Shown here: positions 1-56,416 of the stretch, piece after piece
Position numbering within the stretch: position 1 is the stretch's first letter
How the letters are laid out: each line of letters starts with the position of its first letter
Assembly: GCA_030531085.1 (NCBI GenBank)
Contig: JAUNOM010000016.1
Span: 1-56,416, forward strand
Source of the DNA: Prevotellaceae bacterium
GTDB lineage: Bacteria > Bacteroidota > Bacteroidia > Bacteroidales > Bacteroidaceae
Length of the DNA: 56,416 nucleotides
Direction of reading: 5' to 3'
Program-made: the position numbers and the translations under genes
The notes under the pieces: generated by a model
What the model was told of the DNA's origin: nothing
The model's input: the letters and a program-made list of their open reading frames with translations, nothing else
Database searches by the model: none

Positions 1-2
1 TG

Positions 3-197
3 TCAAGCAGCGAGTCCGCTTTGCGCTCCATTTCTGGCGTGATATGGCGGCAAACTATCCGACCGTGGCGTTTCCTTGCTGACCATTACATACCATAGCA
101 GTATCACGGGGCGTGTGGCTGCGCGACCAGCCTTGCGACTCCATTCAGTTATCTTTGCCCAAAGTGCTTCTGTGTCGAAGTTGATTATCTTACTCAT
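3..197 (-). pseudogene. Broken DUF1232 (YkvA-like) gene
   Basis: The N-terminal 40 or so residues (FWAKI-like start, AGRAATRPVILLWYVM, then SKETPRSDS) look like the start of DUF1232/YkvA small membrane proteins. Those proteins normally continue with a hydrophobic hairpin. Here the hydrophobic middle is absent and the frame ends after 64 residues. In another frame, downstream bases 1-45 (minus strand) encode HITPEMERKADSLLD, which resembles the C-terminal end of the same family. The simplest reading is an internal deletion that removed the middle and shifted the frame. The function of the intact family is unknown. The window edge hides the true end. Confidence 0.55.
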
Positions 198-287
198 AAT
201 TTCCGATTTATGTTTTACATGGATATAGAGCGTGGTTATTAGGAATTTATATCACCAACACAAGAAATTTATTGTTCCATTGGAAAC

Positions 288-680
288 TCAATACATTGAC
301 TGACAATATTCTATGCCTTTCTTATCAAGGAACTTCTTTATCTCATCAAAAGACGACTGCCCATAAGGTGCGAATCGCTCTGCAATGCGTTTTACCAGCG
401 TCTTACCATCACGGGCTGAGAACTTGCAAGCAAGTTTCTGTACTGCATCGCCTTCTATCGTGAGAAAGTATTCCAAGTCATCGTCTCCATACTCTTCCTC
501 CAAATCATGCCCACTTATGTTTTTGCAAAATTGCACTCTGTGGAAACGGACATAAACCATCTCCACCTCAACACTCACACAATCGTTACAGGTCTTGTCA
601 ATATTTGGCCATTCCGCAATAGTTTCATTGAAGAACGAATGAGTACGATACTCTCTCTTATATGATGTTATAGATGCCAT
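288..680 (-). CDS. Hypothetical protein, last gene of the dynamin cluster
   Basis: A 130-residue soluble protein with no signal peptide or membrane segment, and I do not recognise the family. The middle is acidic (LEEEYGDDDLEYF). The C-terminal 45 residues (RDGKTLVKRIAERFAPYGQSS, then FDEIKKFLDKKGIEY) look like a small helical domain. It is the last gene in the minus-strand run that includes the dynamin-like GTPase. A 107-nt gap with two overlapping hairpins separates it from the gene upstream, so it may be expressed at a different level from the rest. Base composition is AT-rich like its neighbours. An immunity or accessory role is possible, but nothing in the sequence shows it. Confidence 0.6.
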   Translation of the reverse strand: MASITSYKREYRTHSFFNETIAEWPNIDKTCNDCVSVEVEMVYVRFHRVQFCKNISGHDLEEEYGDDDLEYFLTIEGDAVQKLACKFSARDGKTLVKRIAERFAPYGQSSFDEIKKFLDKKGIEYCQSMY

Positions 681-708
681 AATGTCTAATTTTAAGTCCG
701 ATAAATTT

Positions 709-754
709 GCTTATGCCTAAAAAGGCATAAGCGATGGAGATTACCCCATCGCTT
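709..754 (-). promoter_or_regulatory. Two mutually exclusive hairpins between cluster genes
   Basis: GCTTATGCC (709-717) pairs perfectly with GGCATAAGC (724-732). AAGCGATGG (729-737) pairs perfectly with CCATCGCTT (746-754). The arms share bases 729-732, so only one hairpin can form at a time. This lies between the 216-aa and 130-aa genes of the dynamin cluster and could attenuate or process the transcript. No long U-tract follows either stem on the minus strand, so a simple terminator is not certain. Confidence 0.5.
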
Positions 755-787
755 ATATAGAGCATGATGTGTCCTTATTCCTATCAG

Positions 788-1438
788 TTAGAAAACATCA
801 TAAGCATCCGTCGTAATTTTGTCATTGAATGACAAACGTCCACTAGACTCAACAAGCTGAACACTGTCTTTGCAGACATTTGTGAAGAATTGGTTTCGGT
901 CGTAAGAATCTGCACGTGCCTCATACCCAGTATATTCTTTATCCAGTTTGAATCTCATGGCTACATAGTCGAACTCTTTTACGAAACTATCCATGTTTGT
1001 CGTTCTGTTGAACTCCATCTTTACGTTGGAATTATTGTATTGAGAGTCCGTACCTACCCACATTTTCATGGCATTCACGAAAAGGTCTTCCTCGATACCA
1101 GCATACAACGCTTTTTTTTGCTTTATTGTCTCAATTAGCGCATTGGCATCATCAGCCTTCATAAACAGAACTAATACTGTCGGCTTTACTTTTTGAACAA
1201 CTGTAGCTTCTTTGCGTTCTCTATCATGAGTTGAAACATTGTCATTACTCTGTTTACAATGCTGTTTCAGTTTTTGGCTCTTGTCTCTTTTGTCTTGTCC
1301 AGATTTCTGAATGCGCTTACCTTTTTTTATAAGATACTCACCTATGCATATTAGTTTTTCTCCAAATTTTTCTTCTGTCAAACCCATAGTATCAAGATAT
1401 TCTGCTTTCAGTATATCTAAAATGTCTTCTTTAGTCAT
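788..1438 (-). CDS. Hypothetical protein coupled to the dynamin-like GTPase
   Basis: A 216-residue protein of unrecognised family. The first 45 residues look helical, residues 45-80 are Lys/Gln-rich and probably disordered, and residues 83-216 appear to be a globular domain starting with a hydrophobic strand (VKPTVLVLFMKADDANALI). There are no membrane segments. Its ATG overlaps the stop codon of the upstream GTPase gene (ATGA at 1435-1438), so translation is probably coupled and the two products are likely made in fixed ratio. A partner or effector of the GTPase is a reasonable inference. Nothing identifies an enzymatic activity. Confidence 0.65.
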   Translation of the reverse strand: MTKEDILDILKAEYLDTMGLTEEKFGEKLICIGEYLIKKGKRIQKSGQDKRDKSQKLKQHCKQSNDNVSTHDRERKEATVVQKVKPTVLVLFMKADDANALIETIKQKKALYAGIEEDLFVNAMKMWVGTDSQYNNSNVKMEFNRTTNMDSFVKEFDYVAMRFKLDKEYTGYEARADSYDRNQFFTNVCKDSVQLVESSGRLSFNDKITTDAYDVF

Positions 1439-4020
1439 AATTCCATCAAGTTAAAATTTGACATACTTTGCACTTTATCACCCATTGTGTCGAATGCATT
1501 CATATCTATGGCAGCATTTGCGTTAACACTATTTATCTTGTCATCCAAAATGGATGATGTCATTTCTGCTACCTGCCGAGCAGATTCTCTAATGTTCTCC
1601 ATATACGATGCGACACTCTTCTTAATCCAGTCCATGATGATGGTCCAAAATGGAGCAAAAGAACTGTCTATTCCAGCTTCCCATCTCAAATATACGGCTT
1701 TTGAGTTCTCGTATTTGTAGATGTAATATGTGTCATAAACAGTCTTGTATACAGCATCATTAGAGCTGCAGCTGTGAGTTTTGTAATGGTCAAGGACGGA
1801 ACGTCCTTCACTTATCTCATCACCAGCAGTCCCTTGTGGCGTAGTAAACATAAATAGAGTATCTGGCATTACAATTTTATGCTGCTTCACATTCATTAGG
1901 TTGTTGATGAGAACAGAAAGATCAGTATCACCAGCTCTCAATTTCGTCTTTAGTTCTTTTAGTATTTTGTTGAGCTCAAGTCGCAGATATTTGTTCAGTA
2001 CTTTTATAAAAGTATCTGTGTCAAGCTGAAAATAAAGATTAGTTTTCTTTGACAGCACATCACGCATTCTAACATCAACAGCGTCATATGTCGCTTTTGT
2101 CTGGTCTTCCCATTCTTTTGTGTAACTCTCCGAAGCTTTCTTGTACCAACACATATCTTGCTTGTGTTCTTCAAAAGTCGAAAATCTTTCATAAAACAAA
2201 GCAAACAGTGCTGAATATTGACTGCCCAAACTTTCTGCCAACACAGTTGGCATGGTCTTGCTCGCCAATTCAATAAACTCTCCCCTTGTCTTTTTGTTAT
2301 CAATAGATGTACGGAATGGCGTGATGACCTCTGCTAACAATCTTTTTTTGATGTTATCAGGAATACTCGAAATTCCATTGAACACTCCGACTGAACGGTT
2401 ATCGTCTTTAATAGAATTAAGATATTTGATTACCTTATCCGCTCCTTGCAAACTTTGAAGATTCGTTGTAATTTCCCCTATAGAGTTATTTATGTCCTCT
2501 ATTTGGGCATCAACATAGCCCAATGAGCGAGTTCCTATGTCCTGTCGCAATTTTGCAATAGTACTATTTATGTAATTTAATGCGGCAGCAGTTTTTATCG
2601 TATTCACATCAGCTGCGATAGCATCAAGTTCTTTGCCGATGGCATCAAATGATTCTTGTTTGTTTGTTCCCAATAGAAACATCTTCATCTTGAGAACGCC
2701 TAAACGCTCACTGCACAAATCGAGCTTCGATGATTTCTTGTTTATGTTGATATATGATGTAACATCGGCAACTAACTTCTTTAAGTTGTTGTTCAAGTCA
2801 TACATAACGGGGCGTATAATTACTTCCGTAAAAGAATTGCAAATGCGGTTATTCAATTCTTCATAGAACTCTGTAGCGTGACTAAGACGGTGACATAGTT
2901 TATCAAATATGCACAGTTCTTTAAGAGGTATCTCTATACCTCTTTTTATACCTTTGCGTATGATACCCAAGGCATCTTCCTCTTCATCTGTTAACGTCTC
3001 TTCGTATCTAGCAAAAACATTTGCACAATCATTAAATAGCTCTTTAAGTTTTTCTGCATCATATCCAATTATAGTTCCCTTGTCATCCTTCTTCAAAGAC
3101 TGTTCTATATGGTATAATAGCATACCTACAAATGGAATTATCTTTATGTCAGTTTCATTACCTAAAGACAAACGTTGACGGATTATATCGGTTAGTCCTA
3201 TTACTTTAACCCCATCATGTACACCTCCATTTATGACGGTTTCAACAGGAACATCGACACTGGTTACAGAATCCACCTTGTTCAAGATGAATAGCAAAGA
3301 TTCTGTATTCCCGTGCATCGCTTTGATGATAATTTTCAGTTCGTCTAATAATAGTTCAAGTCTATCATTGCTTACAGAATTAAAATCTATCGCAATCACA
3401 CGAAACGACTTGTCCAATGCGCTCTGAATGACTTCAAGGTTCTTATAATCGGTCAATGTCTTCAGTCCAGGCAAATCTACGAACTCTACAGAAAGATTCT
3501 CTGGAAGATTGAGCAATTCTTTATTTGTTTGCCACAATAATGGACCCGATACCGTAATTTCGGGGGCAGCCGCTGTCTTAACAAACGTTTTATATTTGTC
3601 ATACACATCCACAATCATGCGATAGATTTCTGCATCGCTAATGTTGTTGGTTGTGCCAACATTCCATCTCGCTCCTTGTGTCCTCTTTATTTTTATCGAC
3701 CGAGAAGTGTTATGATACAACCTTAACACGCCTGCACTCGTTTCTTTCCTTTCCATAGGAGCAACTTTTCTCCCTGACAACGCATTGACAATAGTAGATT
3801 TGCCAGCAGAAGTTGTTCCCACCATCGCAATAGACAGGACAGGATTTTCCAACCCTTGTCTTGCCTTCTCTTGTGCAGAAAAGAAATCGGCAAAACTTTT
3901 TAAGAGCATTCTGTTGCCCTTAAAAGCGGCTTCGTTCATATTGAACAACTCGTGTGCAATGCTGCCGACTTCATTCACACGAGACAATGCCGCATCCAAT
4001 GGTTGTTGATTGTTCAGCAT
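1435..4020 (-). CDS. Dynamin-like large GTPase
   Basis: An 861-residue protein with a dynamin-type GTPase domain near the N-terminus. The P-loop is GTTSAGKS (residues 68-75), followed by a Thr-containing switch region (about 93-95, ETSAG), the G3 motif DLPG (182-185) and the G4 motif NKVD (247-250). GTTSAGKS is typical of bacterial dynamin-like proteins rather than of translation or Ras-type GTPases. The remaining 600 residues are mostly helical, as expected for the stalk. I see no clear transmembrane hairpin, so membrane binding, if any, may come from a partner. The start overlaps the upstream coiled-coil gene by 7 nt and the stop overlaps the next gene by 4 nt. Bacterial dynamins remodel or fuse membranes, and some act in phage defence or toxin secretion. 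A defence or membrane-stress role here is inferred from context. Confidence 0.85.
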   Translation of the reverse strand: MLNNQQPLDAALSRVNEVGSIAHELFNMNEAAFKGNRMLLKSFADFFSAQEKARQGLENPVLSIAMVGTTSAGKSTIVNALSGRKVAPMERKETSAGVLRLYHNTSRSIKIKRTQGARWNVGTTNNISDAEIYRMIVDVYDKYKTFVKTAAAPEITVSGPLLWQTNKELLNLPENLSVEFVDLPGLKTLTDYKNLEVIQSALDKSFRVIAIDFNSVSNDRLELLLDELKIIIKAMHGNTESLLFILNKVDSVTSVDVPVETVINGGVHDGVKVIGLTDIIRQRLSLGNETDIKIIPFVGMLLYHIEQSLKKDDKGTIIGYDAEKLKELFNDCANVFARYEETLTDEEEDALGIIRKGIKRGIEIPLKELCIFDKLCHRLSHATEFYEELNNRICNSFTEVIIRPVMYDLNNNLKKLVADVTSYININKKSSKLDLCSERLGVLKMKMFLLGTNKQESFDAIGKELDAIAADVNTIKTAAALNYINSTIAKLRQDIGTRSLGYVDAQIEDINNSIGEITTNLQSLQGADKVIKYLNSIKDDNRSVGVFNGISSIPDNIKKRLLAEVITPFRTSIDNKKTRGEFIELASKTMPTVLAESLGSQYSALFALFYERFSTFEEHKQDMCWYKKASESYTKEWEDQTKATYDAVDVRMRDVLSKKTNLYFQLDTDTFIKVLNKYLRLELNKILKELKTKLRAGDTDLSVLINNLMNVKQHKIVMPDTLFMFTTPQGTAGDEISEGRSVLDHYKTHSCSSNDAVYKTVYDTYYIYKYENSKAVYLRWEAGIDSSFAPFWTIIMDWIKKSVASYMENIRESARQVAEMTSSILDDKINSVNANAAIDMNAFDTMGDKVQSMSNFNLMEL

Positions 4021-5369
4021 AATCTTTTTAATCTTGAACGTTCAAGTATCTCGTTTGCTTCTTGGATGAATTCCTCGTCTTGCAAGTCGGGATTAGACTT
4101 CACTATAACATCGATAACATCGAGGTCTTTCAAGTTTTCATCGTCTATTGTTTGATCCCAATTTTTTATAAATAAGCCCAAAGCCTTAGTTGCAAAAGGC
4201 TCAATTATGTTCTCACGATTGACGAAAGAGAACTTCAATCTTGAAAATGCACATGCAACATCAAGGTACATCTGCGAAAGCAACGTCTTGTCGCTCTCTA
4301 TTATTTCAAGACTGTTGAGAAGCGTATAGTAATAGTCCTTCAAAGACGGCATCATGAACTCTATACCAGGCAATGTGTGTAGTATGCTCGGTAACTTTGG
4401 CAGCGTTTTGTATTCCAACAGATGATAGGCATCGGCATACATTCCCGCCATACAACAGAAAATTCCAGAAATTGTAGATTCCATCTTCACCTTGACGGCT
4501 TCGTTGATTTCAGGGGCTTCGTCCAAGAACGAAAGCATCTTTGCCTTTTCCTCTCCTGTTACGCCTTTGTCTTGTATTTCCTTGATAATGGAAATATTGT
4601 GCAACAACTTCTTCGAGTAGAGATTAGTGGCATAGTTCATGTCTTGCGCCAACTTAACCATAGACAATGTTTCCTCATATACAGCCTTTATGTAAAGCGG
4701 TTTGAGTTCCAGTCTGCCGAACTCAAATCCAGCAGGATAGTTAAGTTCCTCGCCCAGACCCCACGACCACACCTTGAAGATAAAAGTCTTACCATCGTTG
4801 ATAAGTGTGGGCGACAGCACCATTACGGGCTGTTTTTTCAGTCCTGCATACAGATAGTTCACTGAAGCATCGTTAGACGGCACATCGTCTTTCCATGCGC
4901 CTATTTCCGATACGACCGCATGAACGCTGTTCGTGGGATAAAAATTAACAATGAATGAAGATAAGTTGCCATTGATTGTCCGAGCAAAAGGATGATCTTT
5001 GTCTTTCAGTGAAGAAATCAGACGACATGGCACTATAATATTATTGTCGAAATAGGACTTGTCGTTAGATATAGGCTCGCAAATCTGCATCTCAAATGGA
5101 TTGCGTAAAGGCCAACATCTTTCATAGTACGTCTTCTGCTGCCACAAATCTAAAGCATATTCGTGTGCCTTTTGTGCTTCGACAAGCCTCTGCTCGTGAC
5201 TCATTCTTTGGAGTTCCAATTTGTTTTGGAACTCTTCTTGCTTTTCTTTGATGCGCTTTTCTTCCGCTTTCGCATCGGCATTGGTGATTTTTTTCCAGCC
5301 ATCCTTTACGACAGGAGCTAATAGGCGAGAAATCATCACACCAGCCCATAAAGTTAGAGGGTCAATCAT
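4014..5369 (-). CDS. Coiled-coil protein paired with the dynamin-like GTPase
   Basis: A 451-residue protein. Residues 1-25 (MIDPLTLWAGVMISRLLAPVVK) form a hydrophobic or amphipathic segment that could attach to a membrane. Residues 30-80 are a charged coiled coil (KAEEKRIKEKQEEFQNKLEL and onward). The rest is a globular, partly helical domain of unknown family. Its stop codon overlaps the GTPase start by 7 nt, which suggests coupled synthesis and a physical complex. Two-gene arrangements of a membrane-associated coiled-coil protein and a dynamin are familiar in bacteria (for example paired bacterial dynamins, or LeoA with its neighbours), but I see no sequence match. It may be the membrane adaptor for the GTPase. 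Confidence 0.65.
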   Translation of the reverse strand: MIDPLTLWAGVMISRLLAPVVKDGWKKITNADAKAEEKRIKEKQEEFQNKLELQRMSHEQRLVEAQKAHEYALDLWQQKTYYERCWPLRNPFEMQICEPISNDKSYFDNNIIVPCRLISSLKDKDHPFARTINGNLSSFIVNFYPTNSVHAVVSEIGAWKDDVPSNDASVNYLYAGLKKQPVMVLSPTLINDGKTFIFKVWSWGLGEELNYPAGFEFGRLELKPLYIKAVYEETLSMVKLAQDMNYATNLYSKKLLHNISIIKEIQDKGVTGEEKAKMLSFLDEAPEINEAVKVKMESTISGIFCCMAGMYADAYHLLEYKTLPKLPSILHTLPGIEFMMPSLKDYYYTLLNSLEIIESDKTLLSQMYLDVACAFSRLKFSFVNRENIIEPFATKALGLFIKNWDQTIDDENLKDLDVIDVIVKSNPDLQDEEFIQEANEILERSRLKRLC

Positions 5370-5387
5370 GTTTGTAATATTATGAGA

Positions 5388-5798
5388 TTAGAAATGTTTA
5401 TCATATCCATGGCCACAGTTCGTGCAAACCATACCAAAAGTACCTTCAAATGAGCGACAGCCACAATGATATTCTGTGCAATGGCAGCCCAGTCCAAATG
5501 AAATTTGAGAGCTTCTTGTAGGACGATATTGTGTATGCTGTTGTTCAACATCTTCTACCGCATTGGCATCGTCTGAAGAAGAATCAACAAATCCTTCAAA
5601 ATCGTTGTCACTGTCAATACCCACCTCTTCGTCATTGGTAAACGTATCGTAGAAATTGCCTGTATCTTCGTGCAATTCATCTTGAGAATCCACGTCTACA
5701 CTATCGTCATTGGATACATCGACATCTTCAATCACGTTGGAATCCGAAGTATCTATACCATCGAATGTATCTAAATTTCCAAAAATTCCATCAAACAT
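5388..5798 (-). CDS. Acidic protein with C-terminal Cys/His zinc-binding tail
   Basis: A 136-residue protein in two parts. Residues 1-90 are very rich in Asp, Glu and Ser and almost certainly disordered. The last 35 residues contain GCHC, HCGC, CTNC, GH and KHF, a compact set of Cys and His residues that should bind zinc. The spacing (CxC, then F, then CxxCGH, then H) looks like a small treble-clef or ribbon motif. The gene sits 18 nt before the coiled-coil gene and 26 nt after the 69-aa gene. Its Asp-rich part resembles the C-terminal tail of the 164-aa protein encoded upstream in the same run, which hints that both tails do a common job. I do not recognise a named family. Confidence 0.65.
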   Translation of the reverse strand: MFDGIFGNLDTFDGIDTSDSNVIEDVDVSNDDSVDVDSQDELHEDTGNFYDTFTNDEEVGIDSDNDFEGFVDSSSDDANAVEDVEQQHTQYRPTRSSQISFGLGCHCTEYHCGCRSFEGTFGMVCTNCGHGYDKHF

Positions 5799-5824
5799 AT
5801 ACTTTCTTATTTAACGATTAGATT

Positions 5825-6034
5825 TTATTGCTTCTTGGAAGTTGGGGAGGACAGATTTGAGAATTCTTTATTATTCTTCCTATTTCCCTTTCCCATTATC
5901 ATTCCTAATATGAACCCGGAAAGAAACTGAGACAACAGAGGTATAAAGGATGACGTTTGATTTGACGGTTTAACGTCTTTTCTGCCTTTTGTATTGTTTC
6001 CAGATTCGAGTATTTCTTCTCTGTCTATATACAT
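5825..6034 (-). CDS. Small membrane-type peptide, 69 aa
   Basis: The protein has a charged N-terminus, one hydrophobic stretch at residues 29-48 (FIPLLSQFLSGFILGMIMGK) with small-residue spacing (GxxxGxxxG-like), and a basic Ser/Asn-rich tail. One membrane pass or an amphipathic pore-like helix would fit. It lies 13 nt after the C39-like peptidase gene and 26 nt before the zinc-tail gene. A small hydrophobic peptide beside a C39-type peptidase recalls bacteriocin loci, but there is no double-glycine leader, so a processed peptide is only a guess. It could equally be a toxin or membrane anchor for the complex. Confidence 0.55.
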   Translation of the reverse strand: MYIDREEILESGNNTKGRKDVKPSNQTSSFIPLLSQFLSGFILGMIMGKGNRKNNKEFSNLSSPTSKKQ

Positions 6035-6047
6035 ATTCCTAATGTTT

Positions 6048-6605
6048 TTAATTAATGCTTACCATGAAATTACCTGAATCATCCCAAGCATCCTCAAATT
6101 GATTGATGGGATAACCTGCACAATAATCACCAGTGCCAGGGTCTATGATGTTCACTATGCCGTCTGTGAAATCCTCGTTGAAGTCCATTCCACCGACAAT
6201 TAAAGCATGGTCTGCTTGTTGTCCGCGGAGAAGATCCTCAAAGGTCTCATCTGGGCCAGGATTCCATAGCTCACCAGAGTCAACACCAACAATGACGGGA
6301 TGCCCTTTGCTCAACTCACTTACGAGGTTGTACATTGAGCCATGCTCGATTTGCGTAACATCCATACCGTGGTTTTCTAATAGCTTACCTACATCTTCCA
6401 TCGGTGTGCCTTGTCCAGGCTTATACCAACCATTTTGATACGCTTCGTTACGTAACTCATCTTCCGTCAAGTTCAAACCTGCCGAATTTAGGATGAGTTC
6501 TTGCGACTTGATGGCGCAAGTATCATCGTATTGCTGCTGCACATTCTCGGAAAACAGGTTCTCCGTTGGCAGTCCAAAGAGTGTTGTTGCATTTTCTGTT
6601 GTCAT
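6048..6605 (-). CDS. C39-like papain-fold cysteine peptidase
   Basis: A 185-residue single-domain protein with the features of the C39-like (papain-fold) peptidase family: a Gln-rich stretch before the catalytic Cys (QQQYDDTC, C30), the catalytic His in ADHALIVGG (H133) and the third residue in NIIDPGTGDY (D155). There is no ABC transporter part, signal peptide or membrane segment, so it is expected to work in the cytosol. Its start overlaps the stop of the acidic 164-aa gene (ATGA), and the 69-aa gene follows 13 nt later. Stand-alone C39-like enzymes are poorly studied. In this setting it could cut the acidic anti-sigma-like protein, one of the other acidic proteins, or a host target. None of the neighbours has a clear Gly-Gly site. 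Confidence 0.8.
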   Translation of the reverse strand: MTTENATTLFGLPTENLFSENVQQQYDDTCAIKSQELILNSAGLNLTEDELRNEAYQNGWYKPGQGTPMEDVGKLLENHGMDVTQIEHGSMYNLVSELSKGHPVIVGVDSGELWNPGPDETFEDLLRGQQADHALIVGGMDFNEDFTDGIVNIIDPGTGDYCAGYPINQFEDAWDDSGNFMVSIN

Positions 6606-7096
6606 AAATCATCAGGATTAAAACCATCGAACGAGCCATCACTATTGATGTCGTCATCTGTATCTATAGAGTCGTCATCATTCAGAAAACTATCATCATT
6701 GTCTGAGAAAAAAACATCACTTCCTGATACGAAATCGTCTGTAATGCCACAAAAAGCGGGGGATGCCACCGCTGCAACCATTCCGAAGTCATCTATGTTG
6801 GGCGTGATGTCAATATTTAACGGATTAAATACACCTGCCAATGGAACATTAGGCAAGTCAATATCATCTATACCATTAGTGCAGAAGTCGAGTGAAAACG
6901 TATCATCGGAGGCGTGTATATTATCTACACTATCCACCAATTCACCAATCTCTGCATTATTTGCAATGCAACTATCCATAACTGCTGCATCCGCAGAGCC
7001 AAGTGTTCCTTCGCAATATGCTCCCAGCATCTCTTCCGATACGGGAAGGTCTTGCATGTCGCTTATATGGTTTATCAGTTCGCTGTAGTCAATCAT
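6602..7096 (-). CDS. Acidic anti-sigma-like protein
   Basis: A 164-residue protein. Residues 10-55 (LPVSEEMLGAYCEGTLGSAD, then helical residues) resemble the helical N-terminal domain of anti-sigma factors, including the L...AY.EG.L pattern, but the HxxxCxxC zinc motif of ZAS proteins is absent. The second half is Asp/Ser-rich and disordered, ending in a run of DD and SFDGFN repeats. It overlaps both neighbours by 4 nt (ATGA): the sigma factor before it and the C39-like peptidase after it. This position and N-terminus make it the likely partner or inhibitor of the sigma factor. It may also be the peptidase substrate. Both are inferences. Confidence 0.6.
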   Translation of the reverse strand: MIDYSELINHISDMQDLPVSEEMLGAYCEGTLGSADAAVMDSCIANNAEIGELVDSVDNIHASDDTFSLDFCTNGIDDIDLPNVPLAGVFNPLNIDITPNIDDFGMVAAVASPAFCGITDDFVSGSDVFFSDNDDSFLNDDDSIDTDDDINSDGSFDGFNPDDL

Positions 7097-7707
7097 ATCA
7101 AGCCCTCCTTTCTCAGCATTTCACAAAACTGCGCTTTCGCCCGCTTATGGACGTTGTAGTAAACGGCCATAGTTATGGCGAGCAGTGCTGCAACTTCTTC
7201 GTTTGTCTTTTCCTCAACGTAGCGTAACTGTATGAGACGGCAATATCGCTCACATGGCATCATTGAGAGTATCTTGTGCAAATCTTGCATATTCAGAGCT
7301 TTTACTTCTGACTGTAAAGAGTCGCACTCGAAAGCGAATCTATCACTTGGGGTGATATTATCTTCTGATAAGTCCCTCTTCTTCGTGAAAAGTTGGTGGC
7401 AGAAGTTTTCTGCAACTATCTTTAACCACATAGTGAGTGAACAACGATAACCAAAGTCTTGCAACTTGCAATGTCCTGTTTCTTTGTGTGGAAAAAGGAT
7501 ATATACATAAATCTCGTTAATGAACTCAAATACGTTGTCGCAATCTGTGTAGTACTTGTTGTATATGGCAGAGAAGAGGGGGTAACACTGACGGTAGAGG
7601 AACTCCTTAGTTGTATAGGAGTCTCTCCTAAGAATAGCCGAGACAATCTGTTGCTCGGTTACTTCTTGACCGTGTATCAGCCACGTTTTGCTTGCCGTGT
7701 GTTTCAT
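7093..7707 (-). CDS. ECF-like RNA polymerase sigma factor
   Basis: A 204-residue protein with the layout of sigma-70 family ECF factors. Region 2 spans about residues 30-110 ([29 protein letters not shown], then [13 protein letters not shown]). Region 4 spans about 140-195 and holds a helix-turn-helix ([20 protein letters not shown]). The sequence is divergent from housekeeping ECFs. Its start overlaps the stop of the DUF445 fragment and its stop overlaps the start of the acidic protein, so it is the first complete gene of the tightly coupled run. Self-activation of the cluster after loss of an inhibitor is the usual logic of such genes. I could not identify its target promoter. Confidence 0.75.
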
Positions 7708-7919
7708 GCTGTTTTCGCGTCGGTTATTGATCGTTTATGATAAAGACAACTTCGACCTTTCTCCTTTGGAATAATGCCAGGTGTAAAAGGGATGTGAATA
7801 CCACAAATGTATTTTGCCTGACGAGGCCGGAATAGCATCCTAATTGCAATATCATTTGTGATATAGCCTATAATACCTCCTAAGGCAGGAGCTAATATAT
7901 ATGATAGTTCAAAATTCAT
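7704..7919 (-). pseudogene. Truncated DUF445 membrane protein
   Basis: The 71 residues from the ATG at 7919 match the start of DUF445 (YheB/YjiN-like) membrane proteins: a hydrophobic opening ([20 protein letters not shown]), LFRP, then [13 protein letters not shown], the conserved first block. Family members run to about 350-450 residues. Here the match stops directly after EKGR, and 15 unrelated residues lead to a stop that overlaps the sigma-factor start (ATGA). The gene was probably cut when the sigma/dynamin cluster arrived or rearranged. The fragment still lies in frame to couple translation into the sigma factor. Confidence 0.65.
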
Positions 7920-7990
7920 ATTGTTATTTTTAATCTGTTTAATATAAGGAAACGATAGTGAGAATTCTTCTATCAATTCTTCGCTAAATA

Positions 7991-8731
7991 TTATTCAAGT
8001 AAAGTCGATTTTTCCAAAAAAACACTCGGAACATATGCCGTTGCCACAGTCAGTAAACCATCTATCACAATTCCCACTCTCTGTTGTCCTTGGTAACGAG
8101 CGACGGTTCCAGTTACTCCTTTGAACTTTCCTTCGATAATCCTTACCACTTGTCCCTTTTGAAACTTATCTATCCTATCTGTAGATATGATAATTTCATC
8201 CGCATCGGCAGCACAGATGATTTTTAAACTATCCATCTGATAGTCAGGAACTATCATAGGAATCTTCTCTATTCTGCGACCAACGTGGACGTGTCGATAA
8301 TAAAAACGAAGGAATGGGAGGTTTACGTTGTCGTAAACAAAAGATTTGAGTTGTTCTTCTGTACCGTAGGCGAAGAAGATATTTGGTAAACGAGACTCGG
8401 TAACAACTTTGCGCTTACCTTTTATAAGTTTTACAGTGTCTGTAGTAGGATAGAAAGCAGTGATGCCTTTGGCTGTCATATAGTCGTATGCCTTTCCCTC
8501 TCTACCATAAGTAGTACGTAAGGCATACCAATGAGGAAAGTCTTCCTCTTTTTGCGCTTTAGGCTTACTTGCTATATGGGCATTTCTGGTGGACACCCCA
8601 GTTTGTGAACTCTCAGCGGAAACAGTGCTTTGAGCTTCGGGGAGGGCGTTGGAGGTAAGTCCAGCGCAAGGAGGGAATTCACCACCTCCTGGGGTGTGTA
8701 CATCTTCTGATGTCCATTCATCAACTTTCAT
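7991..8731 (-). CDS. upxY: UpxY-family transcription antiterminator (NusG-like)
   Basis: A 246-residue protein with a NusG N-terminal domain from about residue 65 ([20 protein letters not shown]) and a KOW domain near 190-230 ([20 protein letters not shown]). UpxY proteins bind elongating polymerase and let it read through terminators in the leader of the operon they head. They normally lead capsular polysaccharide loci, but no capsule genes follow here. The downstream co-directional genes are the DUF445 fragment and the sigma/dynamin run. The first 60 residues are extra and low-complexity compared with typical members. A start at 8731 is the longest option, and a later start is possible. A structured leader with a terminator-like hairpin lies directly upstream (8763-9236). 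Confidence 0.85.
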
Positions 8732-8762
8732 ATCGGTGCTAACTTTTTTCTAGACAGAAATC

Positions 8763-9236
8763 CGTTAAATTGCGACAAAAAAGAGCGTGGAATCGTCCTG
8801 TTGTCCATTCCACCCTCTGAGGCTCTAGCAATTGCCTATCATAGTTGAACAGACAACGTCAGAGCCCACGCCGATATGAAAATCATGTCCGTGTAAAGAG
8901 ACCTATATAATACATTGGATTGCGCCCGAAAGGGTACAATCTATGCTTACAAGGTCTCCACGGGATTGAAATAATCACACCCGGGACATCTACCGTTGAC
9001 CATATTCAAGACTATGATTAACTGTTAATTTGCTAGATTACAGGAAGTCTTAAACACAGCGTCGATAAACGCCTTATATGTCTGGACTGCTTTTCCCACC
9101 CAACACCCGCTTTTGTATAGATATGTCAGATAAGTGACTTCACTACACTCAGCACGGCGTAGGCTGCCGACTCGATTATCTTGTAAGAACACGTCTAACT
9201 GTGACAAAAAAGGTCGAGCATATACAGTCCGAGTGC
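8763..9236 (-). promoter_or_regulatory. Structured leader of upxY with terminator-like hairpin
   Basis: This stretch of about 470 nt lies between the promoter and upxY and has no supported gene. On the minus strand, GTGGAAT/ATTCCAC (8787-8793 with 8807-8813) forms a hairpin followed by GCTCTTTTTTG, a good intrinsic terminator ahead of the start codon. Competing pairings exist: 8785-8790 with 8866-8871, 8800-8805 with 8852-8857, and 8821-8826 with 8861-8866. The last two cross, giving a pseudoknot. A second long hairpin spans 8889-8963 and closes on CCC/GGG. This is the arrangement expected of an UpxY leader, where the antiterminator overrides the terminator. A stand-alone structured RNA is the alternative. 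Confidence 0.55.
8775..8813 (-). terminator. Intrinsic terminator in the upxY leader
   Basis: On the minus strand a 7-bp stem (GTGGAAT with ATTCCAC, loop of 13 nt) is followed by GCTC and a run of six T. It would stop transcripts about 45 nt before the upxY start codon unless read through. The 3' arm also matches the GCGTGG/CCACGC pairing further upstream in the leader, so formation could be switched. Confidence 0.5.
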
Positions 9237-9243
9237 AAAAGTA
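9236..9243 (-). promoter_or_regulatory. Bacteroidetes -7 box for the upxY leader
   Basis: The minus strand reads TACTTTTG, a match to the TAnnTTTG -7 element. The predicted start is near 9229, about 500 nt before upxY. A TTG at 9265-9267 is a weak -33 candidate. The short AT-rich stretch upstream (9251-9342) is bounded by the inverted repeat TAATCGAGA/TCTCGATTA. Confidence 0.5.
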
Positions 9244-9489
9244 CGGAAATTAATCGAGAAAGCAGCAATAATAATTGAGAAAATCTATTATTTGACGTGA
9301 ATTTAAGACTATTTAAGCCAATATGCTTGAATATCTCGATTATTTTGTGTAAGAAAGCGCACCGTAATAGATGACAAACATTCTAAAATATGCAAACTGC
9401 GCTACAAATAGAAAGCAAAAAGCGCACAGAGTGATACAACCATTTGGTATTTCTTCTCTGTACGCTATTATATAATTAAGGTGTAATGC

Positions 9490-9885
9490 TTAACTGATAC
9501 CTCTCGGCATCGTTCCATTCATCACGATAATCATCGGATACTCGTGTTTTACTTGCTCTGCTTGGCAATCCTTGCGGTTCACAACCTTACTGATAAACCA
9601 TTGTCTGAACAACAAGGCTTGGTATGTATCCATTTGAAGTGCTATGGCGATAATCACTTCCATATCATAGACATGCGCAGAATATCCATTTTCAAGTTTG
9701 ATGTATTGAGAATGCTGGAAATCTTTCAGCACACTTTGTTTCCAAATGCGCTTGATGGTATTCTTCACTGCTGTCCCTGTTACATTCAACAGTTCGGCAA
9801 TCTCCCAAACTGTCATCCACACCTCACCATGATGTGGGGCGTAGATGACCATATCTTCTTGTATTGTTATCACTTGTCGTTTCAT
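9490..9885 (-). CDS. HTH protein next to integrase
   Basis: Taking the ATG at 9885 gives 131 residues. The longer frame starts inside the integrase gene and is unlikely. Residues 20-55 (WMTVWEIAELLNVTGTAVKN, then TIKRIWK) form a helix-turn-helix. The region after it (YIKLENGYSAHVYDMEVIIA, then FRQWF) recalls the N-terminal domain of RhuM-type virulence proteins and some phage anti-repressors. The start overlaps the integrase stop by a few nucleotides (the integrase ends at 9887), so the two are probably co-transcribed. A role in regulating or directing excision is plausible. A similar small HTH gene often travels with Bacteroides integrases. Confidence 0.6.
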   Translation of the reverse strand: MKRQVITIQEDMVIYAPHHGEVWMTVWEIAELLNVTGTAVKNTIKRIWKQSVLKDFQHSQYIKLENGYSAHVYDMEVIIAIALQMDTYQALLFRQWFISKVVNRKDCQAEQVKHEYPMIIVMNGTMPRGIS

Positions 9886-9886
9886 A

Positions 9887-11176
9887 CTATGCCTTTTTTG
9901 TGTTCGTATTATCGCTGCAAACATTCCCGAATGTGAATTCCTCAATGTGATTGAGTTGTTGGGACAACTTTTCTACATCCTTGCTCAACTTTTCCTTGGT
10001 AATCTTGGCGTACACTTGCGTGGTCTTGATGTCTTTGTGACCAAGCATGGAACTTACTGTTTCTATTGGTACACCATTGGAGAGGCAAACCGAGGTTGCG
10101 AACGAGTGCCTTGAGACATGCCAGGAAAGTGGCTTGGTGATACCGCATTTCTTTCCCAATCTTTTGAGCGAACGCAGACAACTTCTATAAGGTGGTACAG
10201 GAAAGACTCTGCCATCCTTGCACAATCCACGATATTTCTCCATTATCTGCTTGGGATAGTCAAGCAACTTGATGTCGGCTTCCGTTCCTGTCTTCTGTCG
10301 GTGGATAACAATCCACTCGCCATCGTCAAAAAATGTCTTGATGTTCTCTTCCTTCAAGTTGTACAGGTCAATGAATGCGAGACCTGTGAAACAGCAGAAT
10401 AGATATAAGTCACGCACCAACCCCATATGTTTTCTGGTGATAGGAGTTTCCATCAACAGGTGAATTTCTTCTTTTGTCAGAATCTCCCTTTTTGTTTCCT
10501 CGTTCTTGTACTCGTATCGTCTGAAAGGGTCTTTGACGAGCCACTCGTTATCAATCGCCCGAAAAATCATGGCACGGAGATTACGGACAAACACCATTGC
10601 GGAATTTATCTTCAGTTGCTTGTCTATTCTAAGGAATGTCTCATAGTTCGTAATAAACGGCAGGGACAATTCTTTCAAGGCAATGTCCTTTACACGATAA
10701 TGCGACTGCAAAAACTCGCCCACGTAAGCACAACCGATTCTATATTTTGTGAATGTGCTCAAAGATTTCATGCCAGCCTTGTATTGTTTTTCCATTTCAT
10801 CCCTGCTTTGCTCATAGACTTTCATCAAGGTATGGCAGCGATACTCCAATCCAAGAAAGGCGTTCTTAACCTTGTCGGCAGTGACGAAGTTGTCTCTGTC
10901 CATAATCTCCTGATAATGCTTGCTGATACTCACACGCATTTTGTCCAGTTTGCGGTTCACCTCCAAGGCTTGCATACTTTTTCCAGTCATGCGTCCGCCC
11001 TTGGTGTCCCACAAATTGGGATTCGCAGTCATCTTGCAACTGAACTGCGCCTGTGTTCCGTCCACAGTGATACGTCCCATAACAGGAACTGTACCATCTT
11101 TCTTTACTACCTGTCTTTTGAGGTAGAAGATAATTGAAAATGTACTCTTCATAACGTCATTCTTTTTTGCGTTCAA
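9887..11176 (-). CDS. Tyrosine recombinase of an integrated element
   Basis: A 429-residue tyrosine recombinase with three parts: an N-terminal arm-binding domain (about 10-100), a SAM-like core-binding domain (about 110-220) and a C-terminal catalytic domain. Catalytic residues visible are the Lys of RQKTGTE, HVSRHSFAT (HxxR), GHKDIKTT and the nucleophile Tyr in TTQVYAKI. The first catalytic Arg, normally in a TGxR motif, is replaced (FTGLAFIDL), as in the IntDOT branch of Bacteroides conjugative transposons. It marks the right end of the left island. The neighbouring GTAAC-type repeats at 11241-11372 are likely its arm sites. An alternative start lies 8 codons in, at 11152. Confidence 0.9.
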   Translation of the reverse strand: MNAKKNDVMKSTFSIIFYLKRQVVKKDGTVPVMGRITVDGTQAQFSCKMTANPNLWDTKGGRMTGKSMQALEVNRKLDKMRVSISKHYQEIMDRDNFVTADKVKNAFLGLEYRCHTLMKVYEQSRDEMEKQYKAGMKSLSTFTKYRIGCAYVGEFLQSHYRVKDIALKELSLPFITNYETFLRIDKQLKINSAMVFVRNLRAMIFRAIDNEWLVKDPFRRYEYKNEETKREILTKEEIHLLMETPITRKHMGLVRDLYLFCCFTGLAFIDLYNLKEENIKTFFDDGEWIVIHRQKTGTEADIKLLDYPKQIMEKYRGLCKDGRVFPVPPYRSCLRSLKRLGKKCGITKPLSWHVSRHSFATSVCLSNGVPIETVSSMLGHKDIKTTQVYAKITKEKLSKDVEKLSQQLNHIEEFTFGNVCSDNTNTKKA

Positions 11177-11240
11177 AATTAATACATGAAGAGTCTTTTC
11201 TTGCTACGCATTTCACGGCAGAACACGGCAAATTTGGTTC

Positions 11241-11372
11241 GTAACCAAAAATCTTACGTTACTCATCAGTAACTCACTATAAATCAGAGCGTTCAAATTC
11301 AATTCGTAACCTTCCTCATTCTTCCGAACCTCAACATTCCCCATTTGGGGTATAGGTTACGGATAGGTAACG
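11241..11372. repeat. Cluster of GTAAC half-sites, likely recombinase arm sites
   Basis: Repeated short motifs lie just upstream of the integrase gene: CGTAACC at 11240 and 11305, CGTTACT at 11257 facing AGTAACT at 11268 (GTTACT/AGTAAC palindrome), GGTTACG at 11355 and GGTAACG near 11366. Clusters like this next to an integrase are usually arm-type binding sites of attL or attR. The core site itself was not identified. Confidence 0.4.
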
Positions 11373-11431
11373 TTCCTCTGTCTCATCTTGTCGTATTCCC
11401 GTCTTCGTCTGTCCTCGCCACTTTTAACCAA

Positions 11432-11471
11432 AATGAGGAAAGTAACTGATAACCAGTAAACTTTCCTCATT
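11432..11471. repeat. Perfect 12-bp inverted repeat near island end
   Basis: AATGAGGAAAGT (11432-11443) is an exact inverse of ACTTTCCTCATT (11460-11471), with a 16-nt centre. A related TCCTCATTCTT lies at 11313. It could be a recombinase core site, a regulator site or a terminator. No T-tract follows. Confidence 0.4.
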
Positions 11472-11594
11472 CTTCTCTCAAACACTTTTTATATGTACTT
11501 TCCTAACCTGAAAGTGTCGGCCTCAGCGCACGTTTTAGAGCGCGTGAGACACGTTTTATATCCCTCTTGCAGCCAAATCACGCCCGTCTGCAAA

Positions 11595-11887
11595 CAATAT
11601 GATAGTGTTTAGAGTGCAATCTCTATCTGATTGCACTGCTATAACTATCAAATTGCACAGTAATCTCTATCTGATTACAGCGCAAAAAGGCTCATTTCAG
11701 AGTACTTTCACATACATTTCAAAGAGCCCGAAAACCTAACCGCAAGACAGTCAATATGTTAACGAAATTGCGAAGAATGCGCTGTACGCGCCCGTCTAGA
11801 AATAATTTTGAAACGATGGCATTCTCCGCAATCGCAAAAAATCAAAGTGTCAGAAAAAAGCCCATTTTTGTGACACTTTGATTTTTT
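11595..11887 (+). repeat. Structured intergenic repeat, copy A (293 bp)
   Basis: This segment matches the reverse complement of 30326-30616 over its whole length at what looks like about three-quarters identity, with equal lengths (293 and 291). It starts at CAATATGATAGTG, passes through AATCTCTATCTGATT units, CCTAACCGCAAGACAGTCA and an inverted repeat (11768-11780 with 11819-11831, one mismatch). It ends in a perfect 16-bp hairpin (11836-11851 with 11871-11886) followed by Ts. Short homology (GTCGGCCTC at 11516) extends upstream. It codes for nothing obvious. It could be a non-autonomous repeat or a family of small RNAs ending at a terminator. Confidence 0.7.
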
Positions 11888-11891
11888 GTTT

Positions 11892-12072
11892 TTTAGGTTT
11901 GAAGGTTGTGGGTTGTGGGTCTTTGGGTGTTGGTTTTAGGCTGTGGGGTATTGGTTGTTAGTTATGTTCCTCAATCCTCTTTCTATAAATTCCCTACTTA
12001 TCCCATACATAAAAAAACACACTCCACAACCTAAAACCTACAACCCAAAACATAAAAACCTAAAACCGCACA
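11892..12072. other. G-rich then C-rich low-complexity tract
   Basis: The + strand has a run of GGTTGTGGG, GGGTCTTTGGG and TAGGCTGTGGGG type blocks (11892-11965). About 50 nt later come blocks of CCACAACC, CTAAAACC and CAACCC (12016-12072), so the two halves can pair as an imperfect long hairpin. The G-rich half has four or more G-runs and could form a quadruplex. No gene is supported here. Confidence 0.5.
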
Positions 12073-12076
12073 ACAC

Positions 12077-12125
12077 TTTTACGTCCATAAAAATGTGTCA
12101 TCACTACACTTTTATGGACGTAAAA
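12077..12125. repeat. Perfect 16-bp palindromic hairpin
   Basis: TTTTACGTCCATAAAA (12077-12092) is exactly inverted at 12110-12125. Stretches of A and T on both sides make it a possible bidirectional terminator, but no gene ends close by. Confidence 0.5.
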
Positions 12126-12373
12126 ATGTAAAAATACACATTTTTCAGGACGAAAGGCTTGCATAATGGCATCCATAAATACATAATCACGAATATAAGA
12201 TGAATGCGATAGAAACCTGACTAACGTGCCGCTCTATGCCGTCTGGACTGTTTAGGCACTCTGTCACCCCGTCATTTGGATTTTTACAGTGGTGCGATGT
12301 CTCCTCTTTTACTAAAAAACATAAAAAAACTTAAATTGACAGGCGAATGCTTTGCCGTAAGAAAATAGTTTCG

Positions 12374-12381
12374 TATCTTTA
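12374..12381 (+). promoter_or_regulatory. Likely -7 box for the EF-G2 gene
   Basis: TATCTTTA matches TAnnTTTG except at the last base. It lies about 105 nt before the start codon, which leaves an untranslated leader of about 95 nt. The EF-G2 gene of B. thetaiotaomicron is activated by a carbon-limitation regulator. I could not identify an operator here. Confidence 0.35.
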
Positions 12382-12485
12382 CGGGCGAATTGACATAAAG
12401 CAAGAAAACGGCTCGCTTTACACTTAAAAAGAGAAGACTTTTCTATCAAACCTAAATAATAACACCTTAAAATCTGTTTTAATCT

Positions 12486-14633
12486 ATGAGAGTGTACAGT
12501 ACAAACGAGATTAAGAACATAGCCCTACTCGGCAACGACGGGTCCGGCAAGACGACACTGACAGAGGCTCTGCTCTATGAGGCAGGACTGATAAGCCGCC
12601 GCGGACGCATCACGCAGAAGAATACAGTAAGCGACTATTTCCCTGTGGAACAGGAGTACGGATACTCCGTTTTCTCCACGGTATACCACGTGGAGTGGAA
12701 CAACAAGAAGCTGAACATCATAGACTGTCCTGGCTCTGACGACTTTGTTGGCGCGGCACTCACTGCCCTTGAGGTCACGGACACTGCCGTGCTGCTGCTC
12801 AACGGGCAGTATGGTCCGGAGGTAGGCACGCAGAACCACTTCCGTTATACGGAGAAGTTGAGGAAGCCGGTGATATTCCTTGTGAACCAGCTCGACGCGG
12901 AGAAGTGCGACTACACCAGCACTCTGGAGCGTCTGCAGGAGATATACGGCCAGAAAGTGGTGCCTATCCAGTACCCGTTGAATGAAGGCCCGGGCTTCAA
13001 CGCCCTTATCGACGTGCTGCTGATGAAGAAATACTCCTGGGGACCTGACGGTGGCGCTCCAACCATTGAGGATATTCCGGAGGAAGAGAAAGAGAAGGCA
13101 TTGGAGATGCACAAGGTTCTGGTGGAGGCTGCCGCAGAGAACGACGAGACCCTGATGGAGAAGTTCTTTGAGACGGAGGCTCTGACAGAGGACGAGCTAA
13201 GGGAAGGCATACGCAAGGGCCTCATCACGCGCAGTATCTTCCCCGTATTCTGCGTATGTGCAGGCAAGGACATGGGCGTCCGCAGACTGATGGAGTTCCT
13301 GGGCAATGTGGTTCCGTTCGTAGACGAGATGCCCAAGGTGCACAACACACGCGGAGAGGAGATTACAGTGGACACGGCCGGCAAACAGTCACTATACTTC
13401 TTCAAGACAGGAGTGGAGCCCCACATCGGAGAGGTGCAGTACTTCAAGGTGATGAGCGGCAGTGTGAAGCCGGGAGATGACCTCACCAACGCCGACAGAG
13501 GCTCCAAGGAGCGCATAGGACAGATATTCTGCGCCGCAGGAGCTAACAGAACAGCCGTTGAACAGCTCAATGCCGGAGACATAGGATGCACGGTGAAGCT
13601 GAAAGATGTGAAGACCGGCAACACTCTCAACGGCAAGGACTGCGAGAACCGCTTCGACTTCATCAAGTATCCCAACCCAAAATACTCACGCGCCATCAAG
13701 GCAGTGAAGGAGGGGGACACCGAGAAGATGATGGCAGCACTGACACGCATGAGGCAGGAGGACCCGACATGGATTGTGGAGCAGAGCAAGGAACTGCGCC
13801 AGACCATTGTGAAGGGACAGGGAGAGTTCCACCTGCGCACCCTGAAATGGCGTCTGGAGAATATAGACAAGATACAGATAGAGTTTACGGAGCCGCACAT
13901 ACCATACCGCGAGACCATCACCAAGAGCGCAAATGCGGACTACCGCCACAAGAAACAGTCCGGAGGCGCGGGACAGTTCGGCGAGGTGCACCTCATAGTG
14001 GAGCCATACGCTGACGGAATGCCCGACCCTACCACCTACAAGGTTAACGGACAAGAGAGCAAGATCAACATAAAGAGCCGTGAGGAGATAGACCTGGAAT
14101 GGGGAGGCAAGCTGGTCTTCATCAATACCGTGGTGGGTGGAGCCATAGACACACGCTTCATGCCCGCCATACTGAAGGGTGTGATGGAGAAGATGGAGCG
14201 CGGACCGCTGACAGGCTCATACGCCCGCGACGTAAGGGTAATCGTTTACGACGGCAAGATGCACCCAGTGGACAGCAATGAGCTGTCATTCATGCTGGCG
14301 GCACGCAACGCCTTCAGCGAGGCTTTCCGCAATGCCGCTCCAAAGATACTTGAGCCGATATACGACCTCGAGGTGTATGTGCCGGCAGACCTGACAGGTG
14401 ACGTGATGAGCGACCTGCAGGGACGACGCGCACTGATAATGGGCATGGACATGGAGAACGGCTATCAGAAGCTTCAGGCCAAGATACCGCAGAAGGAACT
14501 GGCTAACTATTCCATAGCACTAAGCTCACTGACGGGCGGCAGAGCGTCCTTCTCAACGAAGTTCGCGTCATACGAGCTGATGCCAAACGACCTGCAGCAG
14601 GCACTGATACAGGAACACAGCGGAGAGGAATAG
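12486..14633 (+). CDS. EF-G2, elongation factor G paralogue with degenerate GTPase site
   Basis: A 715-residue protein with the five-domain EF-G plan. The nucleotide-binding motifs depart from EF-G in the key places. The P-loop is GNDGSGKTTL (16-25). The switch I RGITI segment is YGYSV. G3 is DCPGSDDF (80-87) where EF-G has DTPGHVDF, so the catalytic His is Ser84. G4 is NQLD (134-137) instead of NKxD. This matches the Bacteroides EF-G2 group, reported to translocate without GTP hydrolysis and to be needed under carbon limitation in the gut. Domains III-V are well kept. It stands alone, with its own leader and a terminator just after it (14665-14708). Confidence 0.85.
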   Translation: MRVYSTNEIKNIALLGNDGSGKTTLTEALLYEAGLISRRGRITQKNTVSDYFPVEQEYGYSVFSTVYHVEWNNKKLNIIDCPGSDDFVGAALTALEVTDTAVLLLNGQYGPEVGTQNHFRYTEKLRKPVIFLVNQLDAEKCDYTSTLERLQEIYGQKVVPIQYPLNEGPGFNALIDVLLMKKYSWGPDGGAPTIEDIPEEEKEKALEMHKVLVEAAAENDETLMEKFFETEALTEDELREGIRKGLITRSIFPVFCVCAGKDMGVRRLMEFLGNVVPFVDEMPKVHNTRGEEITVDTAGKQSLYFFKTGVEPHIGEVQYFKVMSGSVKPGDDLTNADRGSKERIGQIFCAAGANRTAVEQLNAGDIGCTVKLKDVKTGNTLNGKDCENRFDFIKYPNPKYSRAIKAVKEGDTEKMMAALTRMRQEDPTWIVEQSKELRQTIVKGQGEFHLRTLKWRLENIDKIQIEFTEPHIPYRETITKSANADYRHKKQSGGAGQFGEVHLIVEPYADGMPDPTTYKVNGQESKINIKSREEIDLEWGGKLVFINTVVGGAIDTRFMPAILKGVMEKMERGPLTGSYARDVRVIVYDGKMHPVDSNELSFMLAARNAFSEAFRNAAPKILEPIYDLEVYVPADLTGDVMSDLQGRRALIMGMDMENGYQKLQAKIPQKELANYSIALSSLTGGRASFSTKFASYELMPNDLQQALIQEHSGEE

Positions 14634-14664
14634 AGCCTGTCCACCGGACAGACCACTGAAAACA

Positions 14665-14708
14665 GGGTGGCGAAGGGATGTAAAGTCTCTTCGCCACCCA
14701 TTTGTTTT
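14665..14708 (+). terminator. Intrinsic terminator after the EF-G2 gene
   Basis: GGGTGGCGAAG (14665-14675) pairs exactly with CTTCGCCACCC (14689-14699), followed by ATTTGTTTTAT. Confidence 0.75.
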
Positions 14709-14773
14709 ATGTCAAAAAACAGCACTACACGCAAAAAAACACCATAATCGTTGTGCGTACAAATAATATTTAG

Positions 14774-14781
14774 TACCTTTG
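14774..14781 (+). promoter_or_regulatory. -7 box of the riboswitch/carboxylase operon
   Basis: TACCTTTG is an exact TAnnTTTG match. A TTG at 14751 sits 20 nt upstream, close to the expected -33 spacing. Transcription would start near 14788, right at the 5' end of the cobalamin riboswitch. Confidence 0.6.
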
Positions 14782-14787
14782 CACCGC

Positions 14788-15010
14788 AATTGCATTTGGT
14801 TCCCTACGCCGCCATGACACGCGGCGCAAGGGCTAAGAAGGGAACGCAGCGTAATTCTGCGACATTACCCGATGCTGTGAGTCCATTGTCGTGACAGCAT
14901 AACACGGCCACTGTACCCCGCGATACAAGAGCGTTTATTACTGTTGTATCCAGATGGGAATGGGAAGGCATGCTGTCCCCGGACATAGTCAGAAGACCTG
15001 CCAATATGCA
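14788..15010 (+). ncRNA. Cobalamin (B12) riboswitch
   Basis: The leader contains the marks of the cobalamin aptamer in order: AAGGGAACGCAGCG (about 14838), a GCTGTGAGTCC segment, ATGGGAATGGGAAGGCATG (about 14955) and the B12 box AGTCAGAAGACCTGCC (14987-15002). It begins at the predicted transcription start and ends about 60 nt before the biotin carboxylase start. After it a small hairpin (TGCGTC with GACGCA) leads into A-rich sequence at the start codon, without a T-run, so control is more likely at translation than by termination. The operon it heads encodes an acyl-CoA carboxylase whose product or substrate is methylmalonyl-CoA, the substrate of a B12 enzyme. Confidence 0.85.
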
Positions 15011-15065
15011 GAACATGAAGTGCGTCTGCGGGATTACGGACGCATGAAAATAAAAAAACATATAC

Positions 15066-16580
15066 ATGATTAGAAAAATCTTGGTTGCTAATCGTGGCGA
15101 GATAGCAGTACGCATCATGCGCAGCTGCTATGAGATGGGGGTACGGTCCGTAGCGGTTTACAGCACGGCCGACCGCACATCACGCCATGTGCTCTACGCC
15201 AACGAGGCGGAATGTATCGGTGAGGCTGCCAGTTCCGACAGCTATCTTAACATTGATCACATCATCGCGGCAGCACACAAGCACGGTGTTGACGCCATTC
15301 ATCCCGGCTATGGCTTCCTCTCTGAGAACGCCACCTTTGCCAGACGATGTAAGGAAGAGGGGTTCATCTTCATAGGACCACACCCCGAAACCATGGAGAA
15401 GATGGGCGACAAGATCAGCGCGCGCCGCGCAATGATTGACGCAGGCGTGCCTGTTGTGCCCGGAACAGAGAAGCCCCTGACCTCCGTAGAGGAGGCGATA
15501 GCGGTGGCAAAGAGCATCGGTTTCCCCGTAATGCTGAAGGCATCAATGGGTGGCGGCGGCAAAGGTATGCGCCTGATAACCCGTGAGGAGGACGTGGTGG
15601 AAATGTACAACGCCGCCAAAGGCGAGGCAATGTCAGGATTTGGCGATGACACTGTCTATATGGAGAAGTTCGTCGAGGAGCCGCACCACATTGAGTTCCA
15701 GGTGCTCGGAGACCAGTACGGCAATGTGGTACACCTGTTTGACCGCGAGTGCTCCGTACAGCGGCGCCACCAAAAGGTGGTGGAGGAGTCACCGTCACCA
15801 TTCATTGACTACAACCTGCGCATGGAAATGGGTGCGAAGGCTGTCGCAGCGGCCAAGGCTGTGGGCTATGTAGGCGCAGGAACGATAGAGTTTCTCGTTG
15901 ACAGGCATCATCACTTCTATTTCCTTGAGATGAACACGCGCCTGCAGGTGGAGCATCCCATAACGGAAGAGGTGGTTGGCGTGGACCTTGTCAAGGAGCA
16001 GATACGCATTGCATCAGGCAAGCCGCTGCACCTAAGGCAAGAGGAGATAAAGCAACATGGCCATGCCATCGAGTGCAGAATATGCGCAGAGGACACGGAA
16101 CGCAACTTCATGCCGTCGCCGGGAGTGATACACCAGCTGACAGAACCGCACGGCATCGGCACGAGGATAGACTCATACGTGTACGAAGGCTATGAGATTC
16201 CCGTGCACTATGACCCCATGATAGGCAAGCTGATAGTGTGGGCCACCACGCGTGAGTACGCTATCGAGAGGATGCGCCGCGTGCTTTACGAGTATAAGAT
16301 TACGGGTCTAACCACAAACATACGCTACCTGCGCCGCATAATTGACGTGCCGGAATTTAAGGAAGGCAACTACAACACCCATTTCATTGAGCGCAACGAG
16401 GAGTATCTGCGGCCACGCGCCGGCTTCAAGAACGACTCTGAGCCGATGGCGGTAATAGCTGCCTACATCGATTACCTGATGAATATTGAGGAGAACAAGC
16501 CACACTGCACCGACAACAACAGCTCCGCCATCAACCGCTGGCGCTCCTTCGGCCTGCAGAAAGGCGTGCTGAGAGTGTAA
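15066..16580 (+). CDS. Acyl-CoA carboxylase, biotin carboxylase subunit
   Basis: A 504-residue biotin carboxylase. It opens with MIRKILVANRGEIAVRIMR and contains the ATP-grasp glycine loop (KASMGGGGKGMR), EMNTRLQVEHP and the C-terminal biotin carboxylase domain. It carboxylates biotin on the carrier protein using ATP and bicarbonate. The carrier gene follows 18 nt later and the carboxyltransferase after that, so the three form one complex, most likely propionyl-CoA/acetyl-CoA carboxylase linking propionate with the methylmalonyl-CoA pathway. The operon is under a cobalamin riboswitch. The name accC would also fit, but the partner subunits favour the propionyl type. Confidence 0.9.
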   Translation: MIRKILVANRGEIAVRIMRSCYEMGVRSVAVYSTADRTSRHVLYANEAECIGEAASSDSYLNIDHIIAAAHKHGVDAIHPGYGFLSENATFARRCKEEGFIFIGPHPETMEKMGDKISARRAMIDAGVPVVPGTEKPLTSVEEAIAVAKSIGFPVMLKASMGGGGKGMRLITREEDVVEMYNAAKGEAMSGFGDDTVYMEKFVEEPHHIEFQVLGDQYGNVVHLFDRECSVQRRHQKVVEESPSPFIDYNLRMEMGAKAVAAAKAVGYVGAGTIEFLVDRHHHFYFLEMNTRLQVEHPITEEVVGVDLVKEQIRIASGKPLHLRQEEIKQHGHAIECRICAEDTERNFMPSPGVIHQLTEPHGIGTRIDSYVYEGYEIPVHYDPMIGKLIVWATTREYAIERMRRVLYEYKITGLTTNIRYLRRIIDVPEFKEGNYNTHFIERNEEYLRPRAGFKNDSEPMAVIAAYIDYLMNIEENKPHCTDNNSSAINRWRSFGLQKGVLRV

Positions 16581-16598
16581 AACAAAAACAGACAGGAC

Positions 16599-17105
16599 AT
16601 GGAAGTACAGATAGGAGACAAGATAAGGAACGTCACACTTATATCAAAAGACGGCAACAAGGTCAGCGTGGACATAGACGGAGAGGTGTACAACGTTGAC
16701 GCGGCGATGCTGCAGAACGGCACCTGCTCGCTGATACACAACGGAAAGTCATACAATGCCGAGATGACAAAGAACAGCGAGGGCAGACACTACACCGTAA
16801 ACGTGAACTACTCCACCTACCAGATAGACATACTCGACTCGCAGGCCAAGTATATGCGGATGCGCAAAAGGCACAGCAACGCGGTGCAGAGCGATACGGT
16901 AAAGGTGCCCATGCCATGCAGGATTGTCAAGGTATATGTAAAACCTGGCGACAAAGTGGCCTCAGGAGACACCCTGTTCACCATGGAGGCCATGAAGATG
17001 CAGTCCAACTACAAGGTCAGCGCTGACTGCACCATCAAGGAGGTGATGGCTAAAGACGGGGACACCGTAGGAGCCGACACCGTGATAATGAAGCTAAGTA
17101 TATGA
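16599..17105 (+). CDS. Biotin carboxyl carrier protein of the acyl-CoA carboxylase
   Basis: A 168-residue protein whose last 70 residues are a biotinyl domain. The biotin-accepting Lys is in EAMKMQ (K133), within VKVPMPCRIVKVYVKPGDKV and the following strands. The first 90 residues form a separate domain typical of the Bacteroidetes carrier subunits, followed by a short basic linker. The gene sits 18 nt after the biotin carboxylase and 26 nt before the carboxyltransferase. It shuttles carboxybiotin between the two active sites in the cytosol. Confidence 0.9.
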   Translation: MEVQIGDKIRNVTLISKDGNKVSVDIDGEVYNVDAAMLQNGTCSLIHNGKSYNAEMTKNSEGRHYTVNVNYSTYQIDILDSQAKYMRMRKRHSNAVQSDTVKVPMPCRIVKVYVKPGDKVASGDTLFTMEAMKMQSNYKVSADCTIKEVMAKDGDTVGADTVIMKLSI

Positions 17106-17131
17106 ATTAATACAACCCCTACACAGTCATA

Positions 17132-18568
17132 ATGAAACTAACAGCAAGAGAAAGAATAGAGAAACTGCTTGACAGTGGAACCTTTGTGGAGCTGGACAGG
17201 CACGTAGTGCACTGCTGCACGGACTTCGGAATGGAGAACAAGCGCATAGAGGGCGACGGAGTAATATCGGGTTACGGCAAAATAGACGGCCGGACAGTGT
17301 TTGTATACGCCTTTGACTTCAGCGTGCTTGGCGGCTCGCTGAGCGCTGCCAACGCACAGAAGATAGCCAAGGTGCAGGATCTGGCGCTGAAGAACGGCGC
17401 ACCGATAATAGGACTTAACGACTCTGGCGGCGCAAGAATACAGGAAGGGGTGGAGTCCCTGACCGGTTTTGCGCATATCTTCAGGCGCAATGTTATGGCA
17501 TCAGGGGTCATTCCGCAAATCTCCGCAATCATGGGGCCATGCGCAGGAGGCTCATGCTACTCGCCGGCACTGACGGATTTCATCCTGATGGTGAAGGACC
17601 AGAGCCAGATGTTCGTCACGGGACCGGGCGTTGTGAAGGCTGTCACCAACGAGGATGTGGACAAGGAGACTCTGGGAGGTGCCATAACGCACAGCAGCGT
17701 GAGCGGAGTGAGCCACTTTATATGCGACAATGACGAGGAGACACTGATGACCATACGTGAGCTGATAGGCTTCATACCATCCAACAACATGGAGGATGCA
17801 CCGGCACTGCCCGTGACCGACGAGGTGAACAGGATGTGTCATGAACTGGACGAGGTGGTGCCCGAAGACCCGAATATGCCTTATGACATACACGACATCA
17901 TCGAACCGATATGCGACCAGCAGTATTTCTTCGAGGTACAGCCGGAGTTTGCCAAGAACATCGTGATAGGTTTCGGACGCCTTGCAGGCCATACTGTAGG
18001 CTTTGTTGCCAACCAGCCCAACTATCTGGCAGGCTCACTGGACATTGACGCCTCTGACAAGGCTGCACGCTTCATACGCTTCTGCGACTGCTTCAACATT
18101 CCCCTCGTGGCCGTGGAGGACGTTCCCGGATTCCTGCCAGGTGTGCAGCAGGAGCATAACGGCATAATACGCCACGGCGCGAAGATAGTGTACGCCTTCG
18201 CAGAGGCCACTGTACCGAAGGTAACACTAATAACCCGTAAGGCATACGGCGGTGCTTACATCGTAATGAACTCCAAATGTATAGGCGCTGACATAAACCT
18301 GGCATACCCGACAGCGGAGATTGCCGTCATGGGAGCAGAGGGAGCCTGCAACATTCTGTACCGCAAGGCAACTCCAGAGGAGCGGGCCGCACACACGAAA
18401 GAGTACCGCGAGAAGTTCGCCTCGCCACTGCCAGCCGCCCAGTCGGGATATATTGACGAGATTATACAGCCCTGCAACACCCGTACACGCATAATACAGG
18501 CACTGGATATGCTCCGCAACAAGAGTCAGAGCAATCCGCCGAAGAAGCACGGCAATATGCCGATGTAA
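17132..18568 (+). CDS. Acyl-CoA carboxyltransferase (PccB/MmdA type)
   Basis: A 478-residue two-lobed crotonase-fold carboxyltransferase. It has LTARERIEKLLD at the N-terminus, NDSGGARIQEGVESL, the oxyanion glycines in MGPCAGGSCYSPAL, and GFLPGVQQEHNGIIRHGAK and KAYGGAYIVM in the second lobe. It moves the carboxyl group between carboxybiotin and propionyl-CoA. The same family includes the alpha subunit of sodium-pumping methylmalonyl-CoA decarboxylase, and sequence alone does not settle the direction. No membrane pump subunits are next to it, but a biotin carboxylase is. Family members usually begin about 30 residues earlier, but an in-frame stop at 17108-17110 rules out a much longer protein. 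A strong terminator follows. Confidence 0.85.
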   Translation: MKLTARERIEKLLDSGTFVELDRHVVHCCTDFGMENKRIEGDGVISGYGKIDGRTVFVYAFDFSVLGGSLSAANAQKIAKVQDLALKNGAPIIGLNDSGGARIQEGVESLTGFAHIFRRNVMASGVIPQISAIMGPCAGGSCYSPALTDFILMVKDQSQMFVTGPGVVKAVTNEDVDKETLGGAITHSSVSGVSHFICDNDEETLMTIRELIGFIPSNNMEDAPALPVTDEVNRMCHELDEVVPEDPNMPYDIHDIIEPICDQQYFFEVQPEFAKNIVIGFGRLAGHTVGFVANQPNYLAGSLDIDASDKAARFIRFCDCFNIPLVAVEDVPGFLPGVQQEHNGIIRHGAKIVYAFAEATVPKVTLITRKAYGGAYIVMNSKCIGADINLAYPTAEIAVMGAEGACNILYRKATPEERAAHTKEYREKFASPLPAAQSGYIDEIIQPCNTRTRIIQALDMLRNKSQSNPPKKHGNMPM

Positions 18569-18580
18569 TGGAAACAGACA

Positions 18581-18630
18581 AGCCGCGGACAGGAATGAGC
18601 AAGTTTTCAAAGCCTGTCCGCGGCTTTTTT
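18581..18630 (+). terminator. Intrinsic terminator of the carboxylase operon
   Basis: AGCCGCGGACAGG (18581-18593) pairs with CCTGTCCGCGGCT (18613-18625), then a T-run. Confidence 0.9.
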
Positions 18631-18730
18631 GTAAATGAAGAACGCCATGCCAGTTATGGCAAAACCAACGCATGGTAAATCCCATGAAACGTTTTTTTAT
18701 CAATAATTTGGATTTTCCGAAAAAACTTAG

Positions 18731-18792
18731 TAACTTTGCAGCTTGTTATAAGAAAGAGGTGTAGCCGGATATGTTCCGTAATACCTCCTATT
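18731..18792 (+). promoter_or_regulatory. Promoter and short leader of the his operon
   Basis: TAACTTTG (18731-18738) is a clear -7 box. The 65-nt leader contains GAGGT (18756-18760), which can pair with ACCTC (18783-18787), a weak hairpin just ahead of hisH. I see no run of His codons, so classical attenuation is not supported. Confidence 0.5.
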
Positions 18793-18807
18793 GCGAAATG
18801 CTAAGAA

Positions 18808-19443
18808 ATGAAAGTCTCAATAGTAAAATACAATGCAGGTAACATCTTCAGTGTCATAAATGCACTGAAGCGTATTGGTATAGAGCCGCTCTGGACCGAC
18901 AACCCAGAGGAGTTGATGTCGTCAGACAGGGTGATTTTCCCCGGACAGGGCGAGGCCCGCAACGCCATGAACTACCTGCGTGAGCGTAATCTTGACAAGG
19001 TTATCGCAGGACTGCGCCAGCCGGTACTCGGTATATGTGTGGGGCAGCAGCTGCTTTGCAGCCACAGCGAGGAGAATAATACGGACTGCATCGGTGTGTT
19101 CCCTATACAGGTGAAGCGCTTTGTGCCAAACAAGCATGAGGAGAAGGTGCCATGTATGGGCTGGAACTCTCTTGATCTAAGACTGCGCAGCCCTGAGAGC
19201 GTGCTGCATACAGACAAGGGTGTCAGTCCGTTGTTCAAGGGACTCGGGGAGCAGGACTATGTGTATTTCGTGCATTCATATTATTGTGAGCTGTGTGACA
19301 ACACCATCGCCGTGGCTGATTATGTACAGCCATACAGCGCAGCACTGCAGAAGGATAACTTCTTCGCTACACAGTTCCATCCGGAAAAGAGCGGCAATGT
19401 GGGCCGTAAGATTATTCAGAACTTCATAGACCTTAGCGTTTAG
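18808..19443 (+). CDS. hisH: Imidazole glycerol phosphate synthase, glutaminase subunit
   Basis: A 211-residue class I glutamine amidotransferase. The nucleophile is C77 in VLGICVGQQLL. The His and Glu of the triad are H191 and E193 in FHPEKSG. PGQGEARNAM near residue 45 is the glycine-rich oxyanion region. It releases ammonia from glutamine and channels it to HisF to make imidazole glycerol phosphate and AICAR. It is the first gene of hisH-hisA-hisF-hisI-hisE, with 20-nt spacing to hisA. Confidence 0.95.
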   Translation: MKVSIVKYNAGNIFSVINALKRIGIEPLWTDNPEELMSSDRVIFPGQGEARNAMNYLRERNLDKVIAGLRQPVLGICVGQQLLCSHSEENNTDCIGVFPIQVKRFVPNKHEEKVPCMGWNSLDLRLRSPESVLHTDKGVSPLFKGLGEQDYVYFVHSYYCELCDNTIAVADYVQPYSAALQKDNFFATQFHPEKSGNVGRKIIQNFIDLSV

Positions 19444-19463
19444 CCATTATTATCCGTAAGAAC

Positions 19464-20189
19464 ATGATAGAGCTTATACCTGCCATCGACCTCATAGGAG
19501 GCAAGTGCGTGCGTCTCACAAAGGGAGACTACGACAGTAAGAAAGTGTATAATGAAGATCCGGTGGCACAGGCCATGGAGTTTGAGGCGTTGGGCTTCCG
19601 CAGACTGCACATAGTGGACCTTGATGGCGCTAAGAGCAAGCACATAGTGAATGATGCTGTGCTCCGGGCCATAACAAACGCCACTGGCCTGACAGTGGAT
19701 TTCGGAGGTGGCATAAAGACCGAGGAGGACATTCGCAAGGCGTTTGACGCCGGAGCGGCAATGGTTACAGTAGGATCCGTAGCTGTGACACATCCAGAGC
19801 TATGTGTGGAGTGGCTGAAAACATTCGGACTGGACCGTATCATTCTGGGAGCGGACGTGCGTAACGGCAAAATCAGCATTAACGGATGGAAGGAAGACTC
19901 GGAACAGGACCTGCTGCCATTCCTTAACACATACATAGGCTACGGCGTAAAGAATGTGCTGTGTACGGAAATATCAAAGGACGGCACACTTGCAGGGCCT
20001 GCAACAGACCTGTATGAGCAGATAATGCGAGAGTATCCGCAGACACATCTTATAGCTTCAGGAGGTGTGTCATGCACCACGGACATCATAACCCTCGACA
20101 AATGTGGCATACCTGCCGTAGTGTTCGGAAAGGCTTACTATGAGGGAAGGATAGATATTGAGGAACTGAAAAGCAACAAACTGCTTTAA
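19464..20189 (+). CDS. hisA: ProFAR isomerase
   Basis: A 241-residue (beta-alpha)8 barrel with the start MIELIPAIDLIGGKCVRL (catalytic Asp at position 9), phosphate-binding DFGGGIKTEED and ILGADVRNGKI for the second catalytic Asp. It opens the ribose of ProFAR by Amadori rearrangement to PRFAR, the substrate of HisF. It lies between hisH and hisF in the operon. Length and motifs are normal. Confidence 0.95.
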   Translation: MIELIPAIDLIGGKCVRLTKGDYDSKKVYNEDPVAQAMEFEALGFRRLHIVDLDGAKSKHIVNDAVLRAITNATGLTVDFGGGIKTEEDIRKAFDAGAAMVTVGSVAVTHPELCVEWLKTFGLDRIILGADVRNGKISINGWKEDSEQDLLPFLNTYIGYGVKNVLCTEISKDGTLAGPATDLYEQIMREYPQTHLIASGGVSCTTDIITLDKCGIPAVVFGKAYYEGRIDIEELKSNKLL

Positions 20190-20207
20190 CCATATAGATT
20201 ACAGAAC

Positions 20208-20963
20208 GTGTTAGCAAAACGAATCATTCCATGTCTTGACGTAAAGAACGGCGAGACTGTTAAAGGAACAAACTTTGTGAACCTCCGCTCGGCTGGTGAT
20301 CCAGTGGAATTGGGGCGCGCATACAGCGAGGCTGGAGCGGATGAGCTTGTATATCTTGACATAACCGCATCACATGAGGGGCGAAAGACATTTACGGACA
20401 TGGTGACACGTGTGGCGCGTGAGGTTAACATACCGTTTACTGTAGGCGGAGGCATCAATGCCATAGAGGATGTGGACCGTATGCTTGCCGCCGGCGCAGA
20501 CAAAGTCAGCGTGAACAGTGCGGCGTTAAGACGGCCGGAGTTCATTGATGAGATAGCCGGACGCTTCGGTTCACAGGTATGTGTATGCGCCATTGACGCC
20601 CGTATGGATGCAGACGGGTGGCATTGTTATGTGAACGGCGGCCGCGTACGTGTAGAGCGCACACTGTTAGACTGGGCAAAGGAAGTGGCAGACCGTGGCG
20701 CCGGAGAGATACTCTTTACCTCAATGAACCATGATGGAGTGAAAAAGGGATTTGCAAATGAGGCACTTGCCATGCTGGCAGATGCACTGCCGATACCAAT
20801 CATAGCCAGTGGCGGAGCAGGAACAAAGGAACACTTCCGTGATGTGTTCACAATAGGAAAGGCAGACGCCGGACTTGCTGCATCAGTGTTCCACTTCGGC
20901 GAGATACCCGTGTCCGAACTGAAGCAGTGGTTAAGGGAAGAAGGCATAAAAGTCAGAATATAA
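20208..20963 (+). CDS. hisF: Imidazole glycerol phosphate synthase, cyclase subunit
   Basis: A 251-residue barrel starting with a GTG codon, [20 protein letters not shown] (catalytic D11), with CAIDARMD (second catalytic Asp), [10 protein letters not shown] and [10 protein letters not shown] for the phosphate sites. It uses ammonia from HisH to cyclise PRFAR. The spacing from hisA is 18 nt. There is no better ATG upstream in frame, so the GTG start is accepted. Confidence 0.95.
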
Positions 20964-20977
20964 ACATTAGAAAATAA

Positions 20978-21289
20978 ATGAAAGTAGATTTCAAAAAGGG
21001 TGATGGTCTTGTACCAGCCATCATTCAGGACGCGGTGACAAAGAACGTTCTCATGCTTGGATACATGAATGAGCAGTCGCTCGCGAAGACGATTGAGACA
21101 GGAAAGGTCACATTCTGGAGCCGCTCCCGCAACACATTGTGGACCAAGGGTGAGACAAGCGGTAACTTTCTTGACCTTGTGGATATAAAGGTGGACTGTG
21201 ACAACGACACTCTGCTGGTGAAAGTGCACCCCCACGGACCTACGTGCCACACGGGAACTGACACGTGCTGGGGAGAGGAGAATGTGTAA
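20978..21289 (+). CDS. hisI: Phosphoribosyl-AMP cyclohydrolase
   Basis: A 103-residue single-domain HisI with [21 protein letters not shown], the metal-binding DCDND segment and [10 protein letters not shown] near the C-terminus. It opens the adenine ring of PR-AMP. In most Bacteroidetes this domain is fused to HisE. Here the protein stops right after the cyclohydrolase domain, and hisE follows as a separate frame 23 nt later. The catalytic residues are intact, so both halves probably still work. Confidence 0.9.
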
Positions 21290-21312
21290 CTAAATAATAA
21301 TGATAAATAGAA

Positions 21313-21627
21313 ATGGAAGAGAAAAATCCACTTTTGTTCCTTAGTGAACTGCAAGACTTCATCGAGAAGCGCTATCAGGAAATGCCGGAGGGCAGCTATA
21401 CCACGTCATTATTCAAGGACGGACTGAACCGTATGGCACAGAAAGTAGGCGAAGAGGCACTTGAACTGGTGATAGAGGCCACCAACGGTACTGACGACAG
21501 GCTGATCTATGAGGGCTCGGATATGCTTTATCACCTCATTGTACTGCTTACATCCAAGGGACTGCGTATAGAGGATATGGCGAAGGAACTGCAGGAGCGC
21601 CACAATCCCGGATGGAAAAAGCACTGA
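21313..21627 (+). CDS. hisE: Phosphoribosyl-ATP pyrophosphatase
   Basis: A 104-residue all-helical MazG-like HisE domain with MPEGSYTTSLF and the metal-binding KVGEEALELVIEA and DMLYHLIVLL helices. It removes pyrophosphate from PR-ATP, the step before HisI. The first residues (MEEKNPLLFLSELQDFIEKR) look like the linker and start of the HisE half of a HisIE fusion. This suggests a gene fission by a frameshift near 21285-21310 with a new start codon. Confidence 0.9.
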   Translation: MEEKNPLLFLSELQDFIEKRYQEMPEGSYTTSLFKDGLNRMAQKVGEEALELVIEATNGTDDRLIYEGSDMLYHLIVLLTSKGLRIEDMAKELQERHNPGWKKH

Positions 21628-21668
21628 TGTGCACGAGAATGAATATGAACATATAACCCCGGAGAACC

Positions 21669-22349
21669 ATGTTGATAAGTTATAAGAATGTTACAGTAAG
21701 CCACGACAGCGGCGAAGTGGTGCTCAACGGTGTGGACTTCCATGCTGATGAGGGTGAGTTCATATATATAATAGGTAAGGTAGGCTCCGGAAAGAGCTCG
21801 CTACTGCGTACTGTCTATGGTGATCTGGAGATAGATGACGCCACGGAAGCCGTCGTATTGGAAAGGGATATGATGAAGATACGGCGCAAGGAGGTACAGC
21901 TTCTCAGAAGGGAGATGGGCATAATATTTCAGGACTTCAAACTGCTTACCGACCGCTCCGTAAGGCGTAATCTCGAATTTGTGCTCAAGGCCACCGGCTG
22001 GAAGGGCCGTGAAGAGATTGAAAACCGTGTGAAGGAAGTGCTGCGTCTGGTAAAGATGGAGGGAGTGGAGGATAAAATGCCGCATGAACTCTCTGGAGGA
22101 GAGCAGCAGAGAATAGCTATAGCGCGCTCGTTACTCAACTCTCCAAAGGTAATTCTTGCGGATGAGCCTACAGGAAACCTCGATCCCGAGACGGCAGAGG
22201 ACATAATGGGACTGTTCAGAGACATCTCCGCATCGGGAACAGCGGTTGTTGTGACTACACACAACATCCCAATGTTAAGCAAGTTCCATGGAGTGGTGTA
22301 CCAGTGTGAGTGCGGCAAGCTCACAGAGGTGACACAGAAATACGAATAA
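21669..22349 (+). CDS. ftsE: FtsE, ATPase of the FtsEX divisome complex
   Basis: A 226-residue ABC ATPase with Walker A GKVGSGKSS (36-44), LSGGEQQR signature, Walker B VILADEPTGNLD and the H-loop VTTHN. The sequence after Walker A and the short length (about 225) are typical of FtsE, which works with the membrane protein FtsX to control cell-wall hydrolases at the septum. ftsX is not next to it, which is common in Bacteroidetes. It sits between hisE and the aspartate kinase gene, probably in one transcript. Confidence 0.85.
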   Translation: MLISYKNVTVSHDSGEVVLNGVDFHADEGEFIYIIGKVGSGKSSLLRTVYGDLEIDDATEAVVLERDMMKIRRKEVQLLRREMGIIFQDFKLLTDRSVRRNLEFVLKATGWKGREEIENRVKEVLRLVKMEGVEDKMPHELSGGEQQRIAIARSLLNSPKVILADEPTGNLDPETAEDIMGLFRDISASGTAVVVTTHNIPMLSKFHGVVYQCECGKLTEVTQKYE

Positions 22350-22375
22350 TAAATACAAATAATATACGACATTCT

Positions 22376-23692
22376 ATGAAAGTAATGAAATTCGGCGGCA
22401 CATCCGTAGGCACACCACAGCGCATGAAGGATGTAGCACAGCTCGTGACAAAGTCTGGAGAGCCTACCTTCGTGGTGCTTTCCGCCATGTCTGGTACTAC
22501 AAACTCTCTCGTTGAAATCTCTGACTATCTTTATAAGAAGAACCCAGAGGGAGCGCAGGAGGTGATAAATGTGCTTGAAAAGAAGTACATGGCTCATGTG
22601 GAAGAGCTCTACTCTACACAGGAGATGAAGAAGAAGACAGCTGAATTCCTGAAGAAGGAGTTTGACTATCTGCGCTCATTCACCAAGGATACCTTCACAT
22701 CCTTTGAGGAAAAGATTGTCGTTGCGCAAGGAGAAGTGATGTCAACAAACATGGTTACCAACTATCTCAATGAGCAGGGAGTGAAGACTGTGCTGCTGGA
22801 TGCGCTTGACTTTATGCGTACTGACAAGAACGCAGAGCCTGATCTGACCTATATTCGTGAGAACCTTGCGCGTGTGATGCAGGCCAATGAGGGCTATCAG
22901 ATATACATAACGCAGGGCTTTGTATGCCGTAACGCGTATGATGAGGTTGACAACCTGCAGCGGGGCGGCTCTGATTACACCGCATCACTCATCGGTGCGG
23001 CCATGCTTGCAGACGAGATTCTGATATGGACGGATATTGACGGTATGCACAACAATGACCCGCGCATAGTGGATAACACAGACGCTGTGCATCAGTTGAA
23101 CTTCGAGGAGGCTGCAGAACTGGCTTATTTCGGAGCCAAGATACTGCATCCAACCTGCGTACAGCCTGCCAAATATGCAGGTATCCCTGTACGTATCAAG
23201 AACACTATGGACCCGGATGCGGACGGAACAGTGATAGATAATGTGCTGGTACGTGGCAAAATCAAGGCTGTTGCCGCAAAGGACAACATCACAGCCATAA
23301 AGATTAAGTCATCACGTATGCTGCTTGCCACCGGCTTCCTGCGTAAGGTGTTTGAGATATTCGAGACTTACAACACTCCTATCGACATGATAACGACCTC
23401 CGAGGTGGGCGTGAGCGTAAGCATAGACAATGACTCCAACCTCACAAGAATCATGGATGAGTTGAAGAAATACGGCACTGTCACGGTGGATACGGATATG
23501 TGCATCATCTGTGTGGTGGGTGATCTTGACTGGAGCAACGTAGGCTTTGAGACACTTGTTACAGAGGCTATGGCCAACATCCCTGTGCGTATGATATCAT
23601 ACGGCGGCTCAAACTACAACATATCATTCCTTATCCGCGAGGCAGACAAGAAGCGCGCGCTGCAGAATCTTTCCGCAAAGCTGTTCAACTGA
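22376..23692 (+). CDS. lysC: Aspartate kinase
   Basis: The ATG at 22376 gives 438 residues beginning MKVMKFGGTSVG. A longer frame exists but overlaps ftsE and adds unrelated residues. The kinase domain contains KFGGTS (5-10), GGSDYTASLIG and DIDGMHNNDPR. Two ACT domains follow (about 300-438, IDMITTSEVGVSVSID and onward), which bind lysine or threonine in this family. It makes aspartyl phosphate at the head of lysine, threonine and methionine synthesis. Its neighbour lysA closes the lysine branch. Confidence 0.9.
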   Translation: MKVMKFGGTSVGTPQRMKDVAQLVTKSGEPTFVVLSAMSGTTNSLVEISDYLYKKNPEGAQEVINVLEKKYMAHVEELYSTQEMKKKTAEFLKKEFDYLRSFTKDTFTSFEEKIVVAQGEVMSTNMVTNYLNEQGVKTVLLDALDFMRTDKNAEPDLTYIRENLARVMQANEGYQIYITQGFVCRNAYDEVDNLQRGGSDYTASLIGAAMLADEILIWTDIDGMHNNDPRIVDNTDAVHQLNFEEAAELAYFGAKILHPTCVQPAKYAGIPVRIKNTMDPDADGTVIDNVLVRGKIKAVAAKDNITAIKIKSSRMLLATGFLRKVFEIFETYNTPIDMITTSEVGVSVSIDNDSNLTRIMDELKKYGTVTVDTDMCIICVVGDLDWSNVGFETLVTEAMANIPVRMISYGGSNYNISFLIREADKKRALQNLSAKLFN

Positions 23693-23717
23693 TAGGCAGA
23701 TTGCCACTCCATTATAT

Positions 23718-23770
23718 GTCAAGGCAGGTTCCATTATTGCGAAACTGCATAATATGGAGCCTGCCTTGAC
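23718..23770 (+). terminator. Long hairpin between lysC and lysA
   Basis: GTCAAGGCAGGTTCCAT (23718-23734) pairs with ATGGAGCCTGCCTTGAC (23754-23770) with one mismatch, and the loop pairs further (ATTAT with ATAAT). Only short T runs follow. It may be a terminator for lysC or an RNA-processing element, with lysA read from a new promoter. Confidence 0.55.
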
Positions 23771-23806
23771 TATTTAAATAACGACACAAATTACAAAACT
23801 TTGAAC

Positions 23807-24949
23807 ATGGCATTCCCGATAGATAAATTCAAAGACATTGAGACTCCGTTCTATTACTACGACAAGGCATTGCTCAATGAGACTCTCGACACTATAAATG
23901 CGGAGATAGGCAAGCACTCCAACTACCACCTGCACTATGCAATCAAGGCCAACGCCAACATTGACGTGTTGCGCGAGATACAGAAAGCCGGCTTCGGAGT
24001 GGACTGTGTCAGCGGCGGAGAGATACAGCAGGCGCTGAACGCAGGCTTTGATGCCGCCAAGATAGTATATGCCGGTGTGGGCAAAGGCGACTGGGAGATA
24101 AGGCTTGGACTTGACGCTGGTATCTTCTGCTTTAACGTAGAGTCGCTTGAAGAGCTTAATATAATAAATGAACTTGCCGCAGAGAAGGGCAAGGTCGCAA
24201 AGGTCTGCTTCCGTATCAACCCCAATGTTGGGGCGCATACCCACGCCAATATCACGACAGGACTGGCGGAGAACAAGTTCGGCATCGCCATGGAGGATAT
24301 GGAAAAGGCCATCATGGCGGCAGCGGAGTTACAGAATGTGGAGTTTATCGGACTGCATTTCCATATCGGCTCACAGATACTTGAGATGGACGACTTCAAG
24401 GCTCTAACCGCAAGGATAAACAAATTGCAGGACAATCTTGACGCAAAGGGAATCAAAGTGATGAATATAAACGTCGGAGGAGGACTCGGAATAGCGTACA
24501 ATGACCCTGACGGGAAGCCTGTTCCGGACTTCAAAGCCTATTTCAAGGCATATTCCGACAACCTGAAACTGCGTGAAGGACAGCAGCTGCATTTTGAACT
24601 TGGCCGCGCAGTAGTAGGCCAGATGGGCTCATTGATAACGAGAGTGCTGTACGTAAAGCAGGCCCACGTCAAGAAATTTGTCATTGTCGATGCTGGAATG
24701 AGTGACCTTATACGCCCCGCGCTCTATGATGCACATCATGAGATACAGAACCTTAGCAGTGACGGGCCGCAGGAAACCTACGATGTCGTAGGCCCTATAT
24801 GCGAGTCAAGTGATGTCTTTGGCAAGGGAGAGACATTGCCTGAATGCCACAGAGGCGACATCATTGCATTACGCTCTGCCGGTGCTTACGGCGAGATTAT
24901 GGCGTGTCAGTACAACTGCCGCAAACTTCCCAAGGGGTATCTGTTTTAA
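23807..24949 (+). CDS. lysA: Diaminopimelate decarboxylase
   Basis: The ATG at 23807 gives 380 residues; a TTG two codons earlier is less likely. It is a PLP enzyme of the alanine racemase fold. The PLP Lys is K47 in YAIKANAN. HFHIGSQ, NVGGGLG (phosphate loop) and PICESSDVFG (Cys of the second active-site half) are all present, as is the final GAYGEIMACQYNCR. It decarboxylates meso-diaminopimelate to lysine. It follows aspartate kinase, so the two ends of the lysine pathway are adjacent. Confidence 0.95.
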   Translation: MAFPIDKFKDIETPFYYYDKALLNETLDTINAEIGKHSNYHLHYAIKANANIDVLREIQKAGFGVDCVSGGEIQQALNAGFDAAKIVYAGVGKGDWEIRLGLDAGIFCFNVESLEELNIINELAAEKGKVAKVCFRINPNVGAHTHANITTGLAENKFGIAMEDMEKAIMAAAELQNVEFIGLHFHIGSQILEMDDFKALTARINKLQDNLDAKGIKVMNINVGGGLGIAYNDPDGKPVPDFKAYFKAYSDNLKLREGQQLHFELGRAVVGQMGSLITRVLYVKQAHVKKFVIVDAGMSDLIRPALYDAHHEIQNLSSDGPQETYDVVGPICESSDVFGKGETLPECHRGDIIALRSAGAYGEIMACQYNCRKLPKGYLF

Positions 24950-24967
24950 GTAAGACATAAATACATA

Positions 24968-26122
24968 ATGGTATCATTACCTATAATAATAATAACAGCG
25001 GTGTTATTGGTGCTTGCACTAATAACTCCGCTGTTTTCGCCTTTTTCAAGAAAGGTGCTGCCGGAGGCGGAGGTGAACGGTACAGACGGACAGAGTGAGC
25101 TGCCCCCTGTCTCAGTAGTGCTGACAGACCATGACAGCGCACATCATCTGGCGCAGGTACTGCCCCGTCTGCTTGAGCAGGAGTTCCCCGCTGACTTCCA
25201 GATAGTGGTGGTTATAGACAGAAGTGACAGCGCGTCCGAGGACATATTGAAGCGACACAGCTCCAACCCACATCTGTATTACACCATGCTGCCTGACACA
25301 TCACGCTACCTTAGCCGCAAGAAGCTCGGCATAACCCTTGGCATCCGCGCTGCGAAATATGACTGGGTACTGGTAACAGACGTGCACAGCATACCGTCAT
25401 CCGTCAACTGGCTCGCCGCCATGGCAAGTCATTGCACGGAGGACAAGAACATGGTTCTTGGAATGTCGCTGTACGGTGACGATACTCCGGCATATTACCG
25501 CTATGAGCAGTTGCGCACCATGCTCTATCATTTGCGCACGGCACAGCGTGGAATACCTTTCAGCACCAATCAGTCTGTGGTGATGCTGCGTAAGCACGAG
25601 TTTATGGAACGTGGCGGTTTCATAGGCAATCTGGAGTTTGCGAGGGCCGAGTTTGAGTTCCTCGTAAACAAGTTTGCCAAGGCAGACTCATGCGCCTTGG
25701 CCCTTGAGCCGCAGTCTTGGATGACGGCGATACGCCCTTCCTCCAAGCGCTGGCGTATGCGTAACCTCTTCGCCATGGACGCTTTCCGCTGTATGCAGCG
25801 ATACGGCCGTTTCCGTATCCTGTTCCGGTTGGACCAGTGCATGATGCACCTTTATAATCTCCTCACCGTTGCGGCTGTCGCCGCCGGTGCCTTTATGCTT
25901 CCGGAGCTCGACGGCATAGTGCTACTGTCGGCAACCTCCGTGTTGTGGATAGCCTCCATTGTGGAGCGTTGTCTTATCTACAGTCCAGTGCTACGTCACT
26001 TCGATAACATCCCACCACTGCTTGCGGTCATTCTGGACTGGACCATTTCTTTCCGTAATCTCATTCTGCGGGTCAGATATCTCCTTGCAGACAAGAACGA
26101 TTTCATAACCCACAAGCTCTAA
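24968..26122 (+). CDS. Membrane glycosyltransferase, family 2
   Basis: A 384-residue protein with an N-terminal membrane segment (residues 4-23), a GT2 domain (PPVSVVLTDHDSAHHLAQVL and onward, VVIDRS, and WVLVTDVHS as the DxD-like motif), and two hydrophobic segments near 290-335. It should transfer a sugar from a nucleotide donor at the cytoplasmic face of the membrane. The GT4-like gene starts 20 nt later, so they probably act in one pathway for a surface glycan. Acceptor and donor are not evident. Confidence 0.8.
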   Translation: MVSLPIIIITAVLLVLALITPLFSPFSRKVLPEAEVNGTDGQSELPPVSVVLTDHDSAHHLAQVLPRLLEQEFPADFQIVVVIDRSDSASEDILKRHSSNPHLYYTMLPDTSRYLSRKKLGITLGIRAAKYDWVLVTDVHSIPSSVNWLAAMASHCTEDKNMVLGMSLYGDDTPAYYRYEQLRTMLYHLRTAQRGIPFSTNQSVVMLRKHEFMERGGFIGNLEFARAEFEFLVNKFAKADSCALALEPQSWMTAIRPSSKRWRMRNLFAMDAFRCMQRYGRFRILFRLDQCMMHLYNLLTVAAVAAGAFMLPELDGIVLLSATSVLWIASIVERCLIYSPVLRHFDNIPPLLAVILDWTISFRNLILRVRYLLADKNDFITHKL

Positions 26123-26142
26123 CCCCTTATACCTCCAGCACA

Positions 26143-27312
26143 TTGCGCATTCTCCATTTCATATCCGACTTCACTGACACCACGGGCGCGTTGGTCCCGA
26201 TGGTGCGCAGAATGCTTACGGCGACATCACGGGTTACCGAATGTCATCTCCTGACCTGCGTGCCCCTTTCCGCCGACTATGTGAAGATAATGGAGGCAGA
26301 GTGCGGCATTCATGTCCATTTCCTGCACTTCGGCAAGGGCGTCAATCCCCTCTCCCACCTGTCGGCACGCCTCGCCATATCCAGGATTCTGAAGACCGTG
26401 CAGCCGGATGTGGTCCATGTGCATGGCTCCTGGGACTGGCATACCGCCGCTGTGGAGCGTGCCGCGCGCTCCCGGCGCATCGTCACCATCGTGTCACCGC
26501 ATAGGGGCCTGTCGCAGGAGTTGCTGAATATAGACTTCTGGAACCACAAGCTGCCACGCCTTTTGGCATATCAGGTGTGGATGATACGCAACTGTTCCGC
26601 GGTGGTGGCGTTGAACGAGAAGGAGGCAGAGGGCATCAGGGCGCTTAATCTGAAAAGGCGCATAGAGGTACTGCCGCCGTCTGCCGATGGCATTGACGGC
26701 GAGGAGCAGCTCTGCAAGGCCCTTTTAGCGGCTTACAGCAAGTCTGTTGACACCGCATACGCCGTGAACCTGACAGAGAATGAGAGAAGACTGGTACAGG
26801 TTGCGGTGGCCGCAGCCGTTGTCGCACCTGAAGAACAGCCGGCGGAACGCCCCTCCACAGAGTCATTGGACAGCGTTTCCTACCGCAGAGTGTTCTTCTA
26901 CGCCCACGATGAGGATGTCATGCAACTGTTCTCTGACGGATGCAGGAAGTTAGGCATACCACTTCCGCCGATACCAGATGTTGCGGAGATACCACGTTAC
27001 CATGACCGCAAGGCCAAATCACGCGGAGCGCTGAAGGACTGCAATGTCTCTGTAAAGGGACTGCGCCTGCCCGAGGGCCGTATCAGGGAGCGTGAGGCCG
27101 TGACCATGATATGCAAGGCATGGGCTGTGTCTGTGCCAAGACTCACACTGCGACACTATGCGGAGTTGTATGATATGTTCCGTCATTCAGACTTTGACGA
27201 GGACATGGTGCAGACAGAGCTGAAGCGCCTGCGGTTGCGGCGCTTTACCAAACGCCTGCAGAGGATTCTCGCCAGAATGTACGGCATAAAATCCGGTTAT
27301 GACATTTTCTGA
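26143..27312 (+). CDS. Atypical GT4-like glycosyltransferase
   Basis: A 389-residue protein with a TTG start (no ATG fits). Residues 1-190 form a GT4 N-terminal Rossmann domain (MRILHFISDFTDTTGALVPM, VDVVHVHG-like VVHVHGSWDW, IVSPHRGLS). The second half does not look like a GT1/GT4 donor domain. There is no recognisable EX7E motif, and it ends in a basic helical tail (RLRLRRFTKRLQRILARMYG). It may use a reduced donor site or act with the upstream GT2. The N-terminal part is confident, the activity less so. Confidence 0.65.
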   Translation: MRILHFISDFTDTTGALVPMVRRMLTATSRVTECHLLTCVPLSADYVKIMEAECGIHVHFLHFGKGVNPLSHLSARLAISRILKTVQPDVVHVHGSWDWHTAAVERAARSRRIVTIVSPHRGLSQELLNIDFWNHKLPRLLAYQVWMIRNCSAVVALNEKEAEGIRALNLKRRIEVLPPSADGIDGEEQLCKALLAAYSKSVDTAYAVNLTENERRLVQVAVAAAVVAPEEQPAERPSTESLDSVSYRRVFFYAHDEDVMQLFSDGCRKLGIPLPPIPDVAEIPRYHDRKAKSRGALKDCNVSVKGLRLPEGRIREREAVTMICKAWAVSVPRLTLRHYAELYDMFRHSDFDEDMVQTELKRLRLRRFTKRLQRILARMYGIKSGYDIF

Positions 27313-27349
27313 ACCTAAAAAAGAACTAATAACTAAGCTATAAAAACAG

Positions 27350-29335
27350 ATGAAGAAGTATGATATAGAGCATGATATGCACTACCTGCAGCTGCTCGCC
27401 AAATCGTTTCCCAATGTGCCTGCCGCATCAACGGAGATAATCAACCTCTCGGCCATCCTCTATCTGCCCAAGGGAACGGAACATTTCCTTGCCGACGTTC
27501 ATGGAGAGCACGAGGCGTTCATACACGTTCTGAAGAACGCGTCGGGACGTATAAAGCTCAAGGTGGATGAGATTTTCGGCGAATATCTGCCCACCACGGC
27601 CAAGAAGGAGCTGTGCACACTGATATACTATCCTGAACAGAAACTCGAACTCGTCAAGAGCCAGATGGGTGATGACCTCTATGAATGGTACCGCATGACG
27701 CTTCATCAGCTGGTACGCGTGTTCCGTGAGGTCAGCTCCAAGTACACCCGCTCCAAGATACGCAAGTGCCTGCCCAAGGAGTTCAGCTATATCCTGGAGG
27801 AACTGCTGCATGAACGCGCCCAGGAGGCGGACAAGGTGGCGTATGTCAACGTCATCATTGACACCATAATATCCACAGGCAGCTCTGACGACTTCATCAC
27901 GGCCCTTGCCAATGTCATTCAGCGCCTGTCCATAGACCAGCTGCATCTGCTTGGCGATGTGTACGACCGTGGACCGGGAGCGCATATCATCATGGACAAG
28001 CTCATGGACTATCACTCATGGGACATACAGTGGGGCAACCATGATATGCTGTGGATGGGAGCCTGCGCGGGCAATGACGCCTGCATCTGCAATGTCATTC
28101 GCCTGTCACTGCGCTACGCCAACCTGCTGACGCTTGAGGATGGCTACGGCATCAACCTCATGCCGCTCGCCACATTTGCCATGGAGACGTATGGAGACGA
28201 CCCGTGCGAGGCCTTCAAGCCACACCTTAACGCCACCAACAAGGACCGTTTCGACCAGAAGACACTGCGTCTTATGACCATGATGCACAAGGCCATCTCC
28301 GTGTTGCAGTTCAAGGCCGAGGCACAGATATTCAAGCGCAACCCGTCATGGAACATGATGGACCGCTGTATGCTGCAGCATATCAACTTTGACAGAGGCA
28401 CCTGCACCATCGACGGCAAGGAGTACAGTATGCTGGACATGAACTTCCCTACCGTGAACCCTGCCGATCCCGACGCATTCACAGAGGAGGAGCGCCTGCT
28501 TATGGAGAAGCTGCACCACTCTTTCCGCGTGTCCGAGAAGCTGCACCGCCACATACGCACCATGCTCACGCACGGATGTATGTTCGCCATATACAATAAC
28601 AACCTGCTGTTCCACGCTTCCGTGCCCCTGAATGAGGACGGCACGCTGAAGGAGGTGGAGCTGATGCCGGGCGTACGTCTGTCAGGTCACCTGCTGATGC
28701 ACCGCACGGGAATGCTTGTTCGCTCCGCCTTCCAGAACGACACACCCGCCGCCGAGAGGCGTTATGCGCTGGACTACTTCCTGTACTTGTGGTGCGGCAG
28801 GGACTCATGCCTTTTCGACAAGGCCAAGATGGCGACGTTCGAGCGCTACTTCCTTGCCGACAAGGAGACCCATGTGGAGGCCAAGGGAGCCTTCTTCAGG
28901 CTGCGTGACAAGGAGGAGACGGCAGACACCATACTGGACGCCTTCGGCATTACGGGCGAGAACCGTCATATTATCAACGGCCATGTGCCTGTACACGTGG
29001 TGAAGGGTGAGACACCTGTCAAGGCTAACGGCAAGCTGATGGTCATTGACGGAGGCTTCGCGGAGCCGTACCATAAGGAGACTGGCATCGCAGGCTACAC
29101 GCTTGTGTACCACAGTCGCGAGTTCGAGCTGGTGCAGCATGAGCCATTCACCAACGTGGAGGATGCGGTACGCGAGGGCAGGGACATCAAGTCCAACATA
29201 CAGATAGTGGAGAATATAGGCCGCCGACTGCTTGTCGCAGACACCGATCGCGGCAGGGAACTGAAGGCACAGATAGAGGATCTCCGTGAACTGCTGTACG
29301 CCTACAGGCACGGTTTCATAAAGGAGGTGAAGTGA
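27350..29335 (+). CDS. fbp: Fructose-1,6-bisphosphatase class III
   Basis: A 661-residue protein of the large FBPase class found in Firmicutes and Bacteroidetes. The metallophosphatase core is clear: ADVHGE (metal-binding Asp and His), LGDVYDRGPG, QWGNHDMLW, and later NGHVPVHVVKGETPVKANGK and VIDGGFAEPYH. It dephosphorylates fructose 1,6-bisphosphate in gluconeogenesis. Length and motifs match the family. It lies between the glycosyltransferases and a small membrane protein without strong operon signals. Confidence 0.95.
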   Translation: MKKYDIEHDMHYLQLLAKSFPNVPAASTEIINLSAILYLPKGTEHFLADVHGEHEAFIHVLKNASGRIKLKVDEIFGEYLPTTAKKELCTLIYYPEQKLELVKSQMGDDLYEWYRMTLHQLVRVFREVSSKYTRSKIRKCLPKEFSYILEELLHERAQEADKVAYVNVIIDTIISTGSSDDFITALANVIQRLSIDQLHLLGDVYDRGPGAHIIMDKLMDYHSWDIQWGNHDMLWMGACAGNDACICNVIRLSLRYANLLTLEDGYGINLMPLATFAMETYGDDPCEAFKPHLNATNKDRFDQKTLRLMTMMHKAISVLQFKAEAQIFKRNPSWNMMDRCMLQHINFDRGTCTIDGKEYSMLDMNFPTVNPADPDAFTEEERLLMEKLHHSFRVSEKLHRHIRTMLTHGCMFAIYNNNLLFHASVPLNEDGTLKEVELMPGVRLSGHLLMHRTGMLVRSAFQNDTPAAERRYALDYFLYLWCGRDSCLFDKAKMATFERYFLADKETHVEAKGAFFRLRDKEETADTILDAFGITGENRHIINGHVPVHVVKGETPVKANGKLMVIDGGFAEPYHKETGIAGYTLVYHSREFELVQHEPFTNVEDAVREGRDIKSNIQIVENIGRRLLVADTDRGRELKAQIEDLRELLYAYRHGFIKEVK

Positions 29336-29353
29336 TTGTAAAGGGAAGAAGAT

Positions 29354-29767
29354 ATGGACAATAGGGAAAAGGAATACAAAACGGCCCTTATGCTGTGCAG
29401 GATAATGATTGCCTCGCCCGTAATCGTGGCGCTGCTGCTATGGCTAATCATCGGTTTCGCAGGACAGACAGCATACGGAGTGAATGAATACTATATACAG
29501 ATGGCAATGACTGTGACAGTCATTGTGTCCATTCCTCTACTGCTGAAGTATGTGACACGCCGCCGTTGCGGCGTGCGCTACCTGACGTACTGCCTTGTGC
29601 GCATGGGCTTCATGGAGCTGCTGGCATTCGCCAATATCATTCTTTATTTCTCCCTGCACATCACATCGCTGTTCTACCTCGCCGTTATAGTATGGCTGGC
29701 AATGTTCTTCGCCATGCCGACGGTGGAGACGGACAGGTCTACGGAGAATACGGACTGTCAATCATAA
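29354..29767 (+). CDS. Small integral membrane protein, function unknown
   Basis: A 137-residue protein with four hydrophobic stretches (about 15-35, 50-65, 78-102 and 105-125) and short charged ends. I do not recognise the family. It starts 18 nt after fbp and ends 4 nt before the GNAT gene, so all three are likely co-transcribed. The composition matches the core genes. Confidence 0.65.
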   Translation: MDNREKEYKTALMLCRIMIASPVIVALLLWLIIGFAGQTAYGVNEYYIQMAMTVTVIVSIPLLLKYVTRRRCGVRYLTYCLVRMGFMELLAFANIILYFSLHITSLFYLAVIVWLAMFFAMPTVETDRSTENTDCQS

Positions 29768-29771
29768 CACC

Positions 29772-30293
29772 ATGCCAATGCGTCTATCCCCCCTCGAGCC
29801 TGAAGACCTCGACCTGTTATACACTATCGAGAACGACCCTGCGCTATGGAGCGTCGGCACAGCTAACGTGCCGTACAGCCGTTACGCCCTGCGCGACTAC
29901 ATATCCGGCCAGCAGTGCGACATATACGCTGACAGACAGGTGCGCCTTGTGGTCCGTATCGCGGACGGAGCCGCACGGGACAAGGAGGTGGCTATAGGCC
30001 TTGTGGACCTTGTGGACTTCCATCCCGAGCACAGACGCGCGGAGATAGGTTTCGCACTGCTTAGGGAGTACAGGGAAAAGGGATACGGCAGGCAGGCCAT
30101 CAGGCTGCTCCTTGACTATGCCGGCACCATACTGCACCTGCATTCTGTTCACGCAATAGTGCCACATGACAACACCGCCTCCCTCGCCCTGCTCAGGACA
30201 GAGGGCTTTACGGACGGGGTGACACTGACAGACTGGCTGCTGCGCTCTGACGGATGGCATGACGCACTGCTGCTTCAGAAAGTGTTCAAATGA
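29772..30293 (+). CDS. GNAT-family N-acetyltransferase
   Basis: A 173-residue GNAT domain of the RimJ/SpeG type: a start LEPEDLDLLYTIEND, the beta4 segment EVAIGLVDLVDFHPEHRRAE, the acetyl-CoA loop REYREKGYGRQA and the final NTASLALLRTEGF. RimJ-like proteins acetylate ribosomal or small-molecule amines, and the substrate here cannot be read from sequence. It follows the small membrane protein by 4 nt. A short G/C hairpin and repeat copy B lie right after the stop. Confidence 0.85.
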   Translation: MPMRLSPLEPEDLDLLYTIENDPALWSVGTANVPYSRYALRDYISGQQCDIYADRQVRLVVRIADGAARDKEVAIGLVDLVDFHPEHRRAEIGFALLREYREKGYGRQAIRLLLDYAGTILHLHSVHAIVPHDNTASLALLRTEGFTDGVTLTDWLLRSDGWHDALLLQKVFK

Positions 30294-30325
30294 TAGTGAT
30301 AATCCCCCGGCATGATGAGGGGGCC

Positions 30326-30616
30326 AAAATCAAAGTGTCAGAAAAATGCCTTTTTTTCTGACACTTTGATTTTTTACGATTGCGGAGAATGCCATCATTT
30401 CAAAATTATTTCCTGACGGGCGCATACAGCGCATTCTCCGCATTTCCGTTAACAACCTGACTGTCTTACAGTTAGGTTTTTCCGCTTTTCAAAATGTATG
30501 TAAAAGCACCCTGAAAGGGGCCATTTTACACTGTAATCAGATAGAGATTGGGATACAATATGATAGAGATAGCAGTGTAATATCTATCTGATTACACACC
30601 AAACACTATCATATTG
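30326..30616 (-). repeat. Structured intergenic repeat, copy B (291 bp)
   Basis: The reverse complement of this segment matches copy A (11595-11887) end to end. It has CAATATGATAGTGTTT at its start, the AATCTCTATCTGATTAC unit, CCTAAC/AGACAGTCAG, a perfect inverted repeat (30381-30392 with 30431-30442) and a final 21-bp hairpin (30326-30346 with 30353-30373). The inverted repeat is perfect here where copy A has one mismatch. The shared GTCGGCCTC lies at 30687-30695 (minus strand). It occupies the intergenic space after the GNAT gene; no gene is supported in 30294-30890. Confidence 0.7.
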
Positions 30617-30702
30617 CGCTCCAACCCGTGTCAGACGGTCTGAAAAGGTGATGAAAAGCGACTGTCTTCTCTCCAGAATGCAAGGCGAGGCCGACATTCT
30701 CA

Positions 30703-30752
30703 AAAAAGCAAAACGTCAGAAAAAACACCGTTTTCGTGACGTTTTGCTTTTT
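30703..30752. terminator. A/T-flanked 16-bp hairpin, relative of the repeat hairpins
   Basis: AAAAAGCAAAACGTCA (30703-30718) pairs exactly with 30737-30752. Its loop (GAAAAA, CACC, TTTTCG) has the same pattern as the terminal hairpins of repeats A and B. Flanking A and T runs would allow it to act as a terminator in both directions. Confidence 0.65.
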
Positions 30753-30890
30753 GGATGTAAATCCCCTACCCTCGCGTTTTATAGAGCATGATGACTGTTT
30801 CCGCCCGTTTTCCTTGAGCCACAGATATGTCATGCCACGCTGTATGTGTCCCGTCTCTCCCGTTGCAGCGTCAGAAATGCCGCATGAAAG

Positions 30891-33020
30891 TCATTCATGC
30901 ACAAACTGTGAGGCCACGATGCTGCGCTCAGCCATACCTATGCCATAAGCCTTCAGCAGGTCCTCATCCTCGCGCATGGCCTCAACCAATGTCTCAGGGA
31001 AATGCCGCTGCTGCTCCGCATCAAGCGTCTGCCTGTGCTGCTGCATCATGTCCACACCCTCCTGCACCCTTCCATTGACCATGAAGGCGTACAGGGCATT
31101 CAGACATACGGAGAAATCACCCCGGGCTTCCACTGACTGCAGCAGACGCTGATATACTGTCAACGCCTTATCCTCTCTGTGAGCACACAGCAATACCCAT
31201 CCGAGCATATTCCTCACAGCCTGATTGTCCGGGTTCTCATACTCCAGCTTGTACATATCGTTGACAACATTCTCCGCCTCGCCATGGCGCACTCTCGACA
31301 TGATATAGTTCAGCTTGTACGATATACGCTTAGGGAAAAGCGTGTGAAGGGCGTCAAAATAAAACGCGGCCTTGTCGTAACTCCTCGCCGCATAGCAGGC
31401 GCGCGCCATGCCACGCATAAGTGATGCGTCACGCGGCTTCATGTTAAGGCACTCTGCAAAGAGCCCCATGGCCTCACGCGGCGAGCCCTTTCCGCCGCGC
31501 ATGATCAGCTCCGCCCTGCATGACTTATAGTCCAGACTCTCCTTGTCGCTGTATGACTCCATTACCTGACGTGCGGCATCATATATCTCTCCACCCTCTT
31601 CTATCCTGCGGTCACGCTGTATGTAGGAGCTGATAACCCTGCGTACGGAATCGGACACACTGCCAGCCGCAATCGTCCACAGACGGTATGAGGCGGCATG
31701 GTCAAACGGATTACGCAGCATGGTGCCAAGAGGATTGATGCGGAAGAAACGGTACATATCCTGAAGGAAGTGCAGACGGAGCAGCGACGCTGTGGGCTCC
31801 GCCTCCCCGTCCATACGTATGCCCATAGGAGCCACCTGCCCCTCCTCCATCATCTTGCGGACATTCTCGGGCAACTGGCCCACCACTCCTGCCATGGCAA
31901 TGATGAATGAATACTTGTCCGAGTCGCAGAACGGGCCGCGTTCCGTGACTTTTCCGACAAAGTCTCTGCTGCTGAACGACTTTATCTCGATGTTCAGACC
32001 CGGATGCCCACTGTAAAACGGGGTGAACCAGTTAACCAGTTTATAGAAGAAGGGGAAACGCTTCATCTTGCTGAAGCCACCGAAAAACACGTCAGAGCCA
32101 TTCTTCTGCATCTCTATTATCCTGTTCACGCCCTCTGTCATCGCCTCCATCCTGCGCTCCTCGGCATCAGGATCCAGGCTGTCGTCCATCTCCTCTCTCT
32201 CCACTATGCCGTCCTTTGTGAAGCGTAGCTGCTGGTTCTTCAGCAGGTCCGGCATAATCTTCCTGTTTATCTCCGTACTGTCGCTCTCCGCCTTTGCGCA
32301 GGCCGTCATCTGTATCTGCATCTCCACAAGCGCCATCTGCGCCTCCTCCGTTGACAGCAGGCTGTCAAGCAGCACGGCGGTCTCAGCCCTCTTGTCCACA
32401 CCGGCGGCCTCTATCGCCAGCAAAGCTCCGGCAAAGGCGCGCTGACGCACCTTCTCATTGGCGGACAGGGCATACACATCCATGAGGCACCGCACCTTGT
32501 TGGACGAGAAATTGCAGATGGCGGACATCATTATCGCCGCGGTGAGGGTGGCCGCATCGACCATATCCGTGTCCGCAGAGGCTATATAGTCACGCCATGA
32601 CTCCATCTGCCTGTCCTGCCAATGGCCGGATGTAAGCAGCAGGACGAAAGTGTCCGAGAGGATTCTCCAATGCTCCTCCGCACCGGCAGGGCGTCGCAAA
32701 GCCTCCTGCAAGGCCTCATCGGAACTGTCACGCGCCGTGAGTGCCTTCACGGCACTCACCACATACGGGTTGGACAGCAGCGTCTCACGCATCGTAAGGT
32801 CATAGTCCATAGCCAGAAGGCGCTGCGTCAGGTCTGCAAACAGCTGTCCCCGACTGTCGTCACGGTACCCCTGCATCATGAAATCACTCATGTATGCGAA
32901 CTCTGTCCGCAAAGCATCAATACGGTCACAATACCCTTCACCGGGGAAGGCCGCCCCCCTTGCACGCAGCTCTGCAAACGCCTGCGCTATCAATCCCTTA
33001 TGCAATAGTTCCCTAATCAT
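30891..33020 (-). CDS. TPR-repeat protein
   Basis: A 709-residue cytoplasmic protein with no signal peptide. Much of it is helical. The last 250 residues contain TPR-like helix pairs (SLMRGMARACYAARSYDKAA, then NYIMSRVRHGEAENVVNDMY, then MLGWVLLCAHREDKALTVYQ). The first 450 residues have no domain I recognise. The start overlaps the stop of the solute-binding lipoprotein gene (ATGA), so the two are coupled. Proteins of this length and layout are common in Bacteroidales, but their job is unknown. Confidence 0.7.
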   Translation of the reverse strand: MIRELLHKGLIAQAFAELRARGAAFPGEGYCDRIDALRTEFAYMSDFMMQGYRDDSRGQLFADLTQRLLAMDYDLTMRETLLSNPYVVSAVKALTARDSSDEALQEALRRPAGAEEHWRILSDTFVLLLTSGHWQDRQMESWRDYIASADTDMVDAATLTAAIMMSAICNFSSNKVRCLMDVYALSANEKVRQRAFAGALLAIEAAGVDKRAETAVLLDSLLSTEEAQMALVEMQIQMTACAKAESDSTEINRKIMPDLLKNQQLRFTKDGIVEREEMDDSLDPDAEERRMEAMTEGVNRIIEMQKNGSDVFFGGFSKMKRFPFFYKLVNWFTPFYSGHPGLNIEIKSFSSRDFVGKVTERGPFCDSDKYSFIIAMAGVVGQLPENVRKMMEEGQVAPMGIRMDGEAEPTASLLRLHFLQDMYRFFRINPLGTMLRNPFDHAASYRLWTIAAGSVSDSVRRVISSYIQRDRRIEEGGEIYDAARQVMESYSDKESLDYKSCRAELIMRGGKGSPREAMGLFAECLNMKPRDASLMRGMARACYAARSYDKAAFYFDALHTLFPKRISYKLNYIMSRVRHGEAENVVNDMYKLEYENPDNQAVRNMLGWVLLCAHREDKALTVYQRLLQSVEARGDFSVCLNALYAFMVNGRVQEGVDMMQQHRQTLDAEQQRHFPETLVEAMREDEDLLKAYGIGMAERSIVASQFVHE

Positions 33021-33829
33021 TTGCGATATATTTCCAGATACTTCATATCCATCAGTTCCTTATAATGCGACAGCCCGTTGATACTGATGGAATCCTTAGC
33101 CATTGCCACCGCCTTCTTGAAGAGTTCCAGCTGCTTCTGCCTTGTCTCGGACCGCATGGCCTTCTCCCTGAACGCCACTACTCCGGCCGGTCTGGACTTC
33201 ACCTGGCCTATAACTCTTGCTCCTGCCTTGCGTGCCTTTGAGGCGTATGGCTCCGGTAGCATTGCGGCGTCCACATTACCAGTATTCAACATACTGAGAC
33301 GAACGCCCAAGTCCTCCACCTGCACGATAAAGACAAGCTGCCCTTTCCTTGTCAGTGAGTCTATGGCCAGTTCGGCCAGGCGGTGCGATTCACCGTGACT
33401 GTCCGCGGCAATAATCTTGTCCACGAGCTGTGACAGGCGGCTTATCCTGGCCTTCTTGGCTGTAAGCAGCTGCCAGTGCATATCCGTCCGCAACTCGGAA
33501 GAGAGTCCCACACCCTGGCCGTTCAGCCAAGCCATAAGGGTGGAGTCTATAACCGCCCCCTCGACAAGGGAGTCCTTCAAGGCCCTGCCACACTCACTAA
33601 GCGCCTTATAATACTTCAGGCGCACACTGACTCCAAGCGTGTCGTACAGCCGCATACGCCCGGCAAGGATGACAGGCAGACAGTCCTCGGTGGGAAGGAC
33701 ACCAACCTTCAGTGCGGCAGAGTCCTCACGCTGCCGTGTCTCTGCCTGCTGACGCGCGTTGTCTGCACCGCCACAGGCACATACGGACAGCAGTGACAGT
33801 GCGAAGATGATGTATACGATACTTTTCAT
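33017..33829 (-). CDS. Solute-binding-like lipoprotein
   Basis: The ATG at 33829 gives 270 residues with a lipoprotein signal (MKSIVYIIFALSLLSVCAC, acylated Cys most likely 19, then GG). The mature protein looks like a periplasmic type 2 binding protein: LKVGVLPTEDCLPVIL, then a repeated alpha/beta pattern with NTGNVDAAMLPEPYASKARK near the end, as in NitT/TauT-type substrate-binding proteins. No permease or ATPase is adjacent. Instead it is coupled to a cytoplasmic TPR protein. The ligand is unknown, and a sensor rather than transport role is possible. Confidence 0.7.
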   Translation of the reverse strand: MKSIVYIIFALSLLSVCACGGADNARQQAETRQREDSAALKVGVLPTEDCLPVILAGRMRLYDTLGVSVRLKYYKALSECGRALKDSLVEGAVIDSTLMAWLNGQGVGLSSELRTDMHWQLLTAKKARISRLSQLVDKIIAADSHGESHRLAELAIDSLTRKGQLVFIVQVEDLGVRLSMLNTGNVDAAMLPEPYASKARKAGARVIGQVKSRPAGVVAFREKAMRSETRQKQLELFKKAVAMAKDSISINGLSHYKELMDMKYLEIYRK

Positions 33830-33940
33830 TATGACCACAAAGGTAATAAATAATGGTGACACAGCACCGAAACACAACGTATTTTAACCATAATAAGGAC
33901 ATTTTCTTCTGTTTTATTTCTGTAAATCAATTAAAAATAG

Positions 33941-33948
33941 TAATTTTG
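33941..33948 (+). promoter_or_regulatory. -7 box of radA
   Basis: TAATTTTG matches TAnnTTTG and lies 20 nt before the start codon, so the leader is very short. Confidence 0.5.
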
Positions 33949-33967
33949 CATCGTTTATTCACAAAGC

Positions 33968-35401
33968 ATGGCAAAAGACAAGATTGCATACGTATGCGAG
34001 AACTGCGGTCAGGAAGCGGCGAAATGGATAGGTAAATGTCCTTCGTGCAACCAGTGGAACACTTTCCGGGAGATACGCATTGCGGCAGGCAGCGGGCAGC
34101 AGAGCGCCAGAGAGGCGGCCCGCGAGGTGTCTGCGGTACGCCGGGCAGGAGCGGTAGGTGACAGCGTGCGCGGCGCACATCACAGTGCCATCAGGGGAAA
34201 TGCGCAAAGACTGAAGGACATTCCGACAAAGGCGGAGCCGAGGATGGACATGAACGACAGCGAGCTGAACCGTGTGCTGGGCGGCGGAATGGTGCCCGGC
34301 AGCATTGTACTGCTTGGCGGTGACCCGGGAATAGGCAAGAGCACACTGACCCTGCAGACCATAATGAGGCTGCAGGACAAGGAGGTGCTGTACGTCAGTG
34401 GAGAGGAAAGCGCGCACCAGTTGCGCATGAGGGCGGACAGAATAGAAGGGGGTATCAACGACAAGGTGATGATACTCTGCGAGACATCGGTAGAGAAGAT
34501 ATTCGACCAGATACGCTCCTGTACACCGGACCTTGTCATAATAGACTCCATACAGACCATGGAGACAGAGACGGTGGACTCCGCCCCGGGCAGTATAACG
34601 CAGATACGCGAATGCGCATCGGCTCTGCTGCGTTTCGCCAAGGCCAGCGGAGTACCCGTAATACTCATAGGCCACATCACAAAGGAAGGCTCAATAGCGG
34701 GCCCGAAGATACTGGAGCACATCGTGGATGCCGTAATTCAGTTCGAGGGAGACCGTCAGGGAATATACCGTATACTGCGAAGCATAAAGAACCGCTTTGG
34801 CTCCACGTCGGAACTTGGCATATATGAGATGCTACAGAACGGTCTGCGCCCCGTCAGCAACCCGTCAGAACTGCTGCTAAGTGACGACCGTGAGGGGATG
34901 AGCGGCATCGCAATAAGCTCTGCAGTGGAGGGGATGAGACCGTTCCTTGTGGAGACACAGGCCCTGGTATCATCCGCCGCATACGGCACTCCGCAACGTT
35001 CCGCCACGGGATTTGACCAAAGAAGGCTCAATATGCTGCTCGCCGTACTCGAGAAACGCGTAGGGTTCAAGCTGATGCAGAAGGATGTCTTCCTCAACAT
35101 CGCAGGCGGTCTGAAGGTCACGGACATGGCGATGGACCTCAGTGTCATTGCTGCGGTGATATCAAGCAACCTCGATATGCCCATAGAGGAGGGCTGGTGC
35201 CTGTGCGGAGAGGTGGGACTGAGCGGAGAGGTAAGGCCCGTAAGCCGAATAGAGCAGCGTATTCAGGAGACGGAGAAACTGGGATTTACCGACATCATAA
35301 TCCCTAAGCGCAACATAAACGCACTGAACGGCAAGCGTTTCAACATAAACATACACCCTGCACGAAAGGTCGAGGAGGCCGTCAGGGAACTGTTCGGATA
35401 A
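33968..35401 (+). CDS. radA: DNA repair protein RadA
   Basis: A 477-residue RadA/Sms. An N-terminal C4 zinc finger (C10, C13, C24, C27) is followed by the RecA-like ATPase with Walker A GGDPGIGKST (about 117-126), the RadA-specific KNRFG motif, and a C-terminal Lon-like domain (NIAGGLKVTDMAMDLSVIAA and onward). It drives branch migration of recombination intermediates. The insert between zinc finger and ATPase is a little longer than usual and low-complexity. It is transcribed divergently from the lipoprotein gene. Confidence 0.95.
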   Translation: MAKDKIAYVCENCGQEAAKWIGKCPSCNQWNTFREIRIAAGSGQQSAREAAREVSAVRRAGAVGDSVRGAHHSAIRGNAQRLKDIPTKAEPRMDMNDSELNRVLGGGMVPGSIVLLGGDPGIGKSTLTLQTIMRLQDKEVLYVSGEESAHQLRMRADRIEGGINDKVMILCETSVEKIFDQIRSCTPDLVIIDSIQTMETETVDSAPGSITQIRECASALLRFAKASGVPVILIGHITKEGSIAGPKILEHIVDAVIQFEGDRQGIYRILRSIKNRFGSTSELGIYEMLQNGLRPVSNPSELLLSDDREGMSGIAISSAVEGMRPFLVETQALVSSAAYGTPQRSATGFDQRRLNMLLAVLEKRVGFKLMQKDVFLNIAGGLKVTDMAMDLSVIAAVISSNLDMPIEEGWCLCGEVGLSGEVRPVSRIEQRIQETEKLGFTDIIIPKRNINALNGKRFNINIHPARKVEEAVRELFG

Positions 35402-35461
35402 CAGGAGAAAGGATAATAAGTCACAGAAGACAGACACTACAAACATAAAATTTATCAAATT

Positions 35462-37753
35462 ATGGCAGTTATTACAAAGGAGGCGGCTCTGCGTTATCAC
35501 GAAACCGGCCGTCCTGGAAAGATTGAGGTAATGCCAACAAAGCCTTACCGCACACAGACAGACCTCAGCCTGGCATACTCTCCGGGCGTTGCTTATCCCT
35601 GTCTTGAGATTCAGGAAACACCAGACAGCGTTTACAAGTACACTGACAAGGGCAATCTTGTGGCAGTAATCTCAAACGGTACTGCCGTACTTGGACTTGG
35701 TGACATCGGCGCCATGTCAGGAAAGCCGGTCATGGAGGGCAAGGGACTGCTCTTCAAGATATACGGTGGCATAGACGTATTTGACATCGAGGTTGCAGAA
35801 AAGGACCCGGAGAAGTTCTGTGAGGCCGTGGAGAAGATAGCACCTACATTCGGCGGCATTAACCTTGAGGACATAAAGGCGCCGGAATGCTTCTATATCG
35901 AGGAGCGACTCAAAAGGACTCTCGACATTCCTGTGATGCATGACGACCAGCACGGAACAGCTATAATATCATCAGCAGGCCTCGTGAACGCGCTGCAGGT
36001 TAACGGAAAGAAGATTGATGAGGTAAAGATTGTGGTGAACGGAGCGGGTGCCGCCGCCATATCCTGCACCAAACTGTACGTGGCTCTTGGCGCAAAGCGA
36101 GAAAATATCCTCATGCTTGACTCCAAGGGTGTGATAACTTCAGACAGAGAAAACCTCACAGAGCAGAAGAAATTTTTCGCTACTGACCGCCGTGACGTGC
36201 ACACTCTCGAGGAAGCGATGAAGGGTGCGGACGTGTTCCTTGGACTGTCAAAGGGCAATGTGGTAACAAAGGACATGATACGCTCAATGGCTGACCAGCC
36301 GATAGTGTTCGCCTTGGCTAATCCTGTACCTGAGATCTCATACGAGGACGCCATGGACAGCCGTCCGGATGTGCTCATGTCCACGGGCCGTTCCGACTAT
36401 CCTAACCAGATAAACAACGTAATAGGCTTCCCATACATATTCCGTGGCGCTCTGGATGTCAACGCCAAGGCCATCAATGAGGCCATGAAGATAGCTGCGG
36501 TACACGCCATTGCTGACCTTGCAAAGCAGCCTGTGCCGGATGTTGTGAACCAGGTATACAAGGTGAACAACCTCACCTTCGGCCCTGCATACTTCATTCC
36601 GAAGCCTGTCGACCCACGCCTCATCACCGAAGTCAGCGCTGCCGTAGCGAAAGCGGCCATAGAAAGCGGCGTGGCACGCAAGGAAATAACCGACTGGGAC
36701 GAGTACAAGCGCACGCTGCGCCTACGTATGGGACAGGAGACAAGTGTGACACAGAACCTGTACGAGACCGCAAGACAGCACCCACAGCGCGTGGTGTTCG
36801 CCGAGGGAATGCACCCTACAATGATAAAGGCTGCCGTACAGGCAAAGGAGGAGGGTCTCTGCAAGCCTATACTGTTAGGCAATGAGGAGATGATCGCAAA
36901 GAAGGCACAGGAACTGGACCTCAACATTGAGGGGGTAGAGATAGTGAACCTGCGCCATGACAGGGAGCGTGAGCGCCGCGAACGCTATGCCAAGGTGCTG
37001 GCGGACAAGCGCTGCCGTGAGGGATATAACTTCGAGGAGGCCAACGACAAGATGTTCGAGCGCAACTACTTCGGCATGATGATGGTCGAGACAGGCGAGG
37101 CCGATGCCTTCATCACTGGTGTGTACACCAAGTTCTCCAATACCCTGAAGGCGGCAAAGGAGATTATCGGCATACGTCCGGAGTACGAGCATTTCGGCAC
37201 AATGCACATACTTAACTCAAAGCGTGGAACATACTACATTGCAGACACACTGGTAAACCAGACGCCGGACAAGGCTGCACTGAAGGACATTGCACGCCTT
37301 ACCGCTGACACTATACGCTTCTTCAATGACGAACCGAAGATAGCCATGATCTCATACTCCAACTTTGGTGTGGACAAGACAGGCTCACCACGTCTCATGG
37401 CGGAAGTGGTCAAGGAGATGCAGGAGGAGTATCCCGACCTGAAGATAGACGGAGAGATGAGCGTGGACTTGGCTCTGGACCACGAAAGGCGTGACGCCAA
37501 GTATCCTTTCCTGCGTCTGCACAACGAGGTTGTGAACTCAATGATATTCACAAGTCTGTCTGCCGCCAACTCGGCATACAAGCTGATACAGCAGTTCTCA
37601 CCCGAGACTGAGGTCATAGGTCCTATACAGATGGGTCTGAACAAGCCTATACACTTCACGGACTTCGACTCAAGCGTGCGCGACATCGTGAACATCACCG
37701 CCGTTGCAGTTATCGACGCATACGTAGCAAAGATAAAGAACGCACAGAAGTAA
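35462..37753 (+). CDS. maeB: NADP-dependent malic enzyme with PTA-like domain
   Basis: A 763-residue fusion. Residues 1-420 are malic enzyme: the Tyr motif SLAYSPGVAYPC, the metal-binding segment around HDDQHGTAI, the dinucleotide fold VVNGAGAAAISC, and PVPEISYEDA. Residues 430-763 are a phosphotransacetylase-like domain (RVVFAEGMHPTMIKAAVQAK and onward), which in MaeB is regulatory and responds to acetyl-CoA. It decarboxylates malate to pyruvate, making NADPH. It is a stand-alone gene. Confidence 0.95.
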   Translation: MAVITKEAALRYHETGRPGKIEVMPTKPYRTQTDLSLAYSPGVAYPCLEIQETPDSVYKYTDKGNLVAVISNGTAVLGLGDIGAMSGKPVMEGKGLLFKIYGGIDVFDIEVAEKDPEKFCEAVEKIAPTFGGINLEDIKAPECFYIEERLKRTLDIPVMHDDQHGTAIISSAGLVNALQVNGKKIDEVKIVVNGAGAAAISCTKLYVALGAKRENILMLDSKGVITSDRENLTEQKKFFATDRRDVHTLEEAMKGADVFLGLSKGNVVTKDMIRSMADQPIVFALANPVPEISYEDAMDSRPDVLMSTGRSDYPNQINNVIGFPYIFRGALDVNAKAINEAMKIAAVHAIADLAKQPVPDVVNQVYKVNNLTFGPAYFIPKPVDPRLITEVSAAVAKAAIESGVARKEITDWDEYKRTLRLRMGQETSVTQNLYETARQHPQRVVFAEGMHPTMIKAAVQAKEEGLCKPILLGNEEMIAKKAQELDLNIEGVEIVNLRHDRERERRERYAKVLADKRCREGYNFEEANDKMFERNYFGMMMVETGEADAFITGVYTKFSNTLKAAKEIIGIRPEYEHFGTMHILNSKRGTYYIADTLVNQTPDKAALKDIARLTADTIRFFNDEPKIAMISYSNFGVDKTGSPRLMAEVVKEMQEEYPDLKIDGEMSVDLALDHERRDAKYPFLRLHNEVVNSMIFTSLSAANSAYKLIQQFSPETEVIGPIQMGLNKPIHFTDFDSSVRDIVNITAVAVIDAYVAKIKNAQK

Positions 37754-37856
37754 ACAGAAAACACTGAATAAATGCAAGAAAGGCCAAGGGCTGAAGGACG
37801 TGAAAGCGTCATGGCCTTTGGCCTTTCATGCTGTAAAGCCACATCAAACATAAACC

Positions 37857-38417
37857 ATGCTGATATTAAGTTCAAACTCCCCACGCCGCAAAGAGCTGCT
37901 GCAAGGCCTGGGAATACCGTTCAAGGTGCTTGTCATTCAGGGAATAGACGAGTCATATCCCGACACAATACCTGCCGCGGACATTGCGGAATACATCGCC
38001 GTGAAGAAGGCGGAACCATACAGGGGCACCATAACGGGCACAGATAACACGGTACTGACAGCGGATACCGTTGTAGTATTAGGGAACCAGGTCATGGGCA
38101 AGCCGAAAGACGAGCAGGATGCATACAGAATGCTGCGCGCGCTGAGCGGAAACACACACCAGGTGTACACCGGCGTATGCCTTACCAGGGCCGATAAGCA
38201 GCGGCATTTCTCCGTATGCACGGACGTGACATTCAAAGAACTCGCCGATGAGGAGATATGGCAGTACATAAAAAAGTACAGTCCTATGGACAAGGCCGGC
38301 GCATACGGCATACAGGAATGGATAGGATACATCGGCATCACAGGAATAAACGGCAGCTATTACAATGTAATGGGACTGCCTGTGCAAAGGATATACGAGG
38401 AGCTGAGGGTGATGTAA
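37857..38417 (+). CDS. maf: Maf-like nucleoside triphosphate pyrophosphatase
   Basis: A 186-residue Maf protein with LILSSNSPRRKELLQGLG at the start, VLTADTVVVLGNQVMGKPKD in the middle and DKAGAYGIQEWIGY near the end, all family hallmarks. Maf enzymes hydrolyse dTTP, UTP and modified nucleotides, guarding against faulty incorporation. The gene lies after maeB and before a strong terminator (38443-38488). Confidence 0.9.
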   Translation: MLILSSNSPRRKELLQGLGIPFKVLVIQGIDESYPDTIPAADIAEYIAVKKAEPYRGTITGTDNTVLTADTVVVLGNQVMGKPKDEQDAYRMLRALSGNTHQVYTGVCLTRADKQRHFSVCTDVTFKELADEEIWQYIKKYSPMDKAGAYGIQEWIGYIGITGINGSYYNVMGLPVQRIYEELRVM

Positions 38418-38442
38418 TACACCTTATATATAATATACAGCC

Positions 38443-38488
38443 AGCGTACCAACACCGTTACAGCGTTGTTGGTACGCTTTCTTTTTAC
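38443..38488 (+). terminator. Intrinsic terminator after maf
   Basis: AGCGTACCAACA (38443-38454) pairs with TGTTGGTACGCT (38467-38478), followed by TTTCTTTTTAC. Confidence 0.9.
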
Positions 38489-38659
38489 GATAAGGCACGG
38501 ATATGCCAACATGGTGTTATGTTCCACTTTATGAACTATACGAACAGGAAGAACAACTCATGTCACTCCAAAATGTCAGTGGGGGGGGGAAGAGCACAGA
38601 ACTTTTTAAAATAGCACGATTTTCTGCACGTTTTTCTTTCACAATCAAGTAAAAAAAGG

Positions 38660-38667
38660 TACATTTG
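38660..38667 (+). promoter_or_regulatory. -7 box of the lipoprotein gene
   Basis: TACATTTG fits TAnnTTTG, with the start codon about 150 nt downstream. The 38489-38820 stretch otherwise holds a G-tract (GGGGGGGGG near 38580) and no supported gene. Confidence 0.5.
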
Positions 38668-38820
38668 CACATCATGGTTACAGTATTAAGAACATTTTCA
38701 GCAGATATTAACGACCTCTTTTTACGATAACAGACAGTAATCAAAGAGTAGTTATACATCCACAAAAAGGTAATACAGGAAACATTTACTATTCACATAA
38801 TTTACAAACAAAACATTAAA

Positions 38821-39648
38821 ATGAAAAAGAATTTATTCTATTTAGCGGCGTTTGCCCTTAGTCTTGGTATGGTATCATGCTCAAGTGATGACACCGATGC
38901 GGATGTTATCAGCGAGAATGCAGAAACAACAACTGTTGTGGAGCTGGCTCCGCAGCAGGCACCAACGATACTTTTCGCATCAAATGGCCAGGACCTTACT
39001 AAAGAACTGGATCCAAACGTGGTGCTGGCAGATCCTACTCCTATTGTAATCAGCGACCTTGGCGGCTCTGTGGAGGTCAATCTCGCACTGAACGACGCGA
39101 AGGATGATGGTGACTGGAAGGAATCCCACCTCTCCATCCACGTGCGCGACACAACAAACGTAACAGTATTCATGCCTATTGACGTGCAGTATTACTGCCA
39201 GCAGGACGACATGATGATCGTAAAGAACCACAAGAACATCAAGTATAAGGAAGATGTTGAGGAAGTTTCAACCACTGTGGGTGGCCAGAAGGTGAGCCTC
39301 ACAATCCGATACAGAGAGAATGGCATAGAGGTGTCCACAGTAGGCATCAACAACACTGCACTGAAGGCTATGCGCCAACACTATAAGGACGGCATAACAT
39401 TCGAGATTAAGAACTACTTCAGAATTGACGAGCCTAACAGTCTGACACGTGAGGAGATAAAGGCAAGTCTTGACAAGTCATACATCACATTTGACAGAGA
39501 GCCTAAAGTGTACGTGAACGCATTCGGCAAATACAAGGAAATAGTAGACAGATGGGCCTGCACAGTAAAGCCTCAGAACATGGGCGTATACAACGAGCCC
39601 GAGGTTCTGGACCTTGCATCAAAGCTTGATGTTTATGTAAAGAAATAA
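38821..39648 (+). CDS. Hypothetical lipoprotein
   Basis: A 275-residue protein with a lipoprotein signal (MKKNLFYLAAFALSLGMVSC, Cys20) followed by an acidic Ser/Asp linker (SSDDTDAD), the form linked to surface export in Bacteroidetes. The mature part is mostly beta-strand (PTPIVISDLGGSVEVNLALN and onward). I recognise no family. It is flanked by its own promoter and a bidirectional terminator, so it is a single-gene unit. Confidence 0.7.
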   Translation: MKKNLFYLAAFALSLGMVSCSSDDTDADVISENAETTTVVELAPQQAPTILFASNGQDLTKELDPNVVLADPTPIVISDLGGSVEVNLALNDAKDDGDWKESHLSIHVRDTTNVTVFMPIDVQYYCQQDDMMIVKNHKNIKYKEDVEEVSTTVGGQKVSLTIRYRENGIEVSTVGINNTALKAMRQHYKDGITFEIKNYFRIDEPNSLTREEIKASLDKSYITFDREPKVYVNAFGKYKEIVDRWACTVKPQNMGVYNEPEVLDLASKLDVYVKK

Positions 39649-39674
39649 GAAGGCACCACATAGCATAACGAATA

Positions 39675-39719
39675 GAGCGCACCAAAAGTCCTAAGACGAT
39701 TGGTGCGCTCTTCTTTTCA
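39675..39719. terminator. Bidirectional terminator between lipoprotein and GH43 genes
   Basis: GAGCGCACCAA (39675-39685) pairs with TTGGTGCGCTC (39700-39710). It lies between two convergent genes and has a T-rich 3' side (TTCTTTT). Confidence 0.8.
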
Positions 39720-39735
39720 TACTCAATCAAAGAAA

Positions 39736-41451
39736 TTACTTATCTATGCGGAACCAGTCCACATCAATCCATCCGCGAGTTTTCTTACCGGCAGGCTCCG
39801 CAGCACAGAGACCTACCTTAGCGCCAATCCACTTACCCTGCCTCATTGTGAACGGATCTCCACATGGTGTGAACTTCTTGCCGTCCTTGGAGTATGCGAA
39901 TGTCACACGTGCCTCATGCTTATTCTCGCCACTCTTGGTCTGTCCGCCAATATACTCCACCTTCAACTGCATATATATCTGGCAGTGCAGTGATGGCATA
40001 TAGTCTATCTTGTCAACCAGAGTAGGCTTCAATGTGGCTAAGGTCTTTATCTCCTCGGCCTTGCCCTTGTCCGCCTGCTTGCAGGTTATCTGCTGCAACT
40101 CGAAGTTATCACCCACACGCCGTATCACGATTGATGAGTAGTCCAGTCCCATAACGATGAGTCCGCCATACTGTTCCTCCGCCTTTGCGGTAAGCTCTAT
40201 CTTTGTCGTTGCGGTAAAGTTGTCCGCCGGTGTCTTCTGCAGTAACAGATTGCCTGCCTCCCACAGGTTCTTGTAGTCCTGACTCTGACGGTGGCAGAAC
40301 AGGCGGAAGTAGCCATAGGGCGTAGGCATACCGAAAGTCTGGTCGTAGTTGGCGTGCCACTGCCACTGTTTGCCCAATACTGGAGTGTTAAACTCATCAC
40401 TCTCCACAGGATTGTTCACTGGATAGGTCTTGCCAACATTAGGTTTCTTGTATTTAAGCACAGGCTGTCCGCTGTACTTCTCTTTCTTTCCGTACACCTT
40501 CACGCCCTGTTTCTCGCCCATCACAGGCCAGTTGTCCTTCCATGTGACAGGTTCCAGCCATACAACGCGTCCGTATGCCTCCTTATCCTGGAAGTGCATG
40601 AACCAGTCCTCACCGCTATTCAAGTGTATCCAGCCACCCTGATGAGGGCCGTTTACATCCGTTGTGCCACGGGCCAGAACCGTCTTGCTCTCGTAAGGGC
40701 CGAAGGGCGACTTGGAACGCATGGCAAGCTGATGGCCAACAGGCACACCTCCGGCGGGACACATAATCCAATACCAGCCGTCACGCTTGTAGAACTTAGG
40801 GCCTTCAGCCGTGCGGTCGTACGAGCCATTACCGTCAAAGACCACCACTGGGTCTCCCTTCACGCCCATACCGTCCGCTGTCAGCTCACGGACAGTAAGC
40901 ATTGAGTTGAAGCCTGCACGTGAGTTTGCCCAGCCGTTGACAAGATAACAGCGGCCATCATCATCCCACAGCGGCGAGGTGTCTATCATACCCTTGCCAG
41001 GAATGACGCACTTAGGCTCCGTCCACTCTCCTTCCGGGTCCTTGGCTGTTACGACAAACACACCGAGGTCAGGGTCTCCCCAGTATATATAATATGTACC
41101 GTTATTCTTGTTATAACGGATACACGGTGCCCATACACCGTTGCCGTGCTGTGCCACGGCGTAACGCTCTGCCGGAAGCAGCTTCTTGATGGCATGGCCC
41201 ACTATCTCCCAGTTCACCAGATCCTTGGAATGAAGGATAGGAAGGCCAGGAATGCAGTTGAAGGATGAGGCGGTAAGGTAGAAATCCTCACCGCTTGCGC
41301 CTACGCATACATCAGGATCGGAATAGTCCGCGTTAATGACTGGGTTGGTGAATGTACCGTCTCCATTGTCCGGCGACCAAACCTTTGACTTGTACTGCGC
41401 TGAAAGCGCGAGCGGCATTGTTAGCAATAATGCCAGAAGTGTTTTTTTCAT
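39736..41451 (-). CDS. GH43 family glycosidase
   Basis: A 571-residue enzyme with a signal peptide (MKKTLLALLLTMPLALSAQ). The five-blade propeller shows the three acidic sites: NPVINADYSDPDV (base), GMIDTSPLWDDDGR (modulating Asp) and AEGPKFYKRDG (acid Glu). The last 200 residues form a beta-sandwich typical of GH43 C-terminal domains (FWQWHANYDQTFG-like, QQITCKQADKGKAEEIKTL). Likely beta-xylosidase or alpha-arabinofuranosidase activity on plant arabinoxylan, released to the periplasm. It is the last gene of ligA-coaW-ATP-grasp-GH43 (9 nt after the ATP-grasp gene), an odd partnership. Confidence 0.85.
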   Translation of the reverse strand: MKKTLLALLLTMPLALSAQYKSKVWSPDNGDGTFTNPVINADYSDPDVCVGASGEDFYLTASSFNCIPGLPILHSKDLVNWEIVGHAIKKLLPAERYAVAQHGNGVWAPCIRYNKNNGTYYIYWGDPDLGVFVVTAKDPEGEWTEPKCVIPGKGMIDTSPLWDDDGRCYLVNGWANSRAGFNSMLTVRELTADGMGVKGDPVVVFDGNGSYDRTAEGPKFYKRDGWYWIMCPAGGVPVGHQLAMRSKSPFGPYESKTVLARGTTDVNGPHQGGWIHLNSGEDWFMHFQDKEAYGRVVWLEPVTWKDNWPVMGEKQGVKVYGKKEKYSGQPVLKYKKPNVGKTYPVNNPVESDEFNTPVLGKQWQWHANYDQTFGMPTPYGYFRLFCHRQSQDYKNLWEAGNLLLQKTPADNFTATTKIELTAKAEEQYGGLIVMGLDYSSIVIRRVGDNFELQQITCKQADKGKAEEIKTLATLKPTLVDKIDYMPSLHCQIYMQLKVEYIGGQTKSGENKHEARVTFAYSKDGKKFTPCGDPFTMRQGKWIGAKVGLCAAEPAGKKTRGWIDVDWFRIDK

Positions 41452-41460
41452 AAATCTGCT

Positions 41461-42552
41461 TTAGTTATATGGATAGTTGTTGTTTGTAGTCAGTTTCACC
41501 TTGTACTGCTTGTTCTCGTATGCTATGTCCATCGCTCCGCGGTGTCCGTGCTGTGACAATGCGAGAGCCACGTGGCCCATTGTGCGCCTGAGGTTTATCT
41601 CCACGCATGGATTAACAAGGAACGGCGCACTGTCATCTGCCGCATTTCCATTAGCCACAATCATCATGTCCACCCCAAGCGGACCCGTATAGACTCCGCG
41701 GATGTGGTCTGTCAGGAAGGTCTCTATCTCGTGTACCAGACTGTCAAGCACCTCGGGCGGCAGATACTGCGCCAGAATGGAGCGCTTATCCTCCTCGCTG
41801 GCAAGCATATTGCCCGTATATGCGCCATTGACAGTGGTGAACAGCGAGAGGCCGACGGCCCTCACTCCGTCCGCACTGGACATGAACTCCACAGCGAAGT
41901 CACGCACTTTGGGGCACTTTATCTCCGCCACCACGGTGCCCTGACGGCGTATTGTGTTGTCAACCCACTGCAGGGCGTTGCGGTTCACGGTGTCCACGTC
42001 AATATATCGCACGCCTCTGCCGCTGCAACTCCATGGTGCCTTCACCACTATGTTACGGTTGGAGTGCAGGAAACTCACCACCTCGCCGTATGTAGAACAT
42101 ACCACCGAGTGGCCCGTAACGCAATGATGAGCACTCAATTGTTCGAGCAATCGCACTGCCAGACTGCGGTTTGACAGTCTCCTTATGGTGTCAATCTCAA
42201 CGTCTGTTGGCATAGATTGGCAAGGGACTCCTGCCCTAAACAGGGCATTGCGGACCGTGATGTCCCAGCCCCATGGCTCCACCGTGGCCGTCTTCAGGTC
42301 ACTGGCATAGCGGAACAGGGTGTCAGGAGTGGTGAAGATTACCTCCGGACGGTGCTCCAACTTCAGCTTACGGTATGCGTCACAGGCCGCTTCCACATCG
42401 TCCACAACGACAATATCACCTGTCTCTGCCCACAAGGCAGGAAGGAATGAGAGTTCGGAACGCAGCTGCCGCGCCGCATGAGGCGGCGTGAAATTGGGCA
42501 GATTGGCCGCCAGTGCATGATCGTGCTCGGGATTGAATATATGTAATGTCAA
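41461..42552 (-). CDS. ATP-grasp-like protein
   Basis: A 363-residue cytoplasmic protein. Residues 150-340 resemble an ATP-grasp fold: NIVVKAPWSCSGRGVRYIDV (nucleotide-binding loop), TVVAEIKCPKVRDFAVEFMS, and VNPCVEINLRRTMGH (metal-binding Glu/Asn at the end). The start, MTLHIFNPEHDHALAANLPN, is characteristic of a Bacteroidetes-specific group with no known substrate. It lies 15 nt after coaW and 9 nt before the GH43 gene. A ligase joining an acid and an amine is the generic expectation. Confidence 0.7.
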   Translation of the reverse strand: MTLHIFNPEHDHALAANLPNFTPPHAARQLRSELSFLPALWAETGDIVVVDDVEAACDAYRKLKLEHRPEVIFTTPDTLFRYASDLKTATVEPWGWDITVRNALFRAGVPCQSMPTDVEIDTIRRLSNRSLAVRLLEQLSAHHCVTGHSVVCSTYGEVVSFLHSNRNIVVKAPWSCSGRGVRYIDVDTVNRNALQWVDNTIRRQGTVVAEIKCPKVRDFAVEFMSSADGVRAVGLSLFTTVNGAYTGNMLASEEDKRSILAQYLPPEVLDSLVHEIETFLTDHIRGVYTGPLGVDMMIVANGNAADDSAPFLVNPCVEINLRRTMGHVALALSQHGHRGAMDIAYENKQYKVKLTTNNNYPYN

Positions 42553-42567
42553 TTCTATATTAACGTT

Positions 42568-43410
42568 TTAGTTATGTGTTCCAGCAAGCGGCACGCCGCC
42601 TTCAACAGCCTTCAGCGCCGCGCCTATGGCCGTGCAGAACTCCGAATGTTTAGGAATGATGAAGCGTACATTATACAATGGCTCCAGAGAGTCAAACACC
42701 CACTTGGTCTGTGGTATCTTGGTAAGGTTGCCAATCATCACAAATTCCGTCAGCCTATTGGCCTTGCTGGCCAGCACTGTGGCAGAGCCTATGGTCTGGA
42801 CCACGGTCCATATCAGTCCGAGAGCTATATCCTCAGGCAGAGCCAAACTGTTAACATTGCCGAACAGTGATGCTGTGGCATCCATAGGCAGACCGGGCAG
42901 AGGGCGCGCGCTGATGTCACCGATGTTGAGGTTGATATTGGCAAGGCTGCCCTTGTCCGCCATCTCGGATATCTGGTTAACGTCATTAGTGCCCAAAAGC
43001 AGCTGCGCCATGCCGATAAGTGTGCCGCCGCCGATGCCGAGACCGCCAAGATGCTTAACCTCCTTGCCACGTACCTCTATCAGCGTGGTGCCTGTTCCCA
43101 TCGACACCACTATCATGTCACTCAGTCCACTGCCATACTGCGCGCCCAAAGCGTCCGCCTCGAACTCCCCTACCCTGTCGGTAGGAAGGCCGTAAACGCA
43201 CTTGTCCACATACTCCGCGCCTACTCCTGTGAGCATGACACGCTCCACATCGGCCAGAGAGATATCGTTATCGTAAAGGTATTTGCCGAAAGCTCCGTAC
43301 AGGGAGGTTACGGGATCGGTAGCCTTGATGCGTGTCGGCGACACCACCTCACCGTCACTCACTCCCACTATCTTTGTGGTGCTTATGCCAACGTCTATGC
43401 CTATAATCAT
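42568..43410 (-). CDS. coaW: Type II pantothenate kinase
   Basis: A 280-residue protein of the ASKHA fold: MIIGIDVGISTTKIVGVSDG (phosphate 1), IVVSMGTGTTLIEV (phosphate 2), GGLGIGGGTLIGM and the adenosine motif in the last third. These features mark the eukaryotic-like type II pantothenate kinase found in Bacteroidetes and staphylococci, rather than CoaA or CoaX. It phosphorylates pantothenate as the first step to coenzyme A. The gene lies 48 nt after ligA. Confidence 0.85.
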   Translation of the reverse strand: MIIGIDVGISTTKIVGVSDGEVVSPTRIKATDPVTSLYGAFGKYLYDNDISLADVERVMLTGVGAEYVDKCVYGLPTDRVGEFEADALGAQYGSGLSDMIVVSMGTGTTLIEVRGKEVKHLGGLGIGGGTLIGMAQLLLGTNDVNQISEMADKGSLANINLNIGDISARPLPGLPMDATASLFGNVNSLALPEDIALGLIWTVVQTIGSATVLASKANRLTEFVMIGNLTKIPQTKWVFDSLEPLYNVRFIIPKHSEFCTAIGAALKAVEGGVPLAGTHN

Positions 43411-43458
43411 GTTTCTTGTACTTTTTTATATTGAGAACAACGGTTACACAGCGCTTTT

Positions 43459-45686
<2,228 letters not shown>

Positions 45687-45714
45687 CACCATACTTGAAT
45701 TAAAATTACCACTT

Positions 45715-46389
45715 ATGCGCATTGACATCATAACCGTTCTACCAGAGATGCTGGAGGGTTTCTGCAACGAATCCATCCTCGCACGCGCCCAGAAGAAAGG
45801 GCTTGCGGAAATACACCTGCACAACCTACGTGACTACACTCTTGACAAATGGAAGCGCGTGGACGACTATCCGTATGGCGGCTTCGCAGGAATGGTGATG
45901 CAGTGTGAGCCGATAGACCGCTGCATATCTGCGCTAAAGGCCGAGCGTGACTATGATGAGGTGATATACACGTCACCCGATGGTGAGAAGTTCGACCAGC
46001 ATATAGCCAACGACCTATCCCTGAAAGGCAATATAATCATACTGTGCGGACATTACAAGGGAATAGACCAGCGCGTGCGTGACCACATGATAACGCGCGA
46101 GATAAGCATCGGCGACTTCGTCCTTACAGGCGGTGAGCTCGCCGCTGCCGTCATGGCCGACGCCATTGTCAGAGTAATACCGGGCGTGATAGGCGATGAG
46201 CAGAGCGCCCTTTCTGACTGTTTCCAGGATGACCTGCTGTCCGCACCAATCTATACACGCCCCGCGGAATACAAGGGATGGCGCGTGCCGGACATTCTTT
46301 TGTCGGGACACGAGGCAAAGATTAAGGAATGGGAAATGGAACAGGCCATGGAACGCACGAAGAGGCTTAGGCCTGACCTGCTGAAGTAG
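45715..46389 (+). CDS. trmD: tRNA (guanine-37-N1)-methyltransferase
   Basis: The start [13 protein letters not shown] at 45715 gives 224 residues, the usual TrmD length. The longer frame begins before the promoter. The SPOUT knot is clear: [50 protein letters not shown] and DRV-type [10 protein letters not shown]. It methylates G37 of tRNAs that read CNN codons, preventing frameshifts. A strong terminator follows at 46438. Confidence 0.95.
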
Positions 46390-46437
46390 GGACAGGGAAC
46401 ACCATCCATTTCACCACATACCGACAGAAACACAAAA

Positions 46438-46484
46438 GTCCGCGGCAGCATTGTAAACCGTTTGCAATGCTGCCGCGGACTTTT
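46438..46484. terminator. Bidirectional terminator between trmD and GH128-like gene
   Basis: GTCCGCGGCAGCATTG (46438-46453) pairs exactly with CAATGCTGCCGCGGAC (46465-46480), with AAAA before and TTTT after, between convergent genes. Confidence 0.9.
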
Positions 46485-46508
46485 GTATATTCCTTTTTAA
46501 TAAGGCCG

Positions 46509-49500
46509 TTATCTGTTGATGACCTTACCCTGCTCCGTTATAACCACTCCCTTGGATGCAGGAGCCACCTCCTGGCCTGCAAGGTTATAGGCTCTTGACG
46601 CTCCAGAAGCCGCGGCAGCCTTGACATCACGCACAGATGTGGCTGACACCAGTCCTTCTGTTGGCAAGGTAACACCCTGCCAGCCCTCCGCGAGGACAGG
46701 TAACTGGTCCACCTTGTACACATATCCGGAGAATGAAACTATGTTGTAACGCTCTGTTACCTGTCTCCACTTACCGTCAGTCAGCACAAGGGCCTTCAGA
46801 GGATACCTCGCCGTGGCGGCGAAAGTGCCGCGCAATCCGTTCACATTAGTCTTTGGCGATGTCACAGCAGTACCGGATTCAAAGAACATAAGGCTCTGTC
46901 CTGGCTCTGCCTTATATATATAAGGTGTTCCGGCAACGGTCTCTCCCGTAACCTCCTCCAGTCCAATATACACCGAGTCGGCTGATATGCCGGCGATGCC
47001 ATACAGCTTCACGCCCTCAGGAATGTTGATAATGTACGGAGTACATACCGTGCCCCATCCCTCTGCATCAGCAACCACCTTCTGTACTGGCACCTTTCGC
47101 AGTGTGAAGTCAGTGGCGCACCACCATCCCTCACGGTTATCCGGAGAGGAGGAAGGTGAGGCGTAGCGTATCCACTGCCCATCCTTAGCACCCTTCTTGG
47201 AGCCCATGTAGCCGATAGTCACAGTGGAATTGTTCTCAAGATACATATATGGAGTGGTCACTGTGTTCCACATCTCACTCTCATTGAAGTTCGGCAGGTC
47301 AAGCAGACCATACTGCAAGGGCTGTGATATTACGGAGTCCTCGCCAAGAACAAGGAATGCGCGCTGGTCATTCTCACAGAGATGCTGCGTTGATGCCTTG
47401 CACTCCAGGGCGTACAGGCCTCCAGACAGTTTGCTTACGGTCTGGCTTATAGCCATGGTCTGTCCCTCATTGCCCACGCTGCCGATGTTCCACCACGCGT
47501 TCCAACAAGTCTTTCCTGCCTGTGTGGCAGTTCTCTGGTCTCCACCGGTGTATGTTCCGTTCTTCAGGTTCCATCCTACGGTGCTGCTAAAGCTCGGGTT
47601 TGATATGGAGGTATTGTCCGTTGTGTATGCCAATGTCTTTTCCACATTAGCCTTCAAGGCGTTAAAGTCATCGAGATATGACATCACATCGGTGTGTGTG
47701 AAGTTCTTGACACGGTCGTAAAGCTCACCAATCACGGCAGCACCTGGCAGTTTGTTGTCAACTATCAGACGCACATCCGATGCCATTGCGTCCACCTCAC
47801 CTCTCTGCTCCAGTATCTTCAGCGCCGCCTTTATGGCCGCCTCCATCTCGTTGGCGGTCACTCCCTGCTCCTCCATATATGCCTGTAGCATGGTGTTGAG
47901 CTGCGGCATTGCGGTATTATAGCTCTTGAAGGCCTCGAAACGCTTCATGGTCCACTCCTTGGCATCGGCCATGGCCTCCTCCTTTGTATCGAAAAGGCGT
48001 GCCACAATGATGTCGTCAAACATGGCAGTGCCGTTAAGTGCCGTGAACTGCATACCGAGAATGTTGTCGGATGTCACGGTGAATGCCGCACCCTGCTGCA
48101 CCCATGTGGACACGTCCTGGAACTCCAGACGCTTGTTTACGCCCACTGTCGTGACGCCGGTGAGGAAACGTTGTGTGGCAGGATTGGTGTAACAGCCTGC
48201 TCCGCCAACGTAATAGCTGCCGTTCTCCTCAAGGGTTATGTAACGCATGATGGACTGTGCGTCCGTCTTTGAGGTGCTGCCACCATAGCACTGCAGATAG
48301 CTGCCACCGTCAACGCCGCCTTTTCCAACAACCTGATAGTAAGGTGCGCCGAGAGGCTCGCCCGCTCCATTGACCCAGTCTGTCATTCCAAGGTCAAAGC
48401 TTCCATTCACAAGCATATTACCTCCAAGGTACATTGTCTTGGTGTCTGTACTGCTGACTACTGTCACGCCATCGCCATACTCCAGATTACTTATAGTCGC
48501 TGTAGTCTCATTGGTAAGGCGCTCCTTGCCGTTCGCATCCACTATGCGCACACGGAACTTGTCACCGTCAATGCCGCTGACCGTCTTGCTGTAGTCGGCG
48601 GCCTCCTCCTCGGGTGTCACAGCAAGCACATCACGCCATGTAGAGGTGCCGGCCTTCTTGCACTGCACCGTCATGGACTGGTTGTACTCGCCGTTGCTGT
48701 CTCTCCACTGCAGCGTTACTGTCTGCTTCTCCTTGTCATACACAGCCGAGAGGTCAGAGGGATCATACTGCGGAGGAGTGTTAGGTATCTTCTCATACTG
48801 GCGGTTATAGGCCAGACCGGACTTCACACTGGCATAATACTCACCTGCTATTGACAGTTCACCGTCCTTTATAATCTTTGAGCAATCTGCCTCACTGTTC
48901 CAGTATGCGTAACGCTCCACATACGGAGAGTTGTTAAGGTTCGGGATAATCTTCTTCAGCTCATCGGCGTTCTTCTGCTGGTTCTCCTTGGAATAGGTGC
49001 GGTCAGTGGCGAATATGCCATTGTTGTTCCATGACGCTCCCCACACCCATTCTGAAATCCATATCGGACGTCCGCCGTAAGTGTCATACCAGTACTTCCA
49101 GTTGTTAAAGTTCTGGCTCGGCCAGTAGCAGTGCAGGTCAAGCACATCACAGCGCCATCCGCGTGAGTCGATAGCTTGTATGAACTCGCGCAGGTGGTTC
49201 AGTGACCCGTCATGTGAGCTTTCGGAACACAGGCGCATACCCGTACGCATCAGGTTCTCCCAGTTTGCCAGTACCGTCTCCACGCTCTGCGGATGGTCAT
49301 CAGACGAGTTGCCCGGCTCGTTGTTTGTCTTCATGTGGCAGGAATATGTCACTCCACCGCACGCCGCTGATGACGGCCAGTCCTCATAGATATGGTTTGG
49401 CACACACTCGGCATCAGGCAGGCGGTTCTCTCCCAGTTCCCAGCTGTAGCACCACGATGATGTTATAAGGCTGTTCTCAAAGGCGCGAGTGTCACTTGCC

Positions 49501-50156
49501 AATCCCTTCTTCTGCGCGTCATACCACTGGAACACGCGGTATGAGGAGATTGTCTGGTCAAGAACGGCAGGCAGTGATGCAATCTCAAGATCCTCCTTGT
49601 CGGCTATGAAGCAACGGCTGTAGCCACGGCCGCTGGCGCGCGTTGAGAAGGTCACCATATAGCCGCGCTTCAGCTTAAAGCTGCGTATTCTGTTGTTCAG
49701 CTTCTCCTCCGTGAGGGTGTTCATATAACCGCCGGAGTTCTCCAGACCGAAGTCGTTAACGGCCGTGCCTCCGAAGCTTTTCTCGGAATAAACCGTGAGC
49801 GGCTTGATGTTCCTGTCATACGGCATGATGATGGCTCCCTGCGCATACATCTTCACCTGACAGTTAGTACCGTTCACAGCCTGCGCCCCGTTGATGTACA
49901 CATGGCCGCGGAGCCAGCTGCTTATCACGGCACTCGGACGCACATTGGCTAATATAACCACCGCGTGGTCGGTATTGGTGATGTCCACGCGCCCTGTTGT
50001 GGCAAACGGGGTGGATGATGTTATGACATAGTCCACATCTCCACTCAGCGTGACTGCATCCGCCACCTGTGTGACACTGTTTGTGGTGTTGGCCCACATA
50101 GCAGCCGATACCGCCATTGCTGCGGCAAGGCTGAACAGTCGTTTCATTGTCTTCAT
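46509..50156 (-). CDS. Large secreted GH128-like glycosidase
   Basis: A 1215-residue protein with a signal peptide (MKTMKRLFSLAAAMAVSAAM, cut near WA). Residues 195-460 match the glycosyl hydrolase catalytic core of GH128-like enzymes: HMKTNNEPG (E280, acid/base), DVLDLHCYWPSQNF and PIWISEWVWG (E369, nucleophile). A fibronectin-like part (about 470-570), a carbohydrate-binding-like beta domain (590-730), a helical region (730-830) and another binding domain (840-960) follow. The final 25 residues (YNLAGQEVAPASKGVVITEQ) resemble the type IX secretion tail. Classical GH128 enzymes cut beta-1,3-glucan. It is the second gene of a pair with the GH30-like enzyme. Confidence 0.75.
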   Translation of the reverse strand: MKTMKRLFSLAAAMAVSAAMWANTTNSVTQVADAVTLSGDVDYVITSSTPFATTGRVDITNTDHAVVILANVRPSAVISSWLRGHVYINGAQAVNGTNCQVKMYAQGAIIMPYDRNIKPLTVYSEKSFGGTAVNDFGLENSGGYMNTLTEEKLNNRIRSFKLKRGYMVTFSTRASGRGYSRCFIADKEDLEIASLPAVLDQTISSYRVFQWYDAQKKGLASDTRAFENSLITSSWCYSWELGENRLPDAECVPNHIYEDWPSSAACGGVTYSCHMKTNNEPGNSSDDHPQSVETVLANWENLMRTGMRLCSESSHDGSLNHLREFIQAIDSRGWRCDVLDLHCYWPSQNFNNWKYWYDTYGGRPIWISEWVWGASWNNNGIFATDRTYSKENQQKNADELKKIIPNLNNSPYVERYAYWNSEADCSKIIKDGELSIAGEYYASVKSGLAYNRQYEKIPNTPPQYDPSDLSAVYDKEKQTVTLQWRDSNGEYNQSMTVQCKKAGTSTWRDVLAVTPEEEAADYSKTVSGIDGDKFRVRIVDANGKERLTNETTATISNLEYGDGVTVVSSTDTKTMYLGGNMLVNGSFDLGMTDWVNGAGEPLGAPYYQVVGKGGVDGGSYLQCYGGSTSKTDAQSIMRYITLEENGSYYVGGAGCYTNPATQRFLTGVTTVGVNKRLEFQDVSTWVQQGAAFTVTSDNILGMQFTALNGTAMFDDIIVARLFDTKEEAMADAKEWTMKRFEAFKSYNTAMPQLNTMLQAYMEEQGVTANEMEAAIKAALKILEQRGEVDAMASDVRLIVDNKLPGAAVIGELYDRVKNFTHTDVMSYLDDFNALKANVEKTLAYTTDNTSISNPSFSSTVGWNLKNGTYTGGDQRTATQAGKTCWNAWWNIGSVGNEGQTMAISQTVSKLSGGLYALECKASTQHLCENDQRAFLVLGEDSVISQPLQYGLLDLPNFNESEMWNTVTTPYMYLENNSTVTIGYMGSKKGAKDGQWIRYASPSSSPDNREGWWCATDFTLRKVPVQKVVADAEGWGTVCTPYIINIPEGVKLYGIAGISADSVYIGLEEVTGETVAGTPYIYKAEPGQSLMFFESGTAVTSPKTNVNGLRGTFAATARYPLKALVLTDGKWRQVTERYNIVSFSGYVYKVDQLPVLAEGWQGVTLPTEGLVSATSVRDVKAAAASGASRAYNLAGQEVAPASKGVVITEQGKVINR

Positions 50157-50275
50157 TGCTTATATCTCGTTATTTGTTTCGTTTATTACAGGTTATATGT
50201 ACTTTAATACGTTCGGAACACGTTCTTCCTCTATTTTATTAACTTGGCTTAACATACTGTGTGCGGCGTATATCC

Positions 50276-52990
50276 CTATTCCGCCACCTTCACTCCGTTC
50301 CTTATATATATGTGTCCCTTAGGCAGCGCGCCGCCGTTTACAGGCTGTCCGCCTATCGTGTATATGCGTCCCTGCACTGCCGGCGCTCCAGTCTCCACGG
50401 CTTTCACCGCTGTTGGCTCTCCGCCGTTCATCACATCCTTCACCTCCTTCGCGTCAAGGGCGGTGCTGTATATGCGCAGGTCGTCAATGCTGCCCGTCAG
50501 CCTTGGGTCCGCCGCAAACTGACTGCGGCCCACATAGCAGCGCACAGGCATGAAGTCTGTTGGGCGTATGGTGATGTCCTCCGTGGCTGCCACGGCCTCA
50601 CCGTCCACATACAGCGTCACGGCGTCGGCCGACAGAGTAACGGCCACATGGTGCCAGCCTGCTGATAGCGCCGGGGCTGACAGCTTCTGCTCCTCACCTC
50701 CATTCTTCATAACGACGCTCATGTCCGTGCCGTTATTAGGAGTAAGGAAGAAATACTGCTCCGTACCGTTGCCAAAGTCAAAGATACGCTGCCATGCTCT
50801 GGTGCCGGTGACATTGACCCATGCGCTGACAGTCATGGTGGCATAGTGCGTTGTGGCAGGAGGCAGCATCAGATATGAGAAGCCTCTAAGCGTAAGACTG
50901 CCCTCTCCCTCCTTCTTGTCTTCTGCATTGTATGCGACAGTTCCCTCTGAAGCCGCGTCAAAGACATTCTCCGTGGTGTCGCGCACAGAACTGTCAAAGG
51001 GATAACGTGCCACGAGGACGGGGGCGGCAGCGTTTACTCCGGCCGTCACAGTTTCTGATGCCGCCGACATATTACGGCTTCTGTCCACCGCCTTCAGCCT
51101 GTACACGTACTGCACTCCGGCCACGGCGCTGTTGTCTATGAACTCCGTTCCCGTAACCATACGGCCTATCATGTCCCATGAGGCGGCATCGGTAAGCTCC
51201 GCACCGGCCTTTGCACGCAGCACACAGTATGCCTCAAGGTCAGTCTCCTTGTTTGCGTCCCACTCCAGTTTCACGGATGCTGACAGCGGCATGGCTCTCA
51301 GGTTCTTCGGTGCGGCAGGTGCGGTAAGCTCCAGTTTCGCCTTAACGGGCATGAAGCGCCATTGCTGGTTCGCCGCTCCTGTAAAGGCCGCCTGCTGCAG
51401 ATAGCCGTTCTTAAAGGTGGAGGAGTTCCTTATCTCAAGATACAGTCCGCTGTGCCGTGAGCGGATATACCAGTTGCCGTCACCGGCATATTCGGCAAAC
51501 CACTGCTCGTTTGCACCGCCGCTGCCGGCAAAACCTATTATCTCACCGCCGGCAGAGGTGCTCCAGTCCTTGACATCCATCACCTGCTTGGTGTCACGCA
51601 CACTACGCAGCATGAAGTAACTGTAGTCTCCTCCTACCCTTTCCGACACGGGTTCTACGGTCCACTGCTGGTGTGTGGCGGCGCTGGATGAGCTGTATGC
51701 CATCTGGGTTATGTTCAGATCGCCCTTGGCACCGTTATAGAAGCCGAGGCACATCTTGGAATTCTTGTTCATTATGACAAAGGTGCCATTGGCAAGGTTG
51801 TCCAAAGGCACATCCTCACCGCTGCTTATCTGTATCAGACGCTCCGCGTTGGTCTGCCCCTTCTGGTAGCCGTAGCCTCCGGGAATAGTCATGGTGTAGT
51901 TGTATACCGGACCATATCCGTCGTAATACACAGGACGGTCAGTGGAGACAAAGTCGAAGTACGACGTGTTGGCCTGTCTCTCGGAAGAGCCGATGAAGGC
52001 GTCCACACGTCCGTCGGTACGCTTGTAGACCGTGGCGGCGGTCCATGCGGAACGGTTCTCCGCATAGCCTATCTCCTTACCTCTGAATGACGCCCTGCAG
52101 TATTCTCCGCGTGCGGCGCCGTCCCAGCCCCACCATACGCCGGACTGCATACCGTAATGCGCTCCGATAAACGCCTCGCCCACATTGTGCAGCTCGTCGG
52201 CGGTGGCGTAATTGCCATCGGAACGCACCTTCTCCCAGAATGCTGCGTATGTGTCAAAGCTGCCTGCCAGCTGGTGGGTGTTACCCTCGGTAACGTAAGG
52301 CTTCATGTAATTATACCATGTCAGGGCCTGATCGCAGTTCAGGGTGTTGCCGGCAGAGACACGGATGCCACGCAGTTCCTCATCCTCCGTTATCAGTTTT
52401 GCTATGGCCCGGAAGTCCGCCATGCTGCCTTCGCCCCACGCTGTGTAGTCAGGCTCATTGAACGGTGACACGGTAAGCACCTGGAACCCCTTGGCACGGA
52501 TATACTTCACGCTGGCCTTTATCACCTTATACCACTCTTCGGGCTTGCCGTAGTAGTTGGAAGAGTTCAGTGCCTCGTGGTCACAGTTAAGGATAACGCT
52601 GCGCACTCCGCTTATCATGATATGGTTAAGGCGTGACTGCAGCGCCGCCTGCTGTGCGGAGGACAGGTTGCCGTCAGCACCTATAAGGTCGCTGGGCTGG
52701 AACGATACGCGGCCAATGCGCATGACATCCATGCCGACGTAGTTGGTGCCGCGCGTGACATTGTCCTCACTGTCCCAGGCAGTGTCCATGCCCCAGAGCA
52801 CTGGAGACTCCGGTATGCGGCACTGGCTGATGTCGGTGTCCATACGGAATGGTACAGGGACCGCGTTATATACTCCGCCCCTCATCATCATGGATGCGTG
52901 AGGGGTACGCTGTGCATACGCACTGCTTCCCAGATTCTCGCCTGCTAAGGGGAGAGCAAGAAGCGTAGCTAATAGTATTTGTCTTGTCAT
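50276..52990 (-). CDS. Secreted GH30-like glycosidase with lectin and LamG modules
   Basis: A 904-residue multidomain protein. A signal peptide (MTRQILLATLLALPLAGENL and onward) is followed by a clan GH-A catalytic domain with the acid/base in VSPFNEP (E179) and a second candidate Glu in LHNVGEAF (E272). A ricin-B-type lectin (about 395-545, QxW repeats such as HQQWTV, NEQWFA and NQQWRF), a fibronectin III domain (550-640) and a LamG/concanavalin-like domain (650-850) come next. The tail IYTIGGQPVNGGALPKGHIY resembles a type IX sorting signal. GH30 members act on xylan, beta-1,6-glucan or beta-1,6-galactan. It heads a two-gene operon with the GH128-like enzyme (119 nt apart). Confidence 0.75.
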   Translation of the reverse strand: MTRQILLATLLALPLAGENLGSSAYAQRTPHASMMMRGGVYNAVPVPFRMDTDISQCRIPESPVLWGMDTAWDSEDNVTRGTNYVGMDVMRIGRVSFQPSDLIGADGNLSSAQQAALQSRLNHIMISGVRSVILNCDHEALNSSNYYGKPEEWYKVIKASVKYIRAKGFQVLTVSPFNEPDYTAWGEGSMADFRAIAKLITEDEELRGIRVSAGNTLNCDQALTWYNYMKPYVTEGNTHQLAGSFDTYAAFWEKVRSDGNYATADELHNVGEAFIGAHYGMQSGVWWGWDGAARGEYCRASFRGKEIGYAENRSAWTAATVYKRTDGRVDAFIGSSERQANTSYFDFVSTDRPVYYDGYGPVYNYTMTIPGGYGYQKGQTNAERLIQISSGEDVPLDNLANGTFVIMNKNSKMCLGFYNGAKGDLNITQMAYSSSSAATHQQWTVEPVSERVGGDYSYFMLRSVRDTKQVMDVKDWSTSAGGEIIGFAGSGGANEQWFAEYAGDGNWYIRSRHSGLYLEIRNSSTFKNGYLQQAAFTGAANQQWRFMPVKAKLELTAPAAPKNLRAMPLSASVKLEWDANKETDLEAYCVLRAKAGAELTDAASWDMIGRMVTGTEFIDNSAVAGVQYVYRLKAVDRSRNMSAASETVTAGVNAAAPVLVARYPFDSSVRDTTENVFDAASEGTVAYNAEDKKEGEGSLTLRGFSYLMLPPATTHYATMTVSAWVNVTGTRAWQRIFDFGNGTEQYFFLTPNNGTDMSVVMKNGGEEQKLSAPALSAGWHHVAVTLSADAVTLYVDGEAVAATEDITIRPTDFMPVRCYVGRSQFAADPRLTGSIDDLRIYSTALDAKEVKDVMNGGEPTAVKAVETGAPAVQGRIYTIGGQPVNGGALPKGHIYIRNGVKVAE

Positions 52991-53058
52991 AGTCAGGTGG
53001 TAGTTATAATATAATTGGACTTATAAAAGACACTAAGTCAGTGATTCGGTTTTCATCG

Positions 53059-53115
53059 CCGCATGACAATGCGGATGCGCACTGGGTGCGCATTACCTTT
53101 ACGTGGACAAAGTTA
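53059..53115 (-). promoter_or_regulatory. Promoter and hairpin leader of the glycosidase operon
   Basis: Minus-strand TAACTTTG (53108-53115) is the -7 box. The leader holds two adjacent perfect hairpins: CCGCAT/ATGCGG (53059-53064 with 53069-53074) and ATGCGCAC/GTGCGCAT (53075-53082 with 53086-53093). Confidence 0.5.
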
Positions 53116-53389
53116 ATGAAATATTTTCTATTATGTAACTTTTTTGTGAACTTTTTTGCTCTAAAGCCGTATAAAATATCATTTTCCACCCGTTGGAAGG
53201 ATTAATTCCATGCGTGTATTTAGCCTTACAATGTGTTACCGCGCATTTGGATATCAGTCTGACAATATGTTAAAATCACCGCTGTCCAAATGTTAAAGTT
53301 TCCTTAATCTTGGCGATATTGGTACATGGGAACGCCCTTTAGACACAGAACAGGCATTATACGGGGTACGATTTATATCATATTACAGT

Positions 53390-53452
53390 CCAATCTCTAT
53401 GCTTTCGCAGTGCAATATGATAGTGATTGCATGGTAAAAGCATAGAGATTGG
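53390..53452. repeat. Perfect 16-bp inverted repeat, diverged relative of repeats A/B
   Basis: CCAATCTCTATGCTTT (53390-53405) is exactly inverted at 53437-53452. Between the arms is GTGCAATATGATAGTGATTG, close to the CAATATGATAGTG start of copies A and B, and the arms carry their CAATCTCTAT core. A 9-bp hairpin with T-tail (AAAAACGGA/TCCGTTTTT, 53474-53500) follows. The 53120-53700 region holds no supported gene. Confidence 0.5.
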
Positions 53453-53706
53453 ACCGCAATATGGCATTTCTTGAAAAACGGAAAATCGCCATCCGTTTTT
53501 TGCCGCCTTACAGGCCGTACAGCGAGGCCAGAGCCTTTCTGGCACAATGTCCCACCGGCATCAATTTAACACGCCAGAATGAGTTTTCTGGAAGAGCGCA
53601 TTACTTTTTCAATTCAAAAAGTATAAAGAACGAACAATTTAACAAGAAATAACTCAAATTTTGAAGAAAATTGTTGACAAATAGTTGTAATATCCAAGAA
53701 AATTTG

Positions 53707-53714
53707 TAATTTTG
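53707..53714 (+). promoter_or_regulatory. -7 box of the Abi locus
   Basis: TAATTTTG is a TAnnTTTG match. A TTG at 53685-53687 gives an exact 19-nt spacer. Transcription would begin near 53721, at the base of the hairpin RNA. Confidence 0.65.
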
Positions 53715-53720
53715 CAAGCG

Positions 53721-53785
53721 ATATGACCTCCCACGCTTCCCGTAGACCAGCGCACCCGGGGAGGTCTTCGAGTTTTTATAGGTTT
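53721..53785 (+). ncRNA. Candidate structured RNA upstream of the Abi protein
   Basis: GACCTCCC (53725-53732) pairs with GGGAGGTC (53759-53766). Inside it CGCT (53734-53737) pairs with AGCG (53749-53752) around a short loop. The structure starts at the predicted transcription start and fills the leader up to the Abi start codon. Work on AbiF-type proteins describes an upstream non-coding RNA that pairs with the protein as an antitoxin or guide. The match here is in layout, and I did not align it to known examples. Confidence 0.55.
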
Positions 53786-54607
53786 ATGTCTATAAACACA
53801 TATAACAAGAGACCTTTCTGTTTGTCTGAACAAGTGGATAAACTTGAAAGCAAAGGACTGCTTTTGGATGACAAGAAAGAAGCGGAACAATTTCTTTTTG
53901 ACGTAAGCTATTATAGACTCCGTGCATATACTTATCCATTTCAAGACAACAGTGACGGTGGTGAGCACTTGTTTGTAAGGGATGACATCCATTTTTCTAA
54001 AATCATAGACCTTTACAAATTTGACCGTGACTTACGTTTCTTGCTTTTCAATGCTATTGCAAGAATTGAGGTCTCCATTCGTGCCCGTATGACACAAATC
54101 TATTCAGAGGAGAGAAGTGACAGCCATTGGTTTCTAAATAAAGAGTTATATCGTTGTGATTTTGACAAACTTATAGATGATATTGCCACTGATGTAGACC
54201 GAAGCAATGAGGAATTTATAAAGCATTATTATAATAAGTATGATGAGCCAGAATTGCCTCCATGCTGGATGTCCCTTGAAGTGGTTTCATTTGGAACGCT
54301 CAGCCGCCTTTATCAATCATTAAAGAAGGATGATAATAAGAAACGGTTAGCCCAATCATATGGCATAGCGGACATAAGTATGTTTGAAAATTGGCTTCAT
54401 GCCATCTCTAATCTTCGTAACTGCTGTGCACATCATGGCAGAATATGGAACCGCCGTTTTATGGTCAATATGGTTCTGCCCTACAATACATCACGACTGT
54501 TTATGGACAGAGAAAGTTTGAGTACAATAAAGCGTAACAAACTATTCCCATTACTGTCTGCCATTAAATACCTTTTGGATTCCATAGATGTATTTAGAAG
54601 GGTGTAA
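53786..54607 (+). CDS. Abi_2/AbiF-family abortive infection protein
   Basis: The ATG at 53786 gives 273 residues. A longer frame (from 53723) would translate the hairpin RNA and is rejected. The N-terminus (NKRPFCLSEQVDKLESKGLL) and the sequence LFDVSYYRLRAYTYPFQ are typical of the AbiD/AbiF (Abi_2) family. RNCCAHHGR carries an RxxxxH motif, the HEPN RNase signature. Such proteins limit phage growth by cutting RNA. Together with the upstream hairpin RNA, this resembles the RNA-paired Abi systems proposed as relatives of Cas13. It is AT-rich relative to the core, consistent with recent arrival. Confidence 0.8.
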   Translation: MSINTYNKRPFCLSEQVDKLESKGLLLDDKKEAEQFLFDVSYYRLRAYTYPFQDNSDGGEHLFVRDDIHFSKIIDLYKFDRDLRFLLFNAIARIEVSIRARMTQIYSEERSDSHWFLNKELYRCDFDKLIDDIATDVDRSNEEFIKHYYNKYDEPELPPCWMSLEVVSFGTLSRLYQSLKKDDNKKRLAQSYGIADISMFENWLHAISNLRNCCAHHGRIWNRRFMVNMVLPYNTSRLFMDRESLSTIKRNKLFPLLSAIKYLLDSIDVFRRV

Positions 54608-54782
54608 CCAACTGCACACAATGAGAAACACTTGCAAATAAACCGCTGATTATCAATGTTGTTTGAATTTTAACACTTCCTAGTCAGTTTTTGGTGCTTC
54701 GACATTTTCCGTATAATTTTGTGACGTATTTCTATCGCGGTGAATGTACGGGGCTTTATTTTTGCCACAAAATTCAAGTCCG

Positions 54783-54890
54783 GTGACAAAGGTTGACAAC
54801 GGTTCACAGACAGCGACAAAAGGCTGGGCGAAATGCGAAAGTTGTCACAAAAGTTAAGCAGGTTGATAACAAGTGACAATAGTTGACTTC
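54783..54890. repeat. Cluster of GTGACAA/GTTGACAA repeats
   Basis: GTGACAA occurs at 54783, inverted at 54842 and direct at 54873, with variants GTTGACAA (54792), GCGACAA (near 54813), GTTGATAA (54862) and GTTGACTT (54882). They lie just before the HTH gene of an integrase module, so recombinase or excisionase arm sites are likely. No gene is supported in 54608-54948. Confidence 0.5.
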
Positions 54891-54948
54891 CGTTCACTTC
54901 CCGATGGAATACACAGAAAAGAGTGTAAAACATTAAAATAAGGGAAGA

Positions 54949-55884
54949 ATGAAGACAACCAAGAAATGCGCATTTTGCGGCAGGACTTTCACGTCCAACA
55001 GCGGTATGCAGAAATATTGCTCCGTTAGCTGCGCTGACGAAGCCAAGAAAGAGAGAAAGAAAAGGAATGAAGATTTCCTCAAGGCTGCAGAACCTGTTAT
55101 GGGACTGAAGCAGCAGGAGTACCTCACCTTTTCCAAGGCGGCTATCCTTATGGGCTGCTCGCGCCAGTACATTTATAAGCTCGTGTCGCAGGGCAAGCTG
55201 AAAGCCTCACGTATCAGCAGCCGTATGGCTTTCATACGCAAAGCCGACATCGAAAAAATGCTGGATGGCAACCCTTATAATAAGGTAGTGTTCGGCAACC
55301 GACCGAAACCAACAATTCTTAATCAGAGTCAGAAGAAGCAAGAAACCGTACCCGTTTCTGACGAGCCTTTGACTTACCTCTCCGGTGAGGAGGTGATGTC
55401 CATTTATAAGGTAAAACAGATGTGGCTTTACACCACCGCCAAGCGAAATCAGATACCCATGTGTCGTATTGCCGGAAAGAACTATTACAGCAAAAGCCAT
55501 GTGGAGGACTGTCTTGGACTGACCGTTGACACCTCTACTATTACCGAATGGCTCACAACTGATGAAGTGTTCGAGGAGTTTGGCATGAAGGCTACAGCAA
55601 TTCGTGCCTATGCTTATCGCCACAGCATTCCCACCAAGAAGGAATACGGCATCACCTATTATTCAAAGACACACCTTGCGGAACTGCGACAAATTGATTT
55701 GGTTGAAGACGAGCGTTATTGCACCGTTGATGAGGTGTCAGAGAAATACGGACTGTCCAAAGCCAACATCCACCATATCACCAAAGTTCATGGCATAGAG
55801 AAGAAGAAAGTGGGTGTAAGAAATCTACTACTTCGTGCCGATGTAGAGCGTGCAATGGCAGAAAGATCCGCAAAAGGACTGTAA
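54949..55884 (+). CDS. Zinc-finger, triple-HTH regulator of a mobile element
   Basis: A 311-residue protein with an N-terminal zinc finger (CAFCGRTF, then YCSVSC) and three excisionase-type helix-turn-helix units: LTFSKAAILMGCSRQYIYKL (about 60-100), YLSGEEVMSIYKVKQMWLYT (about 140-180), and a third region starting WLTTDEVFEEF with VDEVSEKYGLSKANIHHITK. This architecture accompanies integrases of Bacteroides mobilisable elements and may act in excision. It lies 213 nt before a tyrosine recombinase gene in the same direction. Confidence 0.75.
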   Translation: MKTTKKCAFCGRTFTSNSGMQKYCSVSCADEAKKERKKRNEDFLKAAEPVMGLKQQEYLTFSKAAILMGCSRQYIYKLVSQGKLKASRISSRMAFIRKADIEKMLDGNPYNKVVFGNRPKPTILNQSQKKQETVPVSDEPLTYLSGEEVMSIYKVKQMWLYTTAKRNQIPMCRIAGKNYYSKSHVEDCLGLTVDTSTITEWLTTDEVFEEFGMKATAIRAYAYRHSIPTKKEYGITYYSKTHLAELRQIDLVEDERYCTVDEVSEKYGLSKANIHHITKVHGIEKKKVGVRNLLLRADVERAMAERSAKGL

Positions 55885-56097
55885 ATTCGTTCCTTTTCCA
55901 TTGATAACACGATTATCCGTCAATTATCATCATTAATTGCCATCAACGGCATATCATTCAGTTCCTTTGCAAAAGCGAAAACAGGCTGCACCTCGGCATA
56001 ATTCAAATAAATTTGATTCTGCTCTCAGTTTGCACTGTCTTTGCAGCGTGGAGATAGTCTCCACCAAGTAACATTCATAAATAACAAAGAAAAGACT

Positions 56098-56416
56098 ATG
56101 AGTAATATCTGTAAGACCGTGAACCTTTACACACGGAAAATCAAGGGCGGCAAGATGCTGTCCTACTTCCTCGACTATTATCCCGGCTACCGTGACGAGA
56201 CCACCAACAAGGTGCTGCGCCATGAATCGCTCGGCATCTACATCTACGCTCACCCGAAGACACAGCGTGAGAAGGACTACAACGCACGACTGTCAGAGAA
56301 AGCTGAAGCACTGCGATGCCGCCGCTATGAGGAGATTGTAAATGAGCGTTACGAGTTCTTCGACAAGAACAAGCTGAACGGCAGTTTCATTGATTACTTC
56401 AAGAAGTACGCAGGAA
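56098..56416 (+). CDS. Tyrosine recombinase, partial (runs off window)
   Basis: The ATG at 56098 opens a frame that reads MSNICKTVNLYTRKIKGGKM, then LSYFLDYYPGYRDE and ESLGIYIYAHPKTQREKDYN, the arm-binding N-terminus of Bacteroides phage-type integrases (SAM_5 group). It is open to the edge of the window, so the catalytic part is not visible. It follows the triple-HTH gene and should start a second mobile element extending to the right. Confidence 0.85.
   Translation, partial: MSNICKTVNLYTRKIKGGKMLSYFLDYYPGYRDETTNKVLRHESLGIYIYAHPKTQREKDYNARLSEKAEALRCRRYEEIVNERYEFFDKNKLNGSFIDYFKKYAG

Follow-up and report, generated by a model that had tools for sequence, protein, structure and literature searches.

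A sigma factor, a C39-like peptidase and a dynamin-like GTPase in a compact Prevotellaceae gene cluster: a candidate inducible stress or immune operon

The window analysed here, a stretch of 56,416 nt from a Prevotellaceae bacterium (contig JAUNOM010000016.1), carries near one end a gene cluster in which an ECF-like sigma factor, a C39-like cysteine peptidase and a dynamin-like GTPase are encoded side by side, which raises the question of whether these genes form one inducible system and what such a system would do. The reading that we favour, with confidence just short of even, is that a sigma/anti-sigma switch gated by the cysteine peptidase would drive a dynamin-based membrane response, as an inducible stress or immune operon whose function would probably be defence.

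Gene content and layout of the cluster

All nine reading frames named in a preliminary description of the window were recovered on the minus strand, and eight of them form, as had been claimed, a compact unit running from 7707 to 788 in which neighbours overlap or lie no more than 26 nt apart. The features are as follows.

7093..7707, minus strand: ECF-like sigma factor, 204 aa (profile comparison)
6602..7096, minus strand: anti-sigma-like protein, 164 aa (anti-sigma domain at the N-terminus, acidic tail)
6048..6605, minus strand: C39-like cysteine peptidase, 185 aa (Q24, C30, H133, D155)
5825..6034, minus strand: 69-aa peptide (one hydrophobic segment)
5388..5798, minus strand: acidic protein, 136 aa (C-terminal Cys/His, zinc-ribbon-like tail)
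4014..5369, minus strand: 451-aa protein, fold unassigned (N-terminus charged, helical-looking)
1435..4020, minus strand: dynamin-like GTPase, 861 aa (GTTSAGKS, DLPG, NKVD)
788..1438, minus strand: 216-aa protein, function unassigned (counterpart in the related locus L004)
726..757, minus strand: terminator-like hairpin after the eight-gene unit (14 pairs and a T-rich tail)
288..680, minus strand: 130-aa protein, beyond the hairpin

From the sigma gene to the 216-aa gene, the intergenic distances are -4, -4, 13, 26, 18, -7 and -4 nt, and the 130-aa gene, described earlier as following after a gap, is separated from the 216-aa gene by 107 nt. The hairpin at 757-726 that lies between these two genes has the longest stem among the 10 terminator-like sites found, a number that does not exceed that in shuffled sequences (mean 8.5). 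An integrase gene is situated 2.2 kb upstream of the cluster, a truncated DUF445 gene stands at the window edge, and G+C is lower on the cluster side.

The proposed ECF identity of the sigma factor was borne out by a 13-member profile, which fits solved ECF sigma-E/H chains over nearly its full length, the longest match spanning positions 6-183 and E values ranging from 1.2e-4 to 3.3e-3. The window protein contains the sigma2 and sigma4 regions of ECF factors; taken alone, it scores 39.3 bits against NCBIfam sigma70-ECF, below the cut-off of 42.9. The 164-aa acidic protein, which had been called anti-sigma-like, ranked first (E 6.4e-4) when an anti-sigma N-domain profile to which it had not contributed was searched against 281 window ORFs and their 281 reversed counterparts (562 sequences), the runner-up being the 451-aa protein (E 0.02). 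It combines an anti-sigma domain of putative Class I (zf-HC2-like) type, encoded adjacent to the sigma gene, with an acidic tail free of lysine and arginine. The HxxxCxxC zinc ligands are missing from this domain and from most relatives; they are present in L023 and, by eye, in L027, and zf-HC2 matches in the relatives fall below Pfam's cut-off (L023: E 0.008, 16.7 bits against 22.2). Further anti-sigma-like proteins, named by eye, fit the same N-terminal profile, and that of L036 adjoins a sigma-profile match. In the proposed switch, the 164-aa protein would bind and inhibit the window sigma factor.

The peptidase assignment likewise held, with 34.9 bits against a cut-off of 24 for Pfam Peptidase_C39_2. 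Classical C39 double-glycine processing peptidases are part of bacteriocin ABC exporters; no transporter domain was found among the proteins of the cluster. Its neighbour, the GTPase, exceeds the Dynamin_N cut-off (48 versus 27 bits) and contains the G1, G3 and G4 motifs, in agreement with the initial assignment; across its 861 residues, hydropathy stays below 1.5 in every window. Beyond the GTPase domain, the dynamin profile gave two weak PDB matches, CSM1 and Nucleolar protein 58, which were judged to be chance coiled-coil similarities. The preliminary description had also spoken of a dynamin pair; the window holds one dynamin only. Its coiled-coil label for the 451-aa protein would apply at most to about the first 80 residues, the only part that by eye looks charged and helical, and no PDB relative of this protein was found by sequence.

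Conservation in close relatives

In L004, from a genome of the same genus, the gene order is identical, with anti-sigma-like protein and C39-like peptidase joined there in a single fused protein. The preliminary description had set its proposal against the prospect that these genes occur separately in relatives with no conserved order, and on this point it stands, because the whole order is kept in L004 and a core of sigma factor, anti-sigma-C39 protein and dynamin is kept in other relatives. The 451-aa protein is 72% identical to its L004 counterpart and 40% identical to that of a second relative, L005, and the dynamin-like GTPase is 63% identical to its L004 counterpart. For the 216-aa protein the similarity covers about 170 C-terminal residues (52% identity), and a protein weakly similar to the 130-aa protein is encoded at the corresponding position (23% identity over 60 aa, E 1e-4). 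Comparison with L004 gave pN/pS values of 0.20, 0.30 and 0.48 for the 451-aa, 861-aa and 216-aa proteins, respectively; at pS 0.73-0.87, synonymous sites are close to saturated. The acidic zinc-tail protein has, as described, a C-terminal Cys/His tail, and counterparts occur in L004 and L005. The 69-aa membrane peptide has one hydrophobic segment and is the weakest gene call, because L004, with 17 nt between the flanking genes, has no counterpart. No peptidase is visible in L005 because its contig starts inside the cluster.

These data bear on the explanation that unrelated genes, with no common function, were brought together by a mobile element. The nearby integrase, the truncated DUF445 gene and the lower G+C are what such an assembly might leave behind; however, starts and stops overlap, the order is identical in L004, and in three phyla the peptidase is accompanied by dynamins. 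That order and pairings recur speaks against this explanation as a general account, and we regard it as highly improbable.

Recurrence of the peptidase with sigma switches and dynamins

In profile searches, members of the peptidase family, most of them fused to an anti-sigma domain, turned up in 13 of the order's 393 genomes, a count that includes the present genome; the distribution is patchy. In the class of G937 a close relative occurs in 2 of 98 genomes, and plasmid copies appear in 27 records. We examined 19 loci, a set that leaves out matches to the anti-sigma domain alone, RyR-region matches (G110, G477, G520), C39 domains inside frames of 1000-2800 aa (G887, G1088, G1131, G1170), partial weak matches (G950, G1021), eight giant-frame places in the class-of-G937 search, 24 of the 27 plasmid records, and L005. 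Neighbourhoods were also fetched for eight excluded rows (L029-L036), among which the gene calls of L030 and L032 gave no match.

In 17 of the 19 loci a same-strand sigma gene lies near the peptidase gene, and an anti-sigma domain occurs in 14, the same 14 that have an adjacent sigma gene; profiles A1 and A5 include the anti-sigma region, and these sigma and anti-sigma counts may be inflated. In those 14 loci the sigma gene immediately precedes the anti-sigma/peptidase gene; the two overlap in 13 loci and are 22 nt apart in L017. Fusion of the anti-sigma domain to the peptidase was observed in 13 of the 14, the window having a separate overlapping gene, and this fusion is what ties the peptidase to the sigma switch. 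A search of 500 ORFs from the remaining five loci turned up no anti-sigma domain: L028 and L037 have the peptidase with dynamins and no sigma gene, L016 has a sigma gene three genes upstream and no anti-sigma domain, and L038 and L041 have a sigma gene and no domain fitting the anti-sigma profile. These five loci lack the full switch; therefore, the pairing of peptidase and dynamin does not depend on it. Dynamin-like GTPases were present in 10 of the 19 neighbourhoods, including cyanobacterial and actinobacterial plasmids, and Hsp70 accompanies six of the ten (L014, L016, L028, L037, L038, L041). Distances in the sigma and peptidase families correlate with r of 0.46 (15 loci) or 0.41 (14 loci), a value that rises to 0.92 in seven TIR/RyR loci and falls to -0.09 in seven dynamin/TM loci, and because it vanishes in the latter it speaks only weakly for co-evolution.

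Of the proposed catalytic residues, C30 and H133 are present in 18 of 18 aligned peptidases, and D155 is usual (missing in three). The glutamine Q24, at the putative oxyanion position, is found in 9 of 9 dynamin-linked peptidases versus 0 of 9 others, so that the full Q-C-H-D set is present in all nine dynamin-linked members, the window peptidase included; with Q24 missing in nine of the 18, some members of the family may have no catalytic activity. A RyR domain follows the peptidase in five fused proteins (four by Pfam, L025 by alignment). The linker, taken as the stretch between residue 50 and the point where the aligned peptidase domain begins, measures 60-129 aa in all four fused proteins that are dynamin-linked and 5-19 aa in all seven TIR/RyR-clade proteins; in L017 and L018 it is 42 and 50 aa long. 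The last two have an additional hydrophobic segment behind the peptidase, joined in L017 by a CarboxypepD_reg-type domain (30.1 bits, below the cut-off of 32.2), a candidate membrane anti-sigma layout. The missing Q24 and D155 residues, the RyR domains and the short linkers of that clade would suit a C39-like domain that acts as a ligand or protein sensor instead of a protease, with the anti-sigma factor released by shape change or by general proteases (ClpXP). We consider this unlikely, given the invariant C30 and H133 and the complete residue set of every dynamin-linked member.

In the model that we favour, a sigma factor would be held inactive by an anti-sigma domain physically tied to the C39-like peptidase. 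A signal, perhaps a membrane disturbance or a phage product, might be sensed by the 451-aa protein, the dynamin or the peptidase and would activate the peptidase, which would then cut the acidic linker or tail beside the anti-sigma domain. The freed sigma factor would switch on the operon, including its own gene, and action at the membrane would then come from the dynamin-like GTPase together with two partners, the 451-aa protein and the acidic zinc-tail protein. A different division of labour, in which the peptidase directly processes the acidic partners or the dynamin, activating effectors in the manner of proteolytic cascades, and the sigma pair merely sets the expression level, would accommodate the loci where peptidase and dynamins occur without a sigma gene (L028, L037) or without an anti-sigma domain (L016), as well as the very acidic small proteins that recur beside the peptidase (D+E make up 24% of two window proteins and 31% of two proteins from Rhodococcus). 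The fusion of peptidase and anti-sigma domain in 13 loci argues against this possibility, to which we attach fairly low confidence.

Comparison with known systems and defence context

The combination of a sigma/anti-sigma pair, a C39-like peptidase and a dynamin was not found described in a literature search. One close parallel is the type III-E CRISPR CASP (Craspase) system, for which the accessible portion of PMC10028731 describes a Csx29 protease, a Csx30 inhibitor and CASP-sigma, cleavage relieving sigma inhibition. As there, a protease, an ECF sigma inhibitor and a sigma factor share one locus, and the cleavage-release logic is proposed here by that analogy; unlike there, a C39-like enzyme takes the place of the protease, most often as one protein with the anti-sigma domain, and a dynamin operon follows. 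Pfam and PADLOC gave no match to Cas7-11 or Csx29 among the cluster proteins, and no crRNA or CHAT protease was found. In conflict systems centred on GTPases or peptidase cascades, a constant regulatory core is combined with variable effectors (available part of Kaur et al. 2020, PMC7159879); L014 and L037 resemble them in encoding DO-GTPases with Hsp70, whereas the window has no DO-GTPase match, and the words "sigma", "C39" and "dynamin" are absent from the main text of that paper. An ECF sigma factor and a cysteine peptidase also meet in the conflict operons of caspase-EACC2 (excerpted text of Kaur et al. 2021, PMC8195603), although that peptidase has a caspase fold and ours is C39; "dynamin", "C39" and "anti-sigma" are absent from that text.

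Among bacterial dynamins, LeoA/LeoBC form the defence system named Eleos, and IniBAC (IniA/IniC) are membrane-protective. We know of no C39 or anti-sigma fusion with IniBAC or DynA dynamins. In some relatives, a match to the PADLOC model of LeoA or LeoBC covers much of the dynamin (L037, 2e-26; L014, 1.8e-19), whereas the window dynamin fits LeoBC only at residues 39-107, around the GTP-binding motif, and scores 18.3 versus 325 for NCBIfam LeoA, short of full-length Eleos membership. PADLOC accordingly offers no known defence system for the window beyond these Leo matches at the level of the GTP motif. The cyanobacterial "chaperone group" of dynamin-like proteins, whose GTPase gene adjoins a DnaK/Hsp70-type gene (PMC5827413), recalls the six dynamin-Hsp70 loci of our survey but not the window, which has no Hsp70; "peptidase" and "operon" do not occur in the available part of that paper, nor does a sigma link. 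These pairs, together with Bacillus DynA, which in the accessible text of PMC8844932 reacts when the membrane is damaged and slows phage lysis while replication continues, would agree with an envelope-stress or membrane-repair operon in the manner of DynA or mycobacterial IniA. We think such a role rather doubtful compared with defence, considering the patchy presence of the family, its plasmid copies, and the conflict-type genes found at related loci.

Specifically, four of the nine loci without a dynamin (L019, L020, L022, L023) adjoin TIR, STAND, SIR2-like or kinase genes; no conflict-type gene was recognised downstream in L024 or L025. The initial overall reading, a conflict or stress system, is partly supported, by the recurrent gene set, the anti-sigma domain, the complete catalytic residues and the conflict genes near relatives; the dynamin pair is given up, and the 69-aa peptide is not conserved in L004. 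More speculatively, and with markedly less confidence than in the operon model, the cytosolic C39-like peptidase could be sensor, anti-sigma factor and trigger of a phylum-spanning inducible immunity, in which infection would lead it to sever its own link to the anti-sigma domain, freeing the sigma factor and firing swappable effectors, namely dynamins with Hsp70 or with the 451-aa/zinc-tail pair and, in the other branch, TIR, STAND or SIR2-like proteins. The related sets in distant bacteria may represent an undescribed inducible stress or anti-phage module. If so, they would provide a second, non-CRISPR route from infection or membrane damage through a protease to a sigma-factor response, and a defined on-switch for bacterial dynamins, whose signals remain largely obscure; the fused anti-sigma/peptidase would be an easy genomic marker for uncharacterised modules.

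A phage origin was considered and set aside: the 451-aa protein, the peptidase and the dynamin had no match in viral_contigs, a scan that reaches close relatives only, and a tblastn search of phages with the peptidase gave no match; nor was a plasmid-borne 451-aa protein found. Two loci have surroundings of a defence type, in favour of the operon model: a HigB/HTH pair adjoins L015, and a CRISPR-like array lies about 0.7 kb from the peptidase gene of L028.

Organization of the cluster and its proteins

All nine reading frames, when checked in the window, kept their earlier coordinates, and the eight minus-strand genes running from the ECF-like sigma factor to the 216-aa protein (788..7707) proved as tightly coupled as the preliminary description had claimed, with overlaps or gaps of at most 26 nt. 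The gap before the 130-aa gene measures 107 nt and contains, on the minus strand, a terminator-like stem of 14 pairs (757-726), the longest among 10 terminator-like sites in the first 12 kb. We took the unit as eight genes because of this stem; since the number of sites is not above that of shuffled sequence (mean 8.5), the hairpin evidence is supportive only.

Pfam recognized the C39_2 peptidase (34.9 bits, cut-off 24) and the Dynamin_N domain (48 bits, cut-off 27), while the 69-aa, zinc-tail, 451-aa, 216-aa and 130-aa proteins gave no Pfam match. The window sigma factor alone scores under single-sequence cut-offs; a 13-member sigma profile aligns over nearly its full length with the solved ECF sigma-E and sigma-H chains. 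The acidic 164-aa protein contains 39 D/E and zero K/R, and its residues 19-61 were the top match (E 6.4e-4; runner-up 0.02) of an anti-sigma N-domain profile made from 13 other loci and tested on 281 ORFs from the window and as many reversed ones.

Recurrence of the cluster and of the wider module

Judging from the sequences, the combination of sigma factor, anti-sigma domain, C39 peptidase and dynamin is real and recurrent. The window dynamin was present in 3 of 149 related genomes (its own, one of the same genus and one weak match). Recurrence of the gene order in relatives, which the preliminary description had suggested as a check, was found in L004, a contig of the same-genus genome, which carries the window order: sigma, anti-sigma fused to C39, zinc-tail, 451-aa protein, dynamin, and 190-aa and 127-aa proteins. 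A third contig, L005, encodes the zinc-tail and 451-aa proteins with two other dynamin-like GTPases. The 451-aa family looks rare, with two loci among genome contigs in a scan reaching close relatives, and only its own genome and one weak match among 393 genomes of the order.

In the order, 13 of 393 genomes, counting the window's own, matched the fused anti-sigma/C39 profile. It also matched 11/395 genomes of the class and 19/395 of the phylum, most of these matches covering one domain only. The class and phylum search added two further full C39 loci beyond the window, in genomes G937 and G866; among 98 genomes from the class of G937, the same 2 had close C39 members, and the remaining places were C39 domains within giant frames. 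We examined 19 C39 neighbourhoods: the window, L004, L014-L025, L027, L028 and three plasmid loci from Anabaena sp. 90 (L037), Rhodococcus qingshengii (L038) and R. opacus (L041).

Dynamin-like GTPases lie near the peptidase in ten of these (window, L004, L014, L015, L016, L027, L028, L037, L038 and L041). The L027 gene ends, incomplete, at the contig edge, and it and the genes of L028 were placed in the family by phmmer; the L038 gene, named a dynamin in its record and falling within the family, is 3.6 kb from the peptidase, past two opposite-strand genes. Hsp70-type genes occur in L014, L016, L028, L037, L038 and L041. A pair of DO-GTPase-like genes, one per pair above the Pfam cut-off, is common to L014 and L037; much of the same set is therefore present both on a chromosome from the phylum Bacteroidota and on a plasmid from a cyanobacterium.

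Among the nine non-dynamin loci, neighbours in L019, L020, L022 and L023 include TIR (below cut-off in L020), SIR2-like (just below cut-off), nSTAND1, FGE-sulfatase, M48 peptidase or protein kinase genes, and one neighbour in L021 is M48-like by similarity; no conflict-type gene was recognized downstream in L024 and L025. A RyR domain follows the peptidase in L019, L020, L022 and L024 (Pfam) and, by alignment to them, in L025. Both L017 and L018 carry a hydrophobic segment, to which L017 adds a CarboxypepD_reg-type domain just below cut-off. At L022:6803-8878 and L033:9987-12224, next to RyR-domain genes, lie genes for membrane proteins that match Slo-like RCK (potassium channel) domains below cut-off; the one in L022 is directly upstream of the sigma gene.

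As far as searched, the combination is undescribed: of the open-licence PMC papers that our searches listed, none describes it in its title or abstract start, and other literature may do so. The main text of PMC7159879 nowhere uses the words sigma, C39 or dynamin, and C39, dynamin and anti-sigma are likewise absent from PMC8195603; PMC11237479 and PMC12839542 mention neither dynamin nor C39. We file the cluster as putative kin of those NTPase-centred operons for conflict or stress in which sigma is controlled by proteolysis.

Sigma linkage and peptidase features

A same-strand sigma gene is near the peptidase in 17 of the 19 loci, and an anti-sigma domain is found in 14 (window, L004, L014, L015, L017-L025 and L027), in a survey biased by profiles that include the anti-sigma region. 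In these 14 the sigma gene directly precedes the gene for the anti-sigma domain, whether or not that gene includes C39; the two genes overlap in 13 loci, and 22 nt separate them in L017. Domain and C39 are fused in 13 loci and encoded by two overlapping genes in the window. L016 has its sigma gene three genes upstream of C39, and in L038 and L041 it lies two genes downstream; none was found in the stretches fetched for L028 and L037. Among 500 ORFs of these five loci the anti-sigma profile had zero matches. The C39 tree joins L027 and L028 as sisters (97/98), yet these loci differ in both elements at once, L027 having sigma and anti-sigma domain and L028 neither, which suggests that both elements were gained or lost together.

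The L016 sigma factor (9164-10051) belongs to the same family, with 41% identity to that of the window, and its C-terminal tail is acidic with cysteine. Very acidic small proteins (31% D+E), with N-termini alike by eye, are encoded between the C39 and sigma genes at L038:8660-8992 and L041:8740-9153; they are candidate sigma inhibitors or substrates.

All 18 peptidases in the alignment keep C30 and H133, and 15 of them D155. Q24, presumably the oxyanion glutamine of C39 enzymes, is present in 9/9 dynamin-linked peptidases versus 0/9 others; L041, outside this alignment, has by eye a glutamine six residues ahead of the Cys. The seven TIR/RyR loci separate from the rest of the tree at 96/97; branching within that rest is mostly unresolved, and L023 and L038 sit on long branches. 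The four fused dynamin-linked proteins have 60-129 aa between residue 50 and the aligned peptidase start, and the seven TIR/RyR proteins have 5-19 aa; the values are 42 for L017 and 50 for L018. The long spacer of the first group would give room for a cleavable linker.

A proposed switch and signs of mobility or defence around it

We observed the gene set, its order, the fusion, the conserved active site and the peptidase together with dynamins in three phyla (Bacteroidota, Cyanobacteriota and Actinomycetota). In the switch that we propose, the anti-sigma domain would keep sigma bound, the peptidase would free it, the freed sigma would switch the operon on, and the dynamin, together with the 451-aa protein, would work at the membrane, most likely in a response directed at phage or membrane damage. 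The same logic of protease-relieved inhibition of an ECF-like sigma is described for the type III-E CRISPR system Craspase, where experiments showed that Csx29 cleaves Csx30, which inhibits the sigma factor (PMC10028731); the Bacillus dynamin DynA delays phage lysis (PMC8844932). However, two loci (L028, L037) retain peptidase and dynamins without sigma, three (L016, L038, L041) have sigma without a recognizable anti-sigma domain, and in the seven dynamin/TM loci peptidase distances show no correlation with sigma distances (r -0.09), all of which counts against the switch. The correlation is 0.92 in the seven TIR/RyR loci and, overall, 0.46 for 15 loci and 0.41 for 14. The three loci just named, and the lack of recognized conflict-type cargo in two of the nine non-dynamin loci, slightly lower our confidence in the proposal.

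Signs of defence or mobility accompany several copies. A large CRISPR-type repeat array (L028:13135-19600; 98 copies found, typed by its repeats) comes within about 0.7 kb of the peptidase gene in the peptidase/dynamin/Hsp70 cluster. L015 has a HigB toxin/HTH pair next to it, and module copies occur on plasmids; the window adds a recombinase and a DUF445 remnant, listed here with two further features:

7704-7976, truncated DUF445 gene (first 40 profile positions only), its stop overlapping the sigma start codon
7991-8731, UpxY-family transcription antiterminator (143.7 bits), between integrase and cluster
9887-11176, tyrosine recombinase (integrase)
53723-56415, right end: Abi_2 abortive-infection protein (192 bits), HTH_17/MerR-type protein and start of a second integrase-like gene (Arm-DNA-bind_5)

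DUF445 has no other match in this genome (81% complete), and the truncated gene is possibly an insertion scar. The right end is another mobile or defence patch. The first 12 kb have a G+C of 0.38-0.42; most of the remaining sequence is at 0.46-0.56, and the right end at 0.43.
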